Made by a program: the position numbers and the translations under genes | Assembly (NCBI GenBank): GCA_000961585.1 | Contig: LADN01000058.1 | Coordinates: 1 to 49,014, forward strand | Direction of reading: 5' to 3' | Length of the DNA stretch: 49,014 nucleotides | Origin: Peptococcaceae bacterium BRH_c4a | GTDB lineage: Bacteria; Bacillota; Desulfotomaculia; Desulfotomaculales; Desulfocucumaceae | Notes under the pieces: model-generated | Told to the model about the DNA's origin: nothing | Database searches by the model: none | What the model saw: only the letters and a program-made list of their open reading frames with translations | Part shown: in pieces, positions 1 through 49,014 of the stretch | Position numbering within the stretch: the stretch's first letter is position 1 | How the letters are laid out: every line of letters begins with the position of its first letter

Positions 1-397
1 AAAAGCGACCCTCAAGCGACCCCACAGCGACATGCAGTGAGGGGGAGTGATTTAAGTCCGTGCGGAATGTACCGGAGGCTGCTACTGTCTCTTAACGACC
101 GAGCCTACGGAATGCCGAGCCGGCTGCAGGACGCAGCCGGAAGCCGGAATCGACGCAAGGACGCGGCGTTGGAGGCGGTCGGCATTCCGTTGGCGACCGA
201 GTTTAGAGACAGTTGCAGCAGGAGGTAATGCAGGCCGGACTTAAATCGCTCCGCCTACCCATTAGCGACAATGCAGCGACCCTCAAGTGACCCAGGAGCG
301 ACCCCGGAAAAACTCTGGGCTTGCATAAAAATGCTTTGGTGCTTCAGTGCTTCAGTACTTCAGCGCTTTAATGCTTTAATGTGTCACATACTTTCCT
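1..397 (+). repeat. Structured intergenic repeat, copy 1 (left end cut by window)
   Basis: Left flank with GCGAC-rich sequence, then a folded core at 45-251, then a right flank ending in CTTTAATGCTTTAATG-type sequence. Pairing read directly: outer stem 45-59 with 237-251; second stem 78-82 with 215-219 and 84-92 with 205-213; third stem 107-118 with 179-190 (12 pairs); apical hairpin 120-127 with 133-140, loop aggac; another hairpin 151-156 with 166-171. The core is bracketed by imperfect 19-base direct repeats at 4-22 and 275-293 (agcgaccctcaagYgaccc). Other copies with the core lie at 18.4, 34.6 and 42.8 kb. A 63-codon frame crosses the core, but its frame is lost in the 18.4 kb copy while the helices stay paired, so I do not call it a gene. 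Function unknown. Confidence 0.85.
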
Positions 398-403
398 AAG
401 CGG

Positions 404-445
404 TAAAAAAACAGGCCGGGTTTTTTAATAAACCCGGCCTGTTAA
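404..445 (-). terminator. Intrinsic terminator of the spo0B-obgE-proB operon
   Basis: A GC-rich stem (aacaggccgggtt pairing with aacccggcctgtt) with a T/A-rich loop is followed, on the minus strand, by a run of seven Ts. It lies about 50 bases beyond the proB stop. Confidence 0.85.
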
Positions 446-493
446 CTGTTATTTTTCACGAATGGACCTGACCGTCACCATATATTATATTAT

Positions 494-1618
494 TCACAAT
501 TTGGCAACCAGGTTGTTTCTGTGTATAACTTCTGTGTAGTCCTGATGTCCCAGTATCTTTTTAATCTCACGGGAATGTCTTCCCATTATTTTCTCAATAT
601 CCCGGGCTGCATAATTCACAATGCCCCGGGCTATTTCCCTGCTCTGGGGATCCATAACCGATACTGTGTTGCCCAGATCAAAACTTCCCTCCACTTTAGT
701 GATTCCAGAGGAAAGAAGGCTTTTTCCGCTGTCCAGTATAGCCCTGGCGGCTCCATCGTCTACAAATATTTTACCCTGTATGGAGGAACTGTAGGCTATC
801 CACCTTTTCTTGTTGTCCAGCTTCTCCAGTGGCCAGAAGGCCGTTCCAATCTCCTCGCCGGCCATTATTCTGCGCACCACATCCTTCCGGGAAGCGTTGC
901 CCAGAACCATCACAGCCCCGGAGTGCATGGCAATCTTTGCCGCCTGAAGCTTAGTCATCATGCCGCCGGTGCCAACACTGCTGCCCGACCCTCCGGCAGC
1001 CCTCTCCATTTCCCCGGTAATCTCCCTTACCTCGGGAATAAGCCCGGCCCCGTTCATTAATCTTGGGTCTCCGGAGTACAGCCCGTCCACGTCGGAAAGC
1101 AGCACAAGCACATCAGCATCCACCAACCCCCCCACCAGGGCGGCCAGGGTATCATTATCACCCAGTTTTATTTCATCAACGGCCACAGTATCGTTTTCAT
1201 TTATAATTGGTATAACCCTTAGGCTCATCAGTGAATACAGTGTGTTTCGGGCGTTAAGAAACCTCTTGCGGTCAGAAAAGTCCTCTTTGGTCAGTAGAAT
1301 CTGCCCCACGGTTACTCCATACTCAGCAAATAATTTTTCATATATATGCATGAGCATTCCCTGCCCCACTGCCGCAGCAGCCTGTCTCTCCGGTATATTC
1401 TTGGGGCGCCGGGTAAAGCCCAGCCGGTTAAAACCAACCCCCTGCGCGCCTGAAGTAACCAGTATGACATCCAGTCCCCGGTTATTGAGATCGGAGAGCT
1501 CTCTGGCCAGAGATTCCATCATAGAAATATTGGGCTTGCCGCTCTGGTAGATCAGAGAACTGGATCCCACCTTTACCACAAGCCTGCCGGCGTTTGTCAA
1601 ATCTGATCTTACCCTCAT
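494..1618 (-). CDS. proB: Glutamate 5-kinase
   Basis: Phosphorylates glutamate to gamma-glutamyl phosphate, the first step of proline synthesis, in the cytosol. The 374-residue protein has the amino-acid-kinase fold, with KVGSS at residues 16-20 near the start, VTSGAQGVG, NENDTV and the LLSDVDGLY segment. A C-terminal PUA domain covers roughly residues 280-370. The length is normal for PUA-containing ProB. The ATG start has GAGG a few bases upstream. It follows obgE by about 20 bases and is the last gene of a spo0B-obgE-proB operon. The usual partner proA (glutamyl phosphate reductase) is not downstream; a terminator and a repeat element occupy that place instead. Identification is secure. 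Confidence 0.96.
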   Translation of the reverse strand: MRVRSDLTNAGRLVVKVGSSSLIYQSGKPNISMMESLARELSDLNNRGLDVILVTSGAQGVGFNRLGFTRRPKNIPERQAAAAVGQGMLMHIYEKLFAEYGVTVGQILLTKEDFSDRKRFLNARNTLYSLMSLRVIPIINENDTVAVDEIKLGDNDTLAALVGGLVDADVLVLLSDVDGLYSGDPRLMNGAGLIPEVREITGEMERAAGGSGSSVGTGGMMTKLQAAKIAMHSGAVMVLGNASRKDVVRRIMAGEEIGTAFWPLEKLDNKKRWIAYSSSIQGKIFVDDGAARAILDSGKSLLSSGITKVEGSFDLGNTVSVMDPQSREIARGIVNYAARDIEKIMGRHSREIKKILGHQDYTEVIHRNNLVAKL

Positions 1619-1638
1619 ATTAACCTCACTAAAAAGAG

Positions 1639-2907
1639 CTATTCTGAGTACTCGAAGTCAAAATTTCTTATCCTGACCAGGTCCCCATTTTTGGCCCCGG
1701 CCTTGCGAAGCGCCTTGTCAATTCCCATTAGATACATTATTCTCTGCAGCCGGCTTAGCCCCTCCTCGTTTTCCAGATCAGTCATGGCCACATGGCGCTC
1801 AATTTCCTTACCCCCCACGGTAAAGACACCTTCATGTTTTTCAATGCTAAACCTGGGTTCGGGCCTGTGTACCTCGGCTATATCCTGTTCCCTCGCTTGC
1901 GGTTCCTTTGCCGGGATGCTTTCCAGAAGCCGGGAAAGCCTGGTCACAAGCCTGTCCACACCTTCTCCGGTAAGGGCGGAAATGGGAAAGACTTCGTACC
2001 TCTCCCCCAGTTCCCTTACTAAAACCTCCAGGTTTTCCCGGGAACCGGGTGCATCCATCTTGTTGGCGGCAACCAGCATGGTTCTTTCCATTAACTCCGG
2101 TTTATACAGTTCCAGTTCACGGTTTATGGTATTAAAATCTTTAACCGGGTCACTCTGGTCCGAACCAGAAACATCCACCAGGTGTACCAATACCCGGGTC
2201 CTCTCCACATGCCTTAAAAATTCATGGCCCAGCCCGGTACCGGAATGGGCTCCCTCGATCAGACCGGGAATGTCCGCCACCACAAAACTATTGCCTTCAT
2301 CCACCCTGACCATACCCAGGTTGGGTACTACGGTGGTAAAGGGATAGTCAGCTATTTTGGGCCTGGCTGCGGATATCTTGGCAATAAGACTGGATTTGCC
2401 GGCATTGGGCAACCCCACCAGTCCCACATCGGCCAGCAGCTTCAACTCAAGGCTAATCCAGCGCTCTTCCCCGGGCTCTCCCTTTTCCGCCAGCTTTGGA
2501 GCCTTATTGATCATGGTGGCAAACCTGGTGTTCCCTCTGCCTCCCCGGCCCCCCCGGGCCACTACCAGCCTCTGCCCGCCTTCGGTAATGTCTCCAATAA
2601 ACTGCCCGGTTTCTGCGTCTCTCACCACGGTACCCACCGGAACTCTGAGAATCCGATCTTTACCTGTGTAGCCGTGCATATTTTTACCCATGCCGTGCTG
2701 GCCCCGCTCAGCCTTGTAATGCATTTGATACCTGAAGTCAACCAAGGTGCGCAGGCCTTCGTCAGCAATAAGAATAATATCTCCACCCCTGCCGCCGTCA
2801 CCACCCCAGGGGCCTCCTTCGGGAACGTATTTCTCCCGTCTAAAGGCCGCCGACCCATTCCCCCCGTCTCCACCCTTGATATAAATTTTTGCCTTGTCGT
2901 AAAACAT
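1639..2907 (-). CDS. obgE: Obg-family GTPase (GTPase CgtA/ObgE)
   Basis: Ribosome-associated GTPase that links 50S assembly, stress and sporulation. Using the start at 2907 the protein has 422 residues. A glycine-rich Obg domain covers residues 1-158 (KGGDGGNGS..., GGPWGGDGGRGGD). The G domain has the P-loop GLPNAGKS at 165-172, then DIPGLIEGA, NKMD and SALTGEG. The C-terminal OCT domain ends the protein. The frame is open to 2991, but the ATG at 2907 has GGGAG five bases upstream and gives the family's standard MFYDKAKIYIKGG opening, so I chose it. It sits between spo0B and proB in one transcription unit, the classical Firmicute spo0B-obg order. Confidence 0.97.
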   Translation of the reverse strand: MFYDKAKIYIKGGDGGNGSAAFRREKYVPEGGPWGGDGGRGGDIILIADEGLRTLVDFRYQMHYKAERGQHGMGKNMHGYTGKDRILRVPVGTVVRDAETGQFIGDITEGGQRLVVARGGRGGRGNTRFATMINKAPKLAEKGEPGEERWISLELKLLADVGLVGLPNAGKSSLIAKISAARPKIADYPFTTVVPNLGMVRVDEGNSFVVADIPGLIEGAHSGTGLGHEFLRHVERTRVLVHLVDVSGSDQSDPVKDFNTINRELELYKPELMERTMLVAANKMDAPGSRENLEVLVRELGERYEVFPISALTGEGVDRLVTRLSRLLESIPAKEPQAREQDIAEVHRPEPRFSIEKHEGVFTVGGKEIERHVAMTDLENEEGLSRLQRIMYLMGIDKALRKAGAKNGDLVRIRNFDFEYSE

Positions 2908-2941
2908 AAGATCTCCCATTTCTCTTGAAGGTATAGCTATA

Positions 2942-3529
2942 TTATGCGCGGATATTGTGCTGATCAGGCAGATTCCTGGGAAAAACAACAAATATTTCTC
3001 CTCCGCCCCCGGTAACTACCATTCCCACCTTACCCCCGTAAGGAATCAATTTGTTCCCGATCAGGGCAAGCCGGGACTGGGCGCCATCCACCTCCCTGTG
3101 GGAGGGGTCCGGAGAAAAAATCCTGAATACATATTTTTTTTCATTTTCCGCAAGAGAAATTTTCAGAGTACGGTCGGGAACACCTGGAGGAACCAGGCAT
3201 TCCAGGGATTGAGCAAATACCTCCTCCACCACCTCTGCCAGAATTTTTCCTGGCACTGCACAGGCATCAAGGTTGGTATCTATTTCATATATGACCTCCA
3301 CCTGATGCTTGCCGGCAATAAAGTGACCGACCAGCAATGACGCTGACACCTCGGGAACAAGCAGGTGACCTACCTTACTGAGCCTTTCCACTTCCAGGCT
3401 AACCTGGTTTATATACTCCCTTACCCTGTCCACCTTGTTTAACTGTATCAGCCCGGATATAACCTGCAAATGATTCAAGAAATCGTGTCTTTGCACTGAC
3501 ATGATTTCTAAAAATATTGCCGTATCCAA
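2942..3529 (-). CDS. spo0B: Spo0B-type sporulation phosphotransferase
   Basis: In the sporulation phosphorelay Spo0B passes phosphate from Spo0F to Spo0A. The 195-residue protein opens with an alpha-helical histidine box, QRHDFLNHLQVISGLIQL, whose His15 is the expected phosphorylated residue. A degenerate histidine-kinase-like C-terminal domain follows, ending in a GGKVGMVVTGGGGEIFVVFP segment rather than an intact ATP lid. The start is TTG with GAGGGGG eight bases upstream. It lies 34 bases ahead of obgE, the order known in Bacillus and many Clostridia. Upstream rplU and rpmA, normally part of this operon, are absent. Sequence similarity to Spo0B is always low, so the call rests on the H-box plus position. 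Confidence 0.85.
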   Translation of the reverse strand: MDTAIFLEIMSVQRHDFLNHLQVISGLIQLNKVDRVREYINQVSLEVERLSKVGHLLVPEVSASLLVGHFIAGKHQVEVIYEIDTNLDACAVPGKILAEVVEEVFAQSLECLVPPGVPDRTLKISLAENEKKYVFRIFSPDPSHREVDGAQSRLALIGNKLIPYGGKVGMVVTGGGGEIFVVFPRNLPDQHNIRA

Positions 3530-3606
3530 AATAAAGCCCCCTCATGTGCCATAATATGGTAGGGTTTCGACCAAAAAGACACTTTCTCCTGCAACAACTA
3601 AAATCC

Positions 3607-3717
3607 TGATTTCATTGTCAACGAAGAATTATCCACAATTCCTTTTTATCAAAAAGCGTACATGCTTTCGTAAGTCTACGGTCCTATGCCAATAATTATC
3701 AACAGGTTATCCACAGA
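3607..3717 (+). promoter_or_regulatory. DnaA-box cluster upstream of spo0B
   Basis: Two perfect TTATCCACA boxes (3629-3637 and 3707-3715) and one single-mismatch TTATCAACA (3696-3704) lie in the same orientation in the gap between the membrane-protein gene and spo0B. The family consensus is established. That DnaA binds here is inference. Confidence 0.6.
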
Positions 3718-3768
3718 GAATTTTAGTATACTTTGTTATAATCTGACATACTATTGAAGAATCCCGGT

Positions 3769-4179
3769 TTATACCCGCAGCCTCCTGTCAAGCAGGTCAT
3801 GTACCCTCTCAAACAGTAACCCTGTGACAAACCAGAGGGGCGCCATGTCCAGCCGAATCAAGCCGTCTATTTCCCATCTGGTATGCCCTGTGTAATCCCA
3901 GGGACTTACCCCGGTGACCAGCCGTATAATACCCCCTGTTGAGTATTCTATAGTCCAGATCAACAAAACCCATATAATTCCACGCAATAACCACGGCCAC
4001 CAGCGCATCCTGTCATGCAGGGGTTCCATGACGATTGCCAGACCGTAAATGGGGAACATCCAAAGGCAGGTTACAGCCACCAGCCGCAAATCTCCCCTCA
4101 AGGCCGAACCCATTCCGGTATAAGTTATTTCCAGAGCCCATCCCAGAAGCCCATATATTATAAATCTGATATATTTCAT
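3769..4179 (-). CDS. Putative ABC-transporter-type membrane protein (CmpB/PF06541-like)
   Basis: A 136-residue integral membrane protein. Four hydrophobic segments are visible: IIYGLLGWALEI near the start, LWMFPIYGLAIVMEP, a long stretch around WPWLLRGIIWVLLIWTIEY, and MAPLWFVTGLLFE near the end. The GWALE and FPIYGL patterns and the Trp/Tyr-rich loop SPWDYTG resemble the PF06541 'putative ABC-transporter type IV' family. That assignment is from memory of the family pattern and was not searched. It is monocistronic, with no ATPase neighbour, so a transport role is uncertain. The next minus-strand gene, spo0B, starts 240 bases downstream past a DnaA-box cluster. Confidence 0.6.
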   Translation of the reverse strand: MKYIRFIIYGLLGWALEITYTGMGSALRGDLRLVAVTCLWMFPIYGLAIVMEPLHDRMRWWPWLLRGIIWVLLIWTIEYSTGGIIRLVTGVSPWDYTGHTRWEIDGLIRLDMAPLWFVTGLLFERVHDLLDRRLRV

Positions 4180-4326
4180 ATCTGTATTTTGCTTTGGGAG
4201 GTTTTAAAATATTAAGGTTTAAAATTCCTTGGAAAGGATGCAAAATCCTGGTGATTCCACAATGGACTTGCCTTTTTTTTTCGCATGGTTTATTCTTAGA
4301 GTAAAAAAAGGGGAGGAGAGTTTAGG

Positions 4327-4461
4327 GTGGAAGTACAAATTCTATCAGTTCTGGGCATTGCTCTGGGTGCGGCCATTGTAGCCATGCTGGTTAGCGGCAC
4401 CGCCAAGGATATAACCCTGGCCACCACCAGGTTTGATAATATGGGTGACCAGCGCCATTAA
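4327..4461 (+). CDS. Small single-pass membrane protein, 44 residues
   Basis: A short plus-strand gene with GTG start and a strong GGGGAGGAG ribosome binding site at 4310-4318. The product begins with VEVQILSVLGIALGAAIVAMLV, a clear membrane-spanning helix, followed by a short polar tail ending in DNMGDQRH. I do not recognise the family. The strong ribosome binding site and the uninterrupted frame that stops just before a REP hairpin argue that it is real. It is transcribed convergently with speB, whose last codons lie inside that hairpin. Confidence 0.6.
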   Translation: MEVQILSVLGIALGAAIVAMLVSGTAKDITLATTRFDNMGDQRH

Positions 4462-4469
4462 AAGGAAAG

Positions 4470-4518
4470 GGGACACACCTCTCTAGTTCGACTGCCTCTG
4501 GGGGTCAGAGGAATGTCC
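4470..4518 (-). repeat. GGGGACA...TGTCCCC hairpin repeat (REP-like)
   Basis: An imperfect palindrome with outer stem GGGGACA/TGTCCCC, inner CCTCT/AGAGG, and a second small hairpin in the loop (tgcctctg with cagagg). A near-identical copy at 16.4-16.64 kb is interrupted by an insertion. On the minus strand the repeat supplies the last codons (GGG ACA TTC CTC TGA) of speB. Such GGGGAC...GTCCCC palindromes resemble REP elements mobilised by RAYT transposases, but no transposase is present in the window. Confidence 0.75.
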
Positions 4519-5377
4519 CCGATTTGTCCGAGAATAGCAGTATGGCCTCCCTTACCAGCTTGGCCGCGGTAATTGCGGTGCGTTCCGACTGGTCATAGGG
4601 AGGGCACACCTCCATCAGGTCAAAACCCACCACATTCAGGCCTGAAAGAGCTTCCAGCGCTGAAAACAACTGGTCCGGACTACATCCACAGGGCTCAGGG
4701 GTACCGGTTCCGGGAGCATAAGCAGGATCAAGCACATCGATGTCCAGGGAAATATAAACCGGCCTGCCTTTAAGATCCTGGGCGACCCTTACAATATTTT
4801 CCGTATTTAACTCGGGATAAATGTTTGTGTTGGCTCTGGCATATGCAAATTCTTCTCTGGTGCCTGATCGGATACCGAACTGAAAAATTTTGTCGCCACC
4901 TATAACTTCGGATATGCGCCGCATTACTGTGGCATGGGAAAGGCTCATGCCCAGGTACTGTTCCCTGAGGTCGGCATGGGCGTCAAAGTGAATAACCGAA
5001 AGTTCAGAATGCAGACTGGCTGCGCACTTCACCGCCGGGAGGGTAACCAGATGTTCGCCCCCCAGCATAATCAGCAGTTTTCCGTCCCGAAAAACCTTGT
5101 CCGCTGATTTGGCGATCCTTTCCAGATTTTCTTCCAGTTTTCCTGGTACAATTAATACATCCCCCAGATCGGTGTACGCAAATTCTGCAAGATCCCTGTC
5201 CAGGCTGGGGCTGTACTCTTCCAGCACCTCACTGACACTGCGTATCTGCCTGGGCCCGTTCCTTGTGCCGCTCCTGAAGCTTACCGTCTGATCCATGGGC
5301 GCTCCCAGAATAACAGCCCGGGACTTCTGGTAATCATCACTGCTGCCCATGAATCCACTGAATATTTCAGTATACAT
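4505..5377 (-). CDS. speB: Agmatinase
   Basis: Hydrolyses agmatine to putrescine and urea, using a binuclear manganese centre. The 290-residue ureohydrolase has the full set of metal motifs: GGEH at 106-109, HFDAHAD at 130-136 and LDIDVLDPA at 211-219, with the C-terminal GFDLMEVCPPYD. Length is normal for bacterial agmatinases. It is the last gene of an operon with the pyruvoyl arginine decarboxylase and speE, which makes agmatine rather than arginine or formiminoglutamate the likely substrate. The last residues (GTFL) and the stop are encoded by a REP-like hairpin, so the original C-terminus was probably altered by the repeat. Confidence 0.93.
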   Translation of the reverse strand: MYTEIFSGFMGSSDDYQKSRAVILGAPMDQTVSFRSGTRNGPRQIRSVSEVLEEYSPSLDRDLAEFAYTDLGDVLIVPGKLEENLERIAKSADKVFRDGKLLIMLGGEHLVTLPAVKCAASLHSELSVIHFDAHADLREQYLGMSLSHATVMRRISEVIGGDKIFQFGIRSGTREEFAYARANTNIYPELNTENIVRVAQDLKGRPVYISLDIDVLDPAYAPGTGTPEPCGCSPDQLFSALEALSGLNVVGFDLMEVCPPYDQSERTAITAAKLVREAILLFSDKSGTFL

Positions 5378-5440
5378 TTATACTCCCCCTTCACTGGAAT
5401 AATCCGGAGGCTGCCGTCAGCCGTCCCCTGATCATTATTG

Positions 5441-6268
5441 TCATTTTACCAGTTCTTTGACGAACTCCGGCAAAACAAAGGAGGAGCTGTGAATCTCCGG
5501 GTTGTAGTATCTGGTTTCCATCTTAGGTATGCTGTTTATGTCTACTTCCAGAGGGTCATGCTTTTTGCTGCCCATGGTGAAGGACCACAGTCCCCCGGGG
5601 TAGGTTGGTATGCTGGCCATGAAAAACCTGGCCACTGGAAAAATGGAACGGACATCCCCTATTATTCTCGGTATCAGTTCCCTGTTGTAAAAGGGCGACT
5701 CTGTCTGAGCCACGAACAGACCATTTTCAGTAAGGGCGTTGTAAACATCCCTGTAAAAATCCGCCCCAAAAAGCCCTACGGCCGGACCTACCGGATCGGT
5801 GGAATCCACAATAATCATGTCGTATGTATCGGGGTTTTCTTTGACATGCTTTATCCCGTCATCAACAATTACTTCCGCCCTGGGGTCATTTAGCCCGCAG
5901 CTTATTTCAGGAAGGAATGCCCTGGCTGATTCTACAACCTTTCCGTCGATCTCAACCAGGGTCACCTTTTCAACTGATTTATGCTTCAGTATTTCCCTGA
6001 CCGACCCTCCGTCTCCCCCACCTACAACCAGAACACGGCGGGGTTTTTCCAGGGTGTTCAAACCTACGTGGGTGATCATTTCATGATATACAAATTCATC
6101 TGCGACGGTGGTCTGAATGACACCATCCAGCAGCAACATCTTTCCGAATTGAAGTGTTTCAGCAATCATTATTTCCTGAAACCTGGTTTTTTCGCGGTAA
6201 AGCGTTTTTAGCACCCGGCATCCAATGGTGAGGTTTTCGCTCTGGTACTCGGTAACCCACAAATTCAA
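5441..6268 (-). CDS. speE: Spermidine synthase (polyamine aminopropyltransferase)
   Basis: Transfers the aminopropyl group of decarboxylated S-adenosylmethionine to putrescine, giving spermidine. The 275-residue protein has the small N-terminal beta domain followed by a Rossmann methyltransferase-like domain with [16 protein letters not shown], the LVEID strand and the active-site [12 protein letters not shown]. Length matches the bacterial family. It lies between the arginine decarboxylase (55 bases upstream) and agmatinase (about 60 bases downstream), consistent with one transcript. The enzyme supplying decarboxylated SAM (speD) is not in the window. Confidence 0.95.
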
Positions 6269-6323
6269 AACTCTTTTCCCCCAAACGTATCATTTTTATC
6301 AGTCATTCCGGTTCTCCGGGATC

Positions 6324-6782
6324 TTAGTACCACATAGGTACGGCCGCAAGGGCACAACCTATTTTTTGAACCCTGTGCTCGGTGGCGGCAATTTTCATTT
6401 CCACAAGTTCCATTCCGCGAGTCACAAACGCCTCTTTCAACATCCTTTCAATCTCACTGTAGGCATCATCCCTGGAACCCTCACAGGAATGCTCCATTAT
6501 TACCCCGAAGGCATCCTTTGAAAAGCCCACACCCACCGCAGCCGAAATAAGCTTCCCGGGCTCCTGGCTGATGATGTAACCGTATGCGGTGGGGACAAGG
6601 GATCCGGGCGGTATAACCAGATCATTGTCCAGATCAACCCCGGGGGGCAGGATGCTACTGACCCGGAGAAGGTTGATATTTCCTATCCGCCCCGCCAATA
6701 ACGCATTATCAAAGGCTGTTAAACTACTATTTCCCTCAGAGCTGGCAGCGGTAAGAAAAAATTTTTTTGGCGTGGGCAGCAT
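6324..6782 (-). CDS. pdaD: Pyruvoyl-dependent arginine decarboxylase
   Basis: Decarboxylates arginine to agmatine using a covalently bound pyruvoyl group made by self-cleavage. From the start at 6782 the protein has 152 residues. It carries the LLRVSSILPPG processing site; by homology cleavage occurs between Ser42 and Ser43, leaving pyruvoyl at the old Ser43. LVPTAYGYI and the C-terminal IKIAATEH-type segment (here MKIAATEH) are also typical. The frame is open to 6863, but the ATG at 6782 has AGGAGG seven bases upstream, while the ATG at 6788 is too close to it. As first gene of the operon it feeds agmatinase and spermidine synthase downstream. Confidence 0.93.
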   Translation of the reverse strand: MLPTPKKFFLTAASSEGNSSLTAFDNALLAGRIGNINLLRVSSILPPGVDLDNDLVIPPGSLVPTAYGYIISQEPGKLISAAVGVGFSKDAFGVIMEHSCEGSRDDAYSEIERMLKEAFVTRGMELVEMKIAATEHRVQKIGCALAAVPMWY

Positions 6783-6903
6783 ATTCATTCCTCCTGTGCT
6801 AAAAAACATACAGGTATAATTATATACAGAATAACATGAAAGACAACATGTTTTTACTGTCATTTCCTAAATTTTAACGATGTCTTCCACCTGTATAGTT
6901 TTG

Positions 6904-6954
6904 TCCTCCCGGAGGAAATATATGAAAGAAATTTCATTTCTTTCGGAGGAGGGG
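6904..6954 (+). promoter_or_regulatory. Possible ribosome-site sequestering leader
   Basis: A perfect 9-base-pair hairpin (6924-6932 with 6936-6944, loop ttc) ends one base before the ribosome binding site GGAGGAGGGG (6945-6954). In addition, TCCTCC at 6904-6909 is complementary to GGAGGA of that site, so it could close an outer helix over the hairpin and hide the site. This could give temperature-dependent translation of the stress protein; that is inference. Confidence 0.45.
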
Positions 6955-6959
6955 TAATA

Positions 6960-7445
6960 ATGTCTAAAACAGTAATCGGAACTTTTAACAGCCGCACAAA
7001 TGCGGAAAAGGCAGTGGGGGATCTGAAAGGAAAGGGTTATGACAGGGACGTCTCCATTCTGGCCAAAGATCATAAGGGCGGGCAGGATACCAACAAATAC
7101 AGCACTCAATTCACCGGGGGAGATCCGGTGGCCGACGGGGCCAGCACCGGCGGGGTGGTTGGCGGCCTGGTGGGACTGGCTGCCGGAGCCGGCGCCCTGG
7201 CCATCCCGGGAATAGGACCACTTCTGGCGGCCGGCCCCATTGCGGGACTTCTTTCCGGGGCAGCCACCGGGGGAATTGTAGGAGGCCTGGCCGATTACGG
7301 TATACCTGAAGACAGGGCCAGGTTTTTCCAGGATAGGGTAAAACAGGGCAGTGTCCTTGTTTCGGTGCGCTGTGCCGACACCAAAGCCGAGGAAGCATCC
7401 GGGATATTAAACAAGTATGGCGGCCAGGACGTGGAGATTCACTAA
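6960..7445 (+). CDS. General stress protein 17M-like (YflT) with glycine-zipper-like segment
   Basis: The 161-residue protein begins MSKTVIGTFNSRTNAEKAVGDLKGKGYDRDVSILAKD, the ferredoxin-like opening typical of the heat-induced YflT/GSP17M family (PF11181). The middle, about residues 60-112, is a Gly/Ala-rich hydrophobic stretch (GGVVGGLVGLAAGAGALAIPGIGPLLAAGPIAGLL...) that looks membrane-associated. The C-terminal part, with FFQDRVKQGSVLVSVRC, repeats the alpha/beta pattern. The biochemical function of the family is not known. It is monocistronic, with a very strong ribosome binding site behind a hairpin, and is divergent from the polyamine operon. A perfect hairpin at 7474-7498 follows. Confidence 0.8.
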   Translation: MSKTVIGTFNSRTNAEKAVGDLKGKGYDRDVSILAKDHKGGQDTNKYSTQFTGGDPVADGASTGGVVGGLVGLAAGAGALAIPGIGPLLAAGPIAGLLSGAATGGIVGGLADYGIPEDRARFFQDRVKQGSVLVSVRCADTKAEEASGILNKYGGQDVEIH

Positions 7446-7473
7446 GCACAGTTTAAAAAGCCGGCAAACTTCG

Positions 7474-7498
7474 GGGGTTGGCCTTCAGGGCCAGCCCC
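7474..7498 (+). terminator. Stem-loop after the stress-protein gene
   Basis: GGGGTTGGCC pairs with GGCCAGCCCC over a five-base loop, 30 bases past the stop. No long T run follows, so termination may be weak. It sits between convergent genes. Confidence 0.5.
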
Positions 7499-7522
7499 TA
7501 TTAAGTCGTCGGTCGTCAGTAA

Positions 7523-8392
7523 TTAGAGCCTCTCTAATTTGGCGGTTACCTCTTTATATATGGTTTTATAAACCAGGGCGTCCTCGGCTTGACGACCGTC
7601 GGACTCGCAAATAACGGTAAACTCCGCAGAACGCTTAGACAACTGCCGGGCCAGGTGAGTAAAATCCGGGCCAAACCCCTGGTCTCTGGTGGTGCGATGC
7701 CTCTTTTCACCAGCTTCCGTATACTCCACAGGGCTGAAATGAATATGTATCCTTTTAAAAGCGTCTTTGCCCAAAACCGATTCCATCCTGTCAAATACAG
7801 CGGCAAAGGCCTCTTCCGCCACCATCCCCCCCTGGCTGACAGCGTGCAGGTGCCCGAAATCAATAGCCGGTATTATGTTTGGATTCACACTGCACAGATC
7901 CAGAACCTCATCCAAACTCCCCAGGAGACTTTTCTTGCCCATGGTTTCAGGGGCCAGGAAAATATCACCGAAACCTTCATCCAGTGCCTGTTTTGAAACT
8001 TCCCCCAAAAAAGATCTGGCCCTTTTCAGGGAATCCTCCCTGCTATCTTTCTTTCCCGACCCGGGGTGAAAAACCACCACCCTCGCCCCCATCCACCGGG
8101 CGGCAGTCAGGGCTTTCATAATATGGCTTCTGGTTTTCTCCCTCAGATCTTGGTCAGCGGCAGCCAGATTTATATAGTATGGCGCATGTATACTGAGATA
8201 AATGCCGTTTTCCGAGGCCAATTGCCCCAGTTTACGGGCGGTCTCTTCCCCAATGTTGACACCACGGCCGCACTGATACTCATACGCATTAAGACCCTTT
8301 AATTTCAGCCATCCGGGCATGTCCAGAGAGCTTTTACAGCCTTCCTCGTAAAATGCACTGGAATTACCAGCCGGTCCGAATCTGATATTCAA
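7523..8392 (-). CDS. TIM-barrel protein, AP-endonuclease 2/xylose isomerase-like
   Basis: 289 residues with the opening MNIRFGPAGNSSAF and the barrel motifs of the endonuclease IV family: LSIHAPYYINLAA, VVFHPGSG, LAPETMGK, PAIDFGHLHA, KRIHIHFSPVEYT and the closing FTVICES. The conserved His, Glu and Asp residues of the trinuclear zinc site are recognisable, so a deoxyribonuclease IV-type phosphodiesterase role is plausible. However, family members also include sugar isomerases, and I would not assign nfo outright. It stands alone, convergent with the stress protein and divergent from the peptide-binding protein. Confidence 0.75.
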   Translation of the reverse strand: MNIRFGPAGNSSAFYEEGCKSSLDMPGWLKLKGLNAYEYQCGRGVNIGEETARKLGQLASENGIYLSIHAPYYINLAAADQDLREKTRSHIMKALTAARWMGARVVVFHPGSGKKDSREDSLKRARSFLGEVSKQALDEGFGDIFLAPETMGKKSLLGSLDEVLDLCSVNPNIIPAIDFGHLHAVSQGGMVAEEAFAAVFDRMESVLGKDAFKRIHIHFSPVEYTEAGEKRHRTTRDQGFGPDFTHLARQLSKRSAEFTVICESDGRQAEDALVYKTIYKEVTAKLERL

Positions 8393-8566
8393 TTTATAGA
8401 CACCTCTTTCTACTCTTTAACCCTGCACTTTCTTACCAAATATAATCCCCCTCGATTCAGTTTGTAAATAATGTTTCCTTATAAGAATGAGATTTTTTTA
8501 ATTCGGAAGGAATTTCCTCTATATTCCTGTAATAACATATTTAGTATGTAGCGAGGGGGTCATGTT

Positions 8567-10117
8567 TTGCACAAAAAGCAGCTTATCATTGTCACCATGC
8601 TTCTTGGACTGCTTATTCTATTCAGTGCCGGTAACGGTACCGGCTGGAACGCTGGCAGCAAGGACGAGATAGTAATAATGCAGGGAGGCTTGCCGGATAG
8701 CCTGGATCCGGTTAAAAATTCCTCATTTGAAAATGCGCTTCCCATTTCCGGAATTTATGAGGGCCTGGTAAAGCTTAACCCGGAAACATTATCCCCCGAG
8801 CCGTGCATTGCCGACAGTTGGGATGTGTCGGAAGATGGAAAGCGCTGGACCTTCTTTCTTAAGCCCGGAATACATTTCAGCGATGGCACACCCTGTGACG
8901 CCGAAGCAGTCAAGGCCAGCATGTCCAGGGCTATGGAACTGCAGGACAGCCAACCATACTCTTCCTTTATTTTCGGTCCTGTCTCTTCAATTGAAACCGA
9001 GGAAAGATACACCATATCTTTTATCTTAAAACATCCCTTCTCCCCTTTTCTAAAGAATCTGGCTCTTCCTCTCGGGGCGCCGGTGGTTAGCCCCTCAGCG
9101 CTAAAGAAGTATGGAGATCAGTTCTGGAAACACCCTTCGGGTACCGGACCTTATTTATTAAAACAGCACGATAAAGATGCCCTGGTGCTGCAGTCCAATC
9201 CCCGTTACCGCAGAGAGCCTGCTTTAACCGGGAGGATTACCTTCAAAGCAGTGCCGGACTCCACCAAACGGACCAAATATTTATTGGAAAGAAAGGCTGA
9301 TATAATATTTTCCCCCAACAGGGATAACACCGATAAGATACGGGCCGCCGGTATGAAACTGATCTCCCGGCCTGGGCTGGATGTAAGTTACTTGGGATTT
9401 TACACAGATAAACCGCCCTTTAACAATAATTTTCTGAGGAATGCCGTGGCCGGTGGGCTGGACAGGGAAAAGATGGTGGCCGATGTATTGGAAGGAGAGG
9501 GTATACCCGCCGCCAGTATTGTTCCTCCGCCCATTTCCTCCGTTAAAAATGCTAACCCTGTAAAATATAATCCGGATCAGGTCCGCAGGATACTGTCCAG
9601 AGAGGGATATCCCGGCGGAATAGACCTCACTCTGGCAACCTACCAGGACAGCAGAAGATACTGCCCCCCGGGAGGAAATGCCCTGGCCGAAGAAATAAAA
9701 AGACAGTTGGAGCCTGCCGGTATACGGATAACTATACAGTCCAGGCCATGGGACGATCACAAGGAAGCCATACGCGCAAAGACAGGAGACCTTTTCCTGT
9801 ACGGCTGGACCGGAGATAACGGCGATCCCGACAATTTTATGTATACTCTTCTGAATTCTTCTCAGATTGAACACGGTCTTAACACATCCGGCTATAAAAA
9901 TGATCGACTTGACGTATTTCTGGCAACAGCCCGCAGGGTTTCAGATTACAAATCCAGGAGTTTACTATACGCTCAGGCTGAAAGCATTATACAGGACGAG
10001 ATCCCTGTATTGCCTTTAAATCACAGCATGGTAAGGATAGCCCACGGTTCAGGCATCGAAAATTTGATGGCTTCCGGTTTCGGGCTGGTGGATCTTTATT
10101 CTGTTAAAAAGGGATAG
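8567..10117 (+). CDS. Peptide/nickel-type ABC transporter substrate-binding protein (family 5)
   Basis: The 516-residue protein has an N-terminal hydrophobic signal (KKQLIIVTMLLGLLILFSAG). There is no cysteine at the expected lipobox, so it may be an uncleaved-anchored or secreted protein rather than a lipoprotein. The SBP_bac_5 pattern is clear: DSLDPVKNSS, IYEGLVKLNPETLSPEPCIADSW, RWTFFLKPGIHFSDGTPCDAEAVKASM and the C-terminal GDNGDPDNFMYTLL. Members bind peptides, nickel chelates or other ligands; the ligand here cannot be read from sequence. The start is TTG with GAGGGGG upstream. No permease or ATPase genes adjoin it, so it must work with a transporter elsewhere or serve as a sensor. Confidence 0.9.
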   Translation: MHKKQLIIVTMLLGLLILFSAGNGTGWNAGSKDEIVIMQGGLPDSLDPVKNSSFENALPISGIYEGLVKLNPETLSPEPCIADSWDVSEDGKRWTFFLKPGIHFSDGTPCDAEAVKASMSRAMELQDSQPYSSFIFGPVSSIETEERYTISFILKHPFSPFLKNLALPLGAPVVSPSALKKYGDQFWKHPSGTGPYLLKQHDKDALVLQSNPRYRREPALTGRITFKAVPDSTKRTKYLLERKADIIFSPNRDNTDKIRAAGMKLISRPGLDVSYLGFYTDKPPFNNNFLRNAVAGGLDREKMVADVLEGEGIPAASIVPPPISSVKNANPVKYNPDQVRRILSREGYPGGIDLTLATYQDSRRYCPPGGNALAEEIKRQLEPAGIRITIQSRPWDDHKEAIRAKTGDLFLYGWTGDNGDPDNFMYTLLNSSQIEHGLNTSGYKNDRLDVFLATARRVSDYKSRSLLYAQAESIIQDEIPVLPLNHSMVRIAHGSGIENLMASGFGLVDLYSVKKG

Positions 10118-10232
10118 GAAGAAACGAAATATATTTTCCTTTAATTACCTGCATAAGCGTCCCCTATCGGCAAATACTAAATTCCGGAAGCCGGAAGGCA
10201 TAAAAATATTTATCCAAGGGGGAAATAATCTT

Positions 10233-10898
10233 ATGGATCAGGTAGTACAGCTTCAGCAACAGCTTCAAAGACTTCAGCAGGAAATTAGCGGCATCAGCCA
10301 GGTCTGCAACCAGCTTCAGCAGTCCGAGCAGACCAACGCCATTCAGCTCCAGCAAATGACCCAAAAGGAATTCCTGGCCTCCCAGGGACTGCGACGGATT
10401 CAACAGGCCGCCAACCAATTAAGCCAGGAAGTAAACCAGATCTCTAACATCACTTCACAAATTGTCAGCCAGGTGCTGCCCGTACAGAGAGCATTACAGA
10501 CCACCGGAGTTATTCCCGGAAGCTATGCCCTCACCAGCCATATTCCCGGTACCGGTGTATTTGGCGGCCAGTTCGGAACCTTTGGACAGGGAACAGCTCA
10601 AATGGCCCAGTTTCCCGGACTTAACCTCGGCGCAATAACTTCCCAACTGCCTCTTCACACCCAGGGCTACAGCGCCAACGCATCAGGCACCGGAAGCCAA
10701 ATGGGAATTGGCAGCCAGTCGTTGTCCAATGCCGGAACCAGCCAGTTCCAACAGCAGCCATGGGGAACCAACATCTATTCTCAGGGTCTGCAAAACCCCA
10801 GCTTGGCTGCAACCCAGCAGTGGGGCCAGCAGAGCAACTTATCCGGAACCGGTTTTGGCTATTCCCCATATCAGGCGAATCAGTTCGGGTTCAGGTAA
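10233..10898 (+). CDS. Gln-rich coiled-coil protein of unknown function
   Basis: 221 residues in two parts. Residues 1-90 are a Gln-rich heptad-like coiled coil (MDQVVQLQQQLQRLQQEISG..., then IQQAANQLSQEVNQISNITSQI). Residues 95-221 are low complexity, rich in Gly, Gln, Ser, Asn and Phe, with repeated short patterns such as GTGVFGGQFGTFGQGT and ending YQANQFGFR. There is no signal peptide, Cys or charged catalytic motif. The composition suggests a structural or self-assembling protein, possibly a spore-coat type component, but this is a guess. Its ATG has GGGGGAA upstream, and a strong terminator follows the stop. Confidence 0.7.
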   Translation: MDQVVQLQQQLQRLQQEISGISQVCNQLQQSEQTNAIQLQQMTQKEFLASQGLRRIQQAANQLSQEVNQISNITSQIVSQVLPVQRALQTTGVIPGSYALTSHIPGTGVFGGQFGTFGQGTAQMAQFPGLNLGAITSQLPLHTQGYSANASGTGSQMGIGSQSLSNAGTSQFQQQPWGTNIYSQGLQNPSLAATQQWGQQSNLSGTGFGYSPYQANQFGFR

Positions 10899-10920
10899 AA
10901 ATTATTAAGGAAGTATACAG

Positions 10921-10945
10921 GGAGGCTCTACACAGCCTCCTTTTT
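10921..10945 (+). terminator. Intrinsic terminator of the Gln-rich protein gene
   Basis: GGAGGCT pairs with AGCCTCC over a six-base loop and is followed by five Ts, about 22 bases after the stop codon. Confidence 0.9.
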
Positions 10946-11068
10946 ACTTTTTACAACAATAGAAAAATAAAATAGACATTATATGTCCCTTAACATTTTT
11001 TACCATAATTACTATAATTACTGCAGTAACTTTTTTAAAGCCAAAATAAAAAACCAGGGGGTGAAGTC

Positions 11069-11308
11069 ATGGCCAAACCTATTAGAGAAGGCCTGTCGTA
11101 CAGCCAGAGGGACATAATGGAACTGCTGATTGATTTTTCGGCCTTTAAGGACAGGGTAGAAAAAAAATTCCGGGATGTGTCAAAAGAATTAGACGGCAAG
11201 CCCAACGAGCATGAGTTATGGGTAAACCTATACCTTCTTTCAACCGATTATGCTGAGGAACTGACCAATAAAAAAGCAAAACATGAAGTGGTTCAGAAAA
11301 TATCATAA
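11069..11308 (+). CDS. Small protein of unknown function, 79 residues
   Basis: A short, mostly helical, highly charged protein with GGGGGTG as ribosome binding site ahead of ATG. It contains QRDIMELLIDFSAFKDRVEKKF and HELWVNLYLLSTDYAEELTNKK. No signal, membrane segment or Cys is present. I do not recognise the family. It is monocistronic; a repeat element begins immediately after the stop codon, with its first hairpin only a few bases away. Confidence 0.6.
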   Translation: MAKPIREGLSYSQRDIMELLIDFSAFKDRVEKKFRDVSKELDGKPNEHELWVNLYLLSTDYAEELTNKKAKHEVVQKIS

Positions 11309-11490
11309 AAAAACGCCCTGACGGGCGTTGCCGTCTTGCAGACGGCGGAATTCAGAAGCCAGAAGCCAGGAGCCAGAATAGTGACAGTCTGCCTTAAAAG
11401 CGACCCTCAAGCGACCCCGGAGCGACCCCGGAAAAACTCTGGGCTACATAAAAATGCTTTGGCGATTTAGCGCTTTAATACTTTAATATG
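11309..11490 (+). repeat. Structured intergenic repeat, flank-only copy (no core)
   Basis: The order is hairpin cgccctgacgggcg, hairpin gccgtcttgcagacggc, then several cagaagc/cagaatc-like heptads, one copy of agcgaccctcaagcgaccc, ggagcgaccccggaaaaact and the CTTTAATACTTTAATATG tail. The ~207-base core present at 0, 18.4, 34.6 and 42.8 kb is absent, and only one copy of the 19-base bracket remains. Confidence 0.8.
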
Positions 11491-11492
11491 AC

Positions 11493-11534
11493 ACAATATA
11501 AAGCCGGACCTTAGTGGGTCCGGCTTTATATTGT
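11493..11534 (+). terminator. Very strong 18-base-pair stem-loop
   Basis: ACAATATAAAGCCGGACC at 11493-11510 is perfectly complementary to 11517-11534, with a six-base loop. It closes the repeat element ahead of lgt. No T run follows, but AU-rich outer pairs flank a GC-rich top in both directions, so it may act as a bidirectional terminator or transcript end protector. Confidence 0.6.
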
Positions 11535-11684
11535 CACTAGAGAGTTATTATCTATTTTTTTCGGTATTTTTTTCTATTTTCAACCGCCTCACGGGGTATT
11601 CTAAACCAGTGATGACAAAATTTTTATTTCGATTTAGAATAGACTATACAGGCGAAGCAATATACAACCAGGAGGTGCATGGAG

Positions 11685-12452
11685 ATGATCGATCCGGTTG
11701 CCTTTGAGGCCGGACCCCTTCAAGTGAGATGGTACGGAATTATAATGGCCGCCGCCTTTATGATTGGAACGGTTTTGGCGTACCGGCGGGCGGCCAGGGT
11801 GGGGATAAACCCGGAGCACATAATCAATATTATAACCATTATTATCCCGTCGGCCATAATAGGGGCCAGACTGTACTACGTTGCCTTCACATGGTCCGAA
11901 TACAGCCATGATCCCTTAAGCGCACTGGCTATATGGGAGGGTGGCCTTGCCATACACGGCGGGATATTGGGGGGACTGTTGGCCGGACTCTGGTACGTGA
12001 AAAAACACGGGCTGCCCCTTTGGAACACCGCAGATATTCTGGCGCCCAGCCTTATACTGGGCCAGGCCATCGGTAGATGGGGAAATTTTATCAACCAGGA
12101 GGCCCACGGCGGAGCTGTATCCGAAAAATTTATAAGCCATTTCCCCGACTTTATTCAAAGGCAGATGTACATAGACGGGCGCTACTACAATCCAACCTTT
12201 CTATACGAATCAATCTGGGATTTTGGGGTCTTTCTATTCCTGACCCATTACTGGAACCGGCGAAAAATTTCCGGAGAAGTTTCTATTTTATATCTGGTTC
12301 TTTATTCGGCCGGACGCTTTGTAATTGAGGGTCTCAGGACCGACAGCCTGATGCTGGGCCCCATAAGGGTTGCCCAAATGGTCAGTATAATGCTGATCAT
12401 AGGCGGTATATGGGCCTTTTACATGAGGAGAAGAAAAAACAGTTCTGCATAA
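11685..12452 (+). CDS. lgt: Phosphatidylglycerol-prolipoprotein diacylglyceryl transferase
   Basis: Attaches diacylglycerol to the lipobox cysteine of prolipoproteins in the cytoplasmic membrane. The ~255-residue polytopic protein carries the family hallmarks: VRWYGIIMA near the start, GARLYYV, WEGGLAIHGGILGG and GRWGNFINQEAHGG with its essential arginine, then an SAGRFVIEGLRTDSL ending. Two in-frame ATGs lie six bases apart. The second (11685) has AGGAGG at nine bases, while the first (11679) is only three bases away, so I chose the second. It stands alone, after a repeat-laden gap and before ftsK. Confidence 0.95.
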   Translation: MIDPVAFEAGPLQVRWYGIIMAAAFMIGTVLAYRRAARVGINPEHIINIITIIIPSAIIGARLYYVAFTWSEYSHDPLSALAIWEGGLAIHGGILGGLLAGLWYVKKHGLPLWNTADILAPSLILGQAIGRWGNFINQEAHGGAVSEKFISHFPDFIQRQMYIDGRYYNPTFLYESIWDFGVFLFLTHYWNRRKISGEVSILYLVLYSAGRFVIEGLRTDSLMLGPIRVAQMVSIMLIIGGIWAFYMRRRKNSSA

Positions 12453-12619
12453 TCAAACATGTAGCCCCAAAACCTTGAAACCTGCCCAGTACTTGCCCAG
12501 ACGCCCTTTTTATGGTAAGCTCAGTAATGTGCAAACTCATTTTTTGCATATATTTGTCGGATGTTGCATAAAAGCACTGTTTCCAGGCAGCCATAAAAAT
12601 TATTGATAAGGAGGAGGTC

Positions 12620-14854
12620 ATGGCATCCCGGAGTAAGAGAAAAGTATCGGTGAAGAATACCCCCACATCAAACGGCAGGCCGGATAACAACATGACCTAT
12701 GAAATAATGGGCATAGCCGTAATTACACTGGCTTCGCTGGGCGCAGCCAGTCTATTTACCGATGCCCTGGGCGCAGTGGGTTCTCTATTGAGCCGGGGTA
12801 TGGCGATACTGGCGGGGGAGAACAGGTATCTGATTATACTATCCCTGGTGCTTCTGGGTGTCAAACTGATTAAGGAAAAGAGATCATTCCGTATGACTCC
12901 CCGGGCCATAGGGTTTGTGATTCTGGCACTGGTTTTTCTCACCCTAGCCCACATTGAGGCGCCGCGGGACAGCCTTTTCAGCTACGGCCTTAAGGGCCGG
13001 GGCGGGGGAATTGCCGGGGCCGGCCTGGCATATGCCCTGACAGCTTGCTTCGGAATGGTGGGATCCTATATTATACTGTCATCCCTTTCACTGGTGTCCC
13101 TGATACTGATCACCGGTTATACTCTGGCTCAACTTGGTTTTCTGGCCGCACTCAGAGCCCGGAAGGCCGGCAGCAGGATATGGAAATGGATATTTAACTT
13201 CCTCTTTGAAGATATTGAACCTGAGGAAAAAGAAGATAACCGGAACACCATGGTCATCGGCGGAAACCCCGGGGACAGGTTGTCAGAGGTAGCGGCCACA
13301 CTGGAGACAGTCCCCTCACCCTCGACGGGGGATAACCCCGGGCAGAAAAAGAAAAACTCCAGGGTACGGGCGGACATCCCGGACATCCCCCCCATGTCCC
13401 TGGCTGACGGGCGCATTTACCGCCTGCCCCCCATTAGTCTTTTAAAGCCCCCGGAAAAAACTAAAAATGAGGTTTCGAATAAGGAAATAGCGGATACGGC
13501 CCGTTTGTTGGAATCCACCCTGGAAAGTTTCGGTATAATGGCCAAAGTTACCGGGGTGTCGGTGGGGCCGGCCATTACACGCTATGAAATACAACCTCCG
13601 CCCGGCATCAAGGTCAGCCGCATTGTAGGCCTGGCCGACGACATAGCTCTCAATCTGGCTGCCCCGGGAGTGCGCATAGAGGCGCCTATCCCCGGAAAAG
13701 CTGCAGTTGGCATAGAAGTTCCCAACAGGGAAATTTCCCCGGTAACCTTAAGGGATCTGATTGAAAGCAAGGAATTTACAGACTCCCGGTCTAAACTCTC
13801 GGTGTCCCTAGGTAAGGATATAGCCGGAACCACTGTGGTGACCGACCTGGGAAAAATGCCTCACCTCCTGGTGGCCGGCGCCACCGGGTCCGGGAAGAGT
13901 GTCTGCATAAACACACTTATAGCCAGCATACTCTTCAAAGCAACCCCGGACGAGGTAAAACTCCTGATGGTGGACCCCAAAATGGTAGAGTTGGCCACTT
14001 ATAACGGCATACCTCACCTGATTTCCCCGGTGGTAACCGACGCTAAAAAGGCAGCCGGAACCCTTCGCTGGGCAGTGAAGGAAATGGAGCGCCGCTATGA
14101 GCTGTTTGCATCGGTGGGGGTCCGGGACATCGGAAGATATAATAAAAGCTGTAAGCCCCCCGCTGAAGATGACAGACAGTCCCTCCCGTATATTGTTATT
14201 ATCATAGACGAGCTGGCTGACCTGATGATGGTGGCCCCCGCTGATGTGGAAGATTCCATCTGCCGCCTGGCCCAAATGGCCAGGGCTGCCGGGCTGCACC
14301 TGGTGATAGCAACCCAGAGGCCCTCGGTTGATGTTATCACCGGACTGATTAAGGCCAATATACCCTCAAGGATTTCTTTTGCAGTCTCTTCCCTGGTGGA
14401 CTCCCGCACAATTCTGGACATGGGGGGAGCTGAGAAGCTTCTGGGAAGAGGCGATATGCTGTTTTTCCCGGTGGGCGCAGCAAAACCTGTAAGGCTCCAG
14501 GGAGCATACCTCTCGGACACTGAAGTTGAGTGCCTGGTTTACCACCTGAAGGATCAGGCCCAGCCCGTTTACGACGATCAGGTTCTCACCATGCCACCGG
14601 CCGAAGACAGAGACTGTAACGCGGAGGAAGATAACGATGACCTGCTGGTTCAGGCAGTCAAAATTTTTATTGAAAGCGGCACGGCCTCAATTTCCCTGCT
14701 CCAGCGCAGACTCCATATAGGATACGCCAGGGCTGCCAGGCTGGTTGACATAATGGAAAGGCGGGGAATTGTGGGTGGTTTCGAGGGAAGTAAACCCCGT
14801 AGTATCAAAATGTCTCTGGATCAATTCCAGAAGACCTTCAGAGAACAGATGTAA
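12620..14854 (+). CDS. ftsK: DNA translocase FtsK/SpoIIIE
   Basis: Hexameric motor that pumps chromosomal DNA through the septum in division or into the forespore. The 744-residue protein has an N-terminal membrane part with about four hydrophobic segments (residues 30-190). A short charged linker follows, then the RecA-like motor with Walker A GATGSGKS near residue 420, Walker B YIVIIIDELADLMM, and GLHLVIATQRPSVDVITGLIKANIPSRISFAV. The C-terminal winged-helix gamma domain (SISLLQRRLHIGYARAARLVDIMERRGIVG) reads KOPS/SRS-like sequences. The ribosome binding site GGAGGAGG is strong. Whether it fills the SpoIIIE or vegetative role cannot be told; a paralog could exist elsewhere. Confidence 0.95.
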   Translation: MASRSKRKVSVKNTPTSNGRPDNNMTYEIMGIAVITLASLGAASLFTDALGAVGSLLSRGMAILAGENRYLIILSLVLLGVKLIKEKRSFRMTPRAIGFVILALVFLTLAHIEAPRDSLFSYGLKGRGGGIAGAGLAYALTACFGMVGSYIILSSLSLVSLILITGYTLAQLGFLAALRARKAGSRIWKWIFNFLFEDIEPEEKEDNRNTMVIGGNPGDRLSEVAATLETVPSPSTGDNPGQKKKNSRVRADIPDIPPMSLADGRIYRLPPISLLKPPEKTKNEVSNKEIADTARLLESTLESFGIMAKVTGVSVGPAITRYEIQPPPGIKVSRIVGLADDIALNLAAPGVRIEAPIPGKAAVGIEVPNREISPVTLRDLIESKEFTDSRSKLSVSLGKDIAGTTVVTDLGKMPHLLVAGATGSGKSVCINTLIASILFKATPDEVKLLMVDPKMVELATYNGIPHLISPVVTDAKKAAGTLRWAVKEMERRYELFASVGVRDIGRYNKSCKPPAEDDRQSLPYIVIIIDELADLMMVAPADVEDSICRLAQMARAAGLHLVIATQRPSVDVITGLIKANIPSRISFAVSSLVDSRTILDMGGAEKLLGRGDMLFFPVGAAKPVRLQGAYLSDTEVECLVYHLKDQAQPVYDDQVLTMPPAEDRDCNAEEDNDDLLVQAVKIFIESGTASISLLQRRLHIGYARAARLVDIMERRGIVGGFEGSKPRSIKMSLDQFQKTFREQM

Positions 14855-14948
14855 ATCATCCTGTACATTGCCCTCTTCCCTAACCAGTTAAAATATGCAA
14901 TAATATTTATGTAAACCTCAACCCAGATCATGAAAAGGAGGTGCAGGT

Positions 14949-15800
14949 ATTAAAAATAAATTTTTTGGCCTGGTGATTTTATCCATTCTGACTCTGACTC
15001 TGTACTGGCTGTATACCGGCAGTTCCGGTGAACCTCAGAACATCCCGGACATTAAAAAGGTGGAAGCCCAGAAGGAGTCAATGGATTTAGCCATATACTA
15101 TTTTAAAATAACTGGTTCTGACGCTTATCTGGTAAGGGAAATACACAGCGTTCCCTACAGCGATGACGGACCCGGCTCGGCAATAAAGGAGCTTATCGGG
15201 GGAGAGCCTAAAACCCCGGGGGCAGAAAGAGTTTTGCCTGCCGATACCAGGCTTCTGGGTATCAGCATAAAAGATAGCCTGGCCATGGTTGATTTTTCCT
15301 CAGAGGTCCTAAAGACCGGTGTTGGATCAACCGGAGAAGCCCTTGGCATTCAGAGTATCGTCAATACACTGACCGAATTTCCCCAAATCCGGGAGGTTTC
15401 CTTCCAGGTGGAAGGAAAGTCCGACGGACGGGCCATGGACTGGTGGGGACATGTTGGACTTTACGGACAGCCTTTTAAAAGAAACCTGGAAAAAGTACAC
15501 CAACCGGCCATCTGGGTTACTCATCCCGTGGCGGGGCAGGTATCCGGAGTCCCTCTGCTGATTAAGGGCAGCGCCAGAATTCCCGGAGGCGGAGTTAAGG
15601 CCCGTCTACTGGACGAGAACGGCAAAAAAATAGCCGAGAGCACCGCCGCCTCACCCACAACTCCAGGCAGGGGCGGCTTTGAAATCAGTATAACCTATAC
15701 CCCTCCGGGAAAAGGAAAAGGCACCCTCGAGGTTTTCTGGAACAGTTCCGGGGAAGAATCCCCCCGGGATACCGTAAAAATACCGATACAATGGCCATGA
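14949..15800 (+). CDS. GerMN/Gmad2 domain protein (spore germination type), apparent AUU start
   Basis: From 14949 the protein has 283 residues. It has a classical signal/anchor (residues 1-20, Lys-rich start then FFGLVILSILTLTLYWLY), no lipobox Cys, a GerMN domain around residues 45-165 (AIKELIGGEPKTPGAERVLPADTRLLGISI..., SIVNTLTEFPQIREVSF) and a C-terminal Gmad2 immunoglobulin-like domain (IWVTHPVAGQVSGVPLLIKGSARIPGGGVKARLLDENG). Start choice: AAGGAGGTG lies about six bases before an in-frame ATT whose codons give the positively charged N-terminus of the signal. The first conventional codon, GTG at 14973, is about 30 bases from the ribosome site and would remove those charges. It follows ftsK by about 95 bases. 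Confidence 0.85.
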   Translation: MKNKFFGLVILSILTLTLYWLYTGSSGEPQNIPDIKKVEAQKESMDLAIYYFKITGSDAYLVREIHSVPYSDDGPGSAIKELIGGEPKTPGAERVLPADTRLLGISIKDSLAMVDFSSEVLKTGVGSTGEALGIQSIVNTLTEFPQIREVSFQVEGKSDGRAMDWWGHVGLYGQPFKRNLEKVHQPAIWVTHPVAGQVSGVPLLIKGSARIPGGGVKARLLDENGKKIAESTAASPTTPGRGGFEISITYTPPGKGKGTLEVFWNSSGEESPRDTVKIPIQWP

Positions 15801-15869
15801 TTTATGACATACTAACAGAAAGATTCACAGGGAATTGTCTTAAACACAATATACAAGGAGGTTACAGTT

Positions 15870-16025
15870 TTGTCCAGGCAGAAGCAGTTTGTACAGGAAA
15901 TACCCAGATCCGACAATATTGAGGTGATCACCGAAAGGGTGCGAAAAGATCTGGCTTGGGTACTGGTGGGAATACTGGTTGCAGTAAGTTCCGGACTGGC
16001 AGTAGGTAATTTCTTTAAATTTTAA
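15870..16025 (+). CDS. Small membrane-anchored protein, 51 residues
   Basis: Starts at TTG with CAAGGAGG seven bases upstream. The first ~27 residues are charged (SRQKQFVQEIPRSDNIEVI then TERVRKD), followed by one membrane helix, LAWVLVGILVAVSSGLAVG, and a short NFFKF end. I do not recognise the family. The strong ribosome site, codon use like the neighbours and a terminator just after the stop support a real gene. It is probably cotranscribed with the GerMN gene, 70 bases upstream. Confidence 0.7.
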   Translation: MSRQKQFVQEIPRSDNIEVITERVRKDLAWVLVGILVAVSSGLAVGNFFKF

Positions 16026-16047
16026 AAAATTTCCTGTATTTCCCGAA

Positions 16048-16077
16048 AGCCCCCGGTTTTGGTTCCGGGGGCTTTGT
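16048..16077 (+). terminator. Intrinsic terminator after the small membrane protein
   Basis: AGCCCCCGG (16048-16056) pairs with CCGGGGGCT (16065-16073) over an eight-base loop, followed by TTGTATT. The next gene converges from the right, and its stop lies just beyond. Confidence 0.85.
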
Positions 16078-16080
16078 ATT

Positions 16081-16341
16081 CTATCCCCTGTTCATAAAGA
16101 ACCAGACGGCCAGAGCAACTGCGCTAAGGCCCCACCTTATCGCAAATATTTTATCCGGGCTTACCAGACCCTTCATTTTTATCCACTCGGCAACTGCCAC
16201 AGGCAAAATAAGGACTATAAAAAACGCCCTGGCTATGGGTAAGAAACCTGGATTATTAACGCTCAGAAACCACAGCAGCAATGCCCAGATCAGTATGGCG
16301 GCGGCGATAAGGGACGGGCCCTGCAATTTTCTTCGGGTCAA
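16081..16341 (-). CDS. Small integral membrane protein, 86 residues
   Basis: Three hydrophobic segments are visible: SLIAAAILIWALLLWFLSV, FLPIARAFFIVLILPVAVA and FAIRWGLSAVALAVWFFM. The N-terminus is positively charged (MTRRK). The frame is open to a GTG at 16350, but that codon abuts AAGGAGA with no spacer; the TTG at 16341 has proper spacing, so I chose it. I do not recognise the family. It is a single gene, convergent with the GerMN unit. Confidence 0.65.
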   Translation of the reverse strand: MTRRKLQGPSLIAAAILIWALLLWFLSVNNPGFLPIARAFFIVLILPVAVAEWIKMKGLVSPDKIFAIRWGLSAVALAVWFFMNRG

Positions 16342-16403
16342 AAAAATCACTCTCCTTAACTGAATCTTTCCACCAGGACATGTTAAAATCCTTCCTTTAC
16401 TTT

Positions 16404-16645
16404 AAGGAAAGGGGACACACCTCCCTAGGAGGCTGTTGAAAAAGTCCATCTGCGGCGTTGCGGCGGCGGCTTCAATGCTCAACGTACAAGGAGTACGCCT
16501 CCGCTTGAAGCCTTGCCGCGCCTTGCATCTGGAGCTTTTTGAACAGCCTCCGGTTGTAGTCGAATAAGTACTTTGTTGACCTCTTAATATAGTTTTGCAA
16601 CACTCTCCTAGTGTGACTGCCTCTGGGGTCAGAGGAATGTCCCCG
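16404..16645 (+). repeat. REP-like hairpin interrupted by a nested palindromic insertion
   Basis: The two halves of the 4.47-4.52 kb hairpin are found at about 16404-16428 (ggggacacacctccctag) and 16612-16645 (gactgcctctggggtcagag and the closing tgtcccc). Between them lies about 183 bases, bounded by a possible CCTAG duplication (16424-16428 and 16607-16611). The insert opens with GGAGGCTGTTGAAAAAG and its complement CTTTTTGAACAGCCTCC lies at 16535-16551. Inside are further palindromes around GTAC-AAGGA-GTAC and GGCTTCAA/TTGAAGCC. This is a MITE-like element; about 60 bases beyond its right arm (16552-16606) are unexplained. Confidence 0.75.
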
Positions 16646-16649
16646 ATGC

Positions 16650-16790
16650 ATAGACGGCGGGAGACAGAAGCCAGGAGTCAGGAGCCAGAATAGTGACAGG
16701 CAGCCTTAAAAGCGACCCTCAAGCGACATACGTCTGGGGGAGTGATTTGAAGCCGTTGCGGAATTTACCGGAGGCTGCTTAACGACAAAA
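16650..16790 (+). repeat. Structured intergenic repeat, truncated copy
   Basis: Has the cagaagc-type heptads and GCGAC flank, then only the 5' part of the core (gggggagtgatttgaag... to ggaggctgcttaacgac near 16787). The 3' half of every stem is missing. A GC hairpin, CCCCGCC-ggtc-GGCGGGG (16796-16813), follows directly after a run of As. Confidence 0.75.
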
Positions 16791-16813
16791 AAAGGCCCCG
16801 CCGGTCGGCGGGG

Positions 16814-17039
16814 TATCAAGAGAGATTTAGGAGGCTGGTTTACTGCCTTATGCAGTATTCGTATTGTGTCCCCCGGACGGATTTTTTATCCACAAATAAA
16901 ACGAAAATCCCGCCTCTGTCAGGCGGCAATTATCTATATTATCAATCTTGTTTTCCATATATAGACAAAGGATTTTGTTGTTTTAACAGCAAATTAAACA
17001 AATATTACTTTTTGAATTGTTTATTAAGGTGAATGATAA
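16814..17039 (+). promoter_or_regulatory. AT-rich upstream region of nagA
   Basis: Holds a perfect DnaA box TTATCCACA (16886-16894), a hairpin CCGCCT-ctgtc-AGGCGG (about 16910-16926) and a strongly AT-rich stretch before nagA that is likely to contain its promoter. I could not single out a convincing -35/-10 pair, and a 60-codon frame here has no ribosome site and looks random. Confidence 0.35.
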
Positions 17040-18347
17040 ATGATAGACTATCTGATTTGCGGAGGACAACTGATTACCTCCAGCGGCACGGTTCCAAATG
17101 CCGGCCTTCTGGTTACCAGGGGAAAATTGGCGGTACCCGGGGCATTAAGACCTGAAAATCTCTTTACCGGTCTCTCCTGCTCCATTGGCAGGCCCCGGCC
17201 GGGAGCCCCGCCCGTCTTTTCAACAAAAAAGGGGAATGCGCAAAACTGCTGCTGCAGTGAGCCCTGCGACCAGGATTGCGTAAAAATAAACGCCGAGGGC
17301 CTATTTATTGCCCCGGGATTTATTGATATGCATGTTCATGGAGGAAACGGCTATGAAGCACTGGATGGTTCTTCCAAATCCATAAGGGAAATAGCAGCCT
17401 TCCACGCAAAGGGAGGCACCACCTCTTTTTTGGCCACCGTGGCCCCCGCCCCCAAAAACAAGCTGGAAAAGGCGCTTTCCATAATAAATGCCCTTACCAT
17501 GAGGAATTCTGAAGGCGCGCAGCTGATTGGGGCTCATATGGAGGGGCCTTACATCAACCCCGCAAGATCCGGGGCCATTAACCCCTCTTACCTGAGGGAT
17601 GTAAATATAAAAGAAATGATAGAATTCATATCCCTTTGTGAAGGGTCGTTAAAAATGGTTACCGTGGCGCCGGAGCTGCCTGGCTGCACAAAAATGATCC
17701 AGATGTTGGCCCAGGAAGGTATAATTGTGGCCGCAGGACACTCCGAAGCCACCTATGAAATAGCCATGTCTTCCTTCAGGGCCGGAGTAAAGCATGCCGT
17801 CCACCTGTTCAACGCATCGGCCCCCCTTCACCATAGAGAGCCCGGTCTGGTGGGCGCTGTACTGGCAAACAAAGAGGTAAACGCTGAAATTGTTGCCGAT
17901 GGTCATCACCTGCACCCCTCCATGCTGAAGCTGCTTGGCTCGGTTAAAGGAAACAGGGGACTTACCCTGGCCACCGATGCCATTTCTGCCGCCGGGATGC
18001 CGGACGGTGAGTATACATTTAACAATCGGAAGGTTTCCATGGAGGATAAAAAAATAACCCTGCCCAACGGTACAATGGCAGGAAGCTCACTTACCATGAT
18101 TGAGGCCGTTAAAAACATGGTTAAAATGGCAGAAATACCTCTCCATGAGGCTATTCGCATGGCCAGCCTGAACCCGGCCAGACTTTTGGGCAAAGAAAGC
18201 TCAAAGGGGGCACTGGCCCCCGGAATGGATGCGGATATTGTTTTGCTGGACAAGGACCTGAACGTGAAAACGACCGTGGTGAACGGTGAAGTGGTTTTCA
18301 ACTGCCTGACCCCATTTAAAAGCAAGGAAGGTGAAAAAACGCCCTAA
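17040..18347 (+). CDS. nagA: N-acetylglucosamine-6-phosphate deacetylase
   Basis: Removes the acetyl group of GlcNAc-6-phosphate for amino-sugar and wall recycling. Amidohydrolase signatures are present: FIAPGFIDMHVHGGNGYE with His98 and His100, IGAHMEGPYINPA, AAGHSEATYE, HAVHLFNASAPLHHREPGLVGA, EIVADGHHLHP, TLATDAISAAG and the C-terminal MASLNPARLLG. At 435 residues it is ~50 longer than usual, because residues ~31-80 carry an extra Pro/Cys-rich insertion (Cys at 47, 70, 71, 72, 76, 80) not typical of NagA. No nagB or PTS gene adjoins it. The final residues (EKTP) and stop come from the repeat element that follows. Confidence 0.93.
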   Translation: MIDYLICGGQLITSSGTVPNAGLLVTRGKLAVPGALRPENLFTGLSCSIGRPRPGAPPVFSTKKGNAQNCCCSEPCDQDCVKINAEGLFIAPGFIDMHVHGGNGYEALDGSSKSIREIAAFHAKGGTTSFLATVAPAPKNKLEKALSIINALTMRNSEGAQLIGAHMEGPYINPARSGAINPSYLRDVNIKEMIEFISLCEGSLKMVTVAPELPGCTKMIQMLAQEGIIVAAGHSEATYEIAMSSFRAGVKHAVHLFNASAPLHHREPGLVGAVLANKEVNAEIVADGHHLHPSMLKLLGSVKGNRGLTLATDAISAAGMPDGEYTFNNRKVSMEDKKITLPNGTMAGSSLTMIEAVKNMVKMAEIPLHEAIRMASLNPARLLGKESSKGALAPGMDADIVLLDKDLNVKTTVVNGEVVFNCLTPFKSKEGEKTP

Positions 18348-18760
18348 AGGGCGCTTGGGAATCCAGAATCCAGAAGCCAGGAGCCAGAATAGTGACAGCC
18401 TGCTTTAATAGCGACCCTCAAGCGACCCCACAGCGACATGCAGTGAGGGGGAGGGGTTTTAGTCCAGGCGGATGTTCCGGAGGCTGTTATCTGGCTCTTG
18501 GCGACAGAGCCGTACGGACTGCCGAACCGGCTGCAGGACGCAGCCGGTAGCCGGAATCGACGCATGGACGCGGCGTTGGAGGCGGTCGGCAGTCCGTTAG
18601 GCGACGAGCTTAGAGCCAGTTCAGCCGGAGGATAAGTAGATCGGACTCAAACCCCTCCACCGGCCACAGAGAGACCCAGGAGCGACCCTCAAGCGACCCC
18701 GGAGGAGCCAAGGCAGATAAGGCTTTAGCACTTTAATGCTTTAATGTGGCATATACTTTC
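18335..18760 (+). repeat. Structured intergenic repeat, full divergent copy
   Basis: Left hairpin cgccctaaagggcg, heptads, GCGAC flank, core 18451-18657, second 19-base bracket and the CTTTAATGCTTTAATG tail. Core stems: outer 18451-18465 with 18643-18657; 18491-18498 with 18612-18619; 18514-18525 with 18586-18597. This is the most diverged copy. Compared with copy 1 it shows paired changes in all three stems, while the 63-codon frame of copy 1 is broken by a length change. It lies between convergent nagA and gatD. Confidence 0.85.
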
Positions 18761-18772
18761 CTTAACGATAAA

Positions 18773-18793
18773 ATAGCCGGCCTAACCGGCTGA
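18773..18793 (-). terminator. Terminator of murT-gatD
   Basis: AGCCGG-cctaa-CCGGCT at 18775-18791, followed on the minus strand by ATTTTAT. It ends three bases short of the gatD stop codon. Confidence 0.6.
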
Positions 18794-19540
18794 TTAAGAC
18801 CCGATAAGGCGATTCAGCATAACCTGGTTGGCTGAGTTTTCAATACTGTCGTCCAGAGGTTCCAGAAGAATATCCCTGTACCTTCTCTTAAGCGAGCAGG
18901 ATATGAGATAATCGGTAACAAAGGGGTTTTTGGGTAAAAAGGGTCCGTGCAGGTAGGTGCAAAGCACATTCCTGTACCGGGCTCCTTCCTTTTTATCCTC
19001 TCCGTTGTTTCCCTGGCCGGCCAGTACTGATCCCAGAGGTTCCAGGTTTCCCAGATACGTGCGGCCGGAATGGTTTTCAAAACCGGTAACCTTCTGCCTG
19101 ACACCGCCCAAATCAACCTCCACCGCCACATTGCCTATGAGCCGGGTTTGCCCGCCTTCGGTATAAAGGTCCAGTATATTGAGGCCAGGTATTACCTCCC
19201 CGGTAATGGTCCTGTAATATTTGCCTAAAAGCTGGTAGCCCCCGCAGATTGCCAGGACCACCAGGTTTCCCTCAATGGCCTCCCTTAAATACCCGGACTT
19301 TTCCATCAGATCAGCCGCCATGAGATTTTGCTCGCGGTCGGATCCGCCCCCCAAAAAAACAAAATCCATCTGTTCAAAACTAACTTTCTCGCCTATATTG
19401 ACCTGCTGCACCTCCACATGTATATCTCTCCACTGGCAGCGCCTGGTGAAGGCAATGATATTTCCCCTGTCTCCATACAGGTTCAAAAGATCAGGATACA
19501 TGTGGCAAACGGTCAGTTTGGGTCTGATCCCTCTCAGCAT
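18794..19540 (-). CDS. gatD: Lipid II isoglutaminyl synthase, glutamine amidotransferase subunit
   Basis: Supplies ammonia from glutamine for amidation of D-glutamate in lipid II, as a complex with MurT. The 248-residue CobB/CobQ-type amidotransferase has the nucleophile Cys99 in AICGGYQLLGKYY and the catalytic His in CTYLHGPFLPKNP near the end. HMYPDLLNLYGDRGNI at the start is typical of GatD. Its start overlaps the end of murT by 50 bases, suggesting translational coupling. A start a few codons further in is also possible, since the ribosome site is not clear-cut. Confidence 0.95.
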   Translation of the reverse strand: MLRGIRPKLTVCHMYPDLLNLYGDRGNIIAFTRRCQWRDIHVEVQQVNIGEKVSFEQMDFVFLGGGSDREQNLMAADLMEKSGYLREAIEGNLVVLAICGGYQLLGKYYRTITGEVIPGLNILDLYTEGGQTRLIGNVAVEVDLGGVRQKVTGFENHSGRTYLGNLEPLGSVLAGQGNNGEDKKEGARYRNVLCTYLHGPFLPKNPFVTDYLISCSLKRRYRDILLEPLDDSIENSANQVMLNRLIGS

Positions 19541-20903
19541 ATCCGCTTAATATCCTTTCTACAGGCCATAGGGCGGTGTAAGTGGCCAGCACATATGACT
19601 TGTCCGTCTGGCCGCCCAGCACTCTTTTTACCGCCTCTTTAAAATCTCCCACCACTGTCAGCCTTGATTCTGTTATCCCGGCATATTTCAGCCTCAGCGC
19701 CATCTCCTCCGCCCTTTGCCCCGAGCAGACAAATTGCCGGAAATTTTCCTGACAATCTGACAGCATCTCAAAATCTACATCCCACAGCCAGGATATGTCC
19801 TTTCCGTCGGCGTCATTATCATTTATGGCAATAAGCACATCTGTCTGTCTGCCGGCTATTCTAACCAGCACTCCCAGGGCCTCGTTGAAGCCTGTGGGGT
19901 TTTTAACCAGGTTCAGAAAAACAGGCTTACCATTACAATTAAACCTCTCCATTCTTCCGGTGGCCGGCCTGTACCCCTGCAGCAGATCCGCAATCCTGCG
20001 GGGGTCTACATCGAGGAGGAGGGCTGCGGAATACGCCGCCAGAGCGTTGTACAAATTGTATATGCCATAAACCGGAATGCTCAGAGGCATCATAGAACCC
20101 TGCCTGAACCTAACCTGGCAGGAGGTAACGGCGCCATCAGCCCTGGGGGTTGTTCCTTCAACATCAGGTTCGGGGCGTGAAAAGCTGCATTCAGGACACC
20201 GGTATGATCCCAGCTGGCTGTATTGATAGTAGCGGTAGGCCAGCTCCCGGCCGCAAAAAGGGCAAAACTTTGCCTCTCTGGCGGCCGATCCCCGGTGTGA
20301 AACACCTTCATGCTCACCCACTCCGTAAAAAATTGACTGTAGGCCGGTACCCCTGCCAAACTGCGCCACCAGAGGGTCGTCGGCATTTAAAATAAGTCTG
20401 GCGCCCTCCATTTCTTTCAGGGAGTTAAGAACCAGGGAAACGGTCCGGTCCAGCTCACCATACCTGTCAAGCTGATCTCTGAAAAAATTGGTTATAACCA
20501 CGTATCTGGGCTGCACCTGGGCGGACACCCCCGGAAAGGCGGCCTCGTCAACCTCCAGGCAGGCATAATCGGGGGACCTCCGGCCCATTATGTCCATTTC
20601 CCTGGCAAAGGCGGAGGCTATACCGGTAATGAGGTTGGCCCCCTCCCTGTTTATAAGAACCTTTTGCCCGCTTCCCTCCAAAACCCTGGCGATCATGTTG
20701 TTGGTGGTGGTTTTTCCGTTGGTGCCGGTTACCATGATGACACCAAGCTTGATTCGGGATTTCAGGTCTCTGATTAGGTGAGGGTAAATCTTGAGGGCTA
20801 TACTGCCCGGAAGTGACGAACCCTTGCCTTTTCCTAAAAATCTTATGGTAAAAAATAATATTTTTGCCGTGACAAGGGCCAGCAGCAGCCTGAATTTATT
20901 CAA
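19491..20903 (-). CDS. murT: Lipid II isoglutaminyl synthase, Mur-ligase subunit
   Basis: ATP-dependent subunit that activates the D-glutamate carboxylate of lipid II for amidation. The 470-residue Mur-ligase-like protein has the P-loop MVTGTNGKTTTNN (GTNGKTT at 60-66) and NFFRDQLDRYGELD. A zinc ribbon, CPFCGRELAYRYYQY with its partner CPEC, is inserted in the central domain, a MurT hallmark. DUF1727 forms the C-terminus. An N-terminal hydrophobic stretch (FRLLLALVTAKILFFTIRFLG) suggests membrane association. Forms an operon with gatD. Confidence 0.96.
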   Translation of the reverse strand: MNKFRLLLALVTAKILFFTIRFLGKGKGSSLPGSIALKIYPHLIRDLKSRIKLGVIMVTGTNGKTTTNNMIARVLEGSGQKVLINREGANLITGIASAFAREMDIMGRRSPDYACLEVDEAAFPGVSAQVQPRYVVITNFFRDQLDRYGELDRTVSLVLNSLKEMEGARLILNADDPLVAQFGRGTGLQSIFYGVGEHEGVSHRGSAAREAKFCPFCGRELAYRYYQYSQLGSYRCPECSFSRPEPDVEGTTPRADGAVTSCQVRFRQGSMMPLSIPVYGIYNLYNALAAYSAALLLDVDPRRIADLLQGYRPATGRMERFNCNGKPVFLNLVKNPTGFNEALGVLVRIAGRQTDVLIAINDNDADGKDISWLWDVDFEMLSDCQENFRQFVCSGQRAEEMALRLKYAGITESRLTVVGDFKEAVKRVLGGQTDKSYVLATYTALWPVERILSGYAERDQTQTDRLPHVS

Positions 20904-20966
20904 TATAAACCTCCCCCGAAAGAGATAATTATTAACATTATATCCGCTTTATACCTGAAAATTAAA

Positions 20967-21716
20967 TTACCGCACTCCGGCCACCACGAAGGCGGAGGTT
21001 AAGATTGTTTTACTGTATTCCCCCAGCTGCATTAAACCGCTGTCGGTATGCGTTACAGTAAACATCCAGTGGCCCTTTTCAAAAAACTTAAATACCACAG
21101 CACCGTCATCCCCGGACCGATTATGCCAGGGGTAGCCCTCCCCGGCGTAAAGATGACAGGTGGCGGCCACCGACGCTCCGGAAAGGGGCCTCCCGTTGTA
21201 ATTAACCCTCAGGGTAATGCTGTCCCCTAAACCATAATCCCTGTATTCTTCACAGAATATATCAAGTCCTTCCGAATTCAGGCCGTTTATTTGCCCATGT
21301 ATATGGTGACCGACCGGTACGGGCAGCCGGGCCCGCTGGATGTGCCTTACGGCGCCCTCAGCCCCGGGATGCTGACCAAGGGGGCCTTTTTCCCACCGGC
21401 CTCCAGGCATAAAGGAATAAACACCGGCCTCATTCTCCAGCACCAGTTGGTATAATCCCTCATTCCCCACAAAAAAAGCCAGCTTATGCAGATCATTCCC
21501 GGACTTTACTAAATCGGCCTCCAAAATCTTCCCGGAGGGATCAACAGCGTAGCCCAGCCATCCCCGTATATCCGCGCCACACTCCCGCCTCATCACAGGC
21601 CCCCAGAGAGCCCAGGCCCGGGCTACACTCCCCGGGTGATAGTGCAGTTGTTCAGGTTCCAGCCATATGGAGCAGCCTCTTGTTACATCAGGCAAGTCAT
21701 TTTCCACATTCATCAT
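20967..21716 (-). CDS. DUF4198-like protein of a metal ECF transporter cluster
   Basis: About 249 residues, no signal peptide visible. It contains a His cluster (VGHHIHGQ) and a C-terminal immunoglobulin-like domain with GDSITLRVNYNGRPLSGASVAATCHLY, DDGAVVFKFFEKGHWMFTVTHTD, which matches the pattern of the DUF4198/NikK-type proteins linked to nickel ECF transporters. The first in-frame ATG (21722) overlaps its own ribosome site; the ATG at 21716 (or 21713) has GGAG at a proper distance. It overlaps the end of the ATPase gene, so it belongs to the same transcript. Absence of an export signal is odd for a presumed extracellular ligand handler. Confidence 0.65.
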   Translation of the reverse strand: MMNVENDLPDVTRGCSIWLEPEQLHYHPGSVARAWALWGPVMRRECGADIRGWLGYAVDPSGKILEADLVKSGNDLHKLAFFVGNEGLYQLVLENEAGVYSFMPGGRWEKGPLGQHPGAEGAVRHIQRARLPVPVGHHIHGQINGLNSEGLDIFCEEYRDYGLGDSITLRVNYNGRPLSGASVAATCHLYAGEGYPWHNRSGDDGAVVFKFFEKGHWMFTVTHTDSGLMQLGEYSKTILTSAFVVAGVR

Positions 21717-22560
21717 CACCATCTCCTTTTAAATAGTCGCCGCAACGCTGGGTTATACGGTTGATTATGCCGACCGCATCGGCAATGGTAAGGGGCAGCG
21801 GGCGATGGCGCAGCCCTGGAACCAACTGAAAAACCCTGCTCACCACCGGGAGCCGGAGGCTGGCCTCTTCCACCAGGGCACTGTCCCTCAGAAGGTCGCA
21901 GGTCCCCTGGGCCAGGGTTCTCCCGTCCTTCAGTATGATCACCCGATCTGCCCATTCTACGGCAAAATCCACGTCATGGGTGGCTATAATTATGGTCTGG
22001 CCTTTTTCGTGCATGAGATTCAATATGTCCAACAGCGTCTCCTTACCCTTGGGGTCCAGGAAGGCCATGGGCTCATCCAAAACTATAATTTCCGGAAGCA
22101 TAGCCAGAATTCCGGCAATGGCCACCCTTTTTTTCTGCCCGTAACTTAAATGGTAGGGCGCCCTGCCGCCGAGTCCGGTCATGCCCACCGCCTTTAGGGC
22201 ATCGTTTACCCTGCTTTCGATCTCATCACTGCCTAACCCCATATTTTTTGGGCCAAAGGCCACATCTTCCCAAACCGTGGAGGAAAACACCTGATCATCG
22301 GGATCCTGAAAAACCAATCCCACCCTTGATCGAACCCACTTCTCGGTTTTACTGTTGATTTCACGGTCCAATATGGTAACCCTCCCCTTCCGGGGAAGGT
22401 TTATACCGTTAAAATGCAGTAAAAGGGTAGATTTTCCGGCGCCATTGGGACCGAGAAGGGCCACCCTTTCTCCCTTTTCCACGTAAAGTGAAAGGCCCCT
22501 TAGGGCCTCGGTGCCGTCTCTATAAGTAAAAAAAATATCTTCAACCTCTATTATAGCCAA
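21697..22560 (-). CDS. cbiO: ECF transporter ATPase (CbiO/NikO type)
   Basis: Energy-coupling factor ATPase, probably for nickel or cobalt uptake. 287 residues with Walker A GPNGAGKST at 37-45, Q-loop FQDPDDQVF typical of the CbiO/EcfA group, signature LSYGQKKRVAIAG, Walker B EIIVLDEPMAFLDP and H-loop ATHDVDFA. The start is TTG behind AAGGTGGTG. It follows cbiQ by about 30 bases and overlaps the DUF4198 gene. No second ATPase is nearby, which fits group I (dedicated) ECF systems. Confidence 0.9.
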   Translation of the reverse strand: MAIIEVEDIFFTYRDGTEALRGLSLYVEKGERVALLGPNGAGKSTLLLHFNGINLPRKGRVTILDREINSKTEKWVRSRVGLVFQDPDDQVFSSTVWEDVAFGPKNMGLGSDEIESRVNDALKAVGMTGLGGRAPYHLSYGQKKRVAIAGILAMLPEIIVLDEPMAFLDPKGKETLLDILNLMHEKGQTIIIATHDVDFAVEWADRVIILKDGRTLAQGTCDLLRDSALVEEASLRLPVVSRVFQLVPGLRHRPLPLTIADAVGIINRITQRCGDYLKGDGDDECGK

Positions 22561-22590
22561 TTTTTGTAATCACCACCTTAATAAAGTAAT

Positions 22591-23388
22591 TTAATAAAAA
22601 CTTCCTCTGAGAATCCCGCTCTCAAAAATCCTTAAACCGACTGCCACCGCCAGAATAGCCCCTCCCCAGCAAAAATCCACCCAGCCCGGCCTGTGGACAC
22701 TGGCCGCTGCGCAGGAGGACGTATAGCCTCTGGACAGCATGGCGCTGTATATTCTTTCACCCCGCTCCCAGGAGCGGGCAAAGAGCACTCCCACCAGACA
22801 TCCCAGCGTCCTGAAGGCATCCATATTTAAAAGGCTGCCTCCGCCCTGAAAGCATCTTGACCTCCGGGCCAGCTTCATCCTTTTGACCTCGTCCGAAAGC
22901 ACAAAGATGTATCTGACAGTAAACTCCAACACCTGCACAAACACATCGGGAACCTTGAGTGACCTCATGGCCTGCATCAGATCCGAAAAGGGAGTGGTGG
23001 CCGTCAGTAAATTTACCGCCAGAACAGCACTCAAAACCCTCATGGAAAGAATGGCCGCCCTGCTTATCCCCTGGTCCGTTGCATCCAGCGTCAGAAGGCC
23101 AAGATTTATGGTTATAACAGCATCTCCGGGAACCACAAAGGGAAAGACCGCCAGCATGACCCCGGTAAAGGGGAGCACCATAGCTATCCTGCGCAGAAGC
23201 TGCCCCGGACCCATTCCCGAAATAAGGGCCAGGCCGGTTATTGCAGCGGCCGCCACCGCTAAAAGGCTGGTGGAGGAAAGGGATGAAACCACGGCCACGA
23301 AACCGAAAATGGCAACAATCTTTACCCTGGGATCCATTCTATACAGGGACGTTGTGGTTCCGGCGCAGGCAGGAATGGTCATATACAT
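22591..23388 (-). CDS. cbiQ: ECF transporter transmembrane T component (CbiQ/NikQ type)
   Basis: The 265-residue membrane protein has about five hydrophobic segments and the T-component coupling motifs: TVRYIFVLSDEVKRMKLARRSRCF and ARSWERGERIYSAMLSRGY, both carrying the Ala-Arg-Gly/Ser type helices that dock on the ATPases. It is the first gene of the cbiQ-cbiO-DUF4198 unit. The substrate-binding S component (NikM/CbiM), normally adjacent in such clusters, is missing. A 178-base leader separates the start from a good promoter at 23574-23602. Confidence 0.88.
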   Translation of the reverse strand: MYMTIPACAGTTTSLYRMDPRVKIVAIFGFVAVVSSLSSTSLLAVAAAAITGLALISGMGPGQLLRRIAMVLPFTGVMLAVFPFVVPGDAVITINLGLLTLDATDQGISRAAILSMRVLSAVLAVNLLTATTPFSDLMQAMRSLKVPDVFVQVLEFTVRYIFVLSDEVKRMKLARRSRCFQGGGSLLNMDAFRTLGCLVGVLFARSWERGERIYSAMLSRGYTSSCAAASVHRPGWVDFCWGGAILAVAVGLRIFESGILRGSFY

Positions 23389-23573
23389 CGAAAAAACTCC
23401 AATCCCGATTATCTCGATAAAATAATAATAGCCATTTAGATCTGTTATTATAACCGCATACTGCGGCTACAGACCTTCATGGCCATTCCTGAAAGATTAT
23501 TAAATCCCTGATCGCTGATATATTTTCCGCTTACCATCGGCGGGGCGGGATCTTCATGATCCTATTGTACAAT

Positions 23574-23602
23574 ATTATACCTTTTTCCACTCCGTCAATC
23601 AA
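23574..23602 (-). promoter_or_regulatory. Sigma-A-type promoter of the cbiQO unit
   Basis: On the minus strand TTGATT (23597-23602) and a perfect TATAAT (23574-23579) are separated by exactly 17 bases. Transcription would begin near 23566, giving an untranslated leader of about 178 bases with a GCCGCAG/CTGCGGC-like hairpin near 23455-23470 and an AT-rich inverted repeat near 23420-23450. I recognise no known riboswitch in it. Confidence 0.65.
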
Positions 23603-23685
23603 TACAAAAATCAGTAAGCAGCTTAATTCCCCGAAACAGTAAAACGATGGAAAGAGCGGTGGTCATTCCTAAAATAAACCCGGCG

Positions 23686-24801
23686 CTATTCCCGACCCTT
23701 ATCTTCCTTACCCGGATCCTGACCGGGCGGATCTTCGCTTCCTTCGGGCCAAATCCCATCAGGTTCGCCTTTTCCACTTATGATATCCTTTTCAGCTTTG
23801 GGCGGATCCATTTTTTTCTCAGTTTCCTTTTCCTTTACTACCTTCTTCCCTGGTTCCTTTTCATTAACTTCCTTTTCATTAACTTCCTTTTCCTTGCTAT
23901 CCTTTTCTATACTCATTCCAGAGCCTTTATTTACATGTTCCCCGAAATCACTCCTGCCCCGATCCTGAAATGTGTATTCCCCGGTATCTGCAGAATCCCG
24001 CAAGTCCAACCCCTTCACCGGGCTGCTGACCCTGCCGGGCTTTTTATGGTCGGCAGGAGAGTGTCCGCCCTCCACAATATCTTTTACCTTTATTTTTTGA
24101 TCCTGTTGAATCTTGTATATATTTCCCTTAAAATCATCCGGCCTTACACTTTTCCCATTCTTAACGGCATTCATGAATATCATATAACGGCCTGCGGACA
24201 TACCCGCCTTCCGGGCCTCTTCCCTGGTGTCCGGCGGAATATTCCCCACCACTACTTCTGCCTTTACATTCCCCTTTTCAAGACAGGCTTCTAATGATTC
24301 CCTGATTAGTTCATCCAGCCCTGTGTCAGTGCTGCCGCTTAGGGTAGTTACTGCCGACAGTATGACATTCTCGCCCCCTGTATTTATATAGTTCTTACTG
24401 ATGGCCGCCACCATCAGGCTTTGCAGCGCCATATCCATCTTTTTACCCTTAATCTGAAGTCCCGTTGCCAATTCTTTTCCGTCGTCATTCAGGGGGTTCA
24501 GCCCCATTACTATATTTTGTTTATCCAAAGCTATTTCCACCGACGGATTTATATCCAGGCTAACATAAGCGGCTACCGCAGGGTTCATCCACTTCCCCCA
24601 CAGCCCGGCCGCCGCCAGGAAAAATAACAGGCATGCGGCAACAAGCGCATATCTGTATGTGCTTTTTACTGTCTGAGGAAGAGTGATTTCCTGACCGGGC
24701 CTGTAATTACCCTGTAATTCCAACTGGCGGAAATCTCCGTCCGCTGTCACCACGGTGCAGGTCCTTTCGTTCACCTCCAGGATAACCGCCTTTTCTGTCA
24801 T
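23686..24801 (-). CDS. rsgI: Anti-sigma-I factor RsgI family protein
   Basis: Membrane-spanning regulator that holds SigI inactive. From 24801 the protein has 371 residues: an N-terminal RsgI domain (MTEKAVILEVNERTCTVVTADGDF, residues 1-50), one membrane helix around 60-80 (YALVAACLLFFLAAAGLWG), the extracellular region with VSLDINPSVEIALDKQN, and a long charged tail from ~residue 255. Its end is a Glu/Lys-rich repeat (EKEVNEKEVNEKEPGKKVV). The upstream frame to 24873 lies inside sigI; ATG 24801 overlaps the sigI stop by one base, the expected coupling. No carbohydrate-binding module is seen. Confidence 0.92.
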   Translation of the reverse strand: MTEKAVILEVNERTCTVVTADGDFRQLELQGNYRPGQEITLPQTVKSTYRYALVAACLLFFLAAAGLWGKWMNPAVAAYVSLDINPSVEIALDKQNIVMGLNPLNDDGKELATGLQIKGKKMDMALQSLMVAAISKNYINTGGENVILSAVTTLSGSTDTGLDELIRESLEACLEKGNVKAEVVVGNIPPDTREEARKAGMSAGRYMIFMNAVKNGKSVRPDDFKGNIYKIQQDQKIKVKDIVEGGHSPADHKKPGRVSSPVKGLDLRDSADTGEYTFQDRGRSDFGEHVNKGSGMSIEKDSKEKEVNEKEVNEKEPGKKVVKEKETEKKMDPPKAEKDIISGKGEPDGIWPEGSEDPPGQDPGKEDKGRE

Positions 24802-25535
24802 CAGTTTCTGGCCTCCTTTTCCGGCAGTTTGACAAAGGAACAAAGGTAAAGAAAGTCTTCGCAGAAATGCCATATTATTGAAGTGGCAATGATATACTTT
24901 CTTCCCCTTTCAATAGTCTTAACATTTATTCCCGCCAGCCGGGACAGAGCCATTACCGGCAGCTTACCGGTGGACATCAGCTGACTGAACAAATGGCGTT
25001 CGTCGGAAAGCAACTTGGAAGCCCTGAGCAAAGTGGCCCTGGCATCCCTGTGCTTGGGTGAGGCCTTGACCAGATCATCAAAACAGATTTCCAAATCATT
25101 GAGGAGTTTTTTATACCGGCCTATTTCTTCTTCCCTTTCCCTTTCGGTCTCTTGCTGCAGATACAAGTCCCAGGCCTGGGAGGACTCGATGAAGGAAAGG
25201 TTCTGACCGTCAAAATCGTCCAGTGAAACACCGGAAAGATTGTTGTGCCGGGATTGCTGCCTCAGGTAGTCCATTATCCTGCTTTTTATTATAAGCCTGG
25301 CAAAGGCCGGAAATGGCACCCCACGCTGGTCGTCAAAGCGGTCAATGGCTTCATTTAACGCTATCAGACCTATGCTCAGCTCATCATCTCTGCTCCACTC
25401 CATCCCCCTGCCGCACACCTTGACGACCGCCCGCATGACAAAGGAACGGTAAGCGGCAATCAGATCTTCTCTGGCCTGGCTGTCTCCACTTTGCGCCGAT
25501 GCAAGTTTTTCTTCCATTATATTCACCGGAAGCAC
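24801..25535 (-). CDS. sigI: RNA polymerase sigma factor SigI
   Basis: 244-residue sigma-70 family factor of the SigI type: MEEKLASAQSGDSQAREDLIAAYRSFV, then the region-2 sequence DDELSIGLIALNEAIDRFDDQRGVPFPAFARLIIKSRIMDYLRQQSR and a C-terminal helix-turn-helix (GKLPVMALSRLAGINVKTIERGRKYI). In Bacilli and Clostridia SigI responds to heat or, in some cellulolytic species, to polysaccharides through RsgI. The start could be GTG at 25535 or ATG at 25517; both have weak ribosome sites. First gene of a sigI-rsgI operon with a one-base overlap. Confidence 0.93.
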   Translation of the reverse strand: MLPVNIMEEKLASAQSGDSQAREDLIAAYRSFVMRAVVKVCGRGMEWSRDDELSIGLIALNEAIDRFDDQRGVPFPAFARLIIKSRIMDYLRQQSRHNNLSGVSLDDFDGQNLSFIESSQAWDLYLQQETEREREEEIGRYKKLLNDLEICFDDLVKASPKHRDARATLLRASKLLSDERHLFSQLMSTGKLPVMALSRLAGINVKTIERGRKYIIATSIIWHFCEDFLYLCSFVKLPEKEARN

Positions 25536-25668
25536 CTGTTCACTTCCTTTCAGCCCCTGTCACTGCTCTCCGGTGCCCCGGTCTTATCATAATATACGCG
25601 GGACATTCAATTTTTTCGGGGGCTCTGCCACATTTTAATTCTGTGCAAATCAACAGTTATTTGGGCGA

Positions 25669-26385
25669 CTACCCTTCATCAGGCATGGTGTGCCGCTCTC
25701 CCACATCTATCTGCTCCCCGGGGGCGTCTTCATCATTGACGCTGCGGAAACTCTGGTAAAAAACACCATCTTCGCCCACCTCGTAAGTGATGTTATCCAC
25801 CTTGTTCAAGGCTCCTCTTTGATCTTCCTCTATAATCTCACCGGCGCCATAATAAGATCCCGCCCCGGATTTAACGGCATGCTCATTCCAGCGGGAAACC
25901 TCCTGGAACGCATCCTCCCAGTCAAACTCCACATTGTCCGTTTTGTTGTCGAAGGGCCTAGCATAGACATCCTCCAGGACCTCTTCCTCCACCGGCCTGT
26001 TTTCGGTCCCGGGTATCTGCTCGTCACCTTTCTTGCAGTTTATGCAGAGGGTGGTGTAAGGAACGGCCTCCAGCCTTTGCACCGAAATTTTACCCCCGCA
26101 CACGTCACATGTGCCGTATGTACCCTGCTCCATTTTGTCCAGGGAGTCATCAATGGCCCTGACCATATGCAAGGCGTCTTCCCTCAGGGAGAAGTCCTTG
26201 CTCCGCTCGAAAACCTCGCTGGCCACGTCCCCAGGATGGTTATCGTAGAGGGAAAGCTCGCTGGTGGACCATCCCAGGGATTCATGAAGACCTCCCTGGT
26301 CAATCCCCTTGATCCTATCCAAAATATGATTTTTTTCGTCCAACAGTCTTTGCTTGAATTTCTGCTGCAAATCCTTGGTGAGCAT
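25669..26385 (-). CDS. yteA: TraR/DksA-type zinc-finger protein (YteA family)
   Basis: The 238-residue protein has an N-terminal helical part with DNHPGDVASEVFERSKDFSLREDALHMVRAIDDSLDKMEQGTYG. A four-cysteine DksA-type finger follows (CDVCGGKI...LCINC, residues ~116-139). The C-terminal extension contains FDWEDAFQEVSRWNEHAVKSGAGSYYGAG and GEDGVFYQSFRSVND, typical of the sporulation-associated YteA family in Firmicutes. The exact function is unknown; DksA relatives act on RNA polymerase. It lies between sigI and the DUF5665 gene on the same strand, with a 25-base gap to the latter. Confidence 0.85.
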   Translation of the reverse strand: MLTKDLQQKFKQRLLDEKNHILDRIKGIDQGGLHESLGWSTSELSLYDNHPGDVASEVFERSKDFSLREDALHMVRAIDDSLDKMEQGTYGTCDVCGGKISVQRLEAVPYTTLCINCKKGDEQIPGTENRPVEEEVLEDVYARPFDNKTDNVEFDWEDAFQEVSRWNEHAVKSGAGSYYGAGEIIEEDQRGALNKVDNITYEVGEDGVFYQSFRSVNDEDAPGEQIDVGERHTMPDEG

Positions 26386-26410
26386 TTGTAACCTCCCAGT
26401 ATGGTATTTA

Positions 26411-26722
26411 TCAATACCTATTGGTTTTCATCTGCTGCTGAACTATTTCCACAATATCAGCGATAATCCCACCTATAACCGGTAAGTTTAAAGCGACCAG
26501 CTTTTGCAGGACTATCAGCAAGATAGCGCCGAGAATGGCAAAACCCACGGCAATCCCCATCCCCCGGGCTATCCCCGAAATAAAGTTTATCCAGAGAAGC
26601 CGCCAGGGGCTGTTCAAAAGCTCCACGTACTCGGCCAGTTTCATTTTTTCAATATTTATTGCGAGATCCTTAATTCTATCCTGGAGATTAATAATTGATT
26701 TTTGCTGACCGTTATCTTCCAA
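26411..26722 (-). CDS. DUF5665-like membrane protein
   Basis: 103 residues from the TTG at 26722, which has AGGAGG eight bases upstream; the longer open frame to 26845 would run through the secF terminator and is not used. A coiled-coil-like start (INLQDRIKDLAINIEKMKLAEYVELLNSP) leads to RLLWINFISGIARGMGIAVGFAILGAILLIVLQKLVALNLPVIGG, one or two membrane helices with the arrangement usual for DUF5665. Function unknown. The family name is from pattern memory. Confidence 0.75.
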   Translation of the reverse strand: MEDNGQQKSIINLQDRIKDLAINIEKMKLAEYVELLNSPWRLLWINFISGIARGMGIAVGFAILGAILLIVLQKLVALNLPVIGGIIADIVEIVQQQMKTNRY

Positions 26723-26761
26723 ACGATAAAACCTCCTGATAGTTATTGTTCCACAATAACT

Positions 26762-26793
26762 ATAAAAAATGCCGCCGGAAAATCCGGCGGCAC
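26762..26793 (-). terminator. Terminator of the sec operon
   Basis: GCCGCCGGA (26771-26779) and TCCGGCGGC (26783-26791) form a nine-pair stem with a three-base loop, followed on the minus strand by ATTTTTTATA. It lies about 55 bases past the secF stop. Confidence 0.92.
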
Positions 26794-26844
26794 TGTTGCT
26801 AACGTACAATTTGTGATGGGCCGGTGAGATCCCAAAATGCTCCA

Positions 26845-27720
26845 CTAGGCCATAGCTTTGGAATTTCCTTTTTTATCCATCAGTCTTAAATCCACCCAAA
26901 TGGGGCTGGCGTTGAAGATGGAAGAATAGGCCCCGCTGGCTACCCCGATGATCATGGCCAAAACGAAGGTTTTCACCGTTGCGCCGCCCAGGAAATAAAG
27001 GGCCAGCAGCACAAACATGACGGTAAGAACGGTGTTTATGGACCGGGCCAGGGTCTGCCAGATGCTGAGGTTGACCAGATCCTCCAGGGACTGCCCTTTT
27101 TTCTGCATGCGCAGGTTCTCTCTGATACGGTCGAAGATAATAATTGTGTCATTGATAGAATATCCTATGATGGTCAGTATAGCGGCTATAAAGGCGCTGT
27201 CCACCTCAATACGGAATAAGGAGAAGATGCCTATAACCAGCAGGGTATCGTGGAGAAGGGCCACGATGGCCGCAATCCCCTGTTTAAATTCGAACCTGAA
27301 GGTGATATATATTACCATCAGCACCGAGGCGATGGCCAGTGCCCCCAGTGCCCTCCAGAACAATTCGGTGCTGATGATGGGATCCACATACTCATTTCTC
27401 AGCAACTCCACCTTGCCCATCTTACCCGTGAAGGAATCCATCAGCTTCTGGCTGTCACTCTGGGTAAGCTTGGTGGTGCGGATGAGAAAGTCTCTGTCAC
27501 CGCTCTGCTGGATACGGCTGGCCTCAAAGCCCTCATTTTTAACGGTTTCCCTGACCTGTTCAACTTGGACAGCCTTTTCAAAACGGATCTCCAATATACT
27601 TCCGCTGGTAAAGTCAATTCCCAGATTCAGCCCCTGCAGAGCAAGGGAAATAAGGCCCGGAAGCATTGCCAAAATGGATATTACATAAAATATTTTTCTC
27701 CGCTTTATAAAGTGAAACAT
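26845..27720 (-). CDS. secF: Protein-export membrane protein SecF
   Basis: Part of the SecDF complex that uses the proton gradient to aid protein export. 291 residues with an initial helix (KIFYVISILAMLPGLISLAL), the GLNLGIDFTSGSILEIRFEK periplasmic start, and the RND-type helix set including IGYSINDTIIIFDRIRENLR and the SINTVLTVMFVLLALYFLGG end. Length is normal. It follows secD by 12 bases and is the last gene of the long ruv-sec transcript. Confidence 0.97.
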   Translation of the reverse strand: MFHFIKRRKIFYVISILAMLPGLISLALQGLNLGIDFTSGSILEIRFEKAVQVEQVRETVKNEGFEASRIQQSGDRDFLIRTTKLTQSDSQKLMDSFTGKMGKVELLRNEYVDPIISTELFWRALGALAIASVLMVIYITFRFEFKQGIAAIVALLHDTLLVIGIFSLFRIEVDSAFIAAILTIIGYSINDTIIIFDRIRENLRMQKKGQSLEDLVNLSIWQTLARSINTVLTVMFVLLALYFLGGATVKTFVLAMIIGVASGAYSSIFNASPIWVDLRLMDKKGNSKAMA

Positions 27721-27732
27721 CCTTATTCCCCC

Positions 27733-28980
27733 CTATGCCCCGAAAAATTTAGGACTTTTGACCAGATTTGAGGCCGCCAACAGGTGAAGCAGCCAACGGG
27801 TCATGGAAATGGCTGTAAACATACTGGCCGCAATACCAATTATCAGGGTAACAGCAAATCCCTTGATGGGTCCGGTTCCCAGGAACAGCAGAACTCCGGC
27901 CGCCAGCGCGGTGGTGGCGTTGGCGTCAAAAACCGCCACGAAGCCCCTCTTGAAACCGGCGTCTATGGCTGACCGGAGGCCCTTCCCACCTCGCATTTCC
28001 TCCTTGATACGCTCAAATATAATCACATTGGCGTCCACCGCTATGCCCAGCGACAGCAGGAAGCCCGCAATACCGGGCAGCGTCATGGTGACATTGAGCC
28101 CGGCGAAAATAATCAGCACTATAATCGAGTAGATAATCAGGGCAAAATTGGCCACCAGGCCGGGAAGCCTGTAGTACACCAGCATGAAAACCAGTACGGC
28201 CGTGACACCCACCACTCCGGCATGCTTGGACTTGGACAGAGAATCGGCGCCTAGGGCCGGCCCCACCGTTCTCTTCTCAATTACCTCCACCTTCACCGGC
28301 AGGGCGCCGGAGCGGAGCAGTATGGCAATATTGTGGGCCTCCTCCAGGGACTGGTATCCTGTGATGCGCGCCTTGCCATGGGTTATGGGTCCCTGAACGG
28401 TTGGGTTCTGCAGAATTTTCCCGTCCAGTATGATGGCGATCTGTTTACCCACGTTGGCTGTGGTGGCCTGGGCGAATTTTTGGGCCCCCTCGGATTTAAA
28501 GGTCAGGTTTACTTCCACAGCGCCCGATGTGGGGTCCTTGGACTCCTGGGCGTCCTCCAAATCCTTGCCGGTGACCACCGTCTGTCCGTCGGCTGTTTTA
28601 AACTCCAGAAATGCGGTCTTCACCATGGTGTTAACCGCTTCCTCAGGATCGTCGATACCAGCCAGTTCCACAATCAGCCGGCGGTCACCCTGCTGCTGGA
28701 TTACCGGCTCGGCAACTCCAAACTGGTCAACCCTGTTCTGTATAACAGCTTTGAGCTGTCTCATAGCCTCCGGAGTTACCTTGGCATCCGGAGCATCTTT
28801 GGCTTCCATCACCACGTGGACCCCGCCCTGGAGGTCCAGGCCCAGGTTAATCCACTTGATAAAAGGCAGGTACTTTTGTGTCTGCTGGTAATTCTGAAAA
28901 ATGGGTGACGCGGTCACCATGGCCGCCAGGGCCACCGCCAGGGCGATAACCGCCAGGGCAATAACCTTACTCCACCTCAT
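27733..28980 (-). CDS. secD: Protein translocase subunit SecD
   Basis: Partner of SecF. 415 residues: a first membrane helix, WINLGLDLQGGVHVVME (the D1-type conserved segment), the large extracytoplasmic domain ending near EKRTVGPALGADSL, and five C-terminal helices with GFLLSLGIAVDANVIIFERIKEEMRGG and DANATTALAAGVLLFLGTGPIKGFAVTL. The ribosome site GGGGAG is clear. It is a separate gene from secF, unlike the fused SecDF of Bacillus. Confidence 0.97.
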   Translation of the reverse strand: MRWSKVIALAVIALAVALAAMVTASPIFQNYQQTQKYLPFIKWINLGLDLQGGVHVVMEAKDAPDAKVTPEAMRQLKAVIQNRVDQFGVAEPVIQQQGDRRLIVELAGIDDPEEAVNTMVKTAFLEFKTADGQTVVTGKDLEDAQESKDPTSGAVEVNLTFKSEGAQKFAQATTANVGKQIAIILDGKILQNPTVQGPITHGKARITGYQSLEEAHNIAILLRSGALPVKVEVIEKRTVGPALGADSLSKSKHAGVVGVTAVLVFMLVYYRLPGLVANFALIIYSIIVLIIFAGLNVTMTLPGIAGFLLSLGIAVDANVIIFERIKEEMRGGKGLRSAIDAGFKRGFVAVFDANATTALAAGVLLFLGTGPIKGFAVTLIIGIAASMFTAISMTRWLLHLLAASNLVKSPKFFGA

Positions 28981-29008
28981 GTCTTTTCTCCCCTTTACTT
29001 GTCATTAA

Positions 29009-29668
29009 TCACAATAGTTTCGACTGGTTTATGATCAGTGCGAAATCACATTCCAGGAAAGCGGCAGCCCGCCGGCACAACATCATCCTTGTTAAGAATA
29101 TCTCGAAATACTCCATCACCGGGCAAATATTTATATCAATGGTGAGATCCATGGTGATGGTGCGCTTCTCGGTGTCAACCCAGACCGAGGAGCTCTCGAC
29201 CGCATAATTTACCCGGTCATGTATGTCAAAGGTGGCGAAATCAGTATTACGCACCCTCGACCGGTGAACGTCGGACTTGTCCGCCACAATCAGGGCCGCC
29301 GCCACATTATTTACCGGCTGCCCGTACTGTTCCTCATGATTGGCAATGGCGGACAAAACCACGGCCACTTCATCCGGCGGCATCCCCATGCCCATCAGTA
29401 TGGGGTAGACAATCATGGCCCCGGAAATACCGTGATCGTTTCTGTTCACCACATTGCCAATATCATGCAGATACCCTGCAATGGCGGCCAGTTCGGTCTC
29501 TCTTTGGGGATATCCCAGCTTTTCAATAATGCTTCTGGCAATATCACTGACCAGATTTACGTGCCGTTGACTGTGCTCGGTAAAACCCATGGCCCCTAAA
29601 AACTGGTTTCCCTTCCTGATGAAACTTTCCACCACCGGGCTTGTCCTGACATCTTCCAGAGTTATCAT
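29009..29668 (-). CDS. HD-domain phosphohydrolase
   Basis: About 219 residues with the metal-binding HD pattern: TEHSQRHVNLV, IAGYLHDIGNVVNRNDHGISGAM, ANHEEQYG and ALIVADKSDVHRSRVR. Such proteins hydrolyse phosphate esters, often nucleotides; the substrate is unknown. The ATG at 29668 has AGGA eight bases upstream; ATG at 29677 is in frame but poorly spaced. Found between yajC and secD in many Peptococcaceae, as here; the link with secretion is unexplained. Confidence 0.85.
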   Translation of the reverse strand: MITLEDVRTSPVVESFIRKGNQFLGAMGFTEHSQRHVNLVSDIARSIIEKLGYPQRETELAAIAGYLHDIGNVVNRNDHGISGAMIVYPILMGMGMPPDEVAVVLSAIANHEEQYGQPVNNVAAALIVADKSDVHRSRVRNTDFATFDIHDRVNYAVESSSVWVDTEKRTITMDLTIDINICPVMEYFEIFLTRMMLCRRAAAFLECDFALIINQSKLL

Positions 29669-29783
29669 GTAGTCCATCCTGGTATCATTAACCTCACTGT
29701 GGTGATTATGGAAAACTGCCTCGCAAGGAGAAAGAGAGCAGACTTTTGTCTACTCTCTTAAAGTCTTTTGGAAATAAGCCCGG

Positions 29784-30071
29784 TTATTCTTTCTTTTCTT
29801 CTTCTTCGCCGGACGATTCCCTCACCTGACCGATGGCAGTCTTCAGTATTTCAACCCTGACATTATCGGCCACCCTTAAAATGAGGGTGTCTTCCTTGGT
29901 TTTTACCACGGTTCCATAAATCCCGCCAGCGGTAACCACCTTGTCGTTGACCTTCAACCCCTTGATCAGATCCTGGTGCTTCTTCTGCCGCTGCTGCTGC
30001 GGCCTGATCATCAGAAAATACAAGAGACCGAAAAGAGCAACAATATAAAGTATCGTGCCGTATTGTTCCAT
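29784..30071 (-). CDS. yajC: Preprotein translocase subunit YajC
   Basis: 95 residues. A single N-terminal membrane helix (YGTILYIVALFGLLYFLMIRPQQ) is followed by the QRQKKHQDLIKGLKVNDKVVTAGGIYGTVVKT core typical of YajC and an acidic tail (ESSGEEEEKKE). YajC accompanies SecDF at the translocon. The frame is open to 30095, but the ATG at 30071 begins the conserved part and has AAAGGAGG upstream at a longish 12 bases. Confidence 0.93.
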   Translation of the reverse strand: MEQYGTILYIVALFGLLYFLMIRPQQQRQKKHQDLIKGLKVNDKVVTAGGIYGTVVKTKEDTLILRVADNVRVEILKTAIGQVRESSGEEEEKKE

Positions 30072-30149
30072 TTTGCCGGCCAACCTCCTTTCCACCAGAG
30101 ATTTATTCTTCGGAGTTGGGCTAATTCCTTTATTTTTTGTGTTAGAAAA

Positions 30150-31318
<1,169 letters not shown>

Positions 31319-32347
31319 TCAAAGTATCAACATCGCATCCCCGAAACTGAAAAAGCGATAACGCATCTCCACAGCTTCCCGGTAAGCTCTCAGTACTTTA
31401 TCACGGCCTGCCAGGGCGCTGACCATCATTATAAGGGTTGACCGGGGCAGGTGAAAATTGGTCACCAGTCCCTGGACAACATTAAATTTATAACCCGGGT
31501 AAATAAAAATATCAGTGAAGCCCGAACCCGGGTTTAAACAGCCACGCCCACCGGCCCCGGTTTCCAGGCAGCGCACCGTGGTCGTCCCCACGGCTATAAC
31601 CCTGGCGCCTGGGGTTTGCAAAGCCATGTTCACTGTTTCCGCCGTTTCCGGGGAAATCTCATAATACTCTTCATGCATACGGTGATCCCTGATATCCTCG
31701 GCCTGCACCGGCCTGAAGGTGCCTAGTCCCACATGGAGAAGAACGGTCACCACTTTGACCCCTGATCTCCTTATGGTTCCCAGCAGATCCTCTGTAAAAT
31801 GCAGACCTGCGGTGGGCGCCGCCACAGATCCTTCGGACCGGGCATACACCGTCTGATACCTTCGGGGATCCCGGGGGTACTTCTTGATATAGGGAGGAAG
31901 AGGCATTCTTCCGATTTTATTCAGAACTTCTTCGAAAGGATCGCAACTTTCGAAACAAATCAGGCGCCCCCCCACATCGGTGGTGTCAAGCACCGTTCCT
32001 TTAAGCTCACCCTCACCGAATACCAGCACCGTCCCCGGACGTGCCTTGCGCCCTGGCTTGACCAGGACTTCCCACAGGCGGTCTGCTCTTTTCCTGAGCA
32101 GCAGCACCTCCACCTGTCCTCCGACGCCATCTCTTATCCCCATCAGCCTGGCCGGTATCACTCTGGTTTCATTTAAAACCAAAACATCTCCGGAACGCAG
32201 GTATTCCTGTATATCCCTAAACATCTTATGTTCCAGTGTGTCGGTATCTCTTCGGACTATCATCAGCCTGGACTGATCCCTGCAATCCACAGGATCCTGG
32301 GCTATTAAATCCTCGGGAAGATGGTATTCAAATTCAGTAACTTTCAA
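31319..32347 (-). CDS. queA: S-adenosylmethionine:tRNA ribosyltransferase-isomerase
   Basis: Transfers and isomerises ribose from SAM onto preQ1-tRNA to make epoxyqueuosine. 342 residues from the TTG at 32347, which has GGGTGAG four bases upstream and restores the family's KVTEFEYHLPEDLIAQDP opening; the frame continues to 32374. QueA motifs: DVLVLNETRVIPARL, VLVKPGRKARPGT, SVAAPTAGLHFTEDLL, LHVGLGTFRPV and LVTNFHLPRSTLIMMVSALAG. Together with tgt and queH it completes the queuosine end of the pathway in this operon. Confidence 0.96.
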   Translation of the reverse strand: MKVTEFEYHLPEDLIAQDPVDCRDQSRLMIVRRDTDTLEHKMFRDIQEYLRSGDVLVLNETRVIPARLMGIRDGVGGQVEVLLLRKRADRLWEVLVKPGRKARPGTVLVFGEGELKGTVLDTTDVGGRLICFESCDPFEEVLNKIGRMPLPPYIKKYPRDPRRYQTVYARSEGSVAAPTAGLHFTEDLLGTIRRSGVKVVTVLLHVGLGTFRPVQAEDIRDHRMHEEYYEISPETAETVNMALQTPGARVIAVGTTTVRCLETGAGGRGCLNPGSGFTDIFIYPGYKFNVVQGLVTNFHLPRSTLIMMVSALAGRDKVLRAYREAVEMRYRFFSFGDAMLIL

Positions 32348-32407
32348 ATAACTCACCCAATACAAATGCTCCAAACTTTTCAGGCGCCGTAAAACAGGCT
32401 GTTCACT

Positions 32408-33829
32408 CTACCTGCCGCTTAACGGCCCGATTTCGGAATTGCTGTAATAGTATTTCAATATTTCCTGGTAATTATAACCTTTCCTGGCCATCCCAAGGGC
32501 CCCGTACTGGGACATTCCCAGCCCGTGCCCAAATCCAGAGCCGGTAAATATAACACTGTTCAGTTTACCATCCGGTGCGCTTTCCTTTTTCATGGTGAAA
32601 AGGGAGCTTTTCAAACCAAAAACTATCCGTACCGCATCAGCGTTTGATATTTCCAGCCTGAGGGGTTTTTTTTCGGCATCCAGTCCGGTGATCCTTACCT
32701 TCTTTACCCGGGCGCCGGTGGAGGTCTTCTCCAAAATCTCAATATCGTCCACCCTGGTAAAGATTTTTTCGGGTTCTCCGGCCCTGTTGTAATATCCTTT
32801 TCTGCCGGTCAACTGGCTGACCAGTTGTTCCTTGCTGTAAGACACCGACCAGTTGTAATGGTTTTCATTTTTGTCGTATGGGTCAGACTTTGCCTTGATA
32901 TAATCCAGCGATTCGGCCCATACATCCCGGGCATCCTCTATGTATCCGCCGCTGCTGCTGTGGAAGAATGCGCTGATGGGCTTCCCTTCACACAATACAA
33001 GCTGGCCGCCGGTCTCATTAACGGCCCTGGTGGCATTGGGATGCTCGGCGTCATACCCTCCATACACCTGGCTCATTTGGGTGGCCAGTAGATCAAAACC
33101 CTGGTTTCTGTAGGTTCCCAGGTGAGCCACGGCGTAGCTGCGGGATGACACAGCCTGGGCCTTTTGCGCCTCCGGAAGCCAGGAGGCCGGCATTTCCCTG
33201 GGAAGAACCCCGTATATATACTCCTCCAGGGGCAATTCATTTATAATGGTGATTCCACCCGGCTGCAGCCTGAATTCCATGTCTCCCCGGTAATTCTGGG
33301 GACGGCCCGCCACCGAAAGAGCGACCAGGTTAAGATCCTTATTTCCCTGCAGTCCATAGGTTCCGGAGCCGCTTAAAACTTTTATATTACCCGAGTCCAT
33401 ACGTAAACCGAAAACCTTCCCCCCGGCCCCCAACACCTGCAGGTTATCTGAGGCTGCAATGTTTTTCAGGTTTCCGCGGCCTCCCAGAACGGCCACCATC
33501 TGACTGACCTGCTGCAATCCCAGAGTGCTTCCGGCATTTACCGCCAACTGTCCATTCTTATATAGCTGCAGGCCTGTGCCTGAATACTTGGCCTGCCACC
33601 TCTCCCCGGGCAGCACGTCGGATACGGCCCCACCGGTCAGCCGGTTGACCAACCGGTACCTGCCCCTTACGCTAAAGTCCTGTGTCTGCGCATCCTGAAC
33701 CAAACCCACCTTTATTGTTTTGGGTATGACTGAAACTTCGCTGCTCGCCCGGCAAGGGAGCGCGGTAATCAGAAAGACCAAAAAAAACAGTGGGGCCACG
33801 TATGATAATTTTAATTTGCCATACCCCAT
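32408..33829 (-). CDS. spoIID: SpoIID/LytB-domain protein
   Basis: 473 residues from the ATG at 33829, which has GGAGG nine bases upstream; earlier codons are not needed. A signal peptide (SYVAPLFFLVFLITALPCRA) precedes an N-terminal region of unknown fold. A SpoIID domain follows, with GGITIINELPLEEYIYGVLPREMPASWLPEAQKAQAVSSRSYA, YGGYDAEHPNATRAVNETGGQLV, FHSSSGGYIEDARDVW and the C-terminal VIFTGSGFGHGLGMSQYGALGMARKGYNYQEILKYYY. SpoIID is a lytic transglycosylase in forespore engulfment; related LytB proteins act in vegetative wall turnover. Its place between ruv and queA is common in this lineage, so the vegetative alternative remains open. Confidence 0.9.
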   Translation of the reverse strand: MGYGKLKLSYVAPLFFLVFLITALPCRASSEVSVIPKTIKVGLVQDAQTQDFSVRGRYRLVNRLTGGAVSDVLPGERWQAKYSGTGLQLYKNGQLAVNAGSTLGLQQVSQMVAVLGGRGNLKNIAASDNLQVLGAGGKVFGLRMDSGNIKVLSGSGTYGLQGNKDLNLVALSVAGRPQNYRGDMEFRLQPGGITIINELPLEEYIYGVLPREMPASWLPEAQKAQAVSSRSYAVAHLGTYRNQGFDLLATQMSQVYGGYDAEHPNATRAVNETGGQLVLCEGKPISAFFHSSSGGYIEDARDVWAESLDYIKAKSDPYDKNENHYNWSVSYSKEQLVSQLTGRKGYYNRAGEPEKIFTRVDDIEILEKTSTGARVKKVRITGLDAEKKPLRLEISNADAVRIVFGLKSSLFTMKKESAPDGKLNSVIFTGSGFGHGLGMSQYGALGMARKGYNYQEILKYYYSNSEIGPLSGR

Positions 33830-34041
33830 CTTTACATCCTCCGGAAAATTAGTTAATATGGTTAACTTCGACAATATTATAATTTTTTCCTGCCTGAAAA
33901 CAATAACCTCCGCAAGGGGGTTATTGTTTAGTTCATAGCATGACGCACTCAATAGCTGAGAAACATTTGCAAAAACATTTGTTTCCCTATAGGCATATGT
34001 TTTAACCTATGTTATTATTCTATTGAAAGGGGGAATGAAGC

Positions 34042-34083
34042 ATTAAGAGTTACTCCTCCAAAGAGGTTCTAGAATTATTATAA
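34042..34083 (+). pseudogene. hicA toxin remnant, first 13 codons only
   Basis: ATT AAG AGT TAC TCC TCC AAA GAG GTT CTA GAA TTA TTA TAA reads IKSYSSKEVLELL-stop, which matches the usual HicA opening (MKSYSSxEV...LL) except that ATG is now ATT. A GGGGGAA ribosome site is still present. The remaining ~60 codons, including the catalytic His, are gone, and hicB begins 29 bases later. An ATAGG-N12-CCTAT inverted repeat upstream (33989-34010) may be the old operator. Confidence 0.7.
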
Positions 34084-34112
34084 AATAAAAATAATATTGG
34101 AGGCACTTAAAG

Positions 34113-34598
34113 ATGGATAAATATATTTACATTGCAGTCTTTGACCCGTGTGAAGAAGGTGGTTACTGCGTTACCTTTCCGGATTTACCGGGCTGCATTA
34201 CCCAGGGCAATAACATCGGAGAAGCTCTGGATATGGCAAAAGAGGCAATGAGTCTTCACCTTTACGGCATGGAAGATGACCATGATCCCATCCCACCACC
34301 CACGTCTCCAGAAAAAGTAGAGGTACCCGACGGTGGATTTGTCAGCCTGATCGAAGTTTGGATGCCGCCGTTTCGAGATAAAATGTCCAATAAGGCGGTA
34401 AATAAGATGGTTACCCTCCCTAAGTGGCTTAAAGACATGGCAGAGCATGAGAAGGTTAATTTCTCCCACATTCTCCAGGACGCCCTGAAAAGCTACTTGG
34501 GCGTTACTGGTAAAGACCAGATAAAAAAACGCCCTGAAGGGCGCTTGGGAATCCAGAATCCAGAAGCCAGAAGCCAGAATGGTGACAGGCTGCCTTAA
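34113..34598 (+). CDS. hicB: HicB-family antitoxin, orphan
   Basis: Antitoxin of a HicAB system: it binds and neutralises the HicA RNase and represses its own promoter. 161 residues: the partial RNase-H-like HicB fold (YIAVFDPCEEGGYCVTFPDLPGCITQGNNIGEALDMAKEAMSLHL), then a ribbon-helix-helix part (MVTLPKWLKDMAEHEKVNFSHILQDALKSYLGV, residues ~106-138). The last ~25 residues (KKRPEGRLGIQNPEARSQNGD...) are translated from the adjoining repeat element and are not family sequence. Its toxin partner survives only as a 13-codon remnant. The ribosome site TTGGAGG is good, so it may still be made and act as a DNA-binding protein. Confidence 0.88.
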   Translation: MDKYIYIAVFDPCEEGGYCVTFPDLPGCITQGNNIGEALDMAKEAMSLHLYGMEDDHDPIPPPTSPEKVEVPDGGFVSLIEVWMPPFRDKMSNKAVNKMVTLPKWLKDMAEHEKVNFSHILQDALKSYLGVTGKDQIKKRPEGRLGIQNPEARSQNGDRLP

Positions 34599-34980
34599 AA
34601 GCGACCCTCAAGCGACCCCACAGCGACATGCAGTGAGGGGGAGTGATTTAAGTCCGTGCGGAATGTACCGGAGGCTGCTACTGTCTCTTAACGACCGAGC
34701 CTACGGAATGCCGAGCCGGCTGCAGGACGCAGCCGGAAGCCGGAATCGGCGCAAGGACGCGGCGTTGGAGGCGGTCGGTATTCCGTTGGCGACCGAGTTT
34801 AGAGACAGTTGCAGCAGGAGGTAATGCAGGCCGGACTTAAATCGCTCCGCCTACCCATTAGCGACCATGCAGTGACCCTCAAGCGACATGCATGAGGGGG
34901 GAGGGGTTTAAGTCCAGCCGGAGGATAAGCAGATCGGACAAAAAACCCCTTCGCCGACCACGGAGCGACCCCGAAGGAAT
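34524..34980 (+). repeat. Structured intergenic repeat, full copy plus internally deleted second copy
   Basis: Left hairpin cgccctgaagggcg, heptads, GCGAC flank and full core 34641-34847. Immediately downstream, after another GCGAC unit, a shortened core of the 18.4 kb type runs from about 34896 to 34955: the outer-stem left arm (gaggggtttaagtcc), ccggaggataagcagatc, then ggac and the right arm, without the ~150 bases of inner stems. The full core differs from copy 1 at two inner positions, both giving G-U pairs. Confidence 0.8.
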
Positions 34981-34989
34981 CAGGACCAA

Positions 34990-35217
34990 TCACCTTCTGA
35001 AAACCAGATTCAATAGAATGGTTAAAATTATGCTCAGAAGTATGGACGAAACCACCGGGAAGTAGAAGGAAAAGTTCCCCTTCTGGATAAATATGTCTCC
35101 GGGGAGCCGGCCCAGGCCTAAAAGCTTTCCAGCGGCCATCATCAGCGCCCCCATTACCACCAGCAGCAATCCCCCCAGTAAAACCATCTTCCCCAGGGAA
35201 AAAAATGTTCCACTCAC
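34990..35217 (-). CDS. DUF2905 membrane protein
   Basis: 75 residues from GTG at 35217: two membrane helices (MVLLGGLLLVVMGALMMAAG and FYFPVVSSILLSIILTILLNLVF) separated by the conserved LGRLPGDIFIQKGNFSFYFP, the DUF2905 signature. Function unknown. The GTG overlaps the queH stop (GTGA), with AGGGGG eight bases upstream, so translation is coupled; longer in-frame starts lie inside queH. It normally sits beside ruvB in this lineage. Confidence 0.88.
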   Translation of the reverse strand: MSGTFFSLGKMVLLGGLLLVVMGALMMAAGKLLGLGRLPGDIFIQKGNFSFYFPVVSSILLSIILTILLNLVFRR

Positions 35218-35765
35218 GATCCCGGCCCCCTGTTCTTCTTCCTGCAATACCTTTCCTTTTCGCTGTAGATGCAGCCGCAGTATTTCTGCCGGTACAGTCC
35301 CATTTCTCTGGAACGCTCGACGGCATCTCTGTAGCCCGGACGAAAATCCCGATAGACAAACTGCAATCCGGTTTCCCGGGACACCTCCCCACCTATCTCC
35401 CTGATCAAATCGTGCTTTTGATAAGGGCTGACCAGAAGGGTGGTGGAGAAGGCGTCAAATTTATTCTGCACGGCCACCTGGGCCGTCCGGCGCAGCCTCA
35501 TGACATAGCAAAAGAAGCATCTTTCACCTTCACGGTGGACAACACCCCTTATGAATTCCTCCAGAAGATAGTCCTCATCAAATATCATAGGCAGTCCGGC
35601 CCCGGGGGCATACCCGGCAAGGGCCTCCTTCCTGGCCCTCCACTCGGTATAGGGGTGTATATTGGGGTTAAAAAAAAATCCGGTTAAATCCATTTTCTCC
35701 CCCTTTAATACCTCCACAGGGTATATGGAACAGGGGGCGCAGCATGTATGCAGAAGAAGTCTCAT
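35214..35765 (-). CDS. queH: Epoxyqueuosine reductase QueH
   Basis: Reduces epoxyqueuosine in tRNA to queuosine, the non-cobalamin alternative to QueG. 183 residues with the DUF208 motifs: HTCCAPCSIYPVEVL (Cys8, Cys9, Cys12), FFNPNIHPYTEW, ERCFFCYVMRL (Cys83, Cys86), STTLLVSPYQKHDLI and the C-terminal YRQKYCGCIYSEKER. The four cysteines of the CC and CxxC motifs fit the known iron-sulfur and metal sites. It lies with ruvB upstream and in the same transcript as queA and tgt. Confidence 0.94.
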   Translation of the reverse strand: MRLLLHTCCAPCSIYPVEVLKGEKMDLTGFFFNPNIHPYTEWRARKEALAGYAPGAGLPMIFDEDYLLEEFIRGVVHREGERCFFCYVMRLRRTAQVAVQNKFDAFSTTLLVSPYQKHDLIREIGGEVSRETGLQFVYRDFRPGYRDAVERSREMGLYRQKYCGCIYSEKERYCRKKNRGPGS

Positions 35766-35788
35766 ATCTTTTTGGTATTTCCTCCTGT

Positions 35789-35817
35789 CAGCTGTAAGCT
35801 GTAAGCTATAAGCTATT
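35789..35817 (-). repeat. Tandem seven-base repeat upstream of queH
   Basis: The plus strand shows agctgtaagctgtaagctat followed by aagctat, about four units of gctRtaa. It sits between ruvB and the queH ribosome site AGGAGG. Confidence 0.65.
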
Positions 35818-35818
35818 T

Positions 35819-36868
35819 TCAGGGCAGGGGGAGAGAACCCTGTTCCGGGCCCCCTGATTTGCCCGCATAAGCTATCCCCAGATGCTGGTAGGCCGCTCCG
35901 GTAACCACCCTTCCCCGGGATGTACGGGCCAGCAGTCCCTTTTGCATCAGGTAGGGCTCGTATACATCCTCAACCGTATCGGCCTCCTCACCAACTGCGG
36001 CCGCCACGGTATCCAGTCCCACCGGCCCGCCACCGAACTTTTCAATTATTATTCGCAATAGACGCCTGTCTATCTCATCCAGCCCCAGGGGATCGACCTC
36101 GAAAAATTCCAGCGCCTCAACGGCCACCCTTTTATTAATTGCGCCGCCATGCCTCACCTGGGCATAATCACGAACTCTTTTCAAAAGCCTGTTGGCCACC
36201 CTGGGCGTTCCCCTTGCCCTCCTGCCAATTTCCCGCGCCCCTTCGGGATCAATTTTAACGTCCAGTATGGAGGCCGCCCTGGTGATTATAGTTGTAAGAT
36301 CCTCAACGCAGTAGTAATCCAGTCTGCTGATAACACCAAAACGATCCCTCAGGGGGGAGGTGATCATTCCCGCCCTGGTGGTGGCGCCGATCATGGTGAA
36401 CCGGGGTAAATCCAGCCTGATGGAGCGGGCCCCGGGCCCCTTGCCAATAATTATATCTATGGCGTAATCCTCCATGGCCGGGTACAGTATTTCTTCCACC
36501 GGTCTGCTCAAACGGTGGATCTCGTCAATAAAAAGAACATCTCCGGCCCCCAGGTTTGTCAGTATTGCCGCCAGGTCACCGGGTCTTTCAATGGCCGGCC
36601 CCGAAGTGACCCGTATGTTTACCCCCATCTCGCCGGCGATTATATTGGCCAGAGTGGTTTTGCCCAAACCGGGGGGCCCGTAAAGCAGCACATGATCCAG
36701 GGACTCCCCCCTCTCCCTGGCTGCCTGAATAAAAATTTCAATGGTTTCCTTGACCTTTTGCTGCCCTATATATTCCGAAAGCCTGCGGGGTCTGAGGTTG
36801 CCCTCCATTTCGAAATCCTCGGTGCGGATCTCGGGGGATATTATCCTTTTAGCCGGGTAATTTTCCAT
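35819..36868 (-). CDS. ruvB: Holliday junction branch-migration helicase RuvB
   Basis: 349 residues. AAA+ motor of the RuvAB complex with Walker [17 protein letters not shown] (64-71 for GPPGLGKT), Walker [12 protein letters not shown], sensor-1 [21 protein letters not shown], and the C-terminal winged helix [37 protein letters not shown]. It follows ruvA by about 40 bases. Confidence 0.98.
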
Positions 36869-36910
36869 AATATAACCGCCCTTAAAAAAACTAGTCTTTA
36901 TTATTAAAAG

Positions 36911-37528
36911 CTACCGTCCTGAGGGGGAATCAGCCAATATTCTCAGGGCATGTCGCACCAGTTGAGATGTGGACGTACCGGCTCCCAGTTCCCTCCCCGC
37001 CCTTTCCACCGCCAACGATGCCTGGGACATGCCAAAGCCCAGGGATATCAGAGCCTCCACCGCATCCACGGCAGTTTTGTCCCCCTGCGCCCGGGGCGCC
37101 TCCCCAACGGCTGCGGGGTAATCTTCAGCTTTGATCTTGTCCTTTAGCTCCAGTATAATCCTCTGGGCGCTTTTTTTGCCAATTCCCGGAGCCCGGGTAA
37201 GGAGCGCCACATTTTCGTCATGCAGGGCCAAAACAAGGCTTCGGGGAGTAATTACCGAAAGAAGGCTAAGGGCGCCCTTGGGTCCCACCCCGCTTACATT
37301 GAGCAAAAGGCAAAATATTTCCAGCGCCTCCACCGTGTCAAAGCCGTACAAACTAATGGCATCCTCCCGAACTGCCATTAAGGTATGCAGCAACACCTCC
37401 TGTCCCACAGAAGGCAGTCCGGAAATCATGGAAAGGGGTACGCGCACCAGATAGCCCACCCCGTTGACCTCCACTATAACCGCATCTCCCTTGACCGAAT
37501 GCAACTTTCCCTTTAAAAAAGCTATCAC
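36911..37528 (-). CDS. ruvA: Holliday junction protein RuvA
   Basis: 205 residues from GTG 37528, which overlaps the ruvC stop in a GTGA junction and has GGAGG ten bases upstream; the frame extends to 37570 inside ruvC. Domain I ([31 protein letters not shown]), the helix-hairpin-helix pair ([17 protein letters not shown] and [22 protein letters not shown]) and domain III ([20 protein letters not shown]) are all present. Tetramers bind the four-way junction and load RuvB. Confidence 0.97.
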
Positions 37529-38016
37529 CTGTTCAACGCCTCCGTTCCTGACCACCTGAAGGCATGGCAAACAGCCACGGCCAGGGCATCCGCAACATCA
37601 TCGGGCCGGAGTTTTTCCCTGATACCCAGGAGGGCGGCTATCATAAACTCCACCTGCTGTTTGACGGCCCTTCCGTTTCCCACCACTGCCTGCTTAACCT
37701 GCAGGGGGGTATATTCATATACAGGTATTCCGGACCGCACGGCCGTCAGCATGGCCACCCCCCTGCCATGGCCCACGGCCAGGGCGGTTTTAACATTCTT
37801 ATTGAAAAAAAGTTCTTCAATGGCGAAATGATCGGGCCGGCTCCTTTTTATTACCTCCTCCAGGCCACTGTAAAGAAGCCCCAGACGGCTGGACAATTCC
37901 ATCCCGGAGTCGGTTTTTACACAGCCGTACTCATACACATGAAATGCGTTTTTGTTATACCCGATAACTCCGTAGCCGGTTATGGCGGTGCCGGGATCAA
38001 CTCCTAAAATTATCAA
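37525..38016 (-). CDS. ruvC: Crossover junction endodeoxyribonuclease RuvC
   Basis: 163 residues. Resolves Holliday junctions. The acidic active-site residues are visible: Asp7 in [14 protein letters not shown], Glu in [24 protein letters not shown], and the C-terminal Asp pair in [16 protein letters not shown]. Length is normal. First gene of the ruvCAB set, following bofC by about 80 bases. Confidence 0.97.
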
Positions 38017-38097
38017 AAGGTTACCACTCCATTTAATCAGTTAGATAAAAATTCTTGAATTACCTCAAATATCCTCCCTCATCGAAAAATAGCGTGA

Positions 38098-38739
38098 TTA
38101 CCTTACCCCGATAACCGGCGTTACAACCACTCGGGAAACCTCGTCCAGGTTTTCCAATGAACTGTTCAGGGCTGTCTCATCATAAAACTCCAGATCGTAA
38201 CGAAGAGCCGACCTCTCATCCGGTGACAGCCTGTCGTATTCCCGGGCCTTCTGCAATTTTTCACGCAGGTCCTTGGGTAACTGATCCAGCTTTTTATTCT
38301 CTTCCACTCTCAGAAGCCTGTGGTTAAAGCCCAGGGGTCCCTGGTAAACCGCCAGACTGTCATTATGTATCCCCAGATGTCGGTAAAGGCTGTGCTGCCC
38401 GCAAAAGTCATCAACCTTCTTTCTCAGCACCACCATTTTGTCATCCTTCATATCGACCGACCAGCCGGCGCTTTCCGGGTACTTACCCCGCAGTTCCTTC
38501 AGGTCCTTACCGAGTATCCCGCCAGGGGCCAGACCCTGAAAAACAAGTTCAACATCTCCACATAAAAAGTAGTTTTCCTTTTTAAGAACAGCCCCGGGGG
38601 AGACCACCCCGGCCTGATCCCCAAAAACCGGAAGCACCCTCCAGACCGCCCCCGACAAAAAACCCGCGCTTACAAACACTATCAGCGCCACCGAAATTGA
38701 TAATAAAACACCTGTTACAAACCACCAGATTCTTTTCAC
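38098..38739 (-). CDS. BofC C-terminal-domain-like protein
   Basis: 213 residues with an N-terminal membrane anchor (IWWFVTGVLLSISVALIVFVSAGFL) and an extracytoplasmic part. The segment LYRHLGIHNDSLAVYQGPLG resembles the BofC C-terminal domain, where BofC in Bacillus restrains the SpoIVB protease in the forespore intermembrane space. Bacillus also has bofC beside ruvAB, so position supports the assignment. The rest (ELRGKYPESAGWSVDMKDDKMVVLRKKV, LSPDERSALRYDLEFYDETALNSS) I cannot place. One Cys pair (Cys60, Cys112 region) might form a disulfide. Confidence 0.6.
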   Translation of the reverse strand: MKRIWWFVTGVLLSISVALIVFVSAGFLSGAVWRVLPVFGDQAGVVSPGAVLKKENYFLCGDVELVFQGLAPGGILGKDLKELRGKYPESAGWSVDMKDDKMVVLRKKVDDFCGQHSLYRHLGIHNDSLAVYQGPLGFNHRLLRVEENKKLDQLPKDLREKLQKAREYDRLSPDERSALRYDLEFYDETALNSSLENLDEVSRVVVTPVIGVR

Positions 38740-38797
38740 GCTAATACAGCTCCAACACTTTTTGCCATATTATTTCCGTTTATGCTGTTTGTTAAAC

Positions 38798-38965
38798 GGT
38801 CGCCCTGACGGGCGGTTGGGAATCCAGAAGCCAGAATCCAGAATGATGACAGCCTGCCTTAAAAGCGACCCTCAAGCGACCCGAGAGGAACCAGGGCCGA
38901 CAAGGCTTTAGCGCTTTAATATTTTAATGTTTTAATGTGGCATATACTTTCCTTAACAGTATAAA
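38798..38965 (+). repeat. Structured intergenic repeat, flank-only copy
   Basis: Left hairpin cgccctgacgggcg, cagaagc/cagaatc heptads, one 19-base bracket agcgaccctcaagcgaccc, and directly the right flank resembling that of the 18.4 kb copy (aaggctttagcgctttaat...). No core. A hairpin AGCCGCC-cacg-GGCGGCT at about 38966-38983 closes it and would act as a yebC-direction terminator, with T-rich sequence after it on the minus strand. Further degenerate ttctgNNttctg units run at about 39020-39055. Confidence 0.75.
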
Positions 38966-39071
38966 AGCCGCCCACGGGCGGCTGGAATACAGGACCCAGA
39001 ATCTTCCGGACCGGGATAATTCTGAGTCCTGTGTTCTAAGTTCTGCATTCTGATCATTACAATCTTTCAAA

Positions 39072-39800
39072 CTACTGGTCCGTTTCGAAATTGCTGTATA
39101 CTTCGTCCACGTCATCCAGATCCTCCAGAGCGTCCAAAAGCTTCATCATTTGATCCTCCTGGACACCCTCAATCTTTACCGTGGTTTTGGGGATCATGGA
39201 AACATCGGCCTCAGAAAGCTTTATACCTTTACCGGAGAGTTCTTCCCTTACCGCCTCAAAGCTGTCCGGATCGGTAATAATCTCAAAAATATCCTCCTCG
39301 GATTTTACATCCTCAGCCCCGGCGTCCAGGGCGGCCAGCAGTAGATCGTCCTCATCAACCCCGGTGTCCTTCTCCACCACTATGAGACCTTTTTTTTCAA
39401 ACATCCAGGAAACACAGCCGCTCTCCCCCAGGTTTCCCCCGTACCTTGAAAACAGGTGCCTTATCTCACCGGCAGTACGGTTACGGTTGTCTGTCATTAT
39501 CTCCAGCATCACTGCCACCCCGCCCGGCCCGTAACCCTCATAAACAATTTCCTCGAAGTTGCCGCTGCCCAGTTCCCCTGTTCCTTTCATAATAGCCCTT
39601 TGTATATTATCGTTGGGTATATTGGCTTCCTTGGCCTTGGCCACCGCATTTTTCAGCCTCAGGTTATTATCGGGATCCCCGCCCCCGGCCTTGGCCGCCA
39701 GTATTATCTCTTTACCCAGCTGGGTGAATACTTTTCCTCTTGCTGCGTCAACCTTGGCCTTTTTTCTTTTTATGGTTGCCCATTTAGAGTGTCCTGACAT
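39072..39800 (-). CDS. yebC: YebC/PmpR-family regulator
   Basis: 242 residues beginning [32 protein letters not shown], the family's invariant opening, with [37 protein letters not shown] and the acidic C-terminal domain. YebC proteins are DNA-binding transcription regulators, and recent work on the family links them with ribosomes at polyproline tracts. GGAGG precedes the ATG. Upstream of the ruv block, as in many Firmicutes, although here a repeat separates them. Confidence 0.96.
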
Positions 39801-39878
39801 GGTTTGTCAGCCTCCTTCCACCACCGCAAATATTTTAGCACAAAGAAAAAAAAGTTCAAAGCGGCTTTTTATCCTTTA

Positions 39879-41324
39879 TTAATTGCGCCAGAATCTTGAG
39901 CTCAATATCACCAATACGGTATAAAGCTCCAGCCTGCCTATGAGCATACAGAATGACAGCGCGGCCTTGGCAGCCATCGGAAGGGTAAAATAGTTGGTCA
40001 TGGGACCCACCAGGTTAAATCCCGGGCCCACGTTACCCATGGTGGCTGCCACTGCGGATATGGAGCTGACCAGATCCACCCCCAAAGCGGTCAAAAATAC
40101 CACCGAGGCCCCCAGGATAAGCATATACAGAAAGAAGAAGGTCTGCACATTGTCCAGTACCTCCTGGGAGATAACGCCTTTTCCTATACGCAAGGGTATT
40201 ACCGCCTGGGGGTGAATCAACTTCATTATCTGCCGGGAAATACCCTTAAACATGATCAGATAGCGGGAAACCTTTATGCCTCCCCCGGTGGACCCCGCAC
40301 ATCCGCCTATAAACATGAGAAGCAGTATCACCGCCTTGCTCATGGAAGGCCACTGGTCATAATCTGCTGAGGCATAGCCGGTGGTTGTCACGATGGAGGC
40401 CACCTGAAAAAGGGAATCCCTGGCAGCCTTGTCCGCCCCGTAATTTGCGCTGTTCACCAGATCAAAGGTAATCAGGCATACGGACACCAGAATTATTCCC
40501 ATATACAGCCGGGCTTCCGGGTCCTTCAGGGTGGGCCTGAAATTACCCCGCAGGCTGTAGTAGTGAAGGGCAAAGTTAATACCGCTGATGATCATAAAAA
40601 CAACAATGATTAATTCTATCAGCACACTGTCGTAAGCGGCTATACTGGTATTTTTACTGGAAAACCCCCCGGTGGCCACCGTGCCGAAGGTATGGATAAA
40701 TGAATCAAACCAGTCCATTCCGGCGAGTTTAAGCATAAATATTTCCACAACCGTGATAACCAGATATATTTTATACAGCTCCCGGGAAGTCTGGGCTATT
40801 CTGGGCAAAACCTTGCTCTTTGTGGGCCCGGGAACCTCGGCCTTGAACATCTGCAGCCCTGCGATTTTTAGAGACGGTATCAGGGCAACGGTAAGCACAA
40901 TGATTCCCATACCCCCCAGCCAGTGGGTAAGGCTTCTCCAGAACAGCATCCCCCGGGATAATATTTCCACATCAACAATAACCGACGCCCCGGTGGTGGT
41001 AAAGCCCGACATGGTTTCAAAGTAAGCATCCACCGGACTTGGCAGAACGCCGGACAGAACGTACGGCATAGATCCGAACCCGGCCAGCAAAATCCACCCG
41101 AAGGCCGCCACGGCAAAACCCTCCCGGTACCCCACGCTGCCTCCGGCCCCGGCACCCATTAAAAACAGGGCTCCCCCGGCGAAAACAGTAATTACCATAC
41201 TGATCAGGAAAGCTTCAAAGTCACCATTGGCATAGTAAAATGTCATCAAAAGAGAAGGGCCCATGGATACCCCTTCACAGAGCAAAACAAGTCCCAGAGC
41301 CTTTAAAATAAGCTTTGTGTTCAA
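39879..41324 (-). CDS. trkH: Potassium uptake protein TrkH
   Basis: 481-residue membrane subunit of the Trk K+ channel. Selectivity-filter-like segments are visible: SGFTTTGASVI, FGTVATGGFSSKN, VASIVTTTGYASAD and AATMGNVGPGFN, the four pore loops expected. The TTG start directly abuts the trkA stop with GGAGG upstream, so the two genes are translationally coupled. The gate regulator TrkA is the upstream gene. Confidence 0.95.
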   Translation of the reverse strand: MNTKLILKALGLVLLCEGVSMGPSLLMTFYYANGDFEAFLISMVITVFAGGALFLMGAGAGGSVGYREGFAVAAFGWILLAGFGSMPYVLSGVLPSPVDAYFETMSGFTTTGASVIVDVEILSRGMLFWRSLTHWLGGMGIIVLTVALIPSLKIAGLQMFKAEVPGPTKSKVLPRIAQTSRELYKIYLVITVVEIFMLKLAGMDWFDSFIHTFGTVATGGFSSKNTSIAAYDSVLIELIIVVFMIISGINFALHYYSLRGNFRPTLKDPEARLYMGIILVSVCLITFDLVNSANYGADKAARDSLFQVASIVTTTGYASADYDQWPSMSKAVILLLMFIGGCAGSTGGGIKVSRYLIMFKGISRQIMKLIHPQAVIPLRIGKGVISQEVLDNVQTFFFLYMLILGASVVFLTALGVDLVSSISAVAATMGNVGPGFNLVGPMTNYFTLPMAAKAALSFCMLIGRLELYTVLVILSSRFWRN

Positions 41325-42671
41325 CTAATTTTCCCTCCGGTTGCACAGTGCCTCAACGGTATGCACCACATGTCCCAGGGCAAACACCACCAGCCGGTCG
41401 TCCGGCTGTATAACCTCGCTGCCCTTGGGTATGATTATTCTGTCGCCCCTGCTGATGGCTCCTATGATTACTCCCTTTGGCAGCCCCGAGAAGGACAGTG
41501 CCCTGCCGGCCATCCTGCTTTCGGGCTGAACAATGATCTCCAGCACCTCGGCCTGCTCGTTTAAAAGCAGCACCAGGGAAAGCAGCCTGCCGCCTCTGAT
41601 AAATCTCATTATTTCACCGATGGTTATGAGCCTTGGACTAATGGCGGCGTCCACACCCAGCCTTTCCACCAGGGGGGCGTAACTGGGCCGGCTCACCTTG
41701 GCCACAACCCTCTTGGCCCCCAACTGCTTGGCCAAAAGGGCCATGAGAAGATTTTCCTCGTCAAAGCCTGTCACCGCCACAAAGGCGTCAATTTCGTGTA
41801 TTCCTTCCCTTCTCAAAAGATCCACATCGGTGCCGTCACCTTTCAGTATAAGCACGTCCGACAGCCTATTGGCCAGCTCCTGGCACCTCTCCATGTTCTG
41901 CTCGATGATCTTTACCTTCATGCCTCTCTTACTGAGTTTTTCAGAAAGGTAAAGGCCTATCCTGCCCCCGCCCATGATCATGACATTGTGCACACGCTGG
42001 CGTTTTCTTTTAAATTTGGCATATATTTTATTGATTGAGTCGTTATTACCCAAAACGTAAATGGTGTCGCCGGGCTTGATATAGTCCCTGCCGCCGGGTA
42101 CTATCATTTCTCCCTTACGGGAAATGCCTACCACAAGACATGCTTTGGGCAAGTCAATATCCTGTATTTTCTTGCCTGCAAAATCCACATTGCATTCTTC
42201 CACAGTCAGCTCGGCCATTTGCACCTTGCCGTTGGCAAAATGCTCGGTATGAACCGAAAGATTCATGGTGAGAAGCCTGGATATCTCCTGGGAAGCGGCA
42301 TAATCGGGATTAATAACCAGATCAATGCCCAGATCCTCCTTGGATATAATCAGATCCCGGACGTAATCCGGGTCCCTTATCCTGGCTATGGTCCTGGCAA
42401 TACCCACTCTCTTTGCGGTCATGCAGGAAATCATGTTGATTTCGTCACTGTCGGTGACCGACACCAGCAGATCGCTGTCACTGACACCGATATCCTTTAA
42501 CAACTGGGAACTGGAACCGTTTCCCTTCACAGTGAGCACGTCCAGAGATTCATTTATTTTGGCCAACTGTGTCTCACTGCGGTCTATGACTATGATATCG
42601 TGACCCTCTTCCGAAAGCCTGTGGGCAATTTCGGTGCCCACCTTGCCGGCTCCAATTATTGTTATTCTCAT
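41325..42671 (-). CDS. trkA: Trk system potassium regulator TrkA
   Basis: 448 residues with two tandem RCK modules: Rossmann fingerprints MRITIIGAGKVGTEIAHRLSEEGHDIIVID at the start and NVMIMGGGRIGLYLSEKLSKRGMKVKIIEQ at ~232, each followed by a TrkA_C domain (IVPGGRDYIKPGDTIYVLG; IIPKGSEVIQPDDRLVVFA). Binds nucleotides and gates TrkH. Cytosolic; first gene of trkA-trkH. Confidence 0.96.
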   Translation of the reverse strand: MRITIIGAGKVGTEIAHRLSEEGHDIIVIDRSETQLAKINESLDVLTVKGNGSSSQLLKDIGVSDSDLLVSVTDSDEINMISCMTAKRVGIARTIARIRDPDYVRDLIISKEDLGIDLVINPDYAASQEISRLLTMNLSVHTEHFANGKVQMAELTVEECNVDFAGKKIQDIDLPKACLVVGISRKGEMIVPGGRDYIKPGDTIYVLGNNDSINKIYAKFKRKRQRVHNVMIMGGGRIGLYLSEKLSKRGMKVKIIEQNMERCQELANRLSDVLILKGDGTDVDLLRREGIHEIDAFVAVTGFDEENLLMALLAKQLGAKRVVAKVSRPSYAPLVERLGVDAAISPRLITIGEIMRFIRGGRLLSLVLLLNEQAEVLEIIVQPESRMAGRALSFSGLPKGVIIGAISRGDRIIIPKGSEVIQPDDRLVVFALGHVVHTVEALCNRREN

Positions 42672-42766
42672 AAAAATTCACCCCGCACCGTCCACCGATT
42701 AAAAAGCTCTTATGTAAAATTACAATATACTTGCTATCCAAGCAAGCTATTTTTTTAGGAACAGTG

Positions 42767-43165
42767 AAAAAACGCCCTAACGGGCGTTGCCGTCTTGCAG
42801 ACGGCGGAATCCAGGAGCCAGGAGCCAGAAGCCAGAATGGTGACAGCCTGCCTTAAAAGCGACCCTCAAGCGACCCCACAGCGACATGCAGTGAGGGGGA
42901 GTGATTTAAGTCCGTGCGGAATGTACCGGAGGCTGCTACTGTCTCTTAACGACCGAGCCTACGGAATGCCGAGCCGGCTGCAGGACGCAGCCGGAAGCCG
43001 GAATCGACGCAAGGACGCGGCGTTGGAGGCGGTCGGCACTCCGTTGGCGACCGAGTTTAGAGACAGTTGCAGCAGGAGGTTATGCAGGCCGGACTTAAAT
43101 CGCTCCGCCTACCCATTAGCGACCATGTAGAGACCCTCAAGTGACCCAGGAGCGACCCCCAAAAA
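42767..43165 (+). repeat. Structured intergenic repeat, full copy
   Basis: Left hairpins cgccctaacgggcg and gccgtcttgcagacggc, heptads, GCGAC flank, core 42899-43105 and a second imperfect bracket (gagaccctcaagtgaccc). The core is nearly identical to copy 1; one inner position (T to C in the third stem) breaks a pair. The right flank diverges after 43150. It lies upstream of trkA in the opposite orientation. Confidence 0.83.
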
Positions 43166-43197
43166 TGAACATAGGGTCTTCGCCGTGACAAAATAAG

Positions 43198-43206
43198 TTA
43201 TCCACA
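43198..43206 (+). promoter_or_regulatory. Perfect DnaA box
   Basis: TTATCCACA, the fourth perfect copy in the window and in the same orientation as the others. Confidence 0.5.
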
Positions 43207-43236
43207 ATTCTCGAAAAGCATAATTTCCTATACAGA

Positions 43237-43272
43237 AAAAAGAACTCTCCCCACAAGGGGAGAGTCTTTTTC
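43237..43272. terminator. Bidirectional terminator
   Basis: ACTCTCCCC (43244-43252) pairs with GGGGAGAGT (43257-43265), loop acaa, with A-rich sequence before and T5 after. No confident gene ends here on either side; it may end transcription entering from the unusual region to the right. Confidence 0.75.
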
Positions 43273-43728
43273 GAGCCCGTAATGACCTACGCTACAGCCA
43301 CTACGCATACCTGCATAGCCAACAATGACCTTTCGGCCATTATAGACCATTACGGCACCCGTAATGACCTTTGCTCGGCTATTATGGCTACCTAGGAAGC
43401 CTGCAGCAATCTCTCGACTGCCGCAAACCCCGTATATCAATAGAAATTGAATATATCCGGCAACCATAATAATCTTAGCTCGACCAATGCATATCCCTTA
43501 CGACCCTGTAATAATCTTTAGGACTATTACAAAGCCTGCCGGAACATACACCAGTCTGCCCGCCGGCTAATACCGAGCCGTGTTGACCCGATACCAACCT
43601 TTGGCCGACCATCACAGAGCCTTTTAAGACCCTGTAACAGTCTTGGCTCGGCCATTACGAACCCTACGCTAATATTATGGACCAAGCCCGGTGTCATTAT
43701 TCCTCTTTTTTTAAATATAATTTAATTT
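43272..43728. other. Unexplained palindrome-rich intergenic region
   Basis: About 450 bases without a convincing gene. It is filled with recurring gtaatgacc/cattacgg/ctcggccatta-like words in both orientations, for example ATTACGG-cac-CCGTAAT near 43350-43370 and CTGTAATAATCTTTAGGACTATTACA near 43505-43535, and ggctcggccatta near 43650. A minus-strand frame (43228-43467) exists but lacks a ribosome site and runs through the terminator. It could be a decayed gene, a degenerate repeat array or a structured RNA. Confidence 0.5.
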
Positions 43729-44055
43729 TTAATCCTCAACCATCAGCAAGAGCTTTTCGTGGATGTGCAGATTCAACTGGCGCATTACATTTCTTAGAGT
43801 TTGAGGCTCGGTCAGTAAAAATCCGTCCTCCCAGCGCTCCAGCAAATATGAAATAAACTCCATAAACCCGGTGGCCAGAGTGAGGGTGTATAATTCTCTG
43901 TATCTGTTATTCCCCTCGGGCTGGCAGCCGGTTCCCAGGGTATCCTTATGAGTCAGCTTAAAATTACCCAGGCGGTGGTCCTCCCTGGTCCAGGAAAGAA
44001 TACCGTCAACGGCGTGAATTTCCTTACCACAGGTATCACAGGTAAAAGTAGCCAA
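43729..44055 (-). CDS. Zinc-ribbon protein of unknown function, 108 residues
   Basis: Starts at TTG with GGGAGG seven bases upstream. The N-terminus has a knuckle, CDTCGKEIH, but only one further cysteine (GTGCQP), so a full four-Cys zinc site would need His35/His-type ligands. The rest is helical (YRELYTLTLATGFMEFISYLLERWEDGFLLTEPQTLRNVMRQLNLHIHEKLLLMVED). I do not recognise the family. Same strand as the metallophosphoesterase, 140 bases downstream of it. Confidence 0.65.
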   Translation of the reverse strand: MATFTCDTCGKEIHAVDGILSWTREDHRLGNFKLTHKDTLGTGCQPEGNNRYRELYTLTLATGFMEFISYLLERWEDGFLLTEPQTLRNVMRQLNLHIHEKLLLMVED

Positions 44056-44182
44056 TCAAAACCCTCCCCCTTACAATCATTTATAAATGCCTCACAGATT
44101 TCAGATTCCAACTGAGAAAATGAAGAGATGCACAGGTTCCTCTTTTCAATCCTCTTTATAATTATAACAATTATATTTAAAA

Positions 44183-44218
44183 AAGCCACACGGGAGTTAC
44201 CGTCCGGGTGGCTCTGTC
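44183..44218 (-). terminator. Terminator overlapping the metallophosphoesterase end
   Basis: On the minus strand AGCCACCCGG pairs with CCGTGTGGCT-type sequence and is followed by TTTTTTAA. The left arm includes the last codons and stop of the upstream gene. Confidence 0.75.
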
Positions 44219-44952
44219 ACTAATCCCTGCCATGAACCGATTAAAGCCGGGCTGAAGCATAGAAAATCGGCACTGACCAGGTGAAAATTGATACCCCATA
44301 TTTTTTCAGGCAGCCGATACCGGCATGCCCTGGAATGCAAATGTCCATACACCACGGTGCCCACCCGGTATTCCTGAAACAACTCTATAAAACCGCTGTG
44401 CTCATTTTTTTCATTGGTGGGCATGAAATGCGTCATGACGATTATTTCATCGGCGCCTTCCCGAGCGCTTTTCAGCGAGTTTTCCAGCCTGATAAGCTCC
44501 CGCTGATATATTTTCATATCCTTTTCTCCGAAAAAGGCTCCGTTGGGACATAGCCATCCCCTGGTTCCGCAAATGGCCAGTCCATCAAAAAAAACGCAGT
44601 CGTTTTGTATCAGACTGGTGTTGGAGGGCATTTTTTGCCTAGCCCTGGATATGCTCTGCCACCAGTAATCGTGGTTTCCCTGAATCATTACTATATTGCC
44701 GGGCAGAAGCCCCAGATAATGAATATCCGGCCTAGCCTCGTCAAGCCTCATGGCCCAGGATGTGTCACCGGCCAGCAGTACCAGATCCCCGGGCAGAACC
44801 TTTTTCGTCCAGTTTTCATATATTTTCCGGGCATGCCCCTGCCAGCTCCGGTCTATCTCCCACATGGGCTTGTATTCCGGAACATCCCAGCTTTGGATGT
44901 CCGGTTCCGAACAGAATGACAGGTGAAGGTCACTGATGGCATATATATTCAT
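44197..44952 (-). CDS. Calcineurin-like metallophosphoesterase
   Basis: 251 residues with all metal motifs in order: ISDLHLSF, LLAGDTSWAM, IQGNHDYWW, VMTHFMPT and VYGHLHSR. It is a cytosolic phosphoesterase; the GDTSWA and NHDYWW variants are those of a clostridial subfamily with unknown substrate. ATG start with GAAGGGA upstream. Transcribed alone or with the following zinc-ribbon gene, from which a terminator separates it. Confidence 0.88.
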   Translation of the reverse strand: MNIYAISDLHLSFCSEPDIQSWDVPEYKPMWEIDRSWQGHARKIYENWTKKVLPGDLVLLAGDTSWAMRLDEARPDIHYLGLLPGNIVMIQGNHDYWWQSISRARQKMPSNTSLIQNDCVFFDGLAICGTRGWLCPNGAFFGEKDMKIYQRELIRLENSLKSAREGADEIIVMTHFMPTNEKNEHSGFIELFQEYRVGTVVYGHLHSRACRYRLPEKIWGINFHLVSADFLCFSPALIGSWQGLVTEPPGR

Positions 44953-45065
44953 TAAAAGGATCCCTTCGGAATATTATTACGGTAAAACAAAAACCAATAA
45001 TACTTCCCCGCACAGAGGAATTATTACTTTAAATTTAGAAATATAAAGGCAGGAGGTGAGTTTTT

Positions 45066-45257
45066 ATGAACGAATACAAACTGGTTATAGTGGTAGAAAC
45101 AAAGGAACACGCATATATACGCATGTTCATAAACAACTCGCTGTGCAACCCCGAAGGCCTGATTCGTTTAAAGCATGCTGATCTGGACAATCTTTTTAAA
45201 GACCTGTTCAAGGCCTCCCGGGGGAAATGCATAAAGTGCCGCTGCCCCAGTCCATGA
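45066..45257 (+). CDS. Small Cys-tailed protein, 63 residues
   Basis: Good ribosome site (AGGAGG, about eight bases before ATG). MNEYKLVIVVETKEHAYIRMFINNSLCNPEGLIRLKHADLDNLFKDLFKASRGKCIKCRC has a beta-rich start and a C-terminal cluster CIKCRC, which might bind metal. Family not recognised. Divergent from the metallophosphoesterase; a bidirectional terminator follows about 115 bases later. Confidence 0.6.
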   Translation: MNEYKLVIVVETKEHAYIRMFINNSLCNPEGLIRLKHADLDNLFKDLFKASRGKCIKCRCPSP

Positions 45258-45365
45258 AGTTATTTTCTCAAATGTCATGACAAAAAGTTTCTATAAAAAA
45301 AGGTTGATTACCTTCTTCTTTTTTAAAATACGGTTAATTATATATCTTAAAAAAGGCTTTTTTTA

Positions 45366-45402
45366 TGGAAAAAATCCCGGTTACCCGGGATTTTTTCTTT
45401 TT
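45366..45402. terminator. Bidirectional terminator between convergent genes
   Basis: AAATCCCGG (45372-45380) pairs with CCGGGATTT (45385-45393), loop ttac, flanked by A- and T-runs on the respective sides. It serves the 63-residue gene and the ferredoxin gene. Confidence 0.85.
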
Positions 45403-45478
45403 TTATCTACATGTCGCTTTGGGGTCACTCCAGCTCATTCTGTCCCCTGTCTCCCGTCCCCTGAATTCCAGTCAATTT

Positions 45479-45856
45479 CTATCCGTGTATCAGCGCCGGG
45501 AGGCACCGGGTGCAGACCCAGAGACTCTCCCCCTCTTTCCGGCAGGGCAGAACCGGAAAATCATCCTCACTGGCCCCGCACCTGTGACACTGCTGGGGAA
45601 TATAGGTGCGGGGGTTTTTCTTGATGTGGCTGTGTACCGCCTCCTCTGAAAAGTCCTTGGCCACCCTTTCTTCAATGGACAGCGCCCCTTCCGGGCACAC
45701 CCCCAGGCAAAAGCCTGCCCCGTCACAAAGCTCGTCCTTTATCACCCTGGCCTTGCCATCCCTGATTTCTATAGCTCCCTCGGCGCAGGGGGATATACAC
45801 AGACCACACCCGGTACACCTCTCTTCATCTATTTTTACAATCTTACGCTTTTTCAC
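45479..45856 (-). CDS. Ferredoxin-like iron-sulfur protein with zinc-ribbon tail
   Basis: 125 residues. The first cluster site is a full CxxCxxCxxxC (Cys14, 17, 20, 24). The second site reads CDGAGFCLGVCP: Cys44, Ala47 in place of the second ligand, Cys50 and Cys54, so it could hold a 3Fe-4S cluster or use another ligand. The variant CDGxGxC is shared by a known family of anaerobe ferredoxins. The C-terminus has CHRC...PC...CTRC, a probable zinc ribbon. GTG start with GGAGG upstream. Partner unknown; electron carrier role inferred. Confidence 0.87.
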   Translation of the reverse strand: MKKRKIVKIDEERCTGCGLCISPCAEGAIEIRDGKARVIKDELCDGAGFCLGVCPEGALSIEERVAKDFSEEAVHSHIKKNPRTYIPQQCHRCGASEDDFPVLPCRKEGESLWVCTRCLPALIHG

Positions 45857-45981
45857 GCTACAGCCCTCCGGTTTGTGTTATTTTATTACATTATGGCCTA
45901 TATTCAATATAATATCTGTGAGTGAAAGCCAAAAAAAAGTGTGATTTTGGTCACAGCTAACCGGTTTGTTTTTCCATAGCC

Positions 45982-46150
45982 AAGGAAAGTATATGCCATA
46001 TTAAAGTATTAAATCGCTAAATCGCCAAAGCATTTTTATGCAAGCCCAGAGTTTTTCTGGGGTCGCTCCTGGGTCACTTGAGGGTCGCTTTTAAAGTATG
46101 CTGTCACCATTCTGGCTTCTGGATTCCGCCGTCTGCAAGACGGCACCGCC
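45982..46150 (-). repeat. Structured intergenic repeat, flank-only copy, minus orientation
   Basis: Read on the minus strand: hairpin gccgtcttgcagacggc, heptads, one bracket agcgaccctcaagtgaccc, aggagcgacccc-agaaaaac and the CTTTAATATG tail, ending ccttgg. No core. It begins just downstream of the yyaL stop. A second small hairpin ACCGCC-ttgcc-GGCGGT precedes it. Confidence 0.8.
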
Positions 46151-46165
46151 GGCAAGGCGGTTATT

Positions 46166-48208
46166 TTATTCTGCTGACCGATCTCCCCTGATAATTGCTA
46201 TAAGCTTTTCCACTTCGGTGGTTGGTTTCCGGCAACTGAAATTCTCGCAGACGTAGGCTGCGGGCAACCCGTCTATGGCCCCGTGGTCCCTGGTAAAAGG
46301 AGCCAGTTCTTCTATTTCCCGGGCCTCGCCATTATCTGGCCGGAATATAAGCACGGTATCCGGCAGGAACTCCCTGCGCACCGCTTCCACCATCCTTCTT
46401 ACCCCCTCACATCCGGCCTTACCGGCAATTACTATTTCCCGGGAGGGGGCGATGGCAGTCTGATAGGCAGTAAGGAAAAAGGTATGGGCCCCGGGGTAGG
46501 CCGAAACAGTTCCGGCAAAGGCATTAAAAAGGCTTTGGGCCAAATCTGTCAAATCCTCCCGTCCGGTCATCCTGGCAAGTCGGATAATGTTCAGGGCGGC
46601 CACAGAGTTTCCGGAAGGCACGGCTCCGTCATATACCTCCTTGGGCCTGGTTATAAGCTGTTCAGAATCGCTGCCGTAAAAGAAAAAGCCTCCCCTTTCC
46701 CTGTCCCAGAACAAAGCCTGCATCTCATCCAGGAGCATAAGAGCCCTCTTCAGATACTGGGGTTTCAGTGTAACCTCGTACAGCTCCAGAAGGCCCCACT
46801 GCAAAAAGGCGTAGTCGTCAACGTAACCCGGAAAGGCGGCTTCACCGTCCCGGTACCGGGCCAGCAGCCTGCCATCATTTCCCCTCATACGGCTCCAGAT
46901 AAAATCGGACGCCCTCACAGCCGCCCCGGCATAACCCTTATCCCCGGTTACCGCTGCGCTCCTGGCCAGGGAGGCAATCATAAGACCGTTCCATGAGGTA
47001 AGAACCTTATCGTCCTTGTACGGGTGCACCCTTTTTTCCCTGTGCAGGAAAAGCTTTTGCCGGTAGGCCTCCAGGCTCTGCCGGCGGTCGTCTTCCAGAT
47101 CTTCTGAGGTAATGAGATTAGGTATGCTGTACCCCTCGAAATTGCCTTCCTTGGAAATATCAAAGATTTTACAATACAGTCCGCCCTCCTCCGGTCCCAG
47201 CAGCCGGGTGACCTCCCCGGGAGTCCAGATATAAAATCTTCCCTCTTCCCCCTCGGAATCGGCGTCCTCCGCCGAGTAGAACCCGCCCTCAGGAGAAGTC
47301 ATGTCCCTTAATACATAAGTAAATACTTCGCCGGCCACCCTCCGGTAAAAGGGATCCCCGGTGCACTGAAAGGTTTCGGTGAACACCATAGAAATAAGAG
47401 CATTGTCATAAAGCATTTTTTCAAAGTGCGGCGCCAGCCACCGGCGGTCGGTGGAGTACCGGGAAAAGCCAAAACCCACGTGGTCATATATACCTCCGGC
47501 ATACATAGACCTCAGTGTTTTTTCCACCATAGCCAGGGCTTTTGTTTCACCAGTCCTTTTCCAGTATCGCAAAAGAAACATCAGATTGTGGGGGGTGGGA
47601 AATTTGGGAGCGTCCCCAAAACCTCCGTAGAGGGAGTCAAAGCTATTCTCCAGATCGCTGTATGCTTTTTCCAATAAATCCCTGCGCAGATCCCCTTCTT
47701 CCCCGGAGAGTTGGTTCAGCACCGCATTAACAATACTTTCCCCGACCTCGGTTACCGCCTCCCTCCCCGACTTCCACTTCACGGCCGCCTGCCCCAGTAT
47801 ATCCAGAAGCCCGGACCTTCCCCATTTTGACTTCTTGGGAAAGTACGTTCCGGCAAAGAAGGGCTTTTTTTCCGGTGTCATAATAATGGTCAGAGGCCAC
47901 CCCCCCTGTCCTGTCAGGGCCTGGCACACCGACATATAAATATAGTCTATATCCGGACGCTCCTCCCGGTCAACCTTGACCGAAATAAAGCTCCTGTTCA
48001 ACATCTCCGCCACCTCTGTGTCCTCAAAGGACTCCCGCTCCATTACATGGCACCAGTGGCAGGTTGAATAACCTATGCTTAGGAACACCGGCTTGTCTTC
48101 ATTTTTTGCTTTATCAAAAGCCTCGTCAGACCACGGATACCAGTCCACTGGGTTGTTGGCGTGCTGGAGCAGGTAAGGGCTTTTTTCTTTAGCGAGTCTA
48201 TTTGGCAT
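46166..48208 (-). CDS. yyaL: Thioredoxin-fold/glycosidase-like protein (YyaL, DUF255 family)
   Basis: 680 residues. The N-terminal thioredoxin-like DUF255 domain has [45 protein letters not shown], with Cys50-His-Trp-Cys53 in the redox position. An (alpha/alpha)6-barrel-like part follows ([68 protein letters not shown]). The end has [16 protein letters not shown] with a further Cys pair. Homologous to spermatogenesis-associated protein 20; molecular role unknown. Full length for the family. Monocistronic. Confidence 0.93.
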
Positions 48209-48415
48209 ATCGTATAACCCCCCAAAGCCATTTGAGTTTATTATCCCAAAAGCCTACATCTTGATGCTTGCTCTTGTTGCATGAATATTTCTTTGCGAAA
48301 GTATTTCTCCTAAGAATTTAAAACACATAATGGATATTGCAGGAAAATAGGAGGAAATATCTTAAAATTGTCGAATTAAGCAAGAGGGAAAGGCGAATTG
48401 GATGGAGTGGTAATT
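48209..48415. other. Divergent intergenic region with composition change
   Basis: Between yyaL (leftward) and the toxin-like gene (rightward). From about 48240 the sequence becomes markedly AT-rich. No palindromic operator or clear -35/-10 pair could be singled out. Confidence 0.4.
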
Positions 48416-49014
48416 TTGCCAGAACAGAGTCTATTTATAGAGATTAAAAATAAGATAAGAATTATTACAGATTTATTATCTGACCTTCAAAGAATATTAT
48501 TTAAACCAATCTCCAATCAGGAGGTATGGCTTAAACAGTTAAATAATTCAATAAAATTTATCGAATGGACTATCAGTAAATATAAACTGCAATTTAATGG
48601 AATACCTAAACATATTTACAAAAAGGACATATTTTATTGTAAGCTTGGTTTTAATATTGGTAGTGAGCAATGTGGTGAAAGACCAGTTGTTATACTGCAA
48701 AACAGTGTTAATTCAACTGTGACAATTGTTGCACCGATAACTACAATAAATGGCGTTATAGAAAAAGCTGAAGAAGGACATTATATCATAAGAAATATTG
48801 ATAAAGATGGGAATGAGAAAATAAAAAAACTGGATATGGACATAGAAATACCAATAGAAATTGAAAAAGGTTACAGAAAGAAAATAACTGGATATGTTGA
48901 TATTGGACAAATAAGAACAGTTAGTAAAAAGAGACTAGACAAGATACCTGTCGCAAAAATTACCAATGGCACTACACAACTTATTAAAAATGGTATCAAA
49001 AAATTATTGGATAT
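48416..49014 (+). CDS. MazF/PemK-like toxin domain protein, cut by window end
   Basis: An uninterrupted frame running off the window (199 codons seen). After ~65 mostly helical residues it has IYKKDIFYCKLGFNIGSEQCGERPVVILQNSVNSTVTIVAPITT, the PemK/MazF signature (type II mRNA-cleaving toxins), then TGYVDIGQIRTVSKKRLDKIPVAKI, also typical of the fold's end. Starts with TTG at 48416 (GGAG eight bases before); in-frame TTG 48398 and GTG 48407 are alternatives. The ~65-residue N-terminal helical extension is not usual for MazF. No antitoxin gene lies upstream in the window. It is AT-rich unlike everything to the left, suggesting acquisition by transfer. Confidence 0.8.
   Translation, partial: MPEQSLFIEIKNKIRIITDLLSDLQRILFKPISNQEVWLKQLNNSIKFIEWTISKYKLQFNGIPKHIYKKDIFYCKLGFNIGSEQCGERPVVILQNSVNSTVTIVAPITTINGVIEKAEEGHYIIRNIDKDGNEKIKKLDMDIEIPIEIEKGYRKKITGYVDIGQIRTVSKKRLDKIPVAKITNGTTQLIKNGIKKLLD

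Follow-up and report, generated by a model that had tools for sequence, protein, structure and literature searches.

The question raised by this locus of Peptococcaceae bacterium BRH_c4a is at which codon translation of its sporulation-type GerMN-Gmad2 gene begins, given that an extended Shine-Dalgarno (SD) sequence is followed closely by ATT. By the window we mean the whole stretch of DNA that was analysed, 49,014 nucleotides in length; the coordinates of the features discussed are collected in Table 1. Both domains of the encoded protein passed their Pfam gathering scores of 23 and 25.7 (Germane, PF10646, 1.9e-21 and 77.2 bits; Gmad2, PF10648, 8.5e-16 and 58.5 bits). The dN/dS between the window and its relatives is about 0.1-0.2, which identifies a working gene under purifying selection and rules out a pseudogene or a decaying gene. 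The genomic neighborhood is shared in part, with ftsK also lying upstream of the ortholog in G001, G002 and G007 and a homologue of the 51-aa membrane protein also lying downstream in G002 and G007.

Table 1. Features of the start region, its neighbors and the further candidate genes (window positions, or positions within the survey locus where one is named)
Feature	Position	Strand	Remarks
ftsK/spoIIIE, upstream neighbor	12620..14854	+	
Out-of-frame ATG mini-ORF, MKRRCRY stop	14930..14953	+	overlaps the SD
In-frame TGA	14931..14933	+	rules out any upstream start; read from sequence
Extended SD, AAGGAGGTG	14935..14943	+	from sequence; duplex with 16S tail -14.0 kcal/mol
Spacer CAGGT, 5 nt	14944..14948	+	7 nt from end of GGAGG to start codon
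CDS, 283 aa + stop: N-terminal signal/anchor, GerMN (PF10646), Gmad2 (PF10648)	14949..15800	+	
Proposed AUU initiation codon	14949..14951	+	aligned ATT, ATC, ACG or CTG in four family relatives
Rival GTG start	14973..14975	+	own SD absent, charged n-region lost; from sequence and duplex energies
51-aa membrane protein, downstream neighbor	15870..16025	+	TTG start, normal SD
tldD/pmbA	L142 1301-2683 (G000 C37:41301-42683)	minus	also L227-L230, L238
uvrC	L159 17788-19734	minus	ATC
FAD-linked oxidase	L155 17072-18487	plus	ATA
dctM	L134 11217-12536	plus	ACG
Phage portal gene candidate	L149 14077-15561	minus	
Strong-SD candidate	L135 5126-5623	minus	
Strong-SD candidate	L106 2773-3780	plus	
Strong-SD candidate	L119 1667-1975	plus	

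The sequence-only reading had placed the ribosome binding site just ahead of ATT AAA AAT AAA, and the sequence agrees: the frame that opens after the TGA reads AAA GGA GGT GCA GGT ATT AAA AAT AAA TTT TTT GGC CTG GTG. The SD ranks among the strongest of the 71 orthologs that we collected, and its spacing of 7 nt is the modal one in the BRH_c4a genome (92 of 372, followed by a spacing of 8 with 72 of 372). Reading the sequence directly from 4 to 20 nt past the SD, we found no NTG in any frame. Use of this SD by another frame was rejected on that ground and because the ORF from ATG 14930 runs across the SD without having one itself; this mini-ORF, whose TAA shares one base with the ATT, is probably incidental. 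The stability of mRNA structure around the start was not unusual (z 0.84) and was set aside as an explanation.

Orthologs were gathered across the whole order, which gave 71 loci, and all possible starts of each were scored by the energy of the duplex with the 16S tail. The family set consists of the five genomes holding an ortholog, one genome per species: the window genome, G001, G002, G005 and G007. None of these five orthologs has an SD-supported canonical start. Their SDs range from -13.2 to -14.3 kcal/mol and are followed at the modal spacing by a near-cognate codon, namely ATT in the window and in G007, ATC in G005, ACG in G001 and CTG in G002. Their best canonical starts score only 0 to -1.7 kcal/mol, with the exception of one internal ATG (-6.0 kcal/mol) that falls inside the hydrophobic core. 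Outside the family, 63 of 66 orthologs start with ATG, GTG or TTG behind an SD at least as strong as -5.2, the other three being truncated or unresolved, and the median SD of -8.6 kcal/mol is weaker than that of the family (Mann-Whitney p 1.4e-4). Thus a non-canonical codon is kept in five of five family members while its identity varies among near-cognates, and it is not kept in the order's remaining families, where ATG, GTG or TTG serves as the start. Because the species are related, the five orthologs do not count as five independent events.

Read from the near-cognate codon, the N-termini of the family (KNKFF, RKLFL, KKIFR, QKRIL and QKWII after the start) are ordinary signal peptides, each with a charged n-region (KNK, KK, RK, QKR, QKW). 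Synonymous divergence of the window from its relatives is at or close to saturation (dS 1.4 to 2.7), so the missing canonical codon does not go back to one recent mutation. The comparison with close relatives that the sequence-only reading had proposed as a check therefore favours a true non-AUG start.

How unusual this arrangement is was addressed with a survey of 1.37 Mb and 889 genes, about 39% of the organism's own genome, in which genes were filtered for a strong SD and no canonical start. An SD of at least 9 nt without a canonical codon at usable spacing, and otherwise unexplained, was found only for infC and for the GerMN-Gmad2 gene; the other long-SD cases were dismissed, since they have ATGs at 12-13 nt or, once, are an SD-like stretch inside rsmH. 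The arrival of infC, which begins with ATT (GGAGGTG-ATATAT-ATT), at the top alongside the GerMN-Gmad2 gene validates the filter. This positive control begins with ATT, ATC or ATA in 29 genomes examined, with one (G009) ambiguous. A scan of G005 (about 100 kb) and G007 (200 kb) gave no case besides gerMN, except for one weak AAG.

A version of the scan based on duplex energy yielded further candidates, of which tldD (tldD/pmbA) is the best. In the same five family genomes GGRGGTG is followed after 6 nt by ATA, ATA, ATA, ATC and ATA, and G016 has ATT; the SDs reach -14.0 to -15.0 kcal/mol and there is no SD-supported ATG, GTG or TTG. Sampled tldD orthologs from elsewhere are mostly canonical with weaker SDs (p 8e-5), and in G004 an ATG occupies this position. 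The start of tldD is probably a second conserved non-canonical one. In tldD of G073 (L315) it is an ACG that stands at the proper distance from the SD, and an ATG follows soon after. For uvrC, the FAD-linked oxidase and dctM, the near-cognate codon is confined to BRH_c4a, and the relatives have ATG at the place aligned with it. Four more candidate loci (L149, L135, L106 and L119) show a strong SD followed by ATT, ATA, ATC or CTG without an SD-supported canonical start; for some of them the sampled relatives have no ortholog, or one whose N-terminus does not lend itself to comparison. Several survey loci were discarded since a canonical start is available: L093 has a TTG adjoining the SD, L127 and L096 have an ATG 2-3 codons on, and L150, the minus-strand rsmH of L155 and L152 were dropped for the same reason.

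Three other explanations of the start were weighed. The gene could start at GTG 14973 (or CTG 14970) without an SD, leaving the upstream SD as a relic, and an automatic annotator would indeed pick this GTG, which is the first canonical in-frame codon and the only one within the signal region. The sequence-only reading had named it as the next usable start, too far from the SD and leaving the signal uncharged, and the figures bear this out: it lies 31 nt from the GGAGG core, its best own SD is worth -1.5 kcal/mol, and its product would be MILSILTLTLYWLYTG, without charge. The relatives have no equivalent GTG, and the SD has been kept in five genomes despite mostly saturated synonymous divergence, so we consider this start very unlikely. 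A sequencing or assembly error hiding a true ATG, or a very recent loss of the start in BRH_c4a, might be entertained because the species is represented by a single assembly. We give it the slimmest chance of all: ATG is also missing in the four relatives, so a base-calling error at 14949 is probably not the cause, and the strong SD fits long-term compensation.

The real start of the family could also be a GTG inside the SD itself (GGGGGTG), which would make the near-cognate codon residue 4 and the window gene a frame-shifted exception. Four of the five family orthologs (G001, G002, G005 and G007) do have this GTG in frame, with the near-cognate codon 6 nt downstream, and it is also in frame in the tldD genes of six genomes and in several of the other candidates of BRH_c4a. 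The excess of in-frame GTGs exceeds what the spacing rule alone predicts, which leaves room for a possible use of GTG at those sites. Such a GTG would, however, lack SD support (0 to -3.9 kcal/mol). In the window, unlike in the four relatives, it is out of frame and comes directly after the in-frame TGA, which excludes it there, and it is excluded for uvrC and dctM, whose ATC and ACG have no such GTG ahead of them. Isoleucine codons exactly 6 nt after GGRGGTG occur at 8 of 28 gene starts compared with 12 of 192 sites inside genes (p 0.001, a value that, like the other survey p-values, is descriptive because thresholds were set during the work), and ATG occupies that place at 6 of the 28. Among the other candidates of BRH_c4a the gap between this GTG and the isoleucine codon is 6 in eight cases, 5 in one and 7 in none; if GTG were the start, there would be no evident cause for an enrichment confined to the third codon. 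The known AUU starter infC shows the GTG in frame in some genomes and out of frame in others, and a GTG start need not be invoked for it. Taken as the start of the family, the GTG inside the SD seems to us a slight prospect, falling between the two preceding explanations.

We therefore regard it as very probable that the GerMN-Gmad2 gene is translated from AUU 14949, a very rare start codon that the extended SD holds up, and we infer that this codon is used in vivo. The near-perfect SD at modal spacing would hold the 30S subunit and so let the initiator tRNA use a near-cognate codon, and the product would be fMet-KNKFFGLVILSILTL, with a normal signal/anchor. The AUU would lower expression to a fraction of that of an AUG start, IF3 would discriminate against it as with infC, and the amount of this spore or envelope protein that is made would then track IF3 activity. 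Judging from the class of the codon, IF3 control of the gene is plausible; an altered IF3 as the cause was rejected, since the family's IF3 sequences show nothing out of the ordinary. Judged by the alignments, the arrangement seems to have been maintained and not to be a slip of sequencing.

Elsewhere in the window, the sequence-only reading had drawn a parallel to a hicA remnant at 34042 with ATT where ATG is expected. The motif is present (GGGGG-AATGAAGC-ATT AAG AGT TAC), but the parallel fails: the frame meets a TAA after 13 codons, and since it is a truncated, dead fragment its ATT proves nothing. The remnant (34042-34083) precedes an intact hicB-like antitoxin (PF15919, 34113-34598). A 300-nt stretch occurs in three copies with 96-98% identity (1-300, 34597-34896 and 42855-43154), with shorter related pieces on both strands at 11308, 16620, 18319, 38820 and 46062, and has the look of a repeat element dispersed in the BRH_c4a genome.

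The swapping of ATT, ATC, ACG and CTG behind a super-strong SD, over mostly saturated divergence, suggests selection for weak initiation. A tentative reading, to which we give about one chance in three, is that this branch of spore-forming Firmicutes might keep a small set of genes on near-cognate starts, selected for low initiation and possibly governed by IF3, whose codons drift but are kept from AUG. The set might comprise infC, gerMN and tldD and, in BRH_c4a, also uvrC, the FAD-linked oxidase and dctM; its codons would be AUU, AUC, AUA, ACG and CUG, held by extended SDs, and annotation pipelines would mis-start such genes. The comparative test is simple (a strong SD, modal spacing and no NTG), tldD was also found by it, and it becomes possible to test how far IF3-gated translation extends in spore formers.

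The AUU start of infC, the gene of IF3, is well known in Escherichia coli and generally. The window gene resembles it in having a codon of the AUU class behind a strong SD, as does infC of the BRH_c4a genome itself; it differs in that infC closes a feedback loop on IF3, which the GerMN protein cannot do. The sequence-only reading had treated infC as the known AUU case, which was too narrow, as others are documented in Staphylococcus aureus (cvfC1, ccpN and citZ) and in Streptomyces (sigR) (PMC13009471, PMC5472188). The S. aureus starts, AUU in cvfC1 and AUA in ccpN and citZ, lie behind extended SDs and initiate in reporter assays at about 10-30% of the AUG level, and the codons of cvfC1 and ccpN are conserved, that of ccpN between genera (PMC13009471). 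In sigR the SD AGGAGGTG precedes a GTC, rarely GTT, that is conserved over species, and repression by IF3 was shown with infC mutants (PMC5472188). Initiation at cvfC1, ccpN and sigR is weak and IF3-sensitive, and the extended SD compensates (PMC13009471, PMC5472188).

The window gene shares with the S. aureus cases a conserved non-canonical codon and an extended SD, and with sigR a strong SD and a non-canonical start kept across species with a minority variant. The S. aureus genes are different ones, and the GerMN start is predicted from sequence; sigR encodes a sigma factor whose repression by IF3 has been demonstrated. Compared with both, the codon of the GerMN-Gmad2 gene itself varies, drifting among four near-cognates (ATT, ATC, ACG and CTG) within one family and never becoming ATG in the five genomes. 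The protein has the same two Pfam domains as the GerM and GerMN-Gmad2 proteins of spore formers, although the members in the other families of the order, unlike those of the window family, have ATG, GTG or TTG starts. In every feature that can be judged from sequence, the window gene fits the extended-SD, non-canonical kind of start.
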